Positions 1 through 64,000 of a stretch of DNA of 64,000 nucleotides are shown piece by piece. The DNA is from Chloroflexota bacterium (GTDB lineage Bacteria > Chloroflexota > Limnocylindria > P2-11E). Position numbers and translations under genes: made by a program. Numbering within the stretch: position 1 is the stretch's first letter; the number at the start of each line of letters is the position of its first letter. Below the pieces are notes generated by a model. The model made no database searches and had not been told where the DNA came from. It saw only the letters and a list, made by a program, of their open reading frames with translations. The stretch spans positions 36,072 through 100,071 of the forward strand of contig VBDX01000128.1 in NCBI GenBank assembly GCA_005881885.1. Reading direction: 5' to 3'.

Positions 1-18
1 CGCACCCGGGAGGTCGGC

Positions 19-165
19 ATGACCATCACGATCTCGCTCATCCTCGTGGTCGTCGCACTCATCTGCGGCATCCTCATGCTCGTATCGGGCCGCTGGTCTC
101 GCTATCCGCTCGCCGCGATCGCGATCATCTGCCTGGCGCTCAATCAGAGCGGTTTCATCAAATAG
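19..165 (+). CDS. small membrane protein, 48 aa
   Basis: ATG preceded by GGGAGGTCGGC; translation MTITISLILVVVALICGILMLVSGRWSRYPLAAIAIICLALNQSGFIK has two hydrophobic segments. Confidence 0.55.
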   Translation: MTITISLILVVVALICGILMLVSGRWSRYPLAAIAIICLALNQSGFIK

Positions 166-210
166 CCAAAACCCGGTAGCCGCGGTCGCCTGCCTGTTAC
201 CCGGGCTACC

Positions 211-1059
211 ATGCGCCCAGAAATGGCGGCTCGCCCGCTCCATCTGTTCGAGGCCGGCGTGGTCACCGAGCAGCAGTTCGTCGGTCTTGGGGAGGCGCCT
301 GGCGTTCTCGCCCCGCTGCTCGCCGACCGCCTCGGCTGCGAGAAGCGGGTCCGCATCCCGTTCAACCCGCGCGATCGTTGGCTGACCGCGGCGCGCGAGG
401 CCTGCCGCACGCTCGCCGACGGAGTGCTTGCCTCTTTGCGCGAGGGCGCAGGTACCGCGGTCATCGGCGGCGAGTGCACCCTCGTCGCCGGCGCGCTTTC
501 GGGAGCGCTCGGCGCTGACCCGGAGATCTCGCTCGTGTACTTCGACGCGCACGGCGACTTCAACACCCTCGCGACCACACCGTCGCACTACGTGTCCGGG
601 ATGGTCCTCGCGCACCTCTGTGGCCGCTCGGTCGCGCCGCTCCTCTTCCCCGGCTCGCGGCGGATCGCCGAGGAGCGTGTGGCGCTCGTCGGCGCGCGCG
701 CGCTCGATGGCGGCGAGAAGGGAAACCTCGATCGCTCGCGGGTGCTCCGGATCGCCTTCGACCCGGACCATTCGGAGGCGCCCGGACTCGGGGCGTGGGC
801 GCGCCGCCGCTCGGTCTGGCTGCACGTCGACATCGACGTCGTGGACCCGCGCGAATTCCCGGCCGTGGCCTTCGCCGCCGTCGGCGGGCCATCGCTGTCC
901 TCGCTCGCCGACGTGCTCCGTCAGCTCTTCTCGGTCGCGGATGTGAAGGGCTTCTCGCTCTGTGGCTACGACGCGCGCGCGGATGCGAGCCGCAAGCTGG
1001 CGGCGCCGCTCGTCGACGTATTCGCGAACGCCATACCGAAGGTCCCGGTCCGGGCCTAA
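211..1059 (+). CDS. arginase/agmatinase (ureohydrolase) family protein
   Basis: DAHGDFN and HVDIDVVDP metal-binding motifs; GGEC in place of GGDH. Confidence 0.85.
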   Translation: MRPEMAARPLHLFEAGVVTEQQFVGLGEAPGVLAPLLADRLGCEKRVRIPFNPRDRWLTAAREACRTLADGVLASLREGAGTAVIGGECTLVAGALSGALGADPEISLVYFDAHGDFNTLATTPSHYVSGMVLAHLCGRSVAPLLFPGSRRIAEERVALVGARALDGGEKGNLDRSRVLRIAFDPDHSEAPGLGAWARRRSVWLHVDIDVVDPREFPAVAFAAVGGPSLSSLADVLRQLFSVADVKGFSLCGYDARADASRKLAAPLVDVFANAIPKVPVRA

Positions 1060-1760
1060 GCCTCGCGTCCCGCGCGCGCCGCGATCTCGCGGCGGTGCTC
1101 CCACTCGTGCTCGAGCATGCGGCGGATCACGCGGAATGCCGAGTACGTCGACTGGCCGGTCCTACGCACCCGCTTGCGCTCGGCCGGCGTGAGCGCCGCG
1201 AGACGCGTGAGCGCGGCTCGCCGTGCTTCGGCAAGGGCGACCCGCAGATCCAGCTCGCCGCGCTCAGCGGCGTTCGTCGGATCGCCCATCGTCTTCAGGG
1301 GACTGACCAGCGCGTAGACGTAGCCCTTGTCCGCTGCCAGGACGTGCAAAAGGATGTCGTGAAGGGAGCGTCCCTTCGGTGGCTTGGCGCGAAGTCGCCG
1401 GTCGTCGATCCCCTTCACAAGGGCGAGCAGATCCTCGCGCGACCACTCGAGCCACCGCAGATAGCGAGCCAAATCGCTCGGGGCCAGCGGTCTCAGGTCC
1501 GGTGGAAAGATCGCCTGTCCGGAGAAGAGACCCTCGGTGTTGTGCTCGGCGACGCGCGTCCCGATCGTTTCGTTCGCGTCGACCTTCTCGCCGTGGCGCT
1601 TGAGGTACCGAAGGTACGCACGGATCGCGTCGGGTGTCGCCGACACCGCCTCGTCGGTCGTCTTGCCGTTCGCGACGCAGCCTAGGAGCTCGGGCACGTG
1701 GACGAGGGTGGTCTTCTTCTGCGGCCCCGACTCGAGATAAAGGGCGTACGTATGGGTCGT
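1056..1760 (-). CDS. HicB-like domain fused to DinB/DUF664-like domain
   Basis: THTYALYLESGPQKKTTLVHVPELLGCVANGKTTDEAV is HicB-like; C-terminus (LHDILLHVLAADKGYVYAL...LEHEWEHRREI) is DinB-like; the tracker starts at GTG 1697 but homology extends upstream without a canonical start. Confidence 0.6.
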   Translation of the reverse strand, partial: TTHTYALYLESGPQKKTTLVHVPELLGCVANGKTTDEAVSATPDAIRAYLRYLKRHGEKVDANETIGTRVAEHNTEGLFSGQAIFPPDLRPLAPSDLARYLRWLEWSREDLLALVKGIDDRRLRAKPPKGRSLHDILLHVLAADKGYVYALVSPLKTMGDPTNAAERGELDLRVALAEARRAALTRLAALTPAERKRVRRTGQSTYSAFRVIRRMLEHEWEHRREIAARAGREA

Positions 1761-1768
1761 CGAGGCCG

Positions 1769-1954
1769 CTACTCGCCGTCGAGCGTGTTACCGATGGTGA
1801 GCTCGCGCATCCAGTCCTCGAGCAGCCTGCCCATGCGATCGATCGGTACTGGGGCGCTCTTCGACACGCGGCGGTAGCGCGGCGGTTCGGGAAGCGGCCG
1901 CGCCGCCCAGTGCCCCGCCTGTACGCGAGCGAGATCCTGAGCGGTCGCGGCCAT
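1769..1954 (-). CDS. small basic protein (61 aa) directly downstream of glnA
   Basis: AGGAGGGA Shine-Dalgarno overlaps the glnA stop codon, followed by ATG. Confidence 0.6.
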   Translation of the reverse strand: MAATAQDLARVQAGHWAARPLPEPPRYRRVSKSAPVPIDRMGRLLEDWMRELTIGNTLDGE

Positions 1955-1968
1955 CTTCTCGGTCCCTC

Positions 1969-3435
1969 CTAAACGTCCGAATACAGGTAGAACTCGTACG
2001 GGTGCGGACGGAGCGCGACTTCCTTCGCGCTGGCGCGCTTGATCGAGAGCCAGGCCTCGATGAGATCTTCGGTGAACACGTTCCCGCGCATGAGGAAGTC
2101 ACGATCGGCGTCAAGCGCGTCGAGCACTTCTTCGAGCGAGCCCGGTGTTTGCTTCACACGCTTCTTCGCTTCGCCCTCGAGCTCGTAAAGGTCGACGTCC
2201 ATCGGCGTTGGCGGCTCGATCCGGTTGATCACGCCGTCGAGACCGGCCATGAGGCAGGCCGAGAACGAGAGGTACGGGTTGCATGACGGATCGGGCGCGC
2301 GGAACTCGAGGCGGCGCGCCTCCGGCTTGTCGAAGTACGTCGGGATGCGCACGCACGCGGAGCGGTTCCGCATCGAGTACACGAGGTTGATCGGCGCCTC
2401 GTACCCGGGGACGAGTCGGCGGTAGCTGTTTGTGGTCGGAGCGGCGAACGCGAGGATCGCCGGCGCGTGCTTCAAGAGTCCGCCGATGTAGTGACGCGCG
2501 GTCGTGGAGAGAAGTGCGTAGCCCTCCCGGTCGTAGAAAAGGTTCGATCCGTTCTTCCAGAGGCTCTGGTGCGTGTGCATCCCCGAGCCGTTGTCGCCGA
2601 AGAGCGGCTTGGGCATGAACGTGACGACGTAGCCGTTCTTCGCGGCAACGTTCTTGGTCACGTACTTGTACTTGAGGACCTTGTCCGCCATCTCCACGAG
2701 CGTGGAGAAGCGCATGTCGATCTCGGTCTGGCCGGCCGTGCCCACCTCGTGGTGGTGGACCTCGACGGCGATGCCCGCATCGATGAGCGCGCGGACCATC
2801 TTCGAGCGAAGGTCTTGGAGCTTGTCCGTCGGCGGGACCGGGAAGTAGCCCTCCTTGTAGCGCGGCCGGTGCGCGAGGTTCGACACCCCGCCGTCCTTGC
2901 CGGAGTTCCAGATGCCTTCCTCGGAGTCGATGTAGTAGTAACCGCTGTTCTGGGTCTGATCGAAACGGACCGAGTTGAAGATGTAGAACTCGATCTCCGG
3001 TCCCCAGAACGACGTATCGGCGATGCCCGTGGTCGGGAGGAATTCCTCCGCCTTCTTCGCGACATACCGCGGGTCGCGCGAGTACGGCTTTCGGGTCAGT
3101 GGGTCGATGACATCGCAGGTGATGTTCAGTGTCTTGATCTCGAGGACCGGATCGATGAAGACGGCGTTCGCGTCGGGCATGAGGAGCATGTCGCTCTCGT
3201 GAATGTGCTGGAAGCCGCGGATGGACGATCCGTCGAACCCGATGCCGTCGGCGAAGAGGCCCTCCGAGAGCTCTTCGACCGGGATCGAGAAGTGCTGCTG
3301 CGTACCCGGCAGGTCGACGAAGCGCAGGTCGACGATCTTGACCTGCTGGTCCTTCGCGAGCTTGAGGATGTCTTTGGGCGAGGTCTTCGGTTGCGCGGGT
3401 GCCGCCGTCGCGGGCCGCTCCATCGTCAGCGTCAT
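1969..3435 (-). CDS. glnA: type I glutamine synthetase
   Basis: [40 protein letters not shown] motifs; start at MTLTMERPA with GGGGAG SD. Confidence 0.97.
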
Positions 3436-3569
3436 CTGCAACTCCCCACGGGTTATGTCCGAACAAGCGTCTAGCCAGCGGTGTGCGAGGTGAACTGCCG
3501 GTTCGGTCGTGATTGGGTCGTGATTCAGTAGCGGAGGTCGCACTGGTTCCCGGCCGACCGTCAGTTGAC

Positions 3570-3594
3570 ACTTACGTAAGTCTATGCTTACGCT
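3570..3594 (+). promoter_or_regulatory. palindromic operator and promoter of the arsR-like gene
   Basis: perfect 12-bp palindrome ACTTACGTAAGT (3570-3581) next to TTGACA (3565-3570), plus a second CTTACG half site at 3588-3593. Confidence 0.6.
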
Positions 3595-3600
3595 TCCCCC

Positions 3601-3936
3601 ATGGACGCCTTCGCCGCGCTCGGAGAACCGCGGCGGCGCGAGATCCTCCGACTCGTCTCCGCGGCCGAGCTCTCGGTCGGGGAGATCGCGCGCCGCTTCG
3701 AGGTCACCCGGCCGGCGATCTCACAGCACCTGCGTGTCCTGAAGGAGGCGGGCCTCGTGACCGAGCGCCGAAACGGCACGAAGCGCCTGTATCGCGCGCG
3801 CCCGGAGACCATCGCCGAGCTTCGCGCGTATCTCGAAGCGTTCTGGGACGACAGCCTCAGGTCTTTGAAAGCCGCCGCGGAGCAAGAGGAACAACAAAGG
3901 AGGACAAGGCATGGCCGTCGACACGAAAGTCATTGA
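3601..3936 (+). CDS. ArsR-family winged-helix transcriptional regulator
   Basis: [47 protein letters not shown]. Confidence 0.93.
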
Positions 3937-4366
3937 GCGCGTCATCACGATCCAAGCGCCGCCCGAGACCGTATTTCGTCTCCTGACGGATCCGGTGCAG
4001 TACGTCCGCTGGAAGGGCAAGCTCGCCGAGCTCGAGCCCCGTCCGGGCGGCACGTTCCGAGTCGAATTCGCGAGCACCACGGACGTCGTCACTGGCAAGT
4101 TCGTCGAGGTCATCCCGGGACGGCGCGTCGTCTTCACCTGGGGCTGGGAGGGGAGCGAGGTCGTGCCCGCCGGCGCGAGCACGGTCGAGATCGACCTCGA
4201 GCGCGAAGGAACCGGTACGCGACTGCGCCTCATCCATCGCGGGCTTCCGGAGGGCGCGATCGCGAGCCACGCCGCGGGCTGGGACTACTTCCTGCCGCGC
4301 CTCGAGGACGTCGCCGAGGGGAGGCAACCGCGCGAAGCCGCACACCACACCGACGCCAACGAATAA
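3911..4366 (+). CDS. SRPBCC (AHSA1-like) domain protein
   Basis: ITIQAPPETVFRLLTDPVQYVRWKG...GWDYFLPRLED; overlaps arsR as in typical ArsR-SRPBCC pairs. Confidence 0.9.
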   Translation: MAVDTKVIERVITIQAPPETVFRLLTDPVQYVRWKGKLAELEPRPGGTFRVEFASTTDVVTGKFVEVIPGRRVVFTWGWEGSEVVPAGASTVEIDLEREGTGTRLRLIHRGLPEGAIASHAAGWDYFLPRLEDVAEGRQPREAAHHTDANE

Positions 4367-4383
4367 AGGGGAGGAATCACCAC

Positions 4384-4731
4384 ATGGGCGCGCCCATCAC
4401 GCACGTCGAGATCAACACGAAGGAATCGAAGAAGCTCCAGGACTTCTACAGCAAGCTCTTCGATTGGCACATGGACACGAACAACCCGATGGGCTACGCG
4501 ATGGTCGACACGCACGCCGGGAAGGGCATCGGCGCCGGGATCGGGCAGTCACAGAACGGCCGGAACTTCGTGACGTTCTACGTCGACGTCACCGATCTCG
4601 AAGGCACTCTGAAGAAGGCTGAAGGCCTCGGCGCGAAGACCGTGCTCAAGCCGACGCAGACCGGCCCGGTCACCGTCGCGATGTTCGCCGACCCCGAGGG
4701 CAACGTCATCGGACTCGCCAAGGGCATGTGA
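4384..4731 (+). CDS. VOC (glyoxalase/bleomycin resistance) family protein
   Basis: ITHVEINTKESKKLQDFYSKLFDW...FADPEGNVIGL. Confidence 0.93.
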   Translation: MGAPITHVEINTKESKKLQDFYSKLFDWHMDTNNPMGYAMVDTHAGKGIGAGIGQSQNGRNFVTFYVDVTDLEGTLKKAEGLGAKTVLKPTQTGPVTVAMFADPEGNVIGLAKGM

Positions 4732-4803
4732 TCCGCTGAGGATGCGGGCCGCGGGAGCGTCGAGGCGCGCTCTCGCGGCCGTCGGTGGCACGAAACGGCC
4801 GAA

Positions 4804-4818
4804 ATCAGATTGTCTGAT
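4804..4818 (+). promoter_or_regulatory. inverted repeat operator of the TA module
   Basis: ATCAGA-TTG-TCTGAT abutting ATG 4819. Confidence 0.5.
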
Positions 4819-5124
4819 ATGCTTGGCCGTGTGGCGAAACGGATCACCGCAACCGAGGCGTCGCGGAGCTTTTCGGAGATTCTCGACGCGGTGGAGCATC
4901 GAAGCGAGGAGTTCCTCGTCGAGCGGCACGGCAGACCCATAGCCGCGGTTACGCCCGCGCGCGGGGTGACGCCGACACGCGCGACGTGGGCCGATGTGCT
5001 TCGTCTCTTCCATGAGGGTCCGCAACCCGATCCAAGGTTCGCGCGTGACATGGCCCGCATCCTCCGATCGCGGCCGGCCATGCCGAAGGATCCGTGGGGA
5101 CGATCCTCGACACGTCGGTCCTGA
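4819..5124 (+). CDS. Phd/YefM-type antitoxin (VapB-like)
   Basis: KRITATEASRSFSEILDAVEHRSEEFLVERHGRPIAAVTP. Confidence 0.85.
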   Translation: MLGRVAKRITATEASRSFSEILDAVEHRSEEFLVERHGRPIAAVTPARGVTPTRATWADVLRLFHEGPQPDPRFARDMARILRSRPAMPKDPWGRSSTRRS

Positions 5125-5480
5125 TCGACATCGAGCGCGGCGCACGGGCGCTCGCGTCGGCTGAGGACGTCGCGATCGCCGCAATCACAGCGTCCGAGCT
5201 CCTTCAAGGAGTTCTGCGCGCTGACGATCAGCATCGGCTGCAACGGGAATCGTTCGTGGAAGGGATCCTCGCGACGGTCCCGACCATTCCGTTCTCATTG
5301 CGTATCGCCCGCGTACACGCCGAGCTTTGGGCACAGCAAATTGCGGCCGGCCGCAAGCTCGAGGCGCACGATCTGTTGGTGGCTTCAACCGCCGTCTCGC
5401 TCGGCTGGGACCTCGCGACTCTTAATCGGCGCCACTTCGCTGGCATCCGTGGCCTGCGGCTGACTCAGCATGGGGCGTAG
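5094..5480 (+). CDS. PIN-domain toxin (VapC-like)
   Basis: ILDTSVLIDIERG...AITASELLQGV...LEAHDLLVASTA; overlaps antitoxin. Confidence 0.9.
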   Translation: MGTILDTSVLIDIERGARALASAEDVAIAAITASELLQGVLRADDQHRLQRESFVEGILATVPTIPFSLRIARVHAELWAQQIAAGRKLEAHDLLVASTAVSLGWDLATLNRRHFAGIRGLRLTQHGA

Positions 5481-5556
5481 CAAGCTCACCGACTTCTCGA
5501 CGGTCGCCACGACCGAATCGCAACCTTCGTAGCGCCCATCCGTCGCTGACCGGGGC

Positions 5557-6804
5557 ATGCCGGTCGCTCAGGCTTCCGGCATGGACAAGATCAACGCTGG
5601 CGACACCGCCTGGCTTCTCGCGTCGGCCGCGCTCGTCATGCTCATGACCCCGGCGCTCGGGTTCTTCTACGGCGGCCTCGTCCGGCGGAAGAACGTCCTC
5701 GCGACGATTATGCACAGCTTCTTCATCCTCTGCCTCATCAGCGTGCAGTGGGTCCTCTGGGGCTACACGCTCGCGTTCGGTCCGGATATCGGTGGGATCA
5801 TCGGCGGCCTCGACTGGGCGGCGCTCAGAGGCGTCGGCCAGGACCCGGGTCCGTACGCGCCGACCGTCCCGCACGAGGCGTACATGGTCTTCCAGATGAT
5901 GTTCGCGGTCATCACGCCGGCGCTCATCACCGGGGCATTCGCCGAGCGCAAGCGCTTCAAGGCCTTCGTCGTCTTCACGCTGCTCTGGGCGACCTTCGTC
6001 TACGACCCGGTCGCGCACTGGGTCTGGGGCGGTGGTTGGCTCGGTCAGCTCGGCGCGCTCGACTTCGCCGGCGGCACGGTGGTGCACATCACGAGCGGCG
6101 TCTCGGCGCTCGTCGCCGCACTTGTCCTCGGCCGTCGCGTCGGCTTCGGCCGCGAGGCCATGGACCCCCACGACGCGACCATGACCGTCCTCGGCGCGTC
6201 ACTCCTCTGGTTCGGTTGGTTCGGATTCAACGCCGGGAGCGCGATCACCGCGGGCGGTCTCGCGGCGAACGCGTTCGTCGTGACGAATACCGCGGCGGCG
6301 ATGGCCGCGCTCACCTGGATGACGGTCTCGTGGCTCCACAAGGGCGCGCCGAGCGTGCTCGGTGCCGCGGCCGGCGCGGTCGCAGGGCTTGTGGCGATCA
6401 CCCCGGCATCGGGCTATGTCGATGTCTCAGCGTCGATCCTCATCGGCCTCGGCGCGGGCATCTTCTGCTACACCGCGATCCAGATCACCAAGCGCTTCAA
6501 GGTCGACGACGCGCTCGACGTGTTCGGGGTCCACGGCGTCGGCGGGGCCTGGGGCGCGCTCGCGACGGGCGTCTTCGCAACCGTCGCGGTGAACAGCGCG
6601 GCGAAGGACGGGCTCCTCGCCGGCAACCCCGGGCAGCTAGGGATCCAGGCGATCGCGGTGCTCGCGTCCATCGCGTACTCGGCGGTCATGACGTTCGTGA
6701 TCCTGAAGCTCATCGACCTCTTCGTCGGACTGCGCGTGCCCGAGAGCGAGGAAGTGCTCGGTCTCGACGCGTCGCAACACCGCGAAGCGGCGTACCAGAT
6801 CTAA
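5557..6804 (+). CDS. amtB: ammonium transporter
   Basis: MTPALGFFYGGLVRRKNVL, FVYDPVAHWVWG, DFAGGTVVHITSG motifs. Confidence 0.96.
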   Translation: MPVAQASGMDKINAGDTAWLLASAALVMLMTPALGFFYGGLVRRKNVLATIMHSFFILCLISVQWVLWGYTLAFGPDIGGIIGGLDWAALRGVGQDPGPYAPTVPHEAYMVFQMMFAVITPALITGAFAERKRFKAFVVFTLLWATFVYDPVAHWVWGGGWLGQLGALDFAGGTVVHITSGVSALVAALVLGRRVGFGREAMDPHDATMTVLGASLLWFGWFGFNAGSAITAGGLAANAFVVTNTAAAMAALTWMTVSWLHKGAPSVLGAAAGAVAGLVAITPASGYVDVSASILIGLGAGIFCYTAIQITKRFKVDDALDVFGVHGVGGAWGALATGVFATVAVNSAAKDGLLAGNPGQLGIQAIAVLASIAYSAVMTFVILKLIDLFVGLRVPESEEVLGLDASQHREAAYQI

Positions 6805-6816
6805 AGGAGGGCTCCG

Positions 6817-6927
6817 ATGGAGTTCCTGGCATTCGCATCCTTCGCGATCCTGGTGGTCGGTTGGCTCGTGGCTCCGTCGAAGACGGTCACCCCGGTCAGC
6901 CACGCGGAGGAGCGCAAAGCGGCATAA
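6817..6927 (+). CDS. 36-aa single-TM microprotein downstream of amtB
   Basis: AAAGGAGGGCTCCG-ATG; MEFLAFASFAILVVGWLVAPSKTVTPVSHAEERKAA. Confidence 0.6.
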   Translation: MEFLAFASFAILVVGWLVAPSKTVTPVSHAEERKAA

Positions 6928-6953
6928 GCGCCGCGACCCATATTTGGTCGACT

Positions 6954-6990
6954 GAGGACCAGGCTCCGCGAGGGGCTTGGTCCTCTTCGT
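6954..6990 (+). terminator. Rho-independent-like terminator after amtB
   Basis: GAGGACCAGGCTCC-gcga-GGGGCTTGGTCCTC stem (14 bp allowing G-U) followed by TTCGTGT. Confidence 0.65.
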
Positions 6991-7032
6991 GTCCAGCGCT
7001 CGGCGTACACTCGAACGCGTACAACTGAATAC

Positions 7033-7124
7033 GACGGGGGAGCGCCCGACGAAAGGGGCGCTGAGAGTGCGGATAGCCGCAGACCCCAGAACCTGATCTG
7101 AGTAATGTCAGCGTAGGGAGTCGA
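7033..7124 (+). promoter_or_regulatory. TPP riboswitch (THI element)
   Basis: conserved CTGAGAG, GCGGATAGCCGCAGACCC, GAACCTGATCTGAGTAATGTCAGCGTAGGGA. Confidence 0.95.
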
Positions 7125-7144
7125 GAGGCGTGAAACCACCTACG

Positions 7145-7173
7145 AGCGGCGCTCAGGGCGCCGCTTTTGTTTT
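7145..7173 (+). terminator. riboswitch expression-platform terminator
   Basis: AGCGGCGC-TCAGG-GCGCCGCT followed by TTTTGTTTT. Confidence 0.85.
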
Positions 7174-7231
7174 GCCGGGGTCCAGTCGGGGGTCGAAACC
7201 CGGGGGACGGGGGGCAGAGCCCCCCGCTCGC

Positions 7232-7879
7232 ATGACGGCGGTCGTGGTCGCGCACGGCGACGTTCTACCTTCGGATCGCGCTGCGATCGATGACAAGGAC
7301 CTCGTGGTCGCGGCGGACGGCGGCGCCCTCGTCCTCGAGCGCTGGAAGATCCTTCCCCATCTGGTCGTGGGCGACATGGACTCGCTCGGCGACGCGGGCG
7401 TGGAGCGCCTCGCGCGGCAGGGCATCGGCGTCGCGAAGTTCCCCGCGGCGAAAGACGAGTCCGATCTCGAGCTCGCCGTCGCGCACGCCATCGCGGCGGG
7501 AGCGAAGGAGATCGTCCTCCTCGGCGCGCTCGGGGGTCCGCGCCTCGACCACGAGACCGCGAACCTGCTGCTCCTCGCCGATCCGGGGTACGACGGCGTT
7601 CAGATCGAGGCACGACGCGGCGCGATGCGCGTCCGGGCGCTGCGCGGCGCCGGATCGCTCACGCTCGAGGGTCCGGTGGGCACCCTCGTCACGCTGCTGC
7701 CCGTGGCAGGCGACGCGGAGGGGGTGCGAACCGAAGGGCTCCGCTATCCCCTCGCAAGCGAGACGCTCCGACTGGGCAAGTCCCGCGGCCTGAGCAACGA
7801 GATCGCGGCGTCGCCGGCGAAGGTCTCGCTCGACATCGGAACGCTTCTTGTTTTCGAGACCCCACCGGGAGGTGCATGA
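7232..7879 (+). CDS. thiN: thiamine diphosphokinase
   Basis: VVAADGGALVLERWKILPHLVVGDMDSLGD; downstream of TPP riboswitch. Confidence 0.9.
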   Translation: MTAVVVAHGDVLPSDRAAIDDKDLVVAADGGALVLERWKILPHLVVGDMDSLGDAGVERLARQGIGVAKFPAAKDESDLELAVAHAIAAGAKEIVLLGALGGPRLDHETANLLLLADPGYDGVQIEARRGAMRVRALRGAGSLTLEGPVGTLVTLLPVAGDAEGVRTEGLRYPLASETLRLGKSRGLSNEIAASPAKVSLDIGTLLVFETPPGGA

Positions 7880-7880
7880 C

Positions 7881-8495
7881 GTGACGCAAGTGCGAACCGA
7901 GTCCCAGGACACGCAAGCCGAAGCGCCGCCATTCTTCGGCGCGCGCATCTCGCTCCATCCGATGACCGACCGCTACGGGCCGGTGATCCTCGAGGCGATC
8001 GAAGGTCTCCGGGACACCGGGCTCGAGGTTGAGACCGACGACGTGAGCACGTTCATCGGCGGCGACCGCAACCGTGTCTTCCGCGAGCTCGAGCGCATAT
8101 TCGCCACTGCCGCGCGGACCGGCGAGCACGTCGTCATGACCGTTCTTCTCTCCCATGGCTGCCCCGGCGAGACGTACTGCGAAGCGACCGGAGAAGTACG
8201 CATGCCCGGGCCGACGAAGGCGAGCCCAGGCAAGAGCGGTGTCGACGTGAGCGCGCAGTGGTCGCTCTACCCGCTCGGCAGCGAGGGTTACATGCAGGTC
8301 ATCTACCGCGAGATCGACCGTACGAAGACGGCCGGCGTGTTTGCGAAGGGCGCGCACTTCGTCTCCACGCTGCATGGCGACCTGGCCGACGTGCTGGGCG
8401 CGATCCGCACGTCCTTCGACGCAGCGTGCGCGGACACCGGGCACGTCGTCGCACACGCCACCTTGTCCGCGAACAGTCCCTCTGGGAGGTCGTGA
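7881..8495 (+). CDS. ykoF: YkoF-like thiamine/HMP-binding protein
   Basis: two ferredoxin-like repeats (ARISLHPMTDRYGPVILEAIEGL; SAQWSLYPLGSEGYMQVIYREID); position in TPP-riboswitch operon. Confidence 0.8.
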   Translation: MTQVRTESQDTQAEAPPFFGARISLHPMTDRYGPVILEAIEGLRDTGLEVETDDVSTFIGGDRNRVFRELERIFATAARTGEHVVMTVLLSHGCPGETYCEATGEVRMPGPTKASPGKSGVDVSAQWSLYPLGSEGYMQVIYREIDRTKTAGVFAKGAHFVSTLHGDLADVLGAIRTSFDAACADTGHVVAHATLSANSPSGRS

Positions 8496-8496
8496 C

Positions 8497-9606
8497 ATGC
8501 GCAGCTTCTCCATCGCCCGCGCGGTCGCGCTCGTGGGCGCGCTCGTCGCGCTCATCGCGTTCTTCCTGCCCTGGGTCATCTACGCCCGGCAGAGCTTCAG
8601 CGGCGCCGAGCTCGCGAGCACGCTCTCGCCGGCGCTCGCTTCGGTCAAGGGCGGCGGGATCAAAGGGCTCGACCTGGGCCTCTGGGCGGTCGCGCTCGCG
8701 GCGGCGCTCGCGGCGGTCTTCGTGCTCGTCTCGTGGGCGCGTGCAGCGGATCCGACCGAGGGCCGCTACCGACTCTGGGCCGCGGCCGCGGCGATCACGG
8801 GCCTCGCCTTCGGGATGCTGTTTCTGGCGAGCGGTCTGCTGGGCGGGACGCCGGATATCAACTTCGCGCCCGCCGCGATCCGCACCGACAACGCGGTGAA
8901 GGCCACGGTCGCGAAGGCGATCGGCGCGGGCGATTTCGTCGGCATCGGCGTCGGTGTGTATCTGGCGATCGTCGGCTTCGCAGCGGCCGCGATCGGCGCG
9001 ATCCTCGCGCGCCCGGCGCGTGACGAGCGCGTCTGGCGAACGCAGGACTACGTGCTCCTGGCGATCCTCGCGGTCGTGTTCGGGGCGATCTACTGGGCCT
9101 GGCTCGGCCCCTACCTGGGCATCGAGACGATCCTCGCCGGCGTCAGCGCGCAGTTCGGACAGGAGCTCCTCTTCGGGCTCTGGTTCGTCAGCGGTCTGCT
9201 CGGTGGATACATCATTCGCCGGCCCGGCGCCGCGTTCCTCTCCGAGACGCTCGCCGCATTCGCCGAGGTGCTCCTTGGCGCGCCGGCGGGCCCCGTGCTC
9301 ATCGTCACCGGCTTCATGCAGGCGCTCGGTCCCGAGCTCACGTTCGCCGCGACCGGCTACCGGCGCTGGGGCTGGGGCACGATGGCCGTCGCGGGCATCG
9401 CGGCCGGCGTCGTCGCGCTCCCCTGGAATTGGCTGCGCCTCGGTTACTTCGCCCTCGACCCGGGCGTCATGGCCGGACTCTTCATCACCCGCGTCGTCGC
9501 CGGCGCGCTCGCCGGACTGGCGGCGAAGGCGATCGGCGATCTCGTGGCGGCGACCGGCTCGCTCAACTACTTCGCGCTGGGCCGGGAGCGAGTGCAGGAA
9601 GTGTGA
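8497..9606 (+). CDS. ykoE: YkoE-like ECF transporter S component with extra N-terminal membrane domain
   Basis: C-terminal half AIYWAWLGPYLGIETILAGVSAQFGQELLFGLWFVSGLLGGYIIRRPGAA is YkoE-like; N-terminal ~170 aa has additional predicted TM helices. Confidence 0.8.
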   Translation: MRSFSIARAVALVGALVALIAFFLPWVIYARQSFSGAELASTLSPALASVKGGGIKGLDLGLWAVALAAALAAVFVLVSWARAADPTEGRYRLWAAAAAITGLAFGMLFLASGLLGGTPDINFAPAAIRTDNAVKATVAKAIGAGDFVGIGVGVYLAIVGFAAAAIGAILARPARDERVWRTQDYVLLAILAVVFGAIYWAWLGPYLGIETILAGVSAQFGQELLFGLWFVSGLLGGYIIRRPGAAFLSETLAAFAEVLLGAPAGPVLIVTGFMQALGPELTFAATGYRRWGWGTMAVAGIAAGVVALPWNWLRLGYFALDPGVMAGLFITRVVAGALAGLAAKAIGDLVAATGSLNYFALGRERVQEV

Positions 9607-11264
9607 CCTCCGCGTTCGCGCGCGCCGAGTCGCTCACCATCCGTCACGTGGGGCGGAAGCGGCCGGCGCTCCGCGACCTGGATTTCGCATGGGAGGAGGG
9701 CGAGCGGCTCCTCCTGCTCGGCCCGAGCGGTGCCGGGAAGAGCACGCTCGCGCTCTGCCTGGATGGGGTAATCCCGCACGCGCTCGATGCGCACTGGGAG
9801 AGTGGGCGCCTGACCGTGAATGGCCGCGACACGCGCAGCGCATCGCTCGCCGAGCTCACGCAGGAGGTGGGCGTCCTCTTCCAGGACCCCGAGACCCAGC
9901 TCGTGATGCTCGAGACCGACGACGAGATCGCCTTCGGGCTCGAAAACCTCGGCCTACCGCGGGACGAGATGGCCGAGCGCATCGTGGAAGCTCGCGCGTC
10001 CACCGGCCTCGGGCCCGCGACACCGCGACGGCTTGATGCCCTCTCCGGCGGGACGAAGCAACGCGTGGCCCTCGCCTCGCTTTTGGCCATGCGGCCTCGA
10101 GCGCTCGTGCTCGACGAGCCGACGGCGAATCTGGATCCGATCGGCGCGCGCGAGGTCATCACCGCGGTCGCCGCGCTCGCTATTCGGCGCGAGCGCTCGT
10201 TCCTTGTGGTCGAGCACCGCCTCGACCCGCTCCTCCGATTCATCGATCGAGTCGCGGTGCTCGGGGACGACGGCAGGCTCGCGCTCGCCGGCGATCCCGA
10301 AACGGTGTTCATGCGACGCGCCGACGAGCTCGATCGACTCGGGGTCTGGCAGCCCGAACTCGCCGAGCTCGCTCGACTCCTAGGCGCGGAGGAGATGCCA
10401 GGCGACGTCGACGAGGCTGCGGACCTCCTCATCGATCGGTGGCCGCGCGGCGCTTCGGCCCCGCGCGAGGCACACGTGCCTGGACGGATCACCGTCGCCG
10501 CGCGCGGCGTGGCGCACCGTTACCGCGGAGACGACCGTGATGCGGTGACTGGTGCGTCGCTCGAGCTGCACGAAGCCGAGATCTCCGCGATCGTCGGCGC
10601 CAACGGCGCGGGGAAGAGCACGCTCGGCCTGCTCCTCGCCGGTGTATTACGTCCTTCGCGTGGGATGGTCGACGCGACCGCCGACGTCGCGTATGTCTTC
10701 CAGTATCCCGAACGTGGCTTCCTTGCAGCAACCGTCCGCGGTGAGATGCGCTACGCCGCTACCACCGGCCGCCAGATCGCGCGCGATCCAGATGTCCTTC
10801 TCGAGCGCTTCGGCCTAGCGCGTCTCGCGGAAGCGAATCCGCACTCGCTCTCGCACGGCGAGAAACGGCGGCTGTCCGTCGCGAGCGCTCTCGTCACCAG
10901 CCCGGCCGTGCTGATCCTCGACGAGCCGACGTTCGGCCAGGACCTTCGGAACACGCGCGAACTCATGACGATCCTGCGCGAGGAACGCGACCGCGGGACG
11001 ACGGTCGTTCTCATCACGCACGACCTCTCGCTCGTCGCCGAGCTTGCCGACCGCGCCGTTGCGATGTCCGAGGGCAGGATCGGCTTCGACGGGACGCCCG
11101 CGGAGCTCTTCGCGCGCGCGGATCTTGCGAGGTTCGGGCTGGCGCTGCCTCCTGTGGCCGACGCGTTCGCGCGCGCCGGAGCGCGAGACAGCTCGATCTC
11201 GCCGGTCACCGGGCTTGGCGCGGCACGCGAAGCGCTCGCCTCGCGGGAGCTGGTGCGCCTGTGA
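9603..11264 (+). CDS. ykoD: energy-coupling factor ABC ATPase with two nucleotide-binding domains (YkoD-like)
   Basis: two Walker A motifs (GPSGAGKST; GANGAGKST) and two Walker B (LVLDEPTANLD; LILDEPTFGQD). Confidence 0.9.
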   Translation: MTSAFARAESLTIRHVGRKRPALRDLDFAWEEGERLLLLGPSGAGKSTLALCLDGVIPHALDAHWESGRLTVNGRDTRSASLAELTQEVGVLFQDPETQLVMLETDDEIAFGLENLGLPRDEMAERIVEARASTGLGPATPRRLDALSGGTKQRVALASLLAMRPRALVLDEPTANLDPIGAREVITAVAALAIRRERSFLVVEHRLDPLLRFIDRVAVLGDDGRLALAGDPETVFMRRADELDRLGVWQPELAELARLLGAEEMPGDVDEAADLLIDRWPRGASAPREAHVPGRITVAARGVAHRYRGDDRDAVTGASLELHEAEISAIVGANGAGKSTLGLLLAGVLRPSRGMVDATADVAYVFQYPERGFLAATVRGEMRYAATTGRQIARDPDVLLERFGLARLAEANPHSLSHGEKRRLSVASALVTSPAVLILDEPTFGQDLRNTRELMTILREERDRGTTVVLITHDLSLVAELADRAVAMSEGRIGFDGTPAELFARADLARFGLALPPVADAFARAGARDSSISPVTGLGAAREALASRELVRL

Positions 11265-12037
11265 ACGTACTCGCGCGTCGCGATCCGGCGGTGAAGCTCG
11301 CGGTGACGCTGGCGATCTCGCTCGTTCTGCTCTTCGTCATCGACCCCGTCACCCCGCTACTCTTCCTCGCCGTCGCGATCGCCGCAGCGGTCGCGGGAGG
11401 TGCCCGCCTGAGCACGATCGTCCGCGCTCTCGTGCCGCTCTCGGTACTTGGCATTGGCTTCGTGTGGAGCAACGCGGTGTTCGCCGCGACGCACGAGCCC
11501 CCAACGTGGACCATCGGGCCCTTTCACGCGACCGAGGCCGGTCTGCGCTTCGGGCTGGCCATCGCGCTCCGGGGTCTCGCGATCGGAATGCTGTCACTCG
11601 CGTTCGTATGGACGACCGATCCGACCGATCTCGTGGTGAGCCTCATCCGCCACGCGCATCTTCCGTTTCGGATCGGCTATCCGTTGCTCGCCGGCTACCG
11701 CTTCCTGCCGTTCTTCGCCGACGAGTACGCGCAGGTCCGCATCGCGCGACGAGTGCGCGGGTCGGTCGCGCGCGGTCCGTTCGGCCGCATCCGCGAGGCG
11801 ACCGGAGAGCTGGTCACGCTCCTGTCGGACGCGACCCGGCGCGCGACTCGGATCGCGATCGCCATGGACGCCCGCGCGTTCGCCGGTGCGCGGGAGCGCA
11901 CCTACTGGCGCGAGGCGCCCCTCACACTCGGCGATCTCGTCTTCGTGATCGTGGCGATCGGTTTCGTGGCGGGGCTCCTCGCGTTCTCAGGCGCGATGGG
12001 CTGGCTCCGCCTGTGGGACGGGCACTTCTCGGCCTAG
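11261..12037 (+). CDS. ykoC: energy-coupling factor T component (YkoC-like)
   Basis: CbiQ-like: DPAVKLAVTLAISLVLLFVIDP...RATRIAIAMDARAF; operon context. Confidence 0.87.
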   Translation: MNVLARRDPAVKLAVTLAISLVLLFVIDPVTPLLFLAVAIAAAVAGGARLSTIVRALVPLSVLGIGFVWSNAVFAATHEPPTWTIGPFHATEAGLRFGLAIALRGLAIGMLSLAFVWTTDPTDLVVSLIRHAHLPFRIGYPLLAGYRFLPFFADEYAQVRIARRVRGSVARGPFGRIREATGELVTLLSDATRRATRIAIAMDARAFAGARERTYWREAPLTLGDLVFVIVAIGFVAGLLAFSGAMGWLRLWDGHFSA

Positions 12038-12069
12038 AGGACCAGATCGCAGCGCCGCTCGCGTCATTG

Positions 12070-12321
12070 TCAGCGGTAGACATCCTTGCGGTGTCTCACC
12101 ACGTGGAGGTGGACTTCTCGTGCCCCCACGTCGTAGCGGATCCGGTAGTCGCCGACCCTCCAGCGCCATCGCCCGATCCGGGGACCGTGCAGCTTGCGAC
12201 CGCGATAAGGGTCGGCACGCAGGCGGGCCAGCGCCTTTAGGACTTGTTCTTGGATCGGCCTTGGGAGCTTGCGGAAGTCGCTCTCGAATACCTTCGAGGG
12301 GATGATCTCGAAGGTCGGCAG
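12070..12321 (-). CDS. RelE/ParE-family toxin (not in ORF track; CTG start)
   Basis: LPTFEIIPSKVFESDFRKLPRPIQEQVLKALARLRADPYRGRKLHGPRIGRWRWRVGDYRIRYDVGAREVHLHVVRHRKDVYR; immediately after the antitoxin stop. Confidence 0.85.
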   Translation of the reverse strand: MPTFEIIPSKVFESDFRKLPRPIQEQVLKALARLRADPYRGRKLHGPRIGRWRWRVGDYRIRYDVGAREVHLHVVRHRKDVYR

Positions 12322-12615
12322 CTAGCGGCTCCGGTAAATCGCTCGCAGCGCTGCGAGACTGCTCACCTCGCCGCGCCGGATCTGCGCCGCTGACGTCCGA
12401 AGGGCCTTCTTCAGCGCGGGATCGCGCTCCTCCGCCCGAAGCTCAAGGAGCTCTTCGTACTCGCCGAGCGGCACCAGTGCTACTTTCGGAAGGCCCTTCT
12501 TCGTAAGGACAAAGCTCTGACCCTGCTCGCTGGCAAGACGGATGAGCCGACCTAGGTGTGTGCGAGCGGTGAACGCATTCACGATCGTCGGTGCCTTGGG
12601 TGCCTTCGCCGCCAT
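12322..12615 (-). CDS. Phd/YefM-type antitoxin
   Basis: NAFTARTHLGRLIRLASEQGQSFVLTKKGLPKVALVPLGEYEELLE. Confidence 0.85.
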   Translation of the reverse strand: MAAKAPKAPTIVNAFTARTHLGRLIRLASEQGQSFVLTKKGLPKVALVPLGEYEELLELRAEERDPALKKALRTSAAQIRRGEVSSLAALRAIYRSR

Positions 12616-12764
12616 CGCAACTCCTTTTTCCAGCGCCAGCCGCAGCCTATCTTAACTAGTTGAAATCGAAGGGGGGAAGCGGATGCTGGTGGTTACCGCG
12701 GCGGAGCTATTTTCCATTTTTGCTAATCGACCCAGAAAAGGCCGGGCTGTATGTTGCGCTGTAT

Positions 12765-13007
12765 ATGCCAGCAATACGCACGCAGGTCTATCTGACAAAG
12801 GAACAGCGCCAGAAGCTCGATTCGCGACGCCGGCGTGAGCATAAGACGCTGGCGGCGGTGGTTCGCGACGCCATCGATGCCTACGTCAGCAAGGAGAAAC
12901 CAGCAGACGTGCGGAAGACCCTCGACGAGACCTTCGGGGTAGCCCCAAAGTTCAGCGTTCCATCTCGCGACGAGTGGGGGCAGTATGCCCGGCGCGTCCG
13001 AACGTAA
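12765..13007 (+). CDS. CopG/ribbon-helix-helix-like antitoxin
   Basis: RTQVYLTKEQRQKLDSRRRREHKTLAAVVRDAIDAYV. Confidence 0.75.
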   Translation: MPAIRTQVYLTKEQRQKLDSRRRREHKTLAAVVRDAIDAYVSKEKPADVRKTLDETFGVAPKFSVPSRDEWGQYARRVRT

Positions 13008-13137
13008 CGTCCTTCTCGACACCGACGTCTTCGTCGACCACGTGCGCGGAGCGCCCGGGGTTCCCGGTCCGCCAAAAGCGCCGAGGTTTGAGGCGGCTTT
13101 TCGACCGTTGGAGAGGGGAGTAGTCCGCCGAAAGTAG
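12985..13137 (+). pseudogene. truncated PIN-domain (VapC-like) toxin
   Basis: starts NVLLDTDVFVDHVRGA as in PIN toxins, then loses similarity; 50 aa only. Confidence 0.6.
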
Positions 13138-13330
13138 GCACCGATCGGAGTCGGTTCATCTGCTTCATTTCCCAACGTGCCACAAGTCGCCAAGCCGAGC
13201 TCGGTTGTTCGCGTCGATCTCCCATCACGTTGTAGTGCCACCATTCGGTGTTCCCGATCACGGGCGCCGAGCGCCTCGTCCACCCGCGCCCCCGGGGACG
13301 CCAGAGAGTGCCCCGAGATGCTGCGTGACG

Positions 13331-13603
13331 TTACGGGCGTAGCCACGGGGAATGAGCCCCCGTGGCCAGGGCGAATGCGACGACGGTCACGAAGAGAAGG
13401 CCAAGTGCGATGAAGATCGCAGACGCGACGTAGGCGAAGAGCCGCACGAGCTCGGCGGGATAGTCGCGTGAGATCGAGGCGAACGCGATGACCGCCACGA
13501 CCAGCCAACCAATCGAGATACAGATCGAGAGCGCACGTATGAATCGCAGCCAACTGGCCGCGCCGTAGGGCCACCGGTACTGCGGGGTCGTCAGGTTTCG
13601 CAT
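13331..13603 (-). CDS. small membrane protein (two TM)
   Basis: MRNLTTPQYRWPYGAASWLRFIRALSICISIGWLVVAVIAFASI...IFIALGLLFVTVVAFALATG. Confidence 0.5.
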   Translation of the reverse strand: MRNLTTPQYRWPYGAASWLRFIRALSICISIGWLVVAVIAFASISRDYPAELVRLFAYVASAIFIALGLLFVTVVAFALATGAHSPWLRP

Positions 13604-13726
13604 CTGCCCCGCCAGATGCGGGGCAGGAGCGCGGTCACTGCGAGCGCCCCGATCGCGAGAATGACGGCTGACACGATCGCAGCCGTGCTCATTACTGCCT
13701 TCCGGCGGGAGCCGCTGTGGCACTCC

Positions 13727-14104
13727 TCACTTCGGACAGTCGAGCTTGCCGTCCACGATCACGACACGACGGTTCAGGCCGTGCAACTCCTCGTAGCTAT
13801 AGCTGTGACAGAAGACGAGGCGACCGGCGTCGTCGTTGGCGCGTAGCGTGACGGGCGAACTGTCCTTGAAGTGCCAAGCCGTGACGCGCTCCTCGCCCGC
13901 CGCCAAGTGCGTCACGAGATCTCGCCCGCTGTCCTCGCCTATCTCCGTCAGAGTGAGTCGAATCGAGGTGTCGTTTCTGATGCGAACGTCCGTGCCAGGA
14001 TCTCCGACACGCGGAGGCGGACCTGTGAGAACACATGCGCTCAATGTGAGCGCCACGACCAGATACGCGAGTCCGCGCAACAAGGTCAACGACCGATCGA
14101 CCAT
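13727..14104 (-). CDS. putative lipoprotein
   Basis: signal peptide with lipobox LTLSAC. Confidence 0.65.
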   Translation of the reverse strand: MVDRSLTLLRGLAYLVVALTLSACVLTGPPPRVGDPGTDVRIRNDTSIRLTLTEIGEDSGRDLVTHLAAGEERVTAWHFKDSSPVTLRANDDAGRLVFCHSYSYEELHGLNRRVVIVDGKLDCPK

Positions 14105-14266
14105 GGATACTGCCAGCCTTCCGGAGCTGCACCATTCGGCGACGAGGGCACCGCGGACGCTCCCCCGCTTTCTCGACAGCTATCGTTCCCGACCGAACGT
14201 GGCGCTGGGCGGCCACACCCGGATGTGTCGCTTCCTCGGCGTCAACGACGTGTCTGGGGATCACAC

Positions 14267-14935
14267 CTAACCGAGCCGGTATCCGACTCCGCGCACGTTC
14301 GCGAGCGGGGGCGCGCCCGCTGAATCGAGCTTCGAGCGAAGCCGCGCGAGATGCGCCTTGAGCCACTCCGGGTCGGGGTCGCGCTCCTCCGGCCAGCCCG
14401 CGCGAAGCAACGCGCGGCGCTCCAGGACTTCACCCGGCCGCGCGGCGAGCGCCGCGAGGAGACGGAACTCCGTCGGGGTGAGGTCGAGGGACTGACCATC
14501 GACGCTCGCGACGTGCGTCTTCGGATCCACACGCAGCCGCCCGATCGAAGCGGCGCTCTGCGCGCGCGCCGCCGGACCCGCACGCCGGAGAAGCGCGCGC
14601 ACGCGCGAGGCGAGCTCCCTCCGGCTGAAAGGCTTCTCGAGATAGTCGTCCGCGCCGAGGTCGAGCAGCTTCGCGCGCTCCTCGGCACCGCGCTCCCCGG
14701 TCAGCATGAGGATCGGCGTCTGCGCCGACGCGCGGATCCGTCTGCAGACCTCGTCGCCGGAGAGTCTCGGCAGCTTGCGGTCGAGGATCACGAGATCGGG
14801 CGAATCTTCGGCGTGACGGCGTAACGCGGTCTCACCGTCGTACGCGGTGACGATCTCGTAGCCCTCCTCGCCGAGGAGAGCGGCGACCATGCCGACGAAC
14901 TGGCGATCGTCGTCGACGACGAGGATGTTGCTCAA
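14267..14935 (-). CDS. OmpR-family response regulator
   Basis: receiver domain ILVVDDD...VILDRKLP...DYLEKPF and Trans_reg_C winged helix ending NVRGVGYRLG. Confidence 0.95.
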   Translation of the reverse strand: MSNILVVDDDRQFVGMVAALLGEEGYEIVTAYDGETALRRHAEDSPDLVILDRKLPRLSGDEVCRRIRASAQTPILMLTGERGAEERAKLLDLGADDYLEKPFSRRELASRVRALLRRAGPAARAQSAASIGRLRVDPKTHVASVDGQSLDLTPTEFRLLAALAARPGEVLERRALLRAGWPEERDPDPEWLKAHLARLRSKLDSAGAPPLANVRGVGYRLG

Positions 14936-16590
14936 CGCGTCGCGGACGCCGTGCCCGCGCGCGCCAGCGGGAGCGTGAAGGCGAAGACCGCGCCCCCGCC
15001 CGGCGCATCCTCGAGCCAGAGATCACCGCCTTGGCCCTCGACGACTCGACGCGCGGCGAAGAGGCCGATGCCCGATCCGGCAATGTCGTCGTGGGCGACG
15101 CCGCGTGCGTACGGCTCGAAGATGCGTGCGCGGTCCTGCGGCGGCACTCCGGGCCCTTCGTCCCGCACGCGCACGATCGCGCGGTCGTCGGCGCCCTCGA
15201 TGCGCACCGCGATGCGTGTCCCCTCGGGCGCGTACTTCGTCGCGTTGTGTACGAGGCCGGCGACGACCTCCGCCGTGCGGCGCTTGTCGCCGCGGACGAA
15301 CAGCGGCTGGCCGGCACGCGGACCGGTCAGCTTGTGGCGCCGCGCCATCGGCGCGACCTCTTTCAGGGCGACGGCGACCGTTGCGCGCAGATCGAAGCGC
15401 GCGCGGCGCAGCGAAAGCTCCGGACGATCGGTGCGAACGCCGGCGAGGATGCGGTCGACGAGATGATCGAGACGCTCGACCTGCGCCGTCGCCTCCGAGA
15501 CCGGCAGCTTCGTCTTCTTCATCCCGTTCTTGTCAGCGAGGAGCTCGAGGTAGCCGCGGATGACCGAGAGCGGTGTCCGCAGATCGTGCGTGACGACGGC
15601 GACGAAGTCGGCGCGCGCGCGCTCGAGCTCGCGTAGGCTCTCGGTGGTTTTGCGCTCGAGCGCGTAGAGCGACGCCTTGTCGATCGCGAGCGCGGCCTGA
15701 TTGGCGAGCGCGCCGACGAAGCGGACCTCCTCCTCGAGAAACTCCTTGTAGTCGGGCACCTGCAATACCACCGCGCCGAGGAGCCGGTCGTTCGCTATGA
15801 GCGGCATCGCGATGTGATCGAACGCGACGATCGGCCGGCGCTCGGCGATCGCACGGTGGGCGGCGTGCGTCGCGGTGCGCTGCAGCTCACCCGAGCGCGA
15901 GCGCTCGCGGTCCTCGCCCTCCTCGCGGAGGAGGATCGCGCCCGACGCGCCAGGGTAGACGCGCACCAAGCGGTCGACGACCAGGGAGAGCACCTCGTCG
16001 AGATCGAGCGTCGATGTCAACACATTGGAGACCTCGAAGAGTGCGGAGACCTCACGGAGCTTGCGATCCGACTCGCGCTGGAGACGACCCTTCTCGATGA
16101 TCCCGGCGACCTGGTTCGCGATCGTCTGCAGGAAGTCGATCTCTTCGCGCCCGAAATCGCGCGGCTCGACGGTCTGCACGTTCATCACCCCGATGACTTC
16201 GTCGCGCGCGACGACCGGGACTGAGAGCATCGACACAAAGCGCTTCTCGTCCACCTCCGGGACCCACTTCCAGCGCGGCTCGGCGCGCACATCACGTGCG
16301 GCGAGAGGCACGCGCGCGTTCGCGACCCACCCGACGATGCCCTCGCCGAGTCTCAGCGCGGCGCGTCCGATGCCTCCGCGATTCAGTCCATTCGTCGCGA
16401 CGAGCCGCAACACGCCTTCGGGTTTCTCGAGGAGATACAGAGATGACACTTCGGCGCCCATCGCGTCGGTGGTGCGGCCGATAACGATGCGGAGCATCTC
16501 GTCCCAGTCCCGCGCGGAGGCGGCGAGCTGGGTGACCTCGTGAAGGAACGAGAGCTCACGAAGCTTTCGCTCCGGATCGGATGCGGTCAT
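14932..16590 (-). CDS. GAF-domain sensor histidine kinase
   Basis: two GAF-like regions, VVTHDLRTPLSVIRGY H-box, GSGIGLFAARRVVEGQGG G-box. Confidence 0.95.
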   Translation of the reverse strand: MTASDPERKLRELSFLHEVTQLAASARDWDEMLRIVIGRTTDAMGAEVSSLYLLEKPEGVLRLVATNGLNRGGIGRAALRLGEGIVGWVANARVPLAARDVRAEPRWKWVPEVDEKRFVSMLSVPVVARDEVIGVMNVQTVEPRDFGREEIDFLQTIANQVAGIIEKGRLQRESDRKLREVSALFEVSNVLTSTLDLDEVLSLVVDRLVRVYPGASGAILLREEGEDRERSRSGELQRTATHAAHRAIAERRPIVAFDHIAMPLIANDRLLGAVVLQVPDYKEFLEEEVRFVGALANQAALAIDKASLYALERKTTESLRELERARADFVAVVTHDLRTPLSVIRGYLELLADKNGMKKTKLPVSEATAQVERLDHLVDRILAGVRTDRPELSLRRARFDLRATVAVALKEVAPMARRHKLTGPRAGQPLFVRGDKRRTAEVVAGLVHNATKYAPEGTRIAVRIEGADDRAIVRVRDEGPGVPPQDRARIFEPYARGVAHDDIAGSGIGLFAARRVVEGQGGDLWLEDAPGGGAVFAFTLPLARAGTASATR

Positions 16591-16620
16591 CGGTGAATTC
16601 TAGAAATAGACTCACAACCA

Positions 16621-17550
16621 ATGAAGACGGTGCTGCGAACCGACAAGCTGACCAAGCGGTTCGGCGAGCTCGTCGCGGTGGACCGCATCGATCTCGAGGT
16701 CTGCGAGGGAGAAGTGTTCGGCTTCCTGGGGCCCAACGGCGCTGGGAAGACCACCACGCTGCGACTGCTCTGTGCCCTGATCGGGCCCACCTCAGGCTCC
16801 GCCGAAGTCGCCGGATTCCGGCTCGGCCGCGACGATCCGAAGATCCGCGCGAGCGTCGGCATCCTCACCGAGCAGCCGGGTCTGTACGAGCGCCAGTCGG
16901 CCTGGGAGAACCTCGTCTTCTACGCCACCCTCTATGGCCTCACGACCGCGGAGGCCGGCTCACAGGCCGAGCGATACCTCCGGCTCATGGGCCTCTGGGA
17001 GCGCCGCACCGAGCCCGTCGCCACATTCTCACGCGGCATGAAGCAGAAAATGGCCATCGCGCGAGCGGCGCTGCACGAGCCGCGACTCCTCTTCCTCGAC
17101 GAGCCGACCACCGGTCTCGACCCTGACGCGGCGAAGACCGTCCGCGAATTCATCGTGCAGCTTCGCGGCGAAGGGCGCACGGTCTTCCTTTGTACGCACA
17201 ACCTCGACGAGGCCGATCGCCTCTGCGACCGCATCGCCTTCTTCCGTCGGAACGTCATCCGCATCGCCGATCCCGACGAGCTTCGCGCGGAGCTCTACGG
17301 CCGCGCGACCGAGATCCGCCTCATGCCGGCCCCCCGTCCCGAAGACCTGGCGCGGGTGAGGGCCGTGCCCGGCGTCCGTGAAGCGCGCTTCGAGAATGGC
17401 TCGATCGTCGTGGCCTCCGCCGATCCTCTCCATACGAATCCCCTGCTGATCCGCGCGCTCGTCGAAGGCGGAGCACAGATCGCGTTCGTCACGGAGCGCA
17501 AGGCGCATCTCGAGGACGTCTATTTGAAGATCGTGGAGCCGATCGAATGA
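16621..17550 (+). CDS. ABC transporter ATP-binding protein
   Basis: GPNGAGKTTTLRLL, FSRGMKQKMAIARAALHEPRLLFLDEPTTGLDP. Confidence 0.95.
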   Translation: MKTVLRTDKLTKRFGELVAVDRIDLEVCEGEVFGFLGPNGAGKTTTLRLLCALIGPTSGSAEVAGFRLGRDDPKIRASVGILTEQPGLYERQSAWENLVFYATLYGLTTAEAGSQAERYLRLMGLWERRTEPVATFSRGMKQKMAIARAALHEPRLLFLDEPTTGLDPDAAKTVREFIVQLRGEGRTVFLCTHNLDEADRLCDRIAFFRRNVIRIADPDELRAELYGRATEIRLMPAPRPEDLARVRAVPGVREARFENGSIVVASADPLHTNPLLIRALVEGGAQIAFVTERKAHLEDVYLKIVEPIE

Positions 17551-18362
17551 CCGCGATCGTCGCCGCGAGCCCCGCGCGACCGACGCTCGTGCGCGCGGTC
17601 TGCGTCCGCGAGTGGCGCGAGGCGCTCAGCAACAAGCTGCTCGTCGGCATGACGCTCCTTCCGCCGGTGGTGATCCTCGCGACCGGCGTGCTGGCCGTGG
17701 CGGCCGCCGCGATCAACCCGCCCAGCGAGCACGACGTGCAGGCGCTGTACGCCGCCGCGCCCGCCGCCGCTGGCCTCGACCCGAAGGAGGCGGTGCAGGG
17801 CTTCATCGCGACGTACTTCCTCATCCTGTTCATGCTCATTCCCACCGTCGTGCCGCTCACGATGGCCATCTACTCGGTCATCGGCGAGAAGAGCGCGCGC
17901 ACGCTCGAGCCGCTCCTCGCGACGCCCGTCGGCGTCGGCGATCTCCTCTTCGCGAAGAGCCTCGCCTCCACCGTGCCGAGCGTCCTCGTCACCTGGATCG
18001 CGTACGCGATCTACCTCGGATCGGTCATCGCACTCGGCTCCCGAGCGGCTCAGAACGCGGTCACCGCACCGCGCTGGATCCTCGCGATCGTCGTGATGGT
18101 GCCGCTGCTCACGCTCCTCTCGGTGAACCTCGGGATCCTCATCTCCACGCGGGTGAACGACGTGCGCGTCGCGCAGCAGATCGGCGGCCTCGTCGTCGTG
18201 CCGGTCGTGGCGCTCGGGATCGCGCAGGTGACCGGTCGCGTCGTGCTCGACAATGGCGCCTTCCTGCAGATGTCGGCGTTCCTCATCGTGGTCGACGTCG
18301 CGGTCTTCTGGCTGGCGAAGGTCGCGTTCCAGCGCGAGAACATACTCGTGCGCTGGAGGTGA
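17547..18362 (+). CDS. ABC-2 type transporter permease
   Basis: hydrophobic protein with EKSARTLEPLLATPV motif, translationally coupled to the ATPase. Confidence 0.88.
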   Translation: MTAIVAASPARPTLVRAVCVREWREALSNKLLVGMTLLPPVVILATGVLAVAAAAINPPSEHDVQALYAAAPAAAGLDPKEAVQGFIATYFLILFMLIPTVVPLTMAIYSVIGEKSARTLEPLLATPVGVGDLLFAKSLASTVPSVLVTWIAYAIYLGSVIALGSRAAQNAVTAPRWILAIVVMVPLLTLLSVNLGILISTRVNDVRVAQQIGGLVVVPVVALGIAQVTGRVVLDNGAFLQMSAFLIVVDVAVFWLAKVAFQRENILVRWR

Positions 18363-18368
18363 GCACGA

Positions 18369-18644
18369 TTGGCCGAGTACAGGTGCTCCTTCTGCGGCAA
18401 ACGCCAGGATCAGGTCCGGAAGCTCATCGCCGGCGGAGGCCGCCCCGGCACCTTCATCTGCGATGAGTGCGTTCGCCTCTGCAACGAGATCCTCGATGAC
18501 GAGGGACCGCTGGCGACGTCGCGCGAGCTCCCGCCATCGAAGCCAAGGCGACGCTGGCCGTGGCAGCTCGCTCGCGGCATCGCGCGGACGCTGACCACCG
18601 TCGGCGGCAAGCCTTCGCTGGAGTCGTGGCAGCCGCCGCGCTGA
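18369..18644 (+). CDS. stand-alone ClpX-type C4 zinc finger protein
   Basis: [39 protein letters not shown]. Confidence 0.85.
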
Positions 18645-18650
18645 CGAGTG

Positions 18651-20327
18651 CTAGGGCGCTGGCGAGGGACTCGGCGACTTGCCGCGGAGCGGCAAAGTGA
18701 TGGGCAGCGACGGCTTCGGGATCGTGATCGTCGGGAACTCGAAGCGCGGCGAGGGCGTCGGTGTCGTGCTCTGCGAGGTCGGGATCGGACGGCCACCTTC
18801 GTCGTCGGGATAGGTTCGCGGACCTTGTATCTCGACGGTCGTGCTCACCGGCTCGCTCAGTACCGCGCTGCCGTCGCTCAGCTCATATGTGAGCCGGTAA
18901 ATCCCGAGTACGTTCGGCGCTAGGAAGGAGACGAAGAATGTCCCGGTCGCGCCCGCCTTGAGCGCGCCGACCGGGCTCGAGCCCTGCTCCACCGTGCGGT
19001 TCGTGCGCGGATCGATGACGCGCCAGCCGATCGAGAGCGGACGGTCGGTCGCGCCAGCGATCGCGGCGTAGTTCACGACCAAGAGCGACGCCTCGCTGCG
19101 GTGAAGCTGGCGCGGCATCCCGATCTGCGCCGTGACGACGTAGGGCTGATGCGCGCGCACCGTGAACTTCGCGGTCGCCGCGCCCGACGGTGCGAGCGCG
19201 TTCCCGCTAGCGTCGGTCAGCCCGATGGTCACCGTGTAGGTCCCGGGCTGCTTCGGGACGGCGACGTCGATGCTGACGTTCTGCGTCTGGTTTGGCAGGA
19301 GGGCCGGAAGCGTCTGCGGTTGGGCCGAGCTCGTCAGCAGCTGGCCCTGGCTGTTACGGAGCTCCCAGATGAGGCCGACCGAACCCGGGCCGCTCGCGGT
19401 CCACGCGCGCGTGCCGACATTCGTGATCGGCACGATGACGCGCGACTGTGTGCCGACATCCACAGCGATCGCGTTCTTCGCGACCTGGTATCGCGCGTTC
19501 GCCGATGGCTCGAGGATCGCGCTGTACACGGAGGCGCCGACCGATGAGATGAAGTTGTCCGCATCCTCGTCGAGCGCGTCCCAAGTCATCGCGACGACGA
19601 CGCGCGGGCCGCTCTTCGTGTAGATGATCCCGGCGTCGTGCGTTGCGCCCACGAGATTGCCGGTCTTGTGTGCTACGACGACCCCTGCGGGTAGCTGCGC
19701 GGGGAGGCGGTTGTTGATCTGCTGGCGCTCGAGCCGGGCGAGCATCCGGTCCGACGCGGCCGGCGAGATGAGCTGGCGCCTGGCGAGGAGCGTGAAGAAC
19801 ATTCCGACCGCGCGCGGTGTCGCCCAGTGGTCCTCGCTCTCATCAAGCGCGACGTGGAAGTCGGCGATCCCAGCCTTCTGGAGCGTCACGTCGACGTTCG
19901 CTCCGCCCAGGATGTGCCAGAGCGCCAGCGCCGCGCCATTGTCGGAGATCGTGATCATCGCCTCGAGCGCCTCGTCCAGCGTGAGCTGGGTGCCCGCCTC
20001 CTCGAACGAGCCGTCGGCGGTGACGTCCTCTGGCTGGATGACGACCTGGTCGTTGTAGTGGAGCTGGCCGGCGTCGACGCGGCGCTCGGCTTCGGCAAGG
20101 ACGCCGAGCTTGTAGAGCGAGGCCGCGATCACCTGTTCGTCAGGGTCGTGCATGAAGAGCGGTGTCGGAACGTTCGGATCGCTGACCCAGATACCAGCGC
20201 CACCGGGAAAGGACGCGACCAGGCCGTCGAGCTGACGGATCAGGTCGGCCGTACTCGCCTCTGCGCGGACGGGCGCGACGAGGCCGAGAACCAGGCAGAC
20301 CGCCAGCGTGAAACCGACCCCGCGCAT
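18651..20327 (-). CDS. class A beta-lactamase-like serine hydrolase with C-terminal Ig-like repeats
   Basis: SLYK, SDN and HKTG motifs; two C-terminal beta-rich segments and a Pro/Ser/Thr-rich tail. Confidence 0.82.
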   Translation of the reverse strand: MRGVGFTLAVCLVLGLVAPVRAEASTADLIRQLDGLVASFPGGAGIWVSDPNVPTPLFMHDPDEQVIAASLYKLGVLAEAERRVDAGQLHYNDQVVIQPEDVTADGSFEEAGTQLTLDEALEAMITISDNGAALALWHILGGANVDVTLQKAGIADFHVALDESEDHWATPRAVGMFFTLLARRQLISPAASDRMLARLERQQINNRLPAQLPAGVVVAHKTGNLVGATHDAGIIYTKSGPRVVVAMTWDALDEDADNFISSVGASVYSAILEPSANARYQVAKNAIAVDVGTQSRVIVPITNVGTRAWTASGPGSVGLIWELRNSQGQLLTSSAQPQTLPALLPNQTQNVSIDVAVPKQPGTYTVTIGLTDASGNALAPSGAATAKFTVRAHQPYVVTAQIGMPRQLHRSEASLLVVNYAAIAGATDRPLSIGWRVIDPRTNRTVEQGSSPVGALKAGATGTFFVSFLAPNVLGIYRLTYELSDGSAVLSEPVSTTVEIQGPRTYPDDEGGRPIPTSQSTTPTPSPRFEFPTITIPKPSLPITLPLRGKSPSPSPAP

Positions 20328-20361
20328 CCAGCAGAGGTAACGGCATCCAGCGCGCCGTGTT

Positions 20362-20832
20362 TCAGGGCTTAACCGAGTTTTGACGCGTCGCATCGTGCCC
20401 GAGCCGGAGCATTTCGCGGTAGCCAGCCGGTGTCTCGTCTTCGTAGCCCACAAGGTGCAGGGCGCCGTGTGCGGCCAGGAAGGCGACCTCCGACTCGAGC
20501 GGTCGGCGGCGCCGCTTGGCCTGCCGCCGGGCTTGGGACGGGCTGATGAGGATGTCCCCGAGCCGAAGCACGCCGTCGGGGTCTTCGTCCAGGTGCGGCC
20601 TCGCCTCGGCGCCGCGGACCCCGCGCGGCAGCCGCTGGCCGAAGGAAAGCACGTCGGTCGTCCGGTCAATCCGGCGGTGCCTGCGGTTGAGCTCGCGCAT
20701 CTGGGCGTCGTCGACGAACGCGAGGGCGACCTCGCTCTCGCGCGGAAGTCGCAGCGGACGGAGCGCGGCCCGGATGACTCGGCGGACCGGGGCGAGGTCG
20801 CAGGGCGCCTCGCCGGCGACGGCGATGCGCAC
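20362..20832 (-). CDS. ybeY: rRNA maturation endoribonuclease YbeY
   Basis: DDAQMRELNRRHRRIDRTTDVLSF and HGALHLVGY. Confidence 0.9.
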   Translation of the reverse strand: MRIAVAGEAPCDLAPVRRVIRAALRPLRLPRESEVALAFVDDAQMRELNRRHRRIDRTTDVLSFGQRLPRGVRGAEARPHLDEDPDGVLRLGDILISPSQARRQAKRRRRPLESEVAFLAAHGALHLVGYEDETPAGYREMLRLGHDATRQNSVKP

Positions 20833-20839
20833 CGCGCTC

Positions 20840-22939
20840 TTAGCCGCTCGCCGCGGGCTTGATGCGAGTGATGCGGTCTTCGGGGTACGGGATGCGCTCG
20901 TGGTACACGCCGAGGAGCAGCTCGCAGAACGCGTCCTTGGTCTTCTGCACGTCGCGGAAGGTCAGGTCGCATTCGTCGAGCTGTCCGTCCGCGACGCGCT
21001 CGTCGATGATCCGCTCGACCATGCTGCGGATCGTCTCGGGGTTCTTTTCGGACAGCGATCGCACCGAGGCCTCGGTGCCGTCGGCGAGCATGACGATGCC
21101 GGCCTCTTTGCTGCGGGGGCGCGGGCCGGGATAGCGGAAGGAGCGCTCGTCGGGCGCCTGGCCGCGCTGCTGCGCGAGTTGGAAGAAGTACTTCACGACG
21201 CTCGTGCCGTGGTGCCCCGGGATCATTTCGCGGATCTGCGCGGGCAGGTGGTAGCGGTCGGCGAGCGCGAGGCCGTCCTTGATGTGCGCCGCGACGATCC
21301 CCGCCGACACGAGCGGGTCGAGCTCGTCGTGCGGATTCCCACCAGTCTGGTTCTCGATGAACGCGGTGGGGTTCCGCATCTTCCCGATGTCGTGGTAGTA
21401 GGCCCCCACTCTGGCAACGAGCGGATCCGCACCGATCACCTCCGCGGCGCGCTCGGCGAGGTTCCCGACGAGCAGCGAGTGATGGTAGGTGCCGGGGGTC
21501 CGCAGCAGGAGCTGACGCAGCAGCGGATGGTTCGGGTCGCTCAGCTCGCGAAGCTCGAACACCGTGGGAATACGGAAGACATGCCCGAGGATCGCCATGC
21601 CGGCGAAGGCGAGGAGGCCCGAGCCGAGACCGCTCACCAGGGCGCCGCCCAGTAGCTGCGCGACGCCGAGGGGGTCCTCCGCGCGGCCGACGAGGACGAA
21701 GGCGATGATGACACCCGCGGCCCCCGTCGCGACGGCGACGGCGCCCACGGCGAACTCGCGCGCGGTCGTCGCGCGGTGGACCGCGGCCATGCCGAGGAGC
21801 GCCGGCACGAGCACGTAGGCGACGAGCTCGACCTGGCTGGACATGATCCCGACGTGGAGCGCGCCCGCGATCTGTGTCGCGAGCGCGGTCCGCCCGCCGA
21901 CCAGGACGGTGAGCATCATCGCGATCGCCGCGAACGGCGCGTAGTAGACGGCCACGGTGTGGGTCGGGACGAGCGTGCGACCCGCCGCGGTGAGCACCAG
22001 GAGCGAGACGACGACGAGGATCATCTTGCGATCGTCGAGCCAGGCCTCGGTCGCGTAGCGCTCGATGAACAGGGCAAGGACGCCCGCGATGAGGGCCGCC
22101 CAGAGGAGCAGCCCGATGGCGCCGCGCCAGTCCGCTCCTTCATTGGCGAGGCCGAGGGCCCGAAGCTTTTCCACCTCGAGCTTGTTGACGACCTCGTCCG
22201 TCCTCACGATGGCCTCGCCGGCTGTCACCTGGACCTGCACCGGCGTCACGGCGTTGCGCGCGTCCTGCTGCGCGAGGTTCGTCGCGAGCTGGTCAACCTT
22301 GACGTTGGCGTCGAGGTTCTGCTTGACGATCTCGGTGCCGGCGCGCTTCTGCCGGTCGGTCCATCCGGAAGGCAGCGCCTTCACGGCGTCGGCCTTGACC
22401 GCATCGAGCTGCTCGGCCCGAATGCCTTGCGCGTAGAACGACCGGAGCGCGCTGTCCAGCGTGGACGCCACCTGGTCCCACTCCGGTTGCGTCATGTCAA
22501 CGATGTCCGTGGCGATCGCCGTCGTCAGCGCGACATCCGGCAAGCGCGTGAGCGCGGTGATCTTCTGGTCGCGCGTCTGCGCGGCCTCGGTGCGGATGCG
22601 TCCGATCGCGGCCACGGAGCCTTGCAGCCGCGTGCTCGCGCTGACGAGGATCGCGGGATCCGTGGTGTACTGCTTCTGCACCGCCCCGGCGACCCTCTCG
22701 CGCTCGGCATCCGTGAGGGACTCCGAGACGAACGAGACGCTCCGTGGCGCGCGGATCGCGCCCTTCGCCACCTCGCCAACGCTGTACGTCACCGTGGCGG
22801 GCGGCGCGAGAAGCAGCGCGATCGCGGTGAGGATGCCGGCGATGACCACGAACGCGCCTGCGCGGGCGCGTGGGTCGGTGCGCACGGCAGTGCGCAGGCG
22901 CGCAAGGCGCGGGTCCCCGGCCCGGATACGACGGATCAC
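20840..22939 (-). CDS. 7TM-HD family phosphohydrolase (PgpH-like)
   Basis: 7TM region and HD domain ([36 protein letters not shown]); GTG start overlaps phoH stop. Confidence 0.92.
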
Positions 22940-23907
22940 TTCTGTGCGCCGCCCTTCTCGAAGCGATCGTACGCCCGCACGATGCGGGCGACGAGCTCGT
23001 GGCGAACGACATCGCGATCGTCGAAGTCGACCATGGCGATCCCTTCGACGCCGTCGAGAATCTCGCGGGCGAGGACCATGCCGCTGCGGTCTCCGGCGAG
23101 GTCGATCTGCGTGACGTCTCCGGTCACGACGGCCTGCGAACCGAAGCCAAGCCGAGTGAGGAACATCTTCATCTGCTGCGGCGTGGTGTTCTGCGCCTCG
23201 TCCAGGATGATGAACGCCTCGTTCAACGTCCGGCCACGCATGTACGCCAGCGGGGCGACCTCGATCTCGCCGCGCTCCTGCGCGCGGGCGAAGCGCTCGG
23301 GAGGCATGAGCTCGTAGAGCGCGTCGTACAGCGGCCGCAGGTAGGGATCGATCTTTTCTTGCAGATCGCCGGGCAGGAAGCCGAGCCGCTCCCCCGCCTC
23401 GACCGCGGGGCGCGTCAGGATGAGCCGGCTCACCTTGCGATCGCGGAGCGCGGCGACGCCCATCGCGACCGCCAGATAGCTCTTCCCGGTGCCGGCTGGT
23501 CCTTTCGCGAACACCAGGTCGTACTTGCGGATCGCATCGATGTAGCGGCGCTGGTTCTCCGACTGCGGAGCGATCCGCTTTCCGCGCACGGTCGTCGCGA
23601 CGATGTCGCGCATCTCGGCAGGGGCGACGACCGGCGCTTCCTTGGCGTCGCCGATCAGTCGCTCGAGCGCGGGCTTGCGCAGCGACTGATCGCGGCCCGA
23701 GAGCGTGCGCATCGCGCCGACGAGATCGCCGACGCGCGCGACCGCCTGCGCGTCGCCGCTGATGCGCAGCTCCGCGCCGCGCGAGACGATCTTCACGCTG
23801 AACTCGCGCTCCAAGCGATCGATGTTCGCCTCGTTGTCCCCGGTGACGAACATCATCTCGTCCGGGTCCGGGATCAGGATCGTGATCTGCGAAGGCGCCG
23901 CGGTCAT
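22936..23907 (-). CDS. phoH: PhoH family ATPase
   Basis: [46 protein letters not shown]. Confidence 0.96.
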
Positions 23908-24395
23908 GCCGCGCCCTCCTTGAGGAGCGCACCGACCACACCGGAGACCACCTTGCCGTCGGCGCGGCCTTTCGTCTCCGCGATCACTTTTGGCATGACG
24001 AGCTTCGTGTCCTGCGGACCCTTCGCGCCCGTCTCGGCGATAACGCGGCGCGCGATCTCGCGGATCTTCGATTCGTCCAACTGCTCAGGCAGGTACGCGT
24101 TGATGAACCCCAGCTCTTTCTCCTCTTTCTCCACCAGATCGTCGCGTCCGCCTTTGCGGAACGCCTCGATCGAATCGCGCCGCATCTTCGCTTGCTTCGT
24201 CAGCACTCCTTCGACCGCGGCGTCATCGAGCTCGCTGGGCCTGTGCTGCGCGAGCCACGCCTGACGCGCGGCCTCGTCCTTGCCTTCAGCGGTCAGGCGA
24301 TCGACCGCGGCACCGAGTTGGGCCTTCTCCTCGTTCTGGATCGCGGCGAGGAGAAAGCGCACCGTGTCGCGTCGGAGGATCTCGCCTGAGCGCAT
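23904..24395 (-). CDS. yqeY: GatB/YqeY domain protein
   Basis: [16 protein letters not shown]...[21 protein letters not shown]. Confidence 0.9.
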
Positions 24396-24475
24396 GGCGG
24401 TCTTGAGGTCGCCCTCGAGCCTCTGCTTCAGTTGCGCGCCGATCGGGTCTTGCTCCTAGCGCCTACGGCCGCTTG

Positions 24476-24643
24476 TCACCGTTTGCGACGTTTCGCCTCT
24501 TTGCGCTTGCGGCGCGCGGCGGGGCGCTCGTAGAACTCGCGGCGGCGGGCTTCCGCGAGGATCCCGGCCTGCTGGATCTTCTTGTTGAAACGGCGAAGCG
24601 CGGCCTCAAACGACTCGCCATCACCGACGATCACTTCCGACAA
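24476..24643 (-). CDS. rpsU: 30S ribosomal protein S21
   Basis: [54 protein letters not shown]. Confidence 0.9.
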
Positions 24644-24679
24644 TGGTTGCTGGTCACCCCGCCTTCTTTTCAAAGGAAA

Positions 24680-24697
24680 CCGGCCTCCCGAGGCCGG
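24680..24697 (-). terminator. hairpin between the HIT gene and rpsU
   Basis: CCGGCCTC-N2-GAGGCCGG followed on the minus strand by TTTCCTTT. Confidence 0.5.
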
Positions 24698-24744
24698 ACT
24701 GTGCGAATGATAGTCGCCCACCAGGCCGGTCAATACGCGCATCT

Positions 24745-25098
24745 TTACCTATCCCAAGGCGACCAGGGAGCACCCAGTGGGCGGCCGGCCAGAACGTGGA
24801 AGTGCAGGTGCTCCACGGCCTGCCCGCCCTCCCGTCCGGTGTTCGAGACGACGCGGAAGCCGCGCGCGGCGTAGCCCGCATCCTTTGCGATCTTCGTTGC
24901 CACCTCTACCAGGTGCCCGATGAGCGCAGGGTCGTCGGCGTCGGCGAGCGAGGCGATGTGGCGCCGCGGAATCACCAGTACGTGGAGGGGCGCCTTTGGC
25001 TGGAGGTCCTTGAACGCCATGGTCTGCTCGTCCTCGGCGACCATCGTTGCCGGGGCCTCGCCCCGAGCGATCTTGCAGAAGACGCAGTTATCCGTCAC
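24745..25098 (-). CDS. HIT family protein
   Basis: [10 protein letters not shown]...[10 protein letters not shown]...[14 protein letters not shown]. Confidence 0.95.
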
Positions 25099-25523
25099 CG
25101 CCGCTCCTCCCTGATGTACGTGAGGCTGTGGTGCGCGACGAGCTCGCCGGACCCATCGAACGTGCGTGCCTCGCCGAAAGCGATGCGCCTACCCGCACGG
25201 AGGACCACCGCATCGCAGACGAGATCGCCGCGCGCGCCGCGGAGAAAGCTGGTGGACATGTGAATGGTGAGCGCGAGCGGCTCCTCGCCGACGACGGTCA
25301 TGAGCGCGATCCAAAAGGCGACATCCGCGGCGCCCATGGCACAGGCACCCTGAAGCGTGCCTCCGGGACGCACGAACTCTTCCTTAAAGGGAAGTCGGAC
25401 GCGCGCGCTCCCGGGCGCGAGCGAGTCGACGCGGTACCCCCACGCGCGGGCGAACGGGGTCTCGACCAGGAGCTGTTGCGCCCGCTCGGCGTTGATGCGT
25501 AGCTCGGCCGCGGCTACTCCCAT
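25095..25523 (-). CDS. PaaI-like hotdog thioesterase
   Basis: GSARVRLPFKEEFVRPGGTLQGACAMGAADVAFWIAL. Confidence 0.88.
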   Translation of the reverse strand: MGVAAAELRINAERAQQLLVETPFARAWGYRVDSLAPGSARVRLPFKEEFVRPGGTLQGACAMGAADVAFWIALMTVVGEEPLALTIHMSTSFLRGARGDLVCDAVVLRAGRRIAFGEARTFDGSGELVAHHSLTYIREERR

Positions 25524-26606
25524 GTGCGCAGGTCCCGCATCTTGGGCGCACCGTCGGCGAGCGCATCGGCTCGCTCGACATCCGGCCGAACCTTGATCAC
25601 GTCCTGGACGTTCTGGGCGAGCCGCGTCGCATCAAGCTCGCCGGCCGCGACGACGCGGAGCGTGAGCAGGTCGCGCGCGCCATCACGCGTGACGACCATC
25701 TGCCAGCGGCTCACCTCAGGGAACCGTGCGATGACTTCGTCGACCTGGCGCGGATGGACGAACATGCCACGTACCTTCACCGCGTCGCCGACGCGGCCGA
25801 CGATGCGCACGATCCGCTCCCCGGTGCGCCCGCAGGGGCAGGGCTCCTCGGTGAGCAGCGCGAGGTCCCCGGTGCCGAAGCGAATGATCGGGTAGGTCCG
25901 CTCGTTCACGGTGGCGACGACCTCGCCGACGGCGCCGCTCGGGAGCGCCTCGCCAGTCCGCGGGTCGACGATCTCCACGACCGCGTCAGTGGGGACATGC
26001 ATCCCCTCGCGTTCGAGGCATTCGTAGCCGAGGGCGCCGAGATCGGCTGTGCCGTAGCCCTGGCATACCGTCGGACCGAGGTCCTGGAGCTCACGTCGCA
26101 GCGAGGGCGGAAGCATCTCGCCCGCGACGAACGCCCGGCGGAGCGTCAAGTCCCGCGCGCCGAGCTCGGCCGCCTTCTCGTAGAGGATGCGCAGCGCGCT
26201 CGGCGTGCCCACGTAGCCGGTGGCCGCGAGCCCCCGCAGCATCTGGACCTGCAGCTCCGTATTGCCTGTACCTGCGGGGATCACTGTGCAGCCAAGTTCG
26301 CGGAGGGCGCCGTCGAACATCCAGCCCAGCGGCGTGCCGTGGTAGCTCACCGCGCAGTGGACGACCATGCCCGCTTCGAAACCGGCCGCGCGCAGCGGCC
26401 CCGCCCACCGCCAGTAGTCGGGCGCGAGCCCCTGCGGATCAAACAGCGGCCCAGGCGAGAGGAACGCGCGAGCGACGTCGGCCGGGGGCACGCCGAATGG
26501 CCGGCGCGTGGTCGTACGCATGTGCGACGAGCGCGCGTAGCCACCGCTCGCGGTATTCGCCGCGCTCTGTGGCGGTGAGGCGCTCCGGCTCGGTCAGGAG
26601 AGCCAT
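25514..26606 (-). pseudogene. phenylacetate-CoA ligase-like adenylating enzyme, N-terminus frameshifted and shortened
   Basis: MALLTEPERLTATERGEYRERWLRALVAHAYDHAP (from 26606) is in a different frame from the main ORF (25514-26521, PFGVPPADVARAFLSPGPLF...). Confidence 0.65.
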
Positions 26607-27385
26607 CGCTTCCTGCGTTTGTAGTGCTTCACCTCACGGTACGAGCGCTTCTCGCCGACGGCGGTGAGCCCGAGGTAGAACTCCTTCACGTCCTCATTCG
26701 CGCGCAGGGTCTCCGCGGGACCTTCCAGGACCACGCGACCTCCCTCCATCAGAAAGCCGTGGTGCGCGATGCCCAGCGCGGCGCGCGCGTTCTGCTCGAC
26801 CAGCAGGATGGTGGTGCCGCGCTCCTGGTTGATCCGCCGGATGATGCGGAAGATCTCCTCAACGAGCATCGGCGAGAGCCCGAGCGAGGGCTCGTCGAGG
26901 AGCATGAGCCGCGGGCGGGCCATGAGCGCGCGGCCGATAGCGAGCATCTGCTGCTCGCCACCGGAGAGGTAGCCGGCGGTCCCGCTTCGCCGCTCTCCGA
27001 GCGGCGGGAAGTAGCCGTAGACGGCGGCGAGATCGCCATTGATGCCGCCGTCGCGCCGCGTGTGCGCGCCGGCGAGGAGGTTCTCCTCCACGGTGAGGTG
27101 CTCGAAGACGCGTCGGCCCTCGAGCACGTGGAAGACCCCGCGTCGGACAATCTCCGAAGGGTCGAGCCGGTCGAGCCGCACGCCGTCCAGCTCGACCGAC
27201 CCTTCGGTGACCTCGCCTTCCTCGGTCCGCAGTAGTCCAGATATCGCCTTGAGCGTCGTGCTTTTGCCAGCCCCATTCGCGCCGAGCAGCGCGACGATCC
27301 GCCCATCCGGGACCTCGAGCGAGAGTCCCTTCAGGACGAGGATCACCTTGTCGTACATGACCTCGACGTTGTTGAGGGCCAGCAT
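26594..27385 (-). CDS. livF: branched-chain amino acid-type ABC transporter ATP-binding protein (LivF)
   Basis: GANGAGKSTTLKAISGLL, LSGGEQQMLAIGRALMARPRLMLLDEPSLGLSP. Confidence 0.93.
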   Translation of the reverse strand: MLALNNVEVMYDKVILVLKGLSLEVPDGRIVALLGANGAGKSTTLKAISGLLRTEEGEVTEGSVELDGVRLDRLDPSEIVRRGVFHVLEGRRVFEHLTVEENLLAGAHTRRDGGINGDLAAVYGYFPPLGERRSGTAGYLSGGEQQMLAIGRALMARPRLMLLDEPSLGLSPMLVEEIFRIIRRINQERGTTILLVEQNARAALGIAHHGFLMEGGRVVLEGPAETLRANEDVKEFYLGLTAVGEKRSYREVKHYKRRKRWLS

Positions 27386-27388
27386 TGG

Positions 27389-28579
27389 CTATCGCGCGGT
27401 GGCAGCGGTGAGGTCCACCAGGCGGACCCACTTGCCGCCCTGCGCCTTGTAGATACGGGACGCGAGCGCGCCGCGGTGGCTCTTGTCGCTGAACGTGATC
27501 TTGTCGGTGATGCCTCCGGTGTCGTAGTCCTTGATCGACTCGAGCGCGGCCTTGAGCTTCTCACCGCTGATGTCGCCCTGGACGCGCCGGAGACCTTCGG
27601 ACATGACCTTCATCGTGAGCCAGCCCTGCACATAGTTCACCGGCTGTTTGCGCCAGTCCTTCTTCTGCTTGTCGTTCCAGTCCTTGATCTCCTTGAGTCC
27701 CGAGGCTTCCTCGGAGAGCCCGACGAATGGGACCACCGCGAGCATCCCTTCCGCCGCAGTTCCGGCGAGCTCGAGGGTCTTCTCGCCGAAGCCCCAGTTC
27801 AGCGTCGCGAGCGCGGTCTTGTCGAGGCCGGCCGTCTTCGCGCTCTTGGCCTCCACCGCGACGGGCGCGGAGGTGTTCTGCATGAGGATGAAGTCGGGGG
27901 CGGCCGACTTCACCGCGAGCAGTTGCGGCGACATGTCGAGCGCGTTAGAGGCGACGACGATGTCGGGCGTGTTGACGATTCCGTTTTCCTGCATGAACTT
28001 CTTGGCGTCCTCGACGGGCGACTTCCCGAACGCGTTGTCGCCGTAGCTGAGCGACACCTTCGCGGGGCTCGAGCCCTTCCAGTTGTCCTTGATGTACTTG
28101 AGCATCACCCTGGCCTGGTCCGAATAGGTCTGGCCGATCATGAAGTTGTACGGCGTCTTGGTGACGTCGGCGACAAGATCGGCGGAATAGGACGCCGACA
28201 TGAAGGGCAGCTTGTCCTTTGTGATCTTCGGCGTCATCGCGATGGTGTCGCCGGTTCCCCAGCCCATGATCGAGACGACCTGTTCCTGCGTCACGAGGCG
28301 GTTGTAGAGCTCCTCGGCCCGCGGGATCTGATACGCGTAGTCGTCGCTCACCAGCTGGATCTGCCGACCGTTCACGCCGCCCTTGTCGTTGATGAATGCG
28401 ACGAAGTCCTTCACCCCCTCGGAATACGGCACGCCGACGTCCGACGTGGCGCCGGTGAGGTCGAAGATCCCGCCGATCTTGATCGGCTCTTTCGACGTCG
28501 CCGGTCCGCCGCCCGTGGTGCCACCGCACGCTGCGATGGTGAGCGCAAGGACCGCGAGGATGGGAATGGCGCGTCTCAT
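27389..28579 (-). CDS. ABC transporter substrate-binding protein (Leu/Ile/Val-type), lipoprotein
   Basis: lipobox LTIAACGG; PIKIGGIFDLTGATSDVG. Confidence 0.92.
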   Translation of the reverse strand: MRRAIPILAVLALTIAACGGTTGGGPATSKEPIKIGGIFDLTGATSDVGVPYSEGVKDFVAFINDKGGVNGRQIQLVSDDYAYQIPRAEELYNRLVTQEQVVSIMGWGTGDTIAMTPKITKDKLPFMSASYSADLVADVTKTPYNFMIGQTYSDQARVMLKYIKDNWKGSSPAKVSLSYGDNAFGKSPVEDAKKFMQENGIVNTPDIVVASNALDMSPQLLAVKSAAPDFILMQNTSAPVAVEAKSAKTAGLDKTALATLNWGFGEKTLELAGTAAEGMLAVVPFVGLSEEASGLKEIKDWNDKQKKDWRKQPVNYVQGWLTMKVMSEGLRRVQGDISGEKLKAALESIKDYDTGGITDKITFSDKSHRGALASRIYKAQGGKWVRLVDLTAATAR

Positions 28580-28594
28580 GTCGCGAACCCCCTT

Positions 28595-29653
28595 TCAGTA
28601 TTTGAACGGCCAGAGCCGGAAGTAGTCCTTGATGTCCCGCCAGACCTTTGCGATCCCTCGGGGCTCGAGGATGAGGAAACCGATGATCGCGACGCCGAAT
28701 GCCGCCTCCTTAAGCACGTTGACGTTGAGCGCGATACCGGGAACGCTTCGAGCGACCGTGGCGAGGGCGATGGGCAGGAGCCGGATGAACGCGGCCCCGT
28801 ACAACGAGCCGCTCACGGTGCCCAGACCGCCGATGATGACCATGCCGAGGTACTCGATCGAGACTGCCAGGTTGAAGTTCTCGGGACTCACGATGAGGTC
28901 ATGGTGCGCCTGGAGCGCGCCGGCCGCACCGACGATGAACGAGCTCACCATGAAGGCGGTGATCTTGTAACGAAACACGTCGACGCCCACGACGGACGCC
29001 GCGACGTCCTGGTCGCGGATGGCAATGAAGGCTCTGCCGGCGCGGCTGCGGAAGAGATTCGCGCAGCCGAGCACGGCGAGCGCCACCGCGGCGAGCGTGA
29101 GGAAGTAGTAGGCCCGCTCGGTATCGAACACGAGCGGCCCGAGGGCCGGCGCGGGGATCCCGAAGATCCCCTGGCTGCCGCCGGTCACGGGAACGAGATG
29201 GATCATGAACCACTCGATCACCACCTGGGCGGCGAGCGTCGCGATGACTAGGTAGAGGCCCTTGAGGCGCAGCGACGGAATGCCGAAGATGCCGCCGACC
29301 GCCGCGGTCACGAGCCCGGCGGCCGGGAGCGCTACCCAGAACGGGACGCCGATCCTCGTCGTCAGGTACGCGCTCGTGTAGGCGCCGACGCCGAGGAACG
29401 CGCCCTGCGCCACCGAGATCTGGCCGGTGAAGCCGACGAGGACGTTCAGTCCGAGCGCGCCGACAGCGGCGATCCCGACCTGGTTCGCGATCGACAGCTC
29501 GTACCTTCCGGCGAGAGCGCCGAAGGCGAGCGCCGCGAATATGACGATCGCGATGCGGGCGCGTGCGAGCGGCGTCGGCCGCAGCGCCATGTCAGCGGCA
29601 TATGTCGTGTGGAAGGTGCCGCACTCGCGCCGCCAGGCGATGGCGCTAGACAC
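28595..29653 (-). CDS. livM: branched-chain amino acid-type ABC permease (LivM)
   Basis: GFTGQISVAQGAFLGVGAY; start may be ATG 29590. Confidence 0.92.
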   Translation of the reverse strand: MSSAIAWRRECGTFHTTYAADMALRPTPLARARIAIVIFAALAFGALAGRYELSIANQVGIAAVGALGLNVLVGFTGQISVAQGAFLGVGAYTSAYLTTRIGVPFWVALPAAGLVTAAVGGIFGIPSLRLKGLYLVIATLAAQVVIEWFMIHLVPVTGGSQGIFGIPAPALGPLVFDTERAYYFLTLAAVALAVLGCANLFRSRAGRAFIAIRDQDVAASVVGVDVFRYKITAFMVSSFIVGAAGALQAHHDLIVSPENFNLAVSIEYLGMVIIGGLGTVSGSLYGAAFIRLLPIALATVARSVPGIALNVNVLKEAAFGVAIIGFLILEPRGIAKVWRDIKDYFRLWPFKY

Positions 29654-30542
29654 GTTCGATCCGTTCCTTGCCGAAGAGGCCGTACGGCTTCACGAGCAGG
29701 ATCAGGACGAGGAATACGAACGGCGCGACGTCGCGCACCCCGCCCCCTAGCGGAACGTCGAGGTAGCCGGCGGAGAGCGTTTCGAGCACGCCGACGATGA
29801 CCCCGCCGACCGCCGCGCCGATGATCGAATCGAGGCCGCCGACGATGGCCACGGGCAGCGCCTTGAGGCCTAACGTCGCGAGCAGGATGCCGGTCCCCTG
29901 GATCGACGCGAGAAGGATCCCGCCGATCGAGGAGACGATCGCCGCGATGACCCAGGAGGTCGCGAACACGAACCGCACGTTGATGCCCATCGACAGAGCC
30001 GCCTGCTGGTCGTCGGCGACGGCGCGCATGGCGATGCCGACTCGCGTGTAGCGGAAGGCCAGCGCGAAGAGGGCGACGAGCGCCATCGCGATCCCGAAGG
30101 ACCAGAGGAACTCCAGCGAGACGGAGAGCGGTCCGATCTGGGCCGACTCCTTCGGAAGCACGTCCGGATACACGCGGTACTCGGTGCCCCAGATTCCGAT
30201 CACGATCGAGCGAAGCAGGATCGCGAGCCCGATGGTCACCATGATCACCGAGATGGCCGGCTCTCCGATGAGCGGACGCAGCGCCACGCGCTCGATCGTG
30301 ATACCCAGCACGATGGAAAAGGCGAGGGTGATCAGAAACGCGACCGGCACGGGCAGGCCGATCTGGGCGATGAGCCCGTACGAGACGTACGCGCCGAGGA
30401 GAAGCATCTCCCCCTGTGCCAGGTTGAGCACATCGGTCGCCTTGTATATGAGGACGAAGCCGAGTGCGATGAGCGCGTAGACGCCGCCGATGGCGACGCC
30501 GCCGATGAGGAGCTGCAGAACGAGGGTGAGGTCAGGCGACAC
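29646..30542 (-). CDS. livH: branched-chain amino acid-type ABC permease (LivH)
   Basis: IALGFVLIYKATDVLNLAQGEMLLLGAY. Confidence 0.92.
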   Translation of the reverse strand: MSPDLTLVLQLLIGGVAIGGVYALIALGFVLIYKATDVLNLAQGEMLLLGAYVSYGLIAQIGLPVPVAFLITLAFSIVLGITIERVALRPLIGEPAISVIMVTIGLAILLRSIVIGIWGTEYRVYPDVLPKESAQIGPLSVSLEFLWSFGIAMALVALFALAFRYTRVGIAMRAVADDQQAALSMGINVRFVFATSWVIAAIVSSIGGILLASIQGTGILLATLGLKALPVAIVGGLDSIIGAAVGGVIVGVLETLSAGYLDVPLGGGVRDVAPFVFLVLILLVKPYGLFGKERIERV

Positions 30543-32430
30543 GCTCGCCTCCCATGGTGTGGACGCGGAGGGGCACACGCATGACCGTCGCCTTCCCTGT
30601 CTGGTACCGCACCTCGGTCTCGACGAGGATCTCCGCGCGCTCGCCGTAGAGGCCCGCGATGAGATCCGCGTAACGCTCCTCGACGAATCGGCGCCTCACC
30701 TTGCGCGTGCGGGTGAGCTCCTCGTCGTCCGGATCGAGCTCCTTGTGCAGGAGGACGAACCGGACGATCTTGGCCGCGCGCGGGAGCTCGCGGTTGACAC
30801 GGTCGACGTGGTGGGAGACGAGCTCGTACACCTGGGCCTTCTGGGCGAGATCGGTGTACGTCGTGTAGGTGATCTGCCGTGTCTCCGCCCACTTGCCGAC
30901 GTTCGCCATGTCGATGTTCACGAGCGCGCCGACGAAGGGGCGGTTCTGCCCCACCACCACAGCTTCCTTCACGTACGGTGAGAACTTCAGCTTGTTCTCG
31001 ATGTACTGCGGCGAGAACTTCGATCCGTCCGCGAGCGTCATGACGTCGGCCATGCGGTCGATGACAACGAGGTGGCCGTCCTCATCGATGAGCCCCGAGT
31101 CGCCCGAGTGCAGCCAGCCGTCGCGCAGCGACTTGGCCGTCGCCTGGGGGTTCTTGTAGTAGCCCTGGAACACGCTCGGGCTGCGCGAGACGATCTCCCC
31201 AGAGTCGGAGATGCGGACATCGGTCTCGGGTATGGGTTTCCCGACGGTCTCGAACTTCACGTCACCGTCGCGGTGGAGCACGGAGATCCCGGCGATCTCG
31301 GTCTGACCGTAGATCTGTTTCAGGTTCACGCCGAGCGCGTGAAAGAAGCGGAAGGCATCCGGCCCGAGCGCCGCACCGCCGGTGTACGCGCGACGCAGGC
31401 GTGAGAGGCCGAGCGAGTCCTTGAGTGGCGCGAGGACGAGCACGTCGGCGGCGGCCTCGCGAACTCGTCCGAGCGCTCCGGGACGCGCCCGGGCGAATGC
31501 GCGCGCGGCCCGCTCGTAACCGATCTTGAGGGCGAGATCGTAGAAGCGTCGCTTGATCCAAGGGCTGTCCTCGATCTTGACCTGCACCGTCGAGAGGAGG
31601 TTTTCCCAGATGCGCGGCGGAGCGAACATGACGTGCGGCCCGATCTCACGGATGTTCTGCTGCACGGTGTCCGGCTCCTCCGGAAAGTTCACCGTGAATC
31701 CGACCGTGAGCGCCGCGGCGACGGACATCATCTGCTCGCCGATCCACGCGAGCGGTAGGAACGACACGAATTCGTCCCGCTCTCCCACCGGGTCGACGGA
31801 CATCAGATTCCCGGCCATGCGGGTCATGTTCTCGTGCGTGAGCATCGCGCCCTTCGGCTCTCCGGTCGTCCCCGACGTGTAGCAGATGAGCGCGAGTTCG
31901 CCGGCCTGCCCGCGCGCGAGCTCTTCGGCGAAGCGCTCGGTCGGGACACCATCGCCGAGTCGCTGCACCTCGGTGAAGGGCAGCAGCGTGTATCGCGCGT
32001 ACGAGCGCAGGCCGCGCGGGTCGTAGAACACGATCTTCTTGACGCGGGGGATGCGCGCCCCCGCCTCGAGGAGCTTGTCGACCTGCTCTTGGTCTTCCAC
32101 GACGACGATCCGCGCGTCGGAGTGGTCGATGACGAAGGCGAGCTCTGAAGCGACAGCGTCCTGGTAAAGCCCGACGGAGGCGCCGCCGAGCGCCTGTGCC
32201 GCGAGCTCGGCGACCACCCATTCGGGCCGGTTATCACCGACGATGGCGAGTTTGTCGCCGCGCTCGAAGCCGAGCTGGATCAAGCCGAGCGCGAACCGCC
32301 GGACGTTCTCGAGGTAGGCCGCCCAGGTGGTCTCGCGCCATATGCCGAGCTCCTTCTCGCGCAGCGCGACGCGCCCATCGCCCCAGCGCTCGGCGTTGCG
32401 CAGGAGGAGCTGGGGCAGCGTGTCGGTCAC
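30532..32430 (-). CDS. AMP-dependent (long-chain fatty) acyl-CoA synthetase
   Basis: ALICYTSGTTGEPKGAMLTHENM, GWLHSGDSGLIDEDGHLVVIDRMADVM. Confidence 0.93.
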   Translation of the reverse strand: MTDTLPQLLLRNAERWGDGRVALREKELGIWRETTWAAYLENVRRFALGLIQLGFERGDKLAIVGDNRPEWVVAELAAQALGGASVGLYQDAVASELAFVIDHSDARIVVVEDQEQVDKLLEAGARIPRVKKIVFYDPRGLRSYARYTLLPFTEVQRLGDGVPTERFAEELARGQAGELALICYTSGTTGEPKGAMLTHENMTRMAGNLMSVDPVGERDEFVSFLPLAWIGEQMMSVAAALTVGFTVNFPEEPDTVQQNIREIGPHVMFAPPRIWENLLSTVQVKIEDSPWIKRRFYDLALKIGYERAARAFARARPGALGRVREAAADVLVLAPLKDSLGLSRLRRAYTGGAALGPDAFRFFHALGVNLKQIYGQTEIAGISVLHRDGDVKFETVGKPIPETDVRISDSGEIVSRSPSVFQGYYKNPQATAKSLRDGWLHSGDSGLIDEDGHLVVIDRMADVMTLADGSKFSPQYIENKLKFSPYVKEAVVVGQNRPFVGALVNIDMANVGKWAETRQITYTTYTDLAQKAQVYELVSHHVDRVNRELPRAAKIVRFVLLHKELDPDDEELTRTRKVRRRFVEERYADLIAGLYGERAEILVETEVRYQTGKATVMRVPLRVHTMGGERVA

Positions 32431-33242
32431 GCCACCGGCTCCGCGGCGATAGCCCGCTCGGCCGCGCGGATGGCCTCCGACTCCTCCCCGAGGTAGGCCT
32501 TGATGACGTTCGGGTCCGCGCGCACTTCATCCGGCGTGCCCTGGGCGATCTTCTTCCCGAAGTCCAGGACGGCCACGTGACTCGAGATGTCCATCACGAC
32601 GCCCATGTCGTGCTCGATAAGGACCACGGTGACCCCACGCTCCTCATTGATGTCCAGAACGAACCGCGCCATGTCCTCCTTCTCCTCTAGATTCATGCCG
32701 GCCATCGGCTCGTCGAGGAGCAGCAAGCGTGGCTCGACCGCGAGCGCGCGGCCAAGCTCTACGCGTTTCTGGAGTCCGTACGGGAGTGTCCCGACGACGT
32801 GTTTCCGGATGTGCTCGATCTCGAGGAAGTCGATGATGTCCTCCACGACCTCGCGGTTGCGGACCTCCTCGGCGCGCGCGCGGCCCCAATAGACGGCGCC
32901 ATCCAAGACGCCACCTCGCATGTGCACATGGCGTCCGAGCATGAGGTTGTCGAGAACGCTCATGCCCGCGAAGAGCTCGATGTTCTGGAACGACCGCGCG
33001 ACCCCGAGCTTCGCGACTCGGTACGGTGCGAGTCCGGTGATGTCGCGTCCTTCGAGGGTGATCCGCCCTCGCTGCGGCCGGTACAGTCCGGAGACGGCAT
33101 TCAGGAGCGAGGTCTTCCCAGCGCCATTCGGGCCGATGATGGCGAAGATCTCGCCGCGCTCGACGTCGATGGAGACGCCCGCGAGCGCCACGACACCGCC
33201 GAATCGCAAGTGCAGATCTGCGGCGCTGAACTGGGCGCTCAT
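32427..33242 (-). CDS. livG: branched-chain amino acid-type ABC ATP-binding protein (LivG)
   Basis: GPNGAGKTSLLNAVSGLYRP, LLLLDEPMAGMNLEEKEDM. Confidence 0.93.
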   Translation of the reverse strand: MSAQFSAADLHLRFGGVVALAGVSIDVERGEIFAIIGPNGAGKTSLLNAVSGLYRPQRGRITLEGRDITGLAPYRVAKLGVARSFQNIELFAGMSVLDNLMLGRHVHMRGGVLDGAVYWGRARAEEVRNREVVEDIIDFLEIEHIRKHVVGTLPYGLQKRVELGRALAVEPRLLLLDEPMAGMNLEEKEDMARFVLDINEERGVTVVLIEHDMGVVMDISSHVAVLDFGKKIAQGTPDEVRADPNVIKAYLGEESEAIRAAERAIAAEPVA

Positions 33243-33283
33243 CCCCCGGGCGAGCATAGACGCAGGCGTGCGAGAGTACGCAC

Positions 33284-33952
33284 ATACCGTTCGTCGCCGT
33301 CGCGATCGCGTACCTCGCCGCCTCGATCTCGTTCCCGTATTGGATCGCGCGCGCGAAAGGCGTCGATCTGCGAGCGACCGGATCGCGCAAGCTCGGTGGA
33401 TCCAATCTCGCGCACGCCGTAACGCCACTGCACGGTATAGCCGGGGGGCTGCTCGACGGCGCGAAGGGCTTCGCCGCCGTCGTCATCGCGCGGATGCTCG
33501 GGCTACCGCTCGAGACACAGCTCCTCTGCGGCCTCGCCGCGATCGCGGGACAGATGTGGCCGGTCTTCCATCAGTTCGACGGTGGCCGCGCGAACGCCAC
33601 CGCCTGGGGCTTTCAGCTCGCGGCGGACTGGATCGGCTTTCTGATCGCATGGATCCCGGTCGTCGCCGCGGCCGCGCTTCGCATCACGGTGCGGCCGCGA
33701 CCGAAACGGCTCCTGCCCCTCGCGAACCTTCTCTCGTACGCCGTCTTCCCCGCGGTCATCTGGGAACAGGAGGGCGTGACGCCGACGGTACTGGCCGGAC
33801 TCGCGGCGCTCGGGCTTGTCATTGCGCGCCGTCTCACCGCAGGCTTGCGCGAGGACCTCGCGACCGGCGCCCCAGCGGCGCGGGTCATCGCGAATCGCGC
33901 GCTCTTCGATCGCAGCGAATTGCAGGAGCGCGGGCTCGTGGCGATCACGTGA
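33284..33952 (+). CDS. PlsY-like (glycerol-3-phosphate acyltransferase family) membrane protein, degenerate motifs
   Basis: PYWIARAKGVDLRATGSRKLGGSNLAHAVTP...LLDGAKGFAAVVIAR...HQFDGGRANATAW; tracker ORF starts only at 33494. Confidence 0.65.
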   Translation: MPFVAVAIAYLAASISFPYWIARAKGVDLRATGSRKLGGSNLAHAVTPLHGIAGGLLDGAKGFAAVVIARMLGLPLETQLLCGLAAIAGQMWPVFHQFDGGRANATAWGFQLAADWIGFLIAWIPVVAAAALRITVRPRPKRLLPLANLLSYAVFPAVIWEQEGVTPTVLAGLAALGLVIARRLTAGLREDLATGAPAARVIANRALFDRSELQERGLVAIT

Positions 33953-33968
33953 CCTCGGCCGTATCTCG

Positions 33969-34559
33969 ATGAGCAGGCTTCACGCGCTCACCGATGGAGT
34001 GTTCGCCATCGCGATGACCCTTCTCGTCCTCAAGCTTCACGTGCCTGACGTGGCTTCCACTGGGGACTTCATTTCTGGGCTCGCGGCACTGGTCCCGAGC
34101 CTCTTCAGCTTCACGCTCTCTTTCGCCGTCCTCGGCGCCTATTGGCTCGGTACGGTCTGGAGCCTCGCGCCGGTCCGGCACGTCGACCGCCCGCTGCTCC
34201 TTCTGAATCTGCTCACGCTCCTATTCATCACGCTCGTTCCGTTCACGACCGCCGTGCTCGCGCGCTATCCGGACCAGCCCGGCGCGGTGATCTTGTATGG
34301 CACGCATCTCACGCTTCTCGGCCTGGCGCAATACGTGAGCTGGTCGTAGCTCAGGGCGAATCCAAGGTTGCTCGAATCGCCGGTGACGCCGGGTGAGGCC
34401 GCGGCGAGGACGCGTCGGATCCTATTCGGGCCGGTCGGGTTCGTCGCCGCGATGGTGGTTGCGCTGGTTAGCCCGCGTGCGGGCTACGCGGTCTACTACA
34501 TCGTGCTCTTCGCCTACATCTTCACAGCCGCCCGCGACCGCTCGGTCATCGGACACTGA
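33969..34559 (+). pseudogene. TMEM175/DUF1211-like channel interrupted by an in-frame TAG (34347-34349)
   Basis: DGVFAIAMTLLVLKLHVP motif; frame continues after TAG as LRANPRLLESPVTPGEAAARTRRILFGPVGFVAAMVVALVSP. Confidence 0.7.
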
Positions 34560-34583
34560 TCCACGCGGACGCCTGACGAAGCC

Positions 34584-35282
34584 TCAACTCAGTAGGGCTA
34601 GTGCCTGCGCGACGCAACCGATAGCCGCAGTCTCGCTCCGAAGATTCCGCGGCCCGAGGGACACCGTGATCGCGCCGTGCTCTCGAGCCAACTGAATCTC
34701 TTCGGGCCCGATCCCGCCCTCGGGTCCGATGATGATGCTGAGATCGCCCCGTGGAAGCGCATCCTGCAAGCGACGCACCGGCTCTCCTTCCCAGGCGATC
34801 AAAGCGCCCTCGTTAAGCACCTCGAAGAGGTTGCCCCATTCGCGCAGCTCAACGATCGCGGGCACGCGGCCGCGCCGCGCGGTCTCTGCTGCCTCACGCG
34901 CGATCCGCTGCCAGCGCTGGCGCTTCGCCGAGCTCAACGAGCGGACGACGGAGCGCGCTGACACGAACGGCACGATGGTGCGAACGCCGAGCTGGGTCAC
35001 CGCCTCGACGACCTCTTCATCGTGGTCGCCCTTGAGCAGCGGAAGGGCCAGCGTCAGGTTGAACGGCAGCTCCGCTTCAGATGCGCAGCGCTGGATTACG
35101 CGGCCGTGCGTCTCGCGATCGTTGACGTCTTGCAGCTCCACCGACGCCTCCATCCCGTTGCGGACGAGGATGATCACCTCGCCCGGGCGCAGACGAAGCA
35201 CGTTCGCGATCTGATGCGCCCTTTCCCCGCGTAGCACCGGGTTGTCCGGGATCTCCTCATCGACGAAGAAGCGATGGGTCAC
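34584..35282 (-). CDS. rsmE: 16S rRNA (uracil-1498-N3)-methyltransferase
   Basis: RGERAHQIANVLRLRPGEVI, LSIIIGPEGGIGPEEIQLA, SLGPRNLRSETAAI. Confidence 0.93.
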   Translation of the reverse strand: MTHRFFVDEEIPDNPVLRGERAHQIANVLRLRPGEVIILVRNGMEASVELQDVNDRETHGRVIQRCASEAELPFNLTLALPLLKGDHDEEVVEAVTQLGVRTIVPFVSARSVVRSLSSAKRQRWQRIAREAAETARRGRVPAIVELREWGNLFEVLNEGALIAWEGEPVRRLQDALPRGDLSIIIGPEGGIGPEEIQLAREHGAITVSLGPRNLRSETAAIGCVAQALALLS

Positions 35283-36145
35283 GCGGTCAGGATGAGGCGA
35301 ACCCAGTCCGAACGCTCGATGCGGTCGACGACACCGAGCCCCTGCGCCGAAAACGCGTCGAGGACCTCGGGTTCGGCCTGCGTGGTAATTCCCGCGGCGA
35401 CGAGCGTTGCGGAAGTGCGCAACCGTGCGCGCAGGTGAGACGCGACCTGAACGAGGACGGGGCCGACGAGATTCGCGAGAACCATGTCGAACGTCCCTAC
35501 GACATCGGCCACCGAGCCGGCGCGAATGTCGACTGACACATCGTTCCCTTTCGCGTTTTCCGTCGCCGCGCGCACCGCTAGCGGGTCGATGTCCACCGCG
35601 ACGACTTTCCCCGCACCGCGCTTCGCGGCGGCGATAGCGAGGATCCCCGAGCCGGTGCCGACGTCGAGCACACGTGCTCCGTCGAGTGGCAGCCGCGACA
35701 GTACCTCGAGGCACTGCTGCGTCGTCGGATGGAGCCCGGTGCCGAATGCCATCCCGGGGTCGAGCACGAGCGCGATCGCGCCATCGTCGCGCGCGTCAGA
35801 CCAGGTTGGACGGACGAGGAACGCGCCGATGCGAATCGGCGTGAACGATTCCTTCCAGGCCTCGAGCCAATCCGCGTCTTCGATCTGACGCACCGCGAGC
35901 TCGCCGATCGGCCCGAGGCCGAAAGCCTGGAGATGTCCGAGCGCGTCGCGCACATCGGAGACCTTCGCGAAGGCCTCCGCATCCTCGACGAGATACGCCT
36001 TCACGGTGTGATCGGCGCCGCCCGGCGAGTCGAGGGGCAGCTCGACGGCGATGCCGTTGTGACCGAAACGGCTCAGGATCTCGCTGACCGCTTCGACAGC
36101 CTCGGCGTGGGCGGGGACCGCGACCTCGAGCCAGCGCGGATGCGT
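35279..36145 (-). CDS. prmA: ribosomal protein L11 methyltransferase; apparent ACG start
   Basis: DPGMAFGTGLHPTTQQCLEVL, VLDVGTGSGILAIAAAKRGA; no ATG/GTG/TTG near the N-terminus. Confidence 0.9.
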   Translation of the reverse strand, partial: THPRWLEVAVPAHAEAVEAVSEILSRFGHNGIAVELPLDSPGGADHTVKAYLVEDAEAFAKVSDVRDALGHLQAFGLGPIGELAVRQIEDADWLEAWKESFTPIRIGAFLVRPTWSDARDDGAIALVLDPGMAFGTGLHPTTQQCLEVLSRLPLDGARVLDVGTGSGILAIAAAKRGAGKVVAVDIDPLAVRAATENAKGNDVSVDIRAGSVADVVGTFDMVLANLVGPVLVQVASHLRARLRTSATLVAAGITTQAEPEVLDAFSAQGLGVVDRIERSDWVRLILTA

Positions 36146-36147
36146 GC

Positions 36148-37245
36148 CTAGCTCCCGCCCATCGCGTCTTTGATGCGGCCGAAGAGATCCTGATCGCCGT
36201 CCTGCGACGTCGCATCCTCGATGTCGCGCAGCTGGGTGTAGAGACGGCGCTGCTCTTTGCTCAGGGTCCGCGGGACGACGACGTCGAGGTAGACAAGCTG
36301 ATCGCCGTGGCCCGAGCCCCCGAGGTGCGGGACGCCCTTCCCGCGCACGCGCACCATCTGCCCGTTCTGAGCGCCGGGCGGAATCCGCACCTTTGCTTCG
36401 CCCCCTTCGATCGTCGGAACGCTGATCTCGTCGCCGAGCGCCGCCTGCGCCGGCGAGATGCGCGCGAGGTGCACGAGGTCGTCGCCCTCGCGGCGGAAGA
36501 GCTCGTGCTCTTTGAGGCGGATCAGCACGTAGAGATCGCCGGTCGGCCCGCCGCGCATGCCGGCCTCGCCCTCGCCGGCGACGCGAAGCTGCTGCCCGTC
36601 GTCGATGCCCGCGAGGATCGTGAGCGTGATCTCGCGGTCCTTTCGCTCGCGGCCCTCGCCGCGGCAGCGCGTGCAGACCTTGTCGACCGTCTTTCCTGCG
36701 CCGCCGCAGCGCGGGCAGGTCGACACGTTGACGAAGCGGCCGAAGACCGACTGCTGGACCTGGCGGACCTCGCCGCGCCCGTTGCACGTGCCGCAGGTCG
36801 AGATCGACGACCCGGGCTCGGCGCCCGACCCATTGCAGCGTTCGCAGGTCTCCAGGCGCGGGACCCTGATGATCCGCTCTCGTCCCTCGACCGCGTCGAG
36901 GAGGTCGATCTCGATCTCCATACGCAGGTCCGCGCCGCGCATCGGACCGCGCGGCTCGCGGCGCCTGAGGTCGCCTCCGAAAAAGGTTTCGAAGAGGTCG
37001 CCGATGCCGAAGTCGCCGAGACCGCCGGCGGTGGAGCCGAACATGTCGTAGCGCTGGCGGCGCTGCGGGTCGGCAAGCACCTCATAGGCCTCGGTGACCT
37101 GCTTGAAGCGCTCCGCCGCGTCCGGAGCCCCGTTCACATCGGGGTGGTACTGCCGGGCGAGCTTGCGGTAGGCACTGCGGATCTGTTCGTCCGTCGCGTT
37201 CCGCGAGACGCCCAGTAGCGCGTAGTAGTCGGCTGTCGTCGCCAT
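36148..37245 (-). CDS. dnaJ: chaperone protein DnaJ
   Basis: J-domain HPD, four CxxCxGxG-type zinc motifs. Confidence 0.97.
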   Translation of the reverse strand: MATTADYYALLGVSRNATDEQIRSAYRKLARQYHPDVNGAPDAAERFKQVTEAYEVLADPQRRQRYDMFGSTAGGLGDFGIGDLFETFFGGDLRRREPRGPMRGADLRMEIEIDLLDAVEGRERIIRVPRLETCERCNGSGAEPGSSISTCGTCNGRGEVRQVQQSVFGRFVNVSTCPRCGGAGKTVDKVCTRCRGEGRERKDREITLTILAGIDDGQQLRVAGEGEAGMRGGPTGDLYVLIRLKEHELFRREGDDLVHLARISPAQAALGDEISVPTIEGGEAKVRIPPGAQNGQMVRVRGKGVPHLGGSGHGDQLVYLDVVVPRTLSKEQRRLYTQLRDIEDATSQDGDQDLFGRIKDAMGGS

Positions 37246-37266
37246 CACCTGTCATTATCCCGGCCC

Positions 37267-37770
37267 ATGGACGTGCTCCCGCGTCTTGCCGTGCAGTGGC
37301 TTCACGTCACGGCCGGCGTCCTATGGATCGGCGGCGGCTTCTACACGATCTTGGTACAGCTCCCCGCGCTCCTCGCGGCGCCGCCCGCGGCGCGCGGGGC
37401 GGTCATGGCGAGCCTCGTCCCGCGGCAGTTCAAGTACATCCTGCGGGTCGCCGAGATCACGATCGTGACCGGCTTGCTCAATCTGTTCATCTCCGGGCGC
37501 GGTCAGGAGCTGACGCGACTCGACACCCGGTGGTCGTGGGCGATCCTCGCGGGGATCCTCCTCGCGGTCGGGATCTACGCGGCGACGCGCGCGACGATCG
37601 TCCGGTGGGCGTACCGCATGCTCGAGGTCGGCCCGCGCGCTGCCGCCGGCGACAGCGGGGCCGCGGCGGAGATGGGCGTGCTTGGCGCGCGCATCCGGCG
37701 CTTTGGCTATTTCCAGCTCGCCGTGGGCACGCTAATCCTTCTGGCGATGGTGACCGCCCGATTTAGCTGA
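37267..37770 (+). CDS. CopD-like/heme-transport-type integral membrane protein
   Basis: LAVQWLHVTAGVLWIGGGFYTILVQLP with four predicted TM segments. Confidence 0.6.
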   Translation: MDVLPRLAVQWLHVTAGVLWIGGGFYTILVQLPALLAAPPAARGAVMASLVPRQFKYILRVAEITIVTGLLNLFISGRGQELTRLDTRWSWAILAGILLAVGIYAATRATIVRWAYRMLEVGPRAAAGDSGAAAEMGVLGARIRRFGYFQLAVGTLILLAMVTARFS

Positions 37771-38856
37771 GTCGGCGCGTGGGGCAACGGCGACCGGGAG
37801 GACTGCCTTCAGTTTGGGGCCAGCGATGTAGCGACGCGACGACGTGACGCCACTCGCAGAGAGATAACCCGAGCGCACCGCAACCCCCAGGTCGCGGGTC
37901 GCACTCGGACCTGTCCGACCGCTGATCGAACGGTAATCGCTGGGGCGGATACTTCCATTGATCCATGCGAAGACGAGAGCGTCCGTCAATTGGGGAGTCA
38001 GCGCGCCGCTTGCCACTTCGTCACGAAGCACACGCAGAAGCTCAGTGACTCCCTTCACCCGAGTGAGCACGTGTTCAGCTGCGCCCGTGATGGCCCTTAG
38101 AAAGTAGGCGACGAAGGGCGTCGCGTCGTATCCACGGCTGTAGCTGGCGCCGAGCGTTTCTCGGATCGCGGCGAAGTATTCGCGTCGCTGCAGATCGAGA
38201 TAAGCATCGACCGAGACAAGGCCATCCAGCGCGTACCCATGATGAATGAGGAGAAGTCGCGCAAGCGCCCGCGCCGTGCGGCCGTTTCCGTCGTAGAAAG
38301 GGTGGATTCCAACGAGCTCTAGGTGCGCGAGGGCAGCTGCGATCGCCGGATGCTCACGACTAGTGCCGTCGCGCAGCCACTGGCCAAAGCGGTGCATCAC
38401 ATCGGGGACATCGCCGGATAGCGCAGTGGCGAAGATGATGTTCCCGTCGGCGTCACCGACTCTGTTTTCGCCGGTACGGTATTCGCCGGGCCGGAGAATG
38501 GGGTCGATGTCGTCAAGAACGCGTTTGTGAATCTCCCGGATCACGCGCTCATCGACGACAAGCCCTTCGTCCGGGCCCACCTCATCGACAAACGACAGCG
38601 CCTCGCGCGTCGCAAGCACTTCGAGTGCGTCCTTCTGTTGCGTTACAGGCATGCGCTCTAGCAGTTCCTCGACCTCAAGGTCGCTAAGGCTGTTCCCCTC
38701 AATCCGGGTAGTGCCGTGGATCGTCCGGACCCAAGCTCGATGCCGAAACCAGTCTCGGTAGCGCGGATCGATTCCGAGGTTCGCGAAGAGCCAGCGGAAA
38801 TCCTCCAGACTCGCGAGAGCGGACGCGGCTACCTGCTTGTCTAGACGGTAGTCCAT
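37732..38856 (-). CDS. Fic family protein
   Basis: HPFYDGNGRTAR active site; TTRIEGN inhibitory-helix motif; C-terminal winged-helix-like region. Confidence 0.93.
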   Translation of the reverse strand: MDYRLDKQVAASALASLEDFRWLFANLGIDPRYRDWFRHRAWVRTIHGTTRIEGNSLSDLEVEELLERMPVTQQKDALEVLATREALSFVDEVGPDEGLVVDERVIREIHKRVLDDIDPILRPGEYRTGENRVGDADGNIIFATALSGDVPDVMHRFGQWLRDGTSREHPAIAAALAHLELVGIHPFYDGNGRTARALARLLLIHHGYALDGLVSVDAYLDLQRREYFAAIRETLGASYSRGYDATPFVAYFLRAITGAAEHVLTRVKGVTELLRVLRDEVASGALTPQLTDALVFAWINGSIRPSDYRSISGRTGPSATRDLGVAVRSGYLSASGVTSSRRYIAGPKLKAVLPVAVAPRADSAKSGGHHRQKD

Positions 38857-38873
38857 TGTCTTTTGCTCTCTTT

Positions 38874-38934
38874 CACTGATGGAAGTGTAGTCGAGTCTCT
38901 TCCATCAGTGGAAGAGGGACGGTGCCTCTTCCAC
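38874..38934 (-). promoter_or_regulatory. compound palindromic operator upstream of fic
   Basis: CACTGATGGAAG-N13-CTTCCATCAGTG and overlapping GTGGAAGAGG-N7-CCTCTTCCAC. Confidence 0.65.
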
Positions 38935-39018
38935 GACCAGTTTCACGGTCCAAGGAACTCTGTTGCGACCGCGTCGTCCTTATCAGCATTCCCGGCCTTG
39001 GCCGGAGAGGAGGCTGGT

Positions 39019-40047
39019 ATGCGACGGTTCCTCGCGGGCCTCGCCGCGGTCGTTGCGGCGCTCATCGGTACGACACAGCCGGCCGCAGCCTGCGCGGGTC
39101 TCATCGGCCCCAACGGCGCGGTCAACCTGCTCCGCACCTCCACGTTCGCGGGTTATCACGACGGTGTCGAGCACTACGTCACCGCGTTCAAGTTCGCCGG
39201 CGGCTCCGGCCAGTTCGGCTCCCTCATCCCGCTCCCCGGCATCCCGAGCTCCGTCGAAAAGGGCGGGGACTGGACCCTGCAGCGCCTGATCCGTGAGACC
39301 ACGCCGGCCAAGGAGGCGGTCTTCTTCCGCTCCGTGGGGGCGCCCCTTGCGGCCGATGCTCAGGTCATCCTCCAGGTGCGCATCGACGCGCTCGACATCA
39401 CCGTCCTCAAGGGCGGCGGCGCCGAAGTCGGGCGCTGGGCCACTGACCACGGCTTCCGTCTCCCCCCGGCCGCGCCCGAAGTCCTCGACTTCTACGCGGC
39501 GCGCAGCCCGATCTTCCTCGCGGCGGTCTTCGACGCTGACGCGGCGAAGGCGCGCGGTCAGCGGATCGGCGACGGCACGCCGGTTCACATCACCATCCCC
39601 ACCGCGAACCCATGGGTGCCGCTGCGCATCCTCGCGCTCGGCAAGAACGGCGAGGACCGCATCGACGCGGACGTCTACCTCCTCACCGACCAGCGTCCCG
39701 CGCTGCTCCCCTACCCGTTCGCCAACGGCATGCGTCTCGACCACAGCGCGCCGGCGACGGTGTCGCTGCTCACCGACCTGCGCTCGGACAAAGGCATGGA
39801 CTGGATCCCGCAGTCCGGGTGGCTCACGAAGGTCGCGATCGAGGCGTCGGCGAGCCAGCTCACGTATGACCTCGCGGTCGATGTCAAGGGCGCGAGCCCA
39901 TCGCGCGTCGCCGCGGGACTTGAAGCGCCCGCAAGCGCGCCGGCTCCTTCGAAGCCCAACGCGGACACGGTCGCGCTCGTCGGCATCGCACTCGCCGCGC
40001 TCGGCGCCATCGTTCTCTTGCGCCGGTCGCAGACGGTCTCGGCGTGA
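39019..40047 (+). CDS. secreted DUF2330-like protein with C-terminal TM anchor
   Basis: signal peptide, AAACAGLIGPNGAVNLLRTSTFAGYHDGVEHYVTAFKF, C-terminal TM. Confidence 0.75.
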   Translation: MRRFLAGLAAVVAALIGTTQPAAACAGLIGPNGAVNLLRTSTFAGYHDGVEHYVTAFKFAGGSGQFGSLIPLPGIPSSVEKGGDWTLQRLIRETTPAKEAVFFRSVGAPLAADAQVILQVRIDALDITVLKGGGAEVGRWATDHGFRLPPAAPEVLDFYAARSPIFLAAVFDADAAKARGQRIGDGTPVHITIPTANPWVPLRILALGKNGEDRIDADVYLLTDQRPALLPYPFANGMRLDHSAPATVSLLTDLRSDKGMDWIPQSGWLTKVAIEASASQLTYDLAVDVKGASPSRVAAGLEAPASAPAPSKPNADTVALVGIALAALGAIVLLRRSQTVSA

Positions 40048-40451
40048 TCCTTCGCACTTTCGTCGCGCTGGCGCTCGCCGCACTCGCGGCGGGCGCCTGC
40101 GCGCCGGCCAACGCAGCGCTCCCCACAAACATCGGCATCCGCATCCACTACTCGCGCTTCGACCAGACAAAGATCGAAGTGCCGATGGGCGTGCCGGTGA
40201 CGTTCACGCTGGTCAACGACGATCCCATCGAGCACGAGTGGCTCATCGGCGACGAGGCGTTCCACGCACGCCATCGCACCGGTACCGAGGCGGTGCACGG
40301 CGATCGTCCCAACGAGGTCTCGTTGCCCCCATTCGCCACGAAGACGACGACGCTGACGTTCGACAAGCCAGGGGCGCTCACGTTCATTTGCCACTTCCCG
40401 CAGCACGAGGCCTACGGGATGGTCGGCGTGGTGATGGTGACGCCCGGCTAG
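40044..40451 (+). CDS. cupredoxin-domain protein
   Basis: signal peptide; VPMGVPVTFTLVNDDPIEHEWLIGD...CHFPQHEAYGMVGVVMV. Confidence 0.85.
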   Translation: MILRTFVALALAALAAGACAPANAALPTNIGIRIHYSRFDQTKIEVPMGVPVTFTLVNDDPIEHEWLIGDEAFHARHRTGTEAVHGDRPNEVSLPPFATKTTTLTFDKPGALTFICHFPQHEAYGMVGVVMVTPG

Positions 40452-40515
40452 CCGCGTACGAGTTCGGCACCGCAACTCGGATGCCCCGACGACCCCAACG
40501 AGCGATGCTCTCCTC

Positions 40516-41637
40516 ATGCGGTTCGCGATCGTCACGGGCGTGCTGGTCCTCCTCGGGACCTCGTGCGCACCGACGTCCGCGGAGACAACGCCCGCACCTC
40601 CGTCCGCGCAGGCATCGGCGGTGGCGCCGCGCAGCGCGCCCGCCGCATCGCAAGCGGTGAGACTGAGCCGTCCGGCGCCATACCACGGCGATCCGCCGGT
40701 CCTCTTGCGCGCGGTGCCCGAGGCAGGAACCTTCACCTCCAGGGCAGGGCGATGGCGCTACGACGGCGTGCGCGGGGCGCTCGAGCAAGTCGCCGCGGTC
40801 GACGAGCCGCTAGAGCATCCGGCACCCGTAGGGACGCTCGTCGCGGTCGAGCGCCAAACACGGACACCGGGCGGATTCGCGATCTCCAACGCGCTAGCGA
40901 TTCGCGATGCAGCCGGCGGCCCGGAGCGCGTCGTCTACCGGGCTCCCGAGCTCTTCTACTGGTCGGGCTGGTCGCCCGATGGCCGATACGTCGCGCTCTG
41001 GGAGGTCGATTCCTACAGCGGCTCGGTCGATCTCGACGGCCGGCCGCTCCTGGTGATCGAGGCGACGACCGGCCATCGGTACGATCTCGGGCGGACGCTC
41101 CTGAACGGCACCACAGCCTGGACGCCGCCGCACACGTTCGCCTTCGTCGCCGGCCTCGGGAGGGATGTCTGGAAAGACAAGACGCTCAGATTGTGGTCAC
41201 CGGAGAATGAGATTCGCGACGTGACCCCTTCTGGCATTTCGAGTTTCGCCCCCGCGTGGAGTGCTGACGGCGTCATGCTCTACTACGCGAGCGGGCGGGC
41301 GGGCGACTACGATCCGCTCCCCGTATTCGCCGGTCAAGGCGTCGGGGATCGGCGGATAGCCGTGTATGACGTGGTGACGAGCAAGCTCCGTCCTCTCGCG
41401 CATGAGCCGGGCTACGTCGAGGAGGGAGCGCGGCCGTCCCGCGATGGCACGAAGCTCCTGGTGCTACGCCGCAAGACCGTGGTGGCCACCGACATACGCT
41501 CCATCCCCGACGCGCCGCTCGAGGTCTGGCTGACGGATCCGAACGGCGGACACGGCGTCGCGCTCATGCGGATCACGAAGACCTTCGGCTACTACGGGTG
41601 GGATCCCGGGCCGAGCGAGTGGGAGTGGAGCGAATAG
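40516..41637 (+). CDS. lipoprotein with TolB/WD40-like beta-propeller repeats
   Basis: lipobox LLGTSC; YWSGWSPDGRYVALWEVD, FAPAWSADGVMLYYASG. Confidence 0.65.
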   Translation: MRFAIVTGVLVLLGTSCAPTSAETTPAPPSAQASAVAPRSAPAASQAVRLSRPAPYHGDPPVLLRAVPEAGTFTSRAGRWRYDGVRGALEQVAAVDEPLEHPAPVGTLVAVERQTRTPGGFAISNALAIRDAAGGPERVVYRAPELFYWSGWSPDGRYVALWEVDSYSGSVDLDGRPLLVIEATTGHRYDLGRTLLNGTTAWTPPHTFAFVAGLGRDVWKDKTLRLWSPENEIRDVTPSGISSFAPAWSADGVMLYYASGRAGDYDPLPVFAGQGVGDRRIAVYDVVTSKLRPLAHEPGYVEEGARPSRDGTKLLVLRRKTVVATDIRSIPDAPLEVWLTDPNGGHGVALMRITKTFGYYGWDPGPSEWEWSE

Positions 41638-41640
41638 CGC

Positions 41641-41838
41641 CTAGATCGTCGGTTGCTCCTCGATCCGCGCGTAGCGCGCAGGTTCCGCGATAAAGGCGGA
41701 GCGGCAGGCCTTGCTGCAGAAGACGTAGCGAATTCCCCCATGCTCGGTCTCGAGGCCGAGATCGTGGGCCTGCTCGGGATCGACCTCCATCTCGCATACC
41801 GGGTCGATCTCATCGATGGGCTCTGCTTCGTACGGCAC
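41641..41838 (-). CDS. YHS-domain protein
   Basis: DPVCEMEVDPEQAHDLGLETEHGGIRYVFCSKACRSAFIAEPARY; GGGAGG SD before GTG. Confidence 0.85.
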   Translation of the reverse strand: MPYEAEPIDEIDPVCEMEVDPEQAHDLGLETEHGGIRYVFCSKACRSAFIAEPARYARIEEQPTI

Positions 41839-41861
41839 AGCGCACCTCCCCCAAACAAGAA

Positions 41862-41891
41862 GCGACGGCGCGACTTTCGCCGCGCCGTCGC
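41862..41891 (-). terminator. Rho-independent-like terminator after dnaK
   Basis: GCGACGGCGCG-N8-CGCGCCGTCGC followed on minus strand by TTCTTGTTT. Confidence 0.75.
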
Positions 41892-41917
41892 ATCCTGCGC
41901 TTTCGATGCTGGGTTTG

Positions 41918-43852
41918 CTAGGACTGCTCTTTGAACTCGCCCTCGATGGTGTCGCCGTCCTTCTTCGCGCCGGCTCCGGCGGGCTCGCCTTCGGGCTGCT
42001 CGGCCCCGGGCTGACCCTGCGGCTCGGCCTGTTGCTTGGTCTGCTCCTGCTGGTACATGACCTCGCCGATCTTCGTCGAGGCTGCCCGTAGTGCCTCAGT
42101 CGCGGACTTGATCCGCTCGACGTCGTCCGTCTTGAGGGCATCGCGTAGCGCCGCGAGCTTCTCCTCGACGTCCTTCTTCGTGTCCGCGGGGACCTTGTCG
42201 CCAAGGTCCTTGAGGGTCTTCTCGATGGAGTAGGCCATCGTGTCGCCCTGGTTGCGCGCCTCGATCTTCTCGCGGTTGCGCCGGTCCTCCTCCGCGTGCG
42301 CCTCGGCGTCCTTCACCAGTCGCTGGACCTCGTCCTTGGAGAGGCCGCTCGACGCCGTGATGGTGACGTGCTGCTCGCGGCCGGTCGCCTTGTCGCGCGC
42401 CTTGACGTTCACGATGCCGTTCGCATCGATGTCGAACGTCACCTCGATCTGCGGGATCCCGCGGGGTGCGGGCGCGATGCCATCGAGGATGAACCGCGCG
42501 AGGCTCTTGTTGTCCGCGGCGAGCTCCCGCTCGCCCTGCGTCACGTGGATCTCCACCTGCGTCTGCGCATCCGAGGCGGTCGTGAAGATCTGCGACTTGG
42601 ACGTCGGGATGGTCGTGTTCCGCTCGATCAGCTTGGTGGCAACGCCACCGAGGGTCTCGATCCCGAGCGAGAGCGGCGTGACGTCCAGCAGAAGGACGTC
42701 CTTGACCTCGCCCTTGAGCACGCCGGCCTGGATCGCCGCGCCGATGGCGACGACCTCGTCCGGGTTGACGCTCTGGTTCGGTTGCTTTCCGTTGAAGAGC
42801 TTCTTGACGGTCTCGATGACGAGCGGCATCCGCGTTTGGCCGCCGACGAGTACCACCTCGTCGATCTGGTCGGGGTTCACGCCTGCGTCCTTGAGCGCCT
42901 GCTTCACCGACGGGATGGTCTTTTCGACCAGATCCCCGACGAGCTGCTCGAGCTTGCTCCGCGTGAGCGTCATGACGAGGTGCTTCGGACCCGACTGGTC
43001 CGCGGTGATGAACGGAAGGTTGACCTCCGACTGCTGCGTCGAGGAGAGCTCGATCTTGGCCTTCTCCGCAGCCTCCTTGAGCCGCTGCAGCGCCTGCCGG
43101 TCGGATCGCAGGTCGATGCCCTGGTCCTTCTTGAACTCTTCAACGAGCCAATCGATGACCCGCTGGTCGAAGTCGTCGCCGCCAAGGTGCGTGTCACCGT
43201 TGGTGGCCTTTACCTCGAAGACCCCTTCGCCGAGCTGCAGCACCGAGATGTCGAACGTGCCGCCGCCCAGGTCGTAGACCGCGATGATCTCGTCCTTCTT
43301 CTTGTCGAGCCCGTACGCGAGAGAGGCCGCCGTGGGCTCGTTGATGATTCGGAGGACCTCGAGTCCGGCGATCTGGCCCGCATCCTTGGTGGCTTGTCGC
43401 TGCTGGTCGTCGAAGTACGCCGGAACGGTGATGACCGCCTGCGTCACCTTGTCGCCGAGGTAGGCCTCCGAATCGGTCTTGAGCTTCTGGAGGATCATCG
43501 CCGAGACCTCCGGCGGGGTGAGCTTCTTGCCGTTACCGAGGACGATCTCGAGACCGCCGTTCGACGCCTGCTCGATCTTGTACGGGACCATCTTCATGGT
43601 GCGCTGGACCTCGGGATCGGAGAACCTCCGTCCCATGAGGCGCTTGACCGAGTAGATCGTGTTCTCGGGGTTCGTGATCGCCTGCCGTTTCGCGAGCTGG
43701 CCGACGAGGCGCTCCCCGGTCTTGGTGAACGCCACGACGGACGGCGTGATCCGTCCGCCCTCCGCGTTCGGGATGATCGTCGGCTCGCCACCTTCCATGT
43801 AGGCGGCGGCCGAGTTGGTGGTTCCGAGGTCGATGCCGATGACTTTTGCCAT
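41918..43852 (-). CDS. dnaK: chaperone protein DnaK
   Basis: [33 protein letters not shown]. Confidence 0.98.
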
Positions 43853-43853
43853 G

Positions 43854-44444
43854 TCAGTTCTTCTCCTTGCCTTCGCTCCCGCTCGACACCGTCACCAAAG
43901 CGGGACGGATGACCCGGTCGTGGAGTCGATATGCCTTCTGATGCTCCTGGATGACCGTCCCCTCCGGCTTGTCGGACGGGACATGCGCGACCGCTTCGTG
44001 CTTGTACGGGTCGAACGGCTGCCCGATGGAGTCGATGCCCTCGAGCCCCTCGGCCTCGAGGATGGCGCGAAGCTTCCGTTCGATGAGCCACATGCCCTCG
44101 ACCCACGCGGTCCCCTTGAGCTCGTCCGGGATCGTGGCGAGGGCGCGGTCGTACCCGTCGAGCACGTCGAGGAGCTTCGCGATCAGATCGGACTTCGCGA
44201 ACTTCGCAAACTCCGCGCGCTCGGCCTCGTTCCGCTTGCGGTAGTTGGCGAAGTCCGCGGCCATCCGCTTGAGATCGTTCGTAAGCTCTTCAGCTTTCTG
44301 GTCGGAGCTCGAAGGCTCCGCCTGGCGAGCCGCGTGCGCGGCGTTCATCTCCTGTTCCTCCGCGAGGTCCGTATGCCCGTTACCACCGCGGTCGCGCTTG
44401 CGCTGCTCGAGCAGCTCCTCGGCGCGACGCACCTTGTCGTCCAT
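43854..44444 (-). CDS. grpE: nucleotide exchange factor GrpE
   Basis: [21 protein letters not shown]...YDRALATIP...[15 protein letters not shown]; between hrcA and dnaK. Confidence 0.94.
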
Positions 44445-45496
44445 CACTGACCCTCCATGACTCGCACGAGGTCGCTCATGAGCGACCCCACATAGCGGAC
44501 CGCGCCGATCGACCGCGCGTAGTCCATCCGCGTCGGCCCGACAACCCCAACGAACCCGATCACATCCGCGTCGGCTCCATAGCGGCCGACGACCAGGCTG
44601 CAACCGCGAAGCGACTCGTGCCGGTGCTCGCGGCCGATCGTGATGTGGACCTCCCCTGCACCAAGGTCGAGCGGCAGGATCTCGGCCAGACGCGTGTGAT
44701 CCTCGAAGAGGCTGAGCATCTCGCGGCCGCGATCGCCCTGGGCGAACTCGGGCTGGGCAAGGATGTTCTGGAATCCGTCCACGTAGAGCTCGCGCGCGCG
44801 GAAGGCGTCGTGCTCTTCGAGGATGCGGATGAGAGCACGGACCACATCCGCGTCTGCGCCCTTCTCGCTCTCGACGCACTGTTGCATCGCCGCGGCGTTC
44901 GCGCTCGCCAGCGAGTCCGTGAGGCGTGCCGATAGCGCGTGGAGGTGCTCTGGGGTCGTCGGCGTCCCCAGCTCGAGGACCTGCTGGCGCACAGCGCCAC
45001 CATCGAGGACCGCCACGAGTAGCACGCGGCGCTCATGGATCGGCACCACTTCGAGGTGTTTCAGCGTCGCTCGCTTCGCGGCCGGCGGCGTGACCAGGGA
45101 CGCCTCGGCGGTTAGCCGGGCAAGGCTCGACGCCGCCACGCGCAGCCACGCTCCCGTGTCGGTGAGGGCCTGCTGGAACTGATGGGACACGGTGACTTGT
45201 TCCTCCGCACGCAGCCCCGACATCGGCATGAGGCTCTCGATGAAGTAGCGGTAGCCGAGATCGGTCGGGACCCGTCCCGCCGAGGTGTGCGGGTGGGTCA
45301 AAAGGCCCAGCTCCTCGAGATCGGCGAGCTCGTTCCGCACCGTCGCCGGTGAGACGTCCAGGTGGTATGTCCGTACCAGCTGGGCAGACGCCACCGGCTC
45401 GGCCGTCGCGATGTGCTCGCGAATGACTGCCGCGAGCAGGTCCCGCGCACGCTGGTCAAGCTCCGGAAAGACCACAGAATCGGGTTTCTTCGACAA
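44444..45496 (-). CDS. hrcA: heat-inducible transcription repressor HrcA
   Basis: LVRTYHLDVSPATVRNELADLEELGLLTHPHTSAGRVPTDLGYRYFIESLM; CIRCE upstream. Confidence 0.96.
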   Translation of the reverse strand: MSKKPDSVVFPELDQRARDLLAAVIREHIATAEPVASAQLVRTYHLDVSPATVRNELADLEELGLLTHPHTSAGRVPTDLGYRYFIESLMPMSGLRAEEQVTVSHQFQQALTDTGAWLRVAASSLARLTAEASLVTPPAAKRATLKHLEVVPIHERRVLLVAVLDGGAVRQQVLELGTPTTPEHLHALSARLTDSLASANAAAMQQCVESEKGADADVVRALIRILEEHDAFRARELYVDGFQNILAQPEFAQGDRGREMLSLFEDHTRLAEILPLDLGAGEVHITIGREHRHESLRGCSLVVGRYGADADVIGFVGVVGPTRMDYARSIGAVRYVGSLMSDLVRVMEGQ

Positions 45497-45523
45497 TTAG
45501 CACTCTCCCGTCGAGAGTGCTAA
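45497..45523 (-). promoter_or_regulatory. CIRCE operator
   Basis: perfect TTAGCACTC-N9-GAGTGCTAA. Confidence 0.97.
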
Positions 45524-45643
45524 AAGCCTATCAGGGGCCCTTCGGCCGCGTCAAGAGCGGGCCTGCGCGTGCGGGGAGCAAGAAGGCTGGCACGCCCTCT
45601 GCGGCTACGAGGGATTCATCCGGCACGCAGGAGGGCCTTTTTA

Positions 45644-46063
45644 GTGTTATCCGAATTCAAGGCGTGGCTGCTCAAGGCGAACGTTCTCGCGCTGGCTCTC
45701 GCGTTCATCATCGGCGTCGCGTTGGCGGCGGTCGTCAACTCGCTCGTCAAAGACATCATCATGCCGCCGGTCGGGCTGCTGCTCGGTGGGGTGGACTTCA
45801 ACAACCTCTTCATCGACCTCTCGGGCAAGCACCCCGCAAGCCTGAAGGCGGCGCAGGACGGGGGCTTGGCGACGCTCAACTACGGCGTGTTCATCAACAC
45901 CGTGATCACGTTCATCATCGTGGCACTGGTCGTCTTCCTGATCGCTCGCACGTTCGTGAAGACTGTTCCGACGAAGGTCTGCCCGCGCTGCGCCGCGGAT
46001 GACCTCCCGATGGCGGCAACACGCTGTCCGCATTGCACGAGCGACATTCCTCGAGCCGCCTAG
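45644..46063 (+). CDS. mscL: large-conductance mechanosensitive channel with C-terminal zinc ribbon
   Basis: KANVLALALAFIIGVALAAVVNSLVKDIIMPPVGLL; C-terminal CPRCAADDLPMAATRCPHC; AGGAGG SD before GTG. Confidence 0.92.
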   Translation: MLSEFKAWLLKANVLALALAFIIGVALAAVVNSLVKDIIMPPVGLLLGGVDFNNLFIDLSGKHPASLKAAQDGGLATLNYGVFINTVITFIIVALVVFLIARTFVKTVPTKVCPRCAADDLPMAATRCPHCTSDIPRAA

Positions 46064-46119
46064 CACTCAACTCGGTCAGGCGTCTGCCGTCGCAAGGAAG
46101 GGCCTCGCCGAGCGCGACC

Positions 46120-46512
46120 CTAAGCGGCGGTCGGCGACAGCAGGGCCCGCACGCGCGAGACCAGATCGTCCAGATCGAACGGCTTGGTCACGTAGTCAGC
46201 CGCGCCAAGCTCGGTCGCGTACAGACGCTCGGAAAGGCCGAAAATCGCGGTCACGACCACCACCGGTATCCGGGCGATGCGGCCATCGGCACGGAGCTCG
46301 CGCAGTACCGAGAAGCCGTCCCGCTTGGGCATCATCAGGTCGAGGACCATGCACGACGGACTCAGGTCGTCGACGTCGCGCATGGCCTCGTCGCCGTCGT
46401 GCGCGAGCTTCGCATCCAGCCCTTCGTCCTTCAGTGCCGTCATGATCACGTCGCCCAGCGCCGGGTCGTCCTCGACGACCAAGACCAGCGGCCGCTTGCG
46501 ATTGGTGGCCAC
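46120..46512 (-). CDS. single-domain response regulator
   Basis: LVLVVEDDPALGDVI...CMVLDLMMPKRDGFSVL...DYVTKPF. Confidence 0.92.
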   Translation of the reverse strand: MATNRKRPLVLVVEDDPALGDVIMTALKDEGLDAKLAHDGDEAMRDVDDLSPSCMVLDLMMPKRDGFSVLRELRADGRIARIPVVVVTAIFGLSERLYATELGAADYVTKPFDLDDLVSRVRALLSPTAA

Positions 46513-47189
46513 TAGAACCGGATCTCCTTCTGGAGGCGGTCGGCATCTTTGATCGCGATCCGGCGCCGGCGGATCGCGATGATCTCGCGGCGCTCGAGAT
46601 CGCCAAGAACGCGGTTCACGGAGACGCGAGACGCGCCGATGAACGCCGCGAGCTCGTCTTGCGTCAGCGTGAGCTCGTTGCCGTCTCCTCCGGTCGACCG
46701 TGCGAGGTCCAGCAGGTATTTCGCGACACGGCTCGGCACGTCGAGAAAGATCAGGTCCTCGACGCGGTCGGAGAGGCGTCGGATCGTCCGCGCGAGCGTC
46801 TCGAGAACGACCCGGAACGAGGCCGGATGCGATTCCAGGTAGGCCAGAAAGTCGTCCCCTGCGAGGAGCGCGGCGCGCGTCTCCTCGAGGGCGGTCGCGC
46901 TCGCCGAGCGGGGACTCCGGTCGAACAGCGCGAGCTCCCCAAAGAACTCCCCGGGACGCATGATCGCCACAAGCGCCTCTTGACCGAACTCGCCGGGGAG
47001 CGCGATCTTCACGGCGCCGTCCAGGACCATGTACAGGTGGGTGCCGGGATCGTCCTTGCGAAAGATCGTCTCGCCGCGCCGGTACTGCTTGGTCCGGACG
47101 CGGTCGCCGAGCTCGGCGAGCTCGCCGTCGGGGAGTCGCGAGAAGAGCGGCAGCCGGCGAAGGTACTCGGCCACCTGCTGCTCAGGCAT
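46512..47189 (-). CDS. Crp/Fnr-family transcriptional regulator
   Basis: cyclic nucleotide-binding fold plus ELTLTQDELAAFIGASRVSVNRVLGDLERREII HTH. Confidence 0.94.
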   Translation of the reverse strand: MPEQQVAEYLRRLPLFSRLPDGELAELGDRVRTKQYRRGETIFRKDDPGTHLYMVLDGAVKIALPGEFGQEALVAIMRPGEFFGELALFDRSPRSASATALEETRAALLAGDDFLAYLESHPASFRVVLETLARTIRRLSDRVEDLIFLDVPSRVAKYLLDLARSTGGDGNELTLTQDELAAFIGASRVSVNRVLGDLERREIIAIRRRRIAIKDADRLQKEIRF

Positions 47190-47239
47190 CGGGCGATTCT
47201 ATGGTCCGAACTTGACGTCCCCACCATCATGAGCGCCCC

Positions 47240-48160
47240 ATGGACGAGGCGAACGAGCGAACGGCGGTCACCATCGGCGAGGCGTATGTATCCGGCGCGT
47301 TGACCGCGCTCGACGACGCGCCGCGTACGAAGCTCTTCTACGAGCTGCTTGCGGAGATCGCCGAGGCCGCGCGTCTTCGCGCATATCTCCCCCATCGCGT
47401 CACCGATCCGATGGCGGCCGCTCACCTCGACCCACGAGCGGTCTATGAGATCGATCGCGCACACGTTACGGGCGCCGCCGTCCTGATCGCATACGCCGGG
47501 ATACCGTCGTTCGGCGTCGGTATCGAGGTCGAGCTCGCGCGCGAGCACGGCGTGCCGGTGATCGTCGTCGCCGAGCGGGACCGCCCCATCTCGCGGTTGC
47601 TCCTCGGGAATCCCGCGGTGGTCGAAATCGTCCGGTTCGCCGACCTCGACGGGTTGCGCAAGCAGTTACAGAGCGCGCTCGGGCGGATCGCGACCACACC
47701 AGAGGAGAGGATCCGCACTGTCGTCGCCGACGATGTCGTCGTCCAGCGTTTCATCGCGAGCCTCGGGCACGCTCGCGAGCTTCCCGGCGCGGAGGTGGCC
47801 GCCCTCCTCCGGATCGCGGATCTCGACGGCGAGGCCGCCGTGGCGTTGAAGGAAGCCGTCGCGAGCGGCAGGCTCTTCGGCGCCGGGCTGCGCGACCTGG
47901 TCGGACGCTACGCGCTCCGGGGACCCGATCTCGGCGCGTTCATCCTGCGCGACGTGCTCGAGCGCTCGCTCGCCGAGACCGCGCGCACGCTGGGTATCGA
48001 CGCGCGCACCGCGAAGCGGCACCTCGGCACGGCGCGCGCTCGCGTCGGCCTTCCCGATAACGCGGAAGCCTCGACGGTCGCACAATGGCTTGTGACCGAG
48101 CTCATCGCGCCGCCGACGCGCGCGCTGCAGCTCCATCTCTTCACCGGAGGGCGCGCGTAG
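47240..48160 (+). CDS. nucleoside 2-deoxyribosyltransferase/TIR-like fold domain fused to C-terminal HTH
   Basis: AYVSGALTALDD...VYEIDRAHVTGAAVLIAYAGIPSFGVGIEVELAREHGVPVIVVAE then LAETARTLGIDARTAKRHLGTARARVGL. Confidence 0.6.
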   Translation: MDEANERTAVTIGEAYVSGALTALDDAPRTKLFYELLAEIAEAARLRAYLPHRVTDPMAAAHLDPRAVYEIDRAHVTGAAVLIAYAGIPSFGVGIEVELAREHGVPVIVVAERDRPISRLLLGNPAVVEIVRFADLDGLRKQLQSALGRIATTPEERIRTVVADDVVVQRFIASLGHARELPGAEVAALLRIADLDGEAAVALKEAVASGRLFGAGLRDLVGRYALRGPDLGAFILRDVLERSLAETARTLGIDARTAKRHLGTARARVGLPDNAEASTVAQWLVTELIAPPTRALQLHLFTGGRA

Positions 48161-48162
48161 CC

Positions 48163-48270
48163 ATGGGCAAAGGCCAGAAGAAACAGAAGACAAAGGGCAA
48201 GCTCGGGTGGCGCAGCAAGAAGGCCAACCACGGGCGCAAGCCCGGGATGGGCCGAGGCAGGCGCAACTAG
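48163..48270 (+). CDS. 35-aa basic protein, Thx (bTHX/S31)-like
   Basis: MGKGQKKQKTKGKLGWRSKKANHGRKPGMGRGRRN; GGAGGG upstream. Confidence 0.6.
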   Translation: MGKGQKKQKTKGKLGWRSKKANHGRKPGMGRGRRN

Positions 48271-48272
48271 AG

Positions 48273-48349
48273 GCGAGGGGGCGTCGCTTCGCGCTCCGCT
48301 TCGCGTCCGGGGGCCCCTGCCCCGTGGGCCCCTACCCCTGCCCCCTCGC
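48273..48349. terminator. long GC-rich hairpin between convergent genes
   Basis: GCGAGGGGGC ... GCCCCCTCGC perfect inverted repeat. Confidence 0.45.
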
Positions 48350-48360
48350 TCGTTGTTCGC

Positions 48361-48747
48361 CTAGCGGCGCTTTTTCCTGGTCGCGCTGCGTCGTGTCGTG
48401 CGCTTCGCGGTGCTGCGGCGGCCGGTCGTCTTGCGGCGCGCCGTGGTCTTGCGGCGCGTGGTCGTCTTGCGGCCGCGCTTGGCGGTGCTCCGCTTGGCGG
48501 TGGTGCGCTTGGCGGTGGCCTTGCGGCGGCCGGTGGACCGCTTCGTGGTCGTCTTGCGTCCGCTCGTGGCCTTCTTGGCAGTGGTGCGGCGGCGCGTGGT
48601 CCTCTTCCGTCCGCCGCCCATGCTCGACGACGAGCCACTCATCGGCGACGGCGGAGGCGGGGTCGGGCTCGTGGGCAGCGGCGTGGGCCAGACGGAACCG
48701 GGTTCCTTCTGCGCGGACCAATCGGTGCCTTGGTCTTCCTGCGTCAT
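48361..48747 (-). CDS. histone H1-like Lys/Arg/Thr-rich repeat protein
   Basis: C-terminal RKTTTRRKTTARRKTTGRRSTAKRTTRR-type degenerate repeats. Confidence 0.7.
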   Translation of the reverse strand: MTQEDQGTDWSAQKEPGSVWPTPLPTSPTPPPPSPMSGSSSSMGGGRKRTTRRRTTAKKATSGRKTTTKRSTGRRKATAKRTTAKRSTAKRGRKTTTRRKTTARRKTTGRRSTAKRTTRRSATRKKRR

Positions 48748-48846
48748 GGTTCCTCCCCGAAATGATCGGCAACGGTCGTGTGGTGATGGCATATCGAATT
48801 CGGCGCGCAATCGCAAGCACGGGAACTCATCTCGGTCCCAGCTTGT

Positions 48847-49083
48847 ATGGGTCACGTGGAGATCGTCGAACAGCAGGACGCTACCTCGGGTGAATGGCGT
48901 CCGTGGGAACCGCCGACCTGGCTCGTCGCCCTCGGCCTCTGCCTGGCGCTCGTCGTGGGATTCGTGCGCGCCGCGGATGTGCGCGATCCCCGCATCGGGC
49001 ACCAAGCGCTGCCCACGCCGTGCGTTGCGCATACCGCGCCGGGGCCGAACGACGTCAACTACATCTGGAGCTGGTGCCCTTAG
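48847..49083 (+). CDS. small single-TM protein
   Basis: 78 aa, TWLVALGLCLALVVGFV TM segment. Confidence 0.45.
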   Translation: MGHVEIVEQQDATSGEWRPWEPPTWLVALGLCLALVVGFVRAADVRDPRIGHQALPTPCVAHTAPGPNDVNYIWSWCP

Positions 49084-50240
49084 GGCAGGAGGCGGACGAA
49101 AACCTCGCTCGCCAGCAGCCGTCCGCGCGCCGTAAGCGACGCACGGTCGCCTGACCAGCGCACAAGCCGCGCGCGCGACACCTCAGCCAGCGCAAACCGC
49201 ACTCTCGTTACGGCCTCATCCCCGAAGCGGATCCTGTAACGGCGTAGATCAAGGCCGGTATCAAGCCGTAAGGCGAGCATCGCAGCCTCGGCTCGCGGAT
49301 CCGACTCGAGGTCGGCAGACCGCGCAGACCCGCTTCGGGCGTGCGCGATGTACGTGCGCAGCTCGACCGGGTTGGCCGATCGGACGCCTCCAAGGTGGGT
49401 GTGCGCGCCCGCGCCGACACCGAGCCAGTCCCGGTCACGCCAGTAGCCGAGGTTGTGCAGCGAGCGCTTGCGCGGCCTGGCCCAGTTCGCGATCTCGTAA
49501 TGGCGGTACCCGCTGCGTGCCAGCACGCCTTCGGCCAGGCGGTACAACCGCGCGACACCGGCGTCGTCGGGCTGGGCCGCCGCGGTCCGCTGGCGCCAGC
49601 GCTCGAGCACCGGCCAGCCGCCCCCGGGCCAGTTCGCGACCGAGGCTTCCGGGTCGAGACGCAGCTCGAGCGGATAGCACGAGACGTGATCGGGCGCGAG
49701 CGCGACCGCCATTTCGAGATCGCGCTGCCAGTCGGCGACGGTCTGCCCCGGCCAGCCGAAGATCAGGTCGAGATTGGTGTCGAGACCGGCGTCGCGGGCC
49801 GCCACGAGCGCCGCGGTGCTGTCCTGTGGCTGGTGCGTCCGGCCGAGCGCCCGCAGTCCGCGCGCGTCGAAGCTCTGTGCGCCGAGCGACATCCGCGTGA
49901 TGCCGAGCGCCAGCCAGGCGTCAAGCCGCACGCGATCGAGGGTCGCCGGATTGACCTCGATAGTCGCCTCGCGCGGGCGCACGTCGAAAGCTTCGCGCAG
50001 CGCCCCGGCGAGTAACTCGATCTCGCTCGGGTCGAGGAGACTCGGCGTCCCTCCGCCGACGTACAGCGTGCGGATCCGCGGCCGACCGAGCGCCCGCCCC
50101 TCGCGGGCGATCTCCTCGCGAAGGGCCTCCAGGTACGCCACGCGAAGCGTCGTCCTCGCCGGCGCTGTCGCGAAGTCGCAGTACGGGCACCGCGAGGCGC
50201 AGAACGGGATGTGGACATACAGACCGATGCCGCGAGTCAT
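49080..50240 (-). CDS. hemW: radical SAM heme chaperone HemW
   Basis: LYVHIPFCASRCPYCDF, YVGGGTPSLL, EVNPATL. Confidence 0.94.
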   Translation of the reverse strand: MTRGIGLYVHIPFCASRCPYCDFATAPARTTLRVAYLEALREEIAREGRALGRPRIRTLYVGGGTPSLLDPSEIELLAGALREAFDVRPREATIEVNPATLDRVRLDAWLALGITRMSLGAQSFDARGLRALGRTHQPQDSTAALVAARDAGLDTNLDLIFGWPGQTVADWQRDLEMAVALAPDHVSCYPLELRLDPEASVANWPGGGWPVLERWRQRTAAAQPDDAGVARLYRLAEGVLARSGYRHYEIANWARPRKRSLHNLGYWRDRDWLGVGAGAHTHLGGVRSANPVELRTYIAHARSGSARSADLESDPRAEAAMLALRLDTGLDLRRYRIRFGDEAVTRVRFALAEVSRARLVRWSGDRASLTARGRLLASEVFVRLLP

Positions 50241-50767
50241 CTGCGTATCGCCCCGAGCGGATCCGGCAAGCCCGCGTCGACCGAGAGCTCGGCGGTCCGG
50301 CCAAGGTCCACGAGCCACTCACGTGACTCGTGCACGAAGGCCAGGAGGTGGGTGGGCCTCCAGTCGATCTCCGTGACGATCCGCTCTTCGCCGAAGTCGG
50401 GCAGGAGCAGGACGTACGCGGTGGCGCGATCGACGATCCGGGCGCCGGAGATGCCAAAACCCCCCAGCGTTTCCGCGCCGCCGAGCGCTCCGACGATGGA
50501 GTCGCGCAGCGGCGCGACGACCAGAGCGAGCCGCGCGTCCTCGCCCGAGGGGGCGACCCCCGCGGCGCGGTGAAGAGCGACCGCGGCGCGCGCCGCGTAG
50601 TGGCCTTCGAGCAGACCGCGGGTCTCGCGCGAGAGGCACGCCCAGATCGCGGCGGCGTCGTCGACCGCGACCGCCCGAAGGAAGGTCGTGGCCGCGAGCT
50701 GCGTCGGATGCTCGAACTGGACTTTCGGGGGCCGGGGGGCGGAGGCCCCCGAGTTCTTGGTGGTCAT
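50237..50767 (-). CDS. hypothetical protein, 176 aa
   Basis: ORF between hemW and lepA with short overlaps on both sides. Confidence 0.7.
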
Positions 50768-52557
50768 GTCTCGTCCCCGATCCGCAGCACCGCGAGAAAG
50801 GCCTCCTGGGGGATCTCGACGGACCCCACCATCTTCATCCGCTTCTTGCCTTCTTTTTGCTTTTCGAGGAGCTTGCGCTTGCGTGTGATGTCGCCGCCGT
50901 AGCACTTCGCGAGCACGTCCTTGCGCTTCGCCTTCACCGTCTCGCTGGCGATGACCTTGCCGCCGATCGCCGCCTGGATCCGGACGTCGAACATCTGCTT
51001 GGGGATGAGTCCCCGCAGCTTGGAGACGAGCACTCGCCCCGACAGCTGCGCCCGATCCCGATGCGTGATGATCGAGAGCGCGTCGACCAGGCTGCCGGAC
51101 ACGAGGATGTCGAGGCGGACGAGATCCGCGGCACGGTACTCGGCGAACTCGTAGTCGAGCGACGCGTAGCCCTGCGATCGGGACTTCAACTGGTCGTAGA
51201 AGTCGACGATCAATTCCGAGAGCGGCATCTCGTATTTGAGCATCGCCCGCGTCGGATCGACATAGCTCATGTCCAGAAGCGAGGCGCGCTTGTTCTGCGC
51301 GACTTCCATGACCGGACCGACGTGCGTCGTCGGGACAATGATCGTCACTTTCATCCACGGCTCGCGGATCTCAACGATCGTGCCCGGATCCGGCAACAGC
51401 GCGGGGTTGTCGATCGCGACCTCGGCGCCTTTCTGGGTGATCACGCGGTACTCCACGGACGGCGACGTCGCGATGAGTCCCACGTCGTACTCGCGCTCGA
51501 GTCGCTCCTGGACGATCTCGAGATGCAGCAGGCCGAGGAAACCGGCACGGAAACCGAAGCCCAAAGCCTGCGAGGTCTCGGGCTCGTAGAGGAGCGAGGC
51601 GTCGTTGAGCCGGAGCTTCTCGAGCGCGTCCTTGAGCTCCGGATAGTCCTCGGCGTTCGAAGGATAGAAGCCCGCGAAGACCATCGGCTTCGCCGGACGG
51701 TAGCCCGGCAGCGGCTCCGCGGCGGGTCGCGACGCGAGCGTGAGCGTATCTCCGACGCGGCAATCGGCCACCGCTTTCAGCCCGGTCGCGACGTAACCCA
51801 CCTCGCCGGTGACGAGACGCTCGATCGGGCGCGCGTCCGGAACGAATACGCCGAGCTCCAGCAAGTCGCTCTCACGCTCCGTGGCCATCAGGCGGATCCG
51901 GTCGCCTGCGGCGAGCGCGCCGTCCACCACGCGGATGTGCGCGACGACGCCTTTGTACGCGTCGTAGTGCGAGTCGAAGATGAGCGCGCGCAGCGGGGCG
52001 TCCGGATCCCCCGTCGGCGCGGGGACGCGCTCGACGATCGCGTCGAGGAGCTCCTCCACGCCCGCGCCGGTCTTCCCCGAGGCGAGCAGGATCTCGTCCT
52101 CGCGGAAGCCGAGCGTCGTGCGGAGCTCCTCGCGCACGACGTCGAGGTCGATGTTCGGAAGGTCGATCTTATTGATGACGGGTATGACCTCGAGGCCCTG
52201 CTCCACGGCGAGATATGCGTTCGCGAGCGTCTGGGCCTCGATCCCCTGCGACGCGTCGACGAGCAGCACTGCGCCTTCGCATGCCGCGAGCGAGCGGCTC
52301 ACCTCGTACGTGAAGTCAACGTGACCCGGCGTGTCGATCAGATTGAGCTCGTGATCTCGCCAGGCCATCCGGACCGCACGCGCCTTGATCGTGATCCCGT
52401 GCTCGCGCTCCAGCTCCATCGAGTCGAGGAGCTGCTCGCGCATCTCCCGGAGCGGCACGGTGCCGGTCGTTTCGAGAAGCCGGTCGGAGAGCGTCGTCTT
52501 GCCGTGATCGACATGCGCGATCACGCAGAAGTTGCGGATGCGCACGAGGTCGGCCAT
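50764..52557 (-). CDS. lepA: elongation factor 4
   Basis: [32 protein letters not shown]; characteristic C-terminal domain. Confidence 0.97.
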
Positions 52558-52638
52558 GGCAAGACAGGCTAGGGCGTTAACCTACCGGCCATCTCACGCT
52601 CCCCGGTCGGAGGACGGTCGGACTTCGCAGTCTCGGCG

Positions 52639-53331
52639 ATGGTCTGGCTCATCCTCGTCGGCTTCCTCGTCATCGTCGACCTCTTCATCACGTTCGTCGG
52701 CGCGGGGCTCGAGAGCGACCCACGCGCCCAGCTCTTCTCGCCGCCCGCGATCCTGATCGTCGGCCTCGCGGGTCTGGCCGGCGTCTGGCTCTCGCATCGC
52801 ACCGGGTTCCCGGCGGCGTGGGCCCCGTCCGCGCCCGCGCGCTGGCGCTTCGTTTATCCAAGCCTCATCGGGATCGCGATCGGCGTCTTCCTCTCGGTCG
52901 CCGACATCTTCCTGCACTGGACCGCGACGTTCTCGAGTCCCGGTGGAGTCCCGTTCAACGCGCCGTTCCCCGGGTCGCTGCTCTTCTATCCCGGCGGCGC
53001 GATCATCGTCGAGGTCTTCTACCGGCTCATCCCGATCCCGCTCGTGATGTACCTGATCTCGAACCTCGCCCTTCGCGGCCGGTTGCAGGAGCAGGTCTTC
53101 TGGGCGCTGGCGGCGCTGACGTCGCTCATCGAACCCATATCCCAGGACCTGCCCGACCTTCGAGTCGGGACCGAGCTCGCGGTCGGATTGAACTTCGCCG
53201 GCGATTACGTGATGAACCTCGCCCAGGCGATCATGTTCCGCCGCTACGGCTTCCTCACGTCGATCATCCTTCGCGTCGCGATGTACCTGGTCTGGCACGT
53301 CGCGTACGGCAACTTCATCTGCCGCTGCTGA
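52639..53331 (+). CDS. integral membrane protein (possible divergent CPBP-like)
   Basis: EVFYRLIPIP, NLAQAIMFRRYGF, YLVWHVAYGNF in TM helices. Confidence 0.55.
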   Translation: MVWLILVGFLVIVDLFITFVGAGLESDPRAQLFSPPAILIVGLAGLAGVWLSHRTGFPAAWAPSAPARWRFVYPSLIGIAIGVFLSVADIFLHWTATFSSPGGVPFNAPFPGSLLFYPGGAIIVEVFYRLIPIPLVMYLISNLALRGRLQEQVFWALAALTSLIEPISQDLPDLRVGTELAVGLNFAGDYVMNLAQAIMFRRYGFLTSIILRVAMYLVWHVAYGNFICRC

Positions 53332-53335
53332 TCGG

Positions 53336-54910
53336 TCATCCCGGAGCGGCAGCGGGTCCTGGGCGGAGTCGCGTCTTCACGACGGCGATGATTTCGCCGA
53401 GCTCGCTTATCTTCAGAAAATACGCGGCACCGAGGTAAACCATCCCGCCGACCGTCGCCGCCAGCAGCGTCTGAAGGAACAGCACCGGTTTGGACGGATC
53501 GACGAGGAGATCGAACGGCAGGTTCGTCAGGCGTATGAAGCCAAACATCGCGATGCCCATCAGGAGGCTCGCGGACACCTGCTTGAGGCTCGACACGCCG
53601 AGTCCGACCAGACGCAGCCGCGCTCTCGTCGCGAGGAGCATGAGGAGGAGAGCGGCCTCGACGAGCGTCGCGATCGAGTTCGCGAGCGCCAGGCCGTTGA
53701 TGCCCAGTGGTTGTGCGAGGAGGAGGTCCAGCACCACGTTCAGCCCGATCGAGACGAGCGTCAGCGCGAGCGGCGTCGTGGTGTCGCGCGCCGCGAAATA
53801 GGCACGGGCGAGGATCTGGATCAGCGCATGCCCGGCGAGGCCGAGCGAATAGAAGAGGAACGCGGCCTGCGTGAGCTCGCGCTCGCCCGGCCCGAAATTC
53901 CCGTACTGGAAGAGCAGGTTCACGATCGGACGGCGGAGGACGATCATCAAGATGGCCGTCGGCAAGGTGAGGAACAGGATCCAGCGGATCCCCTGCTGGA
54001 CGGCATCGCGCATCCGGTTCACCTGGCCGAGCGAGGCGAAGTGCGAGAGCGTTGGGAAGATCGCAGCGCTGATCGCGATCGAGAAGACGCCGAGCGGCAG
54101 CATCAAGAGCTGGAAGGCGTAGTTCAGCGCGACGAGGGAGCCGGTCGGCATGCCCGACGCCAGGAACGTGTCGACGAAGAAGACAATCTGCACCGCGCCG
54201 AGCGCGAGGGTCCGCGGGCCCGCGAGGCGAAGTACGTCGCGCACGCCGGGATGCGCGAGATCCAGCGAGGCTGAGTACCGCGTTCGGCGGAACGTGAGCT
54301 CCGGAAGCTGGACCAGCCACATGACGAGCGCCCCGACCACGACTCCGAGGGCCGCCGCGTGAATGCCGAGGAAAGGCCAGCCAAAGAGCGTGAAGAGGAT
54401 GATCACGAGGTTGTAGACAATCGGCGCCGTCGCACCCGATAGGAACTGGCGATACGAGTTGAGGATGCCGGTCGTCAATGAGCTGAGACCCATGAAGATC
54501 GGCGAGAGCAGCATCAGCCGAGTGAGATCGACCGTGAGGGCGATCTGGCGAGGATCGTTGAACCGCGTGACAAAGGTCGGAACGACGATGGGAGCGAGCA
54601 GCCACATCACGGCCGAGAACGCCACAAGGAGCACCAGCAGAGCGTTCAGCACGCTCGAAGCGACGTGCCAGGCCTCGGCTTCGCGTTCGCGCGCGAGGTA
54701 ACCCGTGAAGACCGGTATGAACGCGGACGCGAGCGCGCCTGCGACGAGGAGCCCGAAGATCGCGTCGGGGATCTTGAACGCGGCTATGAACGCATCGAGG
54801 TCGGGCGAGCCGCCGAACGTCGCACCGAGCACCGATAGCCGCAGCCAGCCGAGGACGCGGCTCGCGACGAGCGTCCCGATCATGATCGCGGACGCGCGCG
54901 CTACCGACAT
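53336..54910 (-). CDS. murJ: lipid II flippase MurJ
   Basis: MviN fold: MIGTLVASRVLGWLR...DAFIAAFKIPDAIFGLLVAGALASAFIPVF. Confidence 0.93.
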   Translation of the reverse strand: MSVARASAIMIGTLVASRVLGWLRLSVLGATFGGSPDLDAFIAAFKIPDAIFGLLVAGALASAFIPVFTGYLAREREAEAWHVASSVLNALLVLLVAFSAVMWLLAPIVVPTFVTRFNDPRQIALTVDLTRLMLLSPIFMGLSSLTTGILNSYRQFLSGATAPIVYNLVIILFTLFGWPFLGIHAAALGVVVGALVMWLVQLPELTFRRTRYSASLDLAHPGVRDVLRLAGPRTLALGAVQIVFFVDTFLASGMPTGSLVALNYAFQLLMLPLGVFSIAISAAIFPTLSHFASLGQVNRMRDAVQQGIRWILFLTLPTAILMIVLRRPIVNLLFQYGNFGPGERELTQAAFLFYSLGLAGHALIQILARAYFAARDTTTPLALTLVSIGLNVVLDLLLAQPLGINGLALANSIATLVEAALLLMLLATRARLRLVGLGVSSLKQVSASLLMGIAMFGFIRLTNLPFDLLVDPSKPVLFLQTLLAATVGGMVYLGAAYFLKISELGEIIAVVKTRLRPGPAAAPG

Positions 54911-54954
54911 CGGCACCGCCTTGATATTGAGGCATCCGCTATCGTGCGCAGCCG

Positions 54955-55233
54955 ATGGCAACAAAGAAACGCAAGCGCTCGGCCCTCAAGCGCATCCGGC
55001 AGACGCAGCGCCGCACCACCGTCAAGACGATCGGCCGCTCCGCGGCGCGGACGGCGGTGCGCACGGCACGCGAGGCCATCGCGAAGGGCGGCGAAGCGGC
55101 TGCCGACGTGATCGCGGCGGCCGCCAGCGCGCTCGACCGCGCGGCCAAGCGCGGCGCGATCCACAAGAACAGCGCGCGTCGCCGACGGAGTCGCATCGCG
55201 AAGGCCAGCTCTAAGGCGAAGAAGAAGACCTAG
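54955..55233 (+). CDS. rpsT: 30S ribosomal protein S20
   Basis: MATKKRKRSALKRIRQTQRRTTVKTIGRSAARTAVR...GAIHKNSARRRRSRIAK. Confidence 0.95.
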   Translation: MATKKRKRSALKRIRQTQRRTTVKTIGRSAARTAVRTAREAIAKGGEAAADVIAAAASALDRAAKRGAIHKNSARRRRSRIAKASSKAKKKT

Positions 55234-55274
55234 ACGCTCGCGATAGCGACCTGCGGGTCCTGTCCCGGCTCGGG

Positions 55275-55375
55275 TAGGTCTCTCGCTCGCGCACCCTCCC
55301 CGCCGGCCGCGTCATTCGCTTCGCTCATGCCGCGGGGGCGGGTCCCCGGGGCACCCGCGCATCGCGAGAGACCTA
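55275..55375. terminator. long structured hairpin between convergent rpsT and AAA ATPase genes
   Basis: TAGGTCTCTCGC ... GCGAGAGACCTA perfect 12-bp arms with nested GC-rich stems. Confidence 0.5.
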
Positions 55376-55421
55376 CTCCTCGCCGTGCCACCCGCAGGCG
55401 CGTGCGCCGCTCGTCTATCGC

Positions 55422-56717
55422 TCAGATGGGGACGAAGTAGGTCTCGCAGGCGAGCTCGACGAGCTCGGGTGTGAGCTCCGCCGGCTTCAGCAGGAAGCGC
55501 GCTGCCGCGGAGAGGTGCTGCATCAGGTCCCTCGGGTGGCACGAGCGGAGCGGGATGTTGCGCTCGCGGCAGTACGCCGCGATCCAATCCGCGGCCTTCG
55601 GGTAGAAAGTGATCTTCTGCTTCTCGCAGACGCGGCGCAGGATCTCGGAGAACTCCTGGTACGTGGGCGGCTTGATCTCGATCTTGTATTGGATGCGCCG
55701 CAGGAACGCCTCGTCGACGAGGGATGAGGGCGTACGGTTCGTCGCGAAGACAAGCAGCACGTCGAAGGGGACCTCGATCTTGCGACCATCCGAGAGCGTG
55801 AGGAAGTCCACGTCGCGGTCCAGCGGGACGATCCACCGATTGAGGAGCATCTCGGGCGAGGCGCGCTGACGGCCGAAGTCGTCGATGAGCAGCACGCCGC
55901 CGCTCGCCTTCATCTGGAAGGGCGCCTCGTGGACCTTCGAGACCTCGTCAAACGTGAGGTCGAGGTCCTCGAGCGTGAGCTCGCCGCCGACCTCGACGAA
56001 CGGACGGTTGACCGGGATCCATCGCCGATCGAAACGGGCGTCGAGAGCGAGGAGGGGCTTGTGCCGCGACGGGTCGTACACGCGGATGAGCTGCTGGCCG
56101 ACGAGGATCGCGTATGGCAGAACGATGCTGCCCTTCAGCATCCCGGCCAGCGTCTCCGCGATGGAGGACTTCCCGGTGCCAGGAGGCCCGAAAAGGAAGA
56201 TCGAACGACCGCTGTTGATCGCTGGGCCAAGTTGGCGCAGCGTCTTCTCTGGCAAGACGAGGTGACTCAGCGCCTTCCGGATCTCGTCGAACGTGACCTG
56301 CATGTCCTCGATCGACTGCGCGCCCACCCTGTTGACATATGCGCCCAGCGTCACCGGCGCAGCGCCGACGTAGCCGTTCTGCGTCAGGGCCTCGCGCGCG
56401 CGGTCGGCGCCTTTCGTCGAGAGCACGTAGATGTACGTCGCGGCGGCCATCCCGGAGCCGCCCTTCACCTCGACGAGGTGCTCGTTCTTCAGGAAGTCGA
56501 GGACGCTCTGGAGGATCTTGGGAAGCGGAAGGCAGATCGTGGCGGCGAGGTCCGCCGCGGTGGTCTGGCCCTTCTGGTACAGGATCTTGAGGACGAGGTC
56601 GGCGATGAACTGCCCGGTCAGCCCGGTCTCTTCCATGGTCGCCGGCGCCATCGGAGCCGGCGCTTCCGCCTTGGATGGGGCCGCGGCCGCCGGAGCGGCT
56701 CGTTCCAGAATTGCCAA
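55422..56717 (-). CDS. AAA-family ATPase with N-terminal winged-helix-like domain
   Basis: FLFGPPGTGKSSIAETLAGML, GGVLLIDDFGRQ; N-terminal LTGQFIADLVLKILYQKGQTTAADLAATICLP. Confidence 0.85.
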   Translation of the reverse strand: MAILERAAPAAAAPSKAEAPAPMAPATMEETGLTGQFIADLVLKILYQKGQTTAADLAATICLPLPKILQSVLDFLKNEHLVEVKGGSGMAAATYIYVLSTKGADRAREALTQNGYVGAAPVTLGAYVNRVGAQSIEDMQVTFDEIRKALSHLVLPEKTLRQLGPAINSGRSIFLFGPPGTGKSSIAETLAGMLKGSIVLPYAILVGQQLIRVYDPSRHKPLLALDARFDRRWIPVNRPFVEVGGELTLEDLDLTFDEVSKVHEAPFQMKASGGVLLIDDFGRQRASPEMLLNRWIVPLDRDVDFLTLSDGRKIEVPFDVLLVFATNRTPSSLVDEAFLRRIQYKIEIKPPTYQEFSEILRRVCEKQKITFYPKAADWIAAYCRERNIPLRSCHPRDLMQHLSAAARFLLKPAELTPELVELACETYFVPI

Positions 56718-57015
56718 TTCCTCACTCCCGCCCGTAATTGCGTTCGGGTGAGTTTAGGGGTGCTTGCCCTTCCCTTCGGTGGGGGAAACGTTGCGGTTGA
56801 TACCGGCGCTTGCCTGTCAGTGGGTGACTGCGGCCTGCGGCTCCGGCTTTCTCGAGCAGCCCTGCTGCCCGATCAGTAACGCGCCAATGCGGCCAGACCC
56901 TTGGTCATGCTTACCATCGTCCTAGGCCTAATCCTCACGGAGCCCGGGAACCACCTTCCGGCGCGAACCTGCGAGAGCAGATGGGCGCTGAGCACGCCCA
57001 AGCTCGGCAAAGGTG

Positions 57016-59550
57016 TTAGCCCTCGACTGCGACCGTCCCCGCAGAGCCATCTACGACGACCCGCGCGCCCGAGGCGATCCGGCCGGTAGCGTCGGGCACC
57101 CCCACGACGGCCGGGATCCCGTACTCGCGCGCGACCACGGCGCCGTGCGACATCATCCCGCCCATTTCCATGACGAGGGCGCTCGCCGTCAGAAAGAGCG
57201 GCGTCCAGCCGGGATCCGTCGACGGCGCCACCAGTACCTCGCCCGGCTCCAGACGGGCGCCGGCGGGGGAGCGGATGACGCGGGCGACGCCCCGCGCCAC
57301 ACCCGGTGACGCGGGCGTGCCGCGGATCGCGCCGTCGGCCGCTGCCGGAAGCACGGTCTCCGCATCGGTCCCATCCGAGAGGAGCACGCGCGGGATGCGA
57401 CGGCGCGCGAGCTCGCGACGGTAGGTCGCGCGCCGCTCGGCGACGGTCCCTCTTAGATCCTCGCCCGCTACGGCCCGTCGCGCCTCCGGCAAGGTGAGGA
57501 AGAAGATGTCCTCGGCCCCGTTCAGCAGCCCGAGCTCGGCGAGTGAAGCGCCAACGGGCGCGATCATCGCGCGGGCGATCGCGAAGATCCGCATGATCTG
57601 GAACTTCGGCTGCTCGCGGAGCCCGCCCAGCAGGCGCACGCGCCGCAAGAGGAACCGCACGAGAAGCCGACCGGGACCGTGGACCCGCGAGACGAGCGTC
57701 GCGCTCATGGCCTCCGCCTCACGCGCCCCCCGCGCGAACTGCGCGTCGGGCGCGAGCGCCGCGTCGTCGAGGCGCTGGTAATTCGAGATCGCGCCGAGGA
57801 GGTGCGCCGGGTCCTCCGACCAGCGCGGTAGCCCGAGATCGATCTCGGCGATCGCGCGGTGCCCGTAGCGCGCGAGGAACGCGCTCATATCGCGTTGAAG
57901 GTTCTCCGGGAGCGCGCCAGCGCGGTAGTCCGCCGAGAGCTGCGCCGGGCTGCGCGTCGCGAGCGCGCTTCGCGACGCCGGATCTTCACGAGCGCGGCGC
58001 GCGACCTGCCAGAGCTCGAGGTCCATCTCCGTGGTGGGGTTGTGCGCGAGGCCGCGGAGCACCGTCTGCATCTCGTCAGGGCGCGCGCGGCGGCCGAGCA
58101 GGCGGCCGGCGAGGGCGTACGACAGCATCCCGGGCGCGACAAGGCCGAAGAGGCGCGGAAAAAGCCTGGGCAAGAGCTCGAGGACGAGCCGCTCGTACGC
58201 GTCGAGACGCTCGGCCGGCGCCGCGGGGATGCGAACCGCGGCGATCGCCAAGTCGACCTCTCGGAGTAGGCGCACGCGCATCGCGTCCGGCCGCAGCACC
58301 GCGCGCACCGCGGTCTGCGGGGCGCCGGTGTGAAGCACCTTGCGCAGCACGATCAGGCGCGAGCGCGAAGCTGAGCCGCGCGGAGCAAGGCGCGGATCCT
58401 CGAGCAGCTTGGCGAAGATCGCCTGGCTCCGGAACTCCATCGCCCCCATGACGCGTCCGGGCAGCTCGCGCCCGAACGCGTCTCGCAGCACCGGCGTCAT
58501 GTCGATAAAGAGCCGCATCCCGGCCTCCACCGTGAGCGGCGGCCCGGCCGCGGCGTCGTCGACCGCCATGCCGAAGACCTTGGCGAACGCCGACCCGATG
58601 AGCTTGAACGTCTGGAGTCCCATCGGCGTGAGCGGCCCCAAGACTCCTTGCGCGACGTTCGCGGAGAAATAGACCCGGAGGTCAGAGTCCGGATCGGGCG
58701 CGTTCGCGGGCAGCGGATAGAGCGTGGTGATGTCGCGCGACTGGACCAGCCAGAGCTTCCCGTCTTTCGCGATCGCCCACTCAATGTCCTGGGGCCGGCC
58801 GTAGTGCGTCTCCACGCGCGCGCCGAGCGCCGCGAGCTCGCGAAGGTGCTCATCCGTCAGCACATCGCCACGCCGTTCGATGATCGTGCCGGAACGCGGG
58901 TCGACGACGAAGTGATCGGGATTCACCGCGCCGGAGACGAGCTGCTCCCCCAGCCCGCGCACCGCGTCGATGACCGCGCGGCGGCGACGGCCGGTGATCG
59001 GGTCAGCGGTGAAGAGGACGCCCGCGCTCTGGGCGTCGACCATCCGCTGCACCACGACCGCGAGCCGAAGTCCCTGCCGGTCGACGCCGTGTGTCTCGCG
59101 ATATGCGACCGCACGCTCATTCCAGAGCGACGCCCAGCACCTGCGGACCGCGTCGATCAGCGCCTCCTCGCCGCTCGTGCCGAGGATCGTGTCCTGCTGT
59201 CCGGCGAAGCTCGCCTCGGGCAGATCCTCGGCGGTCGCGGACGAGCGGACCGCGACCGGTGGCGAGCCGAGGGCGCGGTATGCCTCGCGGACCGCCTCCG
59301 CAATGCCGGCGGGCACCGGCGATGCGATCAGGCGAACGCGGGCGCTCGCGGGCGAGTCCGGAGCGACCCCCGCCGCCTCGGCCGCGACTGCGTAGGCGCC
59401 GGTGCTGATGACGAATCCGTCAGGCACCGGAAATCCGGCGCGAATGAGCTCGCCCAGGTTCGCGCCCTTGCCTCCGGCAACCGGCACATCCGCCGCGCTG
59501 AGATCGGCGAGCGGTCGGATGAACGCGGACGTCGCCGCGACGGCGCTCAT
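57016..59550 (-). CDS. PEP/pyruvate-binding phosphotransferase (PEP synthase/rifampicin phosphotransferase-like)
   Basis: GGKGANLGELIRAGFPVPDGFV, AVRSSATAEDLPEASFAGQQDT, GGMMSHGAVVAREYGIPAVVGV. Confidence 0.9.
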   Translation of the reverse strand: MSAVAATSAFIRPLADLSAADVPVAGGKGANLGELIRAGFPVPDGFVISTGAYAVAAEAAGVAPDSPASARVRLIASPVPAGIAEAVREAYRALGSPPVAVRSSATAEDLPEASFAGQQDTILGTSGEEALIDAVRRCWASLWNERAVAYRETHGVDRQGLRLAVVVQRMVDAQSAGVLFTADPITGRRRRAVIDAVRGLGEQLVSGAVNPDHFVVDPRSGTIIERRGDVLTDEHLRELAALGARVETHYGRPQDIEWAIAKDGKLWLVQSRDITTLYPLPANAPDPDSDLRVYFSANVAQGVLGPLTPMGLQTFKLIGSAFAKVFGMAVDDAAAGPPLTVEAGMRLFIDMTPVLRDAFGRELPGRVMGAMEFRSQAIFAKLLEDPRLAPRGSASRSRLIVLRKVLHTGAPQTAVRAVLRPDAMRVRLLREVDLAIAAVRIPAAPAERLDAYERLVLELLPRLFPRLFGLVAPGMLSYALAGRLLGRRARPDEMQTVLRGLAHNPTTEMDLELWQVARRAREDPASRSALATRSPAQLSADYRAGALPENLQRDMSAFLARYGHRAIAEIDLGLPRWSEDPAHLLGAISNYQRLDDAALAPDAQFARGAREAEAMSATLVSRVHGPGRLLVRFLLRRVRLLGGLREQPKFQIMRIFAIARAMIAPVGASLAELGLLNGAEDIFFLTLPEARRAVAGEDLRGTVAERRATYRRELARRRIPRVLLSDGTDAETVLPAAADGAIRGTPASPGVARGVARVIRSPAGARLEPGEVLVAPSTDPGWTPLFLTASALVMEMGGMMSHGAVVAREYGIPAVVGVPDATGRIASGARVVVDGSAGTVAVEG

Positions 59551-60011
59551 GCGGCCGGCCCGACGTTGTCCAAGATCCGCCGAAGCAGGCCACGCATCTG
59601 CTCCTGCTCGACCCGGGAGAGACCGGCGAACAGGCGGCGCCGTTGGGCGTGAGCGAGCCGCGCTATGCGTGGTACCAGCGCGGTCCCCGATCGCGTGAGC
59701 CGGACTGTCACCGAGCGCCGGTCAGCGGCGCTCGCGTGCCGCGTCACGAGGCCCTTCCGCTCGAGGCGATCCACGAGCCGGGTCACGCCGGCGTTGTCCG
59801 TGCTCAGCAGGTTCGTGAGCTGCTTCGGCGTGAGCTCGCCCGCGCGGCTGCATCGGAAGAGGATCTCCGCTTGCTGCGCGGTAAGGCCGACGTCCTCGAG
59901 CTTGCGGTCGAACGCCGTGCGCATTTCACGCACAACCCGGAGCAGGAGACGGCCCAGACCTTCGTCCTCCGGTCCAAGCTTCGGTGCCTCGGCGAGCCGC
60001 CGCATCGCCAC
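59547..60011 (-). CDS. MarR-family transcriptional regulator
   Basis: LTPKQLTNLLSTDNAGVTRLVDRLERKGLVTRHASAADRRSVTVRLT. Confidence 0.95.
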   Translation of the reverse strand: MAMRRLAEAPKLGPEDEGLGRLLLRVVREMRTAFDRKLEDVGLTAQQAEILFRCSRAGELTPKQLTNLLSTDNAGVTRLVDRLERKGLVTRHASAADRRSVTVRLTRSGTALVPRIARLAHAQRRRLFAGLSRVEQEQMRGLLRRILDNVGPAA

Positions 60012-60034
60012 GGGCGCAACGCTAGTCCGGTCGC

Positions 60035-60060
60035 AAGATATTTGTCAAGACAAGTATCTT
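60035..60060 (-). promoter_or_regulatory. MarR-type palindromic operator with TTGACA -35-like box
   Basis: AAGATATTTGTC-AA-GACAAGTATCTT, 11/12 arm match. Confidence 0.65.
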
Positions 60061-60075
60061 CGCAGGCTCTTTCGG

Positions 60076-64000
<3,925 letters not shown>

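Follow-up and report, generated by a model that had tools for sequence, protein, structure and literature searches.

How is a small toxin translated when its frame begins directly behind the stop codon of its antitoxin and offers no usual start codon (ATG, GTG or TTG) at its N-terminus? The question is raised by a toxin-antitoxin pair on the minus strand of a 64,000-nt stretch of a Chloroflexota contig (VBDX01000128.1), referred to here as the window. The antitoxin, a PhdYefM-type protein of 97 aa (12322..12615, minus strand; PF02604, 1.6e-11; TIGR01552, 2.1e-6), has an ordinary ATG start preceded by AAGGAG and terminates at TAG (12324-12322), and its frame is also the frame of the toxin, an 83-aa member of the RelE/ParE superfamily followed by TGA (12070..12321, minus strand, with the stop at 12072-12070). 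The antitoxin gene thus lies directly upstream of the toxin gene and adjoins it at the TAG, which is the layout of a type II module. The minus-strand junction, read directly from the window, is CGGAGCCGC TAG CTG CCG ACC TTC GAG, in which a Shine-Dalgarno-like GGAG within the last antitoxin codons (12329..12332) is placed 7 nt before the CTG proposed as toxin start codon (12319..12321; GGAG-CCGC-TAG-CTG), and the adjoining stop and start codons present the layout of termination-reinitiation. The earliest in-frame ATG, GTG or TTG is a GTG far into the protein, at codon 65. An earlier note on this DNA had described a RelE-type toxin missed by the open reading frame track, in the frame of its antitoxin with only TAG between them, 83 aa long from a CTG with GGAG 7 nt upstream, and lacking a usual start at its N-terminus; the intact frame, the profile and fold matches and direct reading at 12324-12319 bear out each of these points. 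The small toxin gene behind its antitoxin gene very probably begins at CTG.

The 83-codon frame is a genuine gene and not a chance one, as indicated by its Pfam match (ParE_toxin, PF05016, 2e-8), by a closest homologue (L021, 52% identical) which is likewise encoded behind a PhdYefM-like antitoxin, and by the predicted structure and its fold match. No NCBIfam profile matched the toxin at E <= 0.1, and its nearest solved relative by sequence is T. thermophilus RelE (2khe, 9.4e-8). The AlphaFold model obtained with a 12-row alignment has a mean pLDDT of 93.2, and its top Foldseek matches are all RelE, with 2khe as the best (E 2.5e-5, TM 0.82, 33% identity) and M. jannaschii and M. tuberculosis RelE as the next-best PDB matches. 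The first strand (residues 5-8) directly follows the CTG, so that the strand would be missing from a protein started much further downstream. The window toxin retains the conserved RelE residues R55, G57, D58, R60, R78 and Y82; R60 and R78 are invariant and Y82 nearly so among 12 relatives, R60/R78/Y82 are placed like R61/R81/Y87 of RelE, and the toxin is a candidate for ribosome-dependent mRNA cleavage of the RelE type.

Compared with the RelE toxins of known structure (2khe; M. tuberculosis RelBE2, 3g5o; M. jannaschii RelBE, 3bpq), the window toxin is alike in its full-length fold, in the R60/R78/Y82 pattern and in having its partner antitoxin directly upstream, whereas the module differs in the CTG start and in a PhdYefM instead of a RelB antitoxin. 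The gene order, with the PhdYefM antitoxin first and the RelE-superfamily toxin second, is shared with the YefM-YoeB and Axe-Txe operons, but the toxin fold is nearer to RelE than to YoeB (YoeB 2a6r ranked 11th) and the CTG start again sets the present pair apart. Translational control within the operon is known for Axe-Txe (PMC8708949).

In the homologues, ATG or GTG stands at the CTG column or at most a few codons away. L021 has GTG exactly in this column, in a GTGA overlap with the antitoxin stop, while L022 shows a TAA-ATG junction, L019 (a paralogue in the same genome) TGA-GTG, the congeneric L005 TAG-GTG and L002 TGA-ATG; the pairing of PhdYefM with this toxin recurs in L021, L022 and class relatives. 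Because ATG and GTG fill that column, CTG occupies the start position, and the window toxin combines a CTG at this conserved place with the lack of any usual start close by. The earlier note had treated ATG or GTG at this place in homologues as fatal to its reading. Such codons are there, so that taken literally it fails; yet they mark the start column and do not refute a CTG start, because toxins of the window's family, yqeY and one ruvA carry CTG in the start column as well. The toxin frame relative to the antitoxin frame varies among homologues, which makes readthrough doubtful as a shared mechanism.

The pair is placed between an EcfT-like permease gene, which ends at 12037, and a response-regulator gene running from 14267. 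A contig of the congener G010 spans both flanks and has no match to the pair between them, which suggests that the pair was acquired as an insert. Relatives of the toxin were not found in viral contigs, and plasmids gave distant ones only; 16S rRNA was not found in the draft genome. The plus strand at 12762-13137 carries an RHH antitoxin and then a VapC (PIN) gene that is recognisable for about 22 residues and diverges thereafter, and since its homologue in G007 (L400) is intact, the neighbouring VapC looks broken.

The reading that we favour, and hold to be moderately probable, is a type II pair of a PhdYefM antitoxin and a RelE-fold toxin in which the toxin is translated from the CTG. The CTG is probably a real, weak start, served by ribosomes that have just completed the antitoxin, and reinitiation is our best guess as to how the toxin is translated. 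A ribosome would terminate antitoxin synthesis at TAG, be held near the junction by GGAG and restart on the adjacent CTG with initiator tRNA; toxin output would then be small, later than and proportional to that of the antitoxin, and the weak codon would keep the antitoxin in excess. The known ATGA, GTGA and TAATG termination-reinitiation junctions are similar in their adjacent or overlapping stop and start codons and in the Shine-Dalgarno-like motif within the upstream gene, but the present junction differs in that the first base of its start is C. Caliciviruses and influenza B are known to relax the choice of start codon in termination-reinitiation (PMC5972666). In Salmonella Rhs, experiments have demonstrated that a toxic bacterial protein starts weakly at CTG (PMC7043789). 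The Rhs case resembles the present pair in its weak CTG start and in an antidote made from the same locus, but its start is internal to the rhs gene, its toxin is unrelated and there is no reinitiation after an antitoxin. Annotated bacteria very rarely use CTG starts, and bacterial start-codon data list CUG in 2 of 61,358 AUG switches and 1 of 5,080 GUG switches (PMC5622118). Searches of the open-access literature found no lineage reported to start its type II toxins at CTG.

Just downstream of the junction, a 9-bp RNA hairpin with the arms ACCUUCGAG and CUCGAAGGU (12290..12315, minus strand; z -2.1 for a 101-nt stretch) possibly modulates toxin reinitiation. Structures of this kind are reported to reduce reinitiation (PMC7518266); such hindrance counts against a restart, yet it would fit a low toxin output. 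An unusual initiator tRNA was considered as the cause of CTG use and rejected, the CAU anticodon and the three G-C pairs of the anticodon stem being ordinary. The initiator tRNA genes of five family genomes, the window's included (L380, L382, L384, L387 and L390), have T1 facing A72. The usual feature of initiator tRNAs at these positions is a C1.A72 mismatch.

Profile and family searches across 177 genomes of the class yielded about 100 RelE-type loci, which were scored as lacking a usual start when no ATG, GTG or TTG occurred in codons -12 to +2 of the domain without crossing a stop. By this rule a usual start is missing from 9/22 toxins of the window's GTDB family and from 2/59 in the rest of the class (p 7e-5), the nine including L126, which is probably degenerate; L081 and L201 lie at contig ends and were left unscored. 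Besides the window toxin, the loci comprise L118 with TAG CGG GGA CTG, L129 with an intact pair in which the toxin CTG overlaps the antitoxin stop as CTGA, L196 with CTG and an antitoxin that also has no usual start, and L124 (G000:C27), the second RelE pair of the window genome, with a TAG-ATC junction and GGAG 8 nt upstream, whereas the PhdYefM-paired toxins L123, L128 and L133 show no plausible start candidate. A clean CTGA overlap in an intact RelE-type pair was also found outside the family (L103). At six PhdYefM-RelE loci of the family (L101, L107, L108, L111, L123 and L132) the antitoxin frame and the toxin gene, which are in different frames, overlap by a constant length of ~120 nt.

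PIN (VapC-type) toxins served as an independent test of start usage, both toxin families having been chosen because the window raised the question. A usual start is missing in 16/50 PIN toxins of the window's family and in 0/30 of family f3, which belongs to the same class (p 3e-4), and restricting the comparison to the best 30 of each gives 9/30 against 0/30 (p 0.002). Pooled over both toxin types, the figures are 25/72 in the family and 2/89 outside (p 3e-8), where this and the other toxin p-values assume independent loci, an assumption that is true only in part. Several family PIN toxins read CTG ATC xTC GTx GAC, the CTG standing at the Met position, and clear CTGA overlaps occur in seven intact pairs (L260, L269, L280, L285, L322, L328 and L334). 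The first base of NTGA overlaps is A in 3, G in 11, T in 6 and C in 11 family PIN toxins; for longer gene pairs the counts are G 16, A 12, C 5 and T 3, C thus accounting for 5/36, and two of these five C cases have an in-frame ATG right behind. Shine-Dalgarno motifs before PIN CTG starts (6/14) were not significantly commoner than before usual starts (7/34). The assignment of L279, L282 and L332 as PIN CTG starts is uncertain. The idea that every CTG near a PIN domain is a start was rejected, as CTG is confined to the domain itself in L286, L327 and L335, and three CTGA junctions of f3 were not counted as CTG starts, ATG or GTG being located two codons upstream.

CTG starts were also encountered in genes other than toxins. 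The yqeY gene behind rpsU (23904..24431, minus strand; PF09424, 4.7e-37) has CTG in its start column (24431-24429), and among nine congeners the column holds CTG in seven, the window genome included, and TTG in two. An ATC or ATA four codons upstream provides an alternative in the other genomes but is absent in L242, where the CTG forms a CTGA overlap with the rpsU stop and is the only possible start. In ruvA of G023 (L263:871), CTG stands at the universal Met1, with position 2 of the RuvA_N profile aligned to residue 2, and it overlaps the ruvC stop as CTGA behind an upstream GGAGGG. CTG makes up only about 20% of the Leu codons in the window. A codon-usage screen detected coding before the first usual start in 17/349 family genes and 0/141 genes of f3, although several of the 17 are noise and seven are yqeY; genome-wide start statistics draw on some 480 kb of sequence from the family. 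Response regulators of the family without a usual start numbered 0/30, and a survey of window genes against congeners, made noisy by antisense frames, found CTG in 0/134 inferred start-column codons. CTG starts thus exist in the window's family and appear to be much commoner in toxins; stop/start junctions with CTG seem to be tolerated there, above all those of toxins, where low output is wanted. Two further window genes are without a usual start at their beginnings. In plsY (about 33281, plus strand), the place where most congeners have GTG reads CAC and then ATA, possibly an AUA start or an error, and a frame at about 1751 (minus strand), TYALYLESGPQKKTTLVH, is HicB-like by eye.

The main rival to a translated CTG is loss of the start, by which a GTG or ATG mutated to CTG and the nearly silenced toxin survives, disarmed, next to an antitoxin that still works. 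The enrichment of non-usual starts in toxins, which bear such a loss better than other genes, is in line with this, as are the truncated VapC next door and the L196 antitoxin without a usual start, and part of the excess may indeed be start loss in view of L123, L128 and L133 with no plausible start at all. The CTGA overlaps alone cannot separate the two explanations, because T and G are set there by the stop and a lost start could only become CTG. Start loss is nevertheless rather unlikely to account for the window toxin, since the toxin frames are open, full length and free of internal stops, the conserved RelE residues are kept, PIN toxins without a usual start amount to none in f3, and the CTG evidently used in yqeY and ruvA is left unexplained by it.

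A more distant prospect, which we regard as improbable, is that the toxin arises without a true start, either by amber readthrough into an antitoxin-toxin fusion, as the earlier note had offered among its options, or by resumption in frame at the next codon after termination. The direct adjacency of TAG and CTG in one frame would suit both, and E. coli ribosomes deprived of recycling factor do read on in frame past a stop (PMC9955659), a precedent for resumption. The toxin is out of the antitoxin frame in L021 and in all CTGA overlaps, however, which tells against the proposed fusion, and the same-frame homologues (TAG-GTG, TGA-GTG, TGA-ATG and TAA-ATG) conserve no particular stop and continue with usual starts, while GGAG fits initiation; judged from these sequences, readthrough is unlikely as a general mechanism. 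Least probable of all is a sequencing or assembly error in this one metagenome-assembled genome, with C called in place of G and GTG as the real codon. TAGCTG differs from the TAGGTG of L005 by a single base, and the genome is a 234-contig draft and the single copy of its species compared. Starts of this kind are seen in independent drafts of the family, though, many of which would have to carry a similar error, the yqeY CTG recurs in seven genomes and f3 drafts from the same source are without such starts, all of which makes an error at the junction unlikely.

Beyond the single locus, translation of the toxin from CTG leads to a broader proposal, which we put forward tentatively and with somewhat less than even confidence: in this uncultivated GTDB family, CTG is a regular fourth NTG start at stop/start junctions, mostly those of toxins, and sets the ratio of toxin to antitoxin. 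Start lists limited to ATG, GTG and TTG, like that behind the open reading frame track, cannot call CTG toxins and make their antitoxins seem orphans; if the proposal is true, gene callers ignoring CTG miss a large share of the family's toxins, and some "orphan" antitoxins of the family may have unrecognised toxins. With about one third of its examined RelE and PIN toxins lacking a usual start, the family would provide a natural test of the translational setting of toxin-to-antitoxin ratios, and the same lineage would be a natural test of how strictly a ribosome that restarts next to a stop codon selects its start codon.
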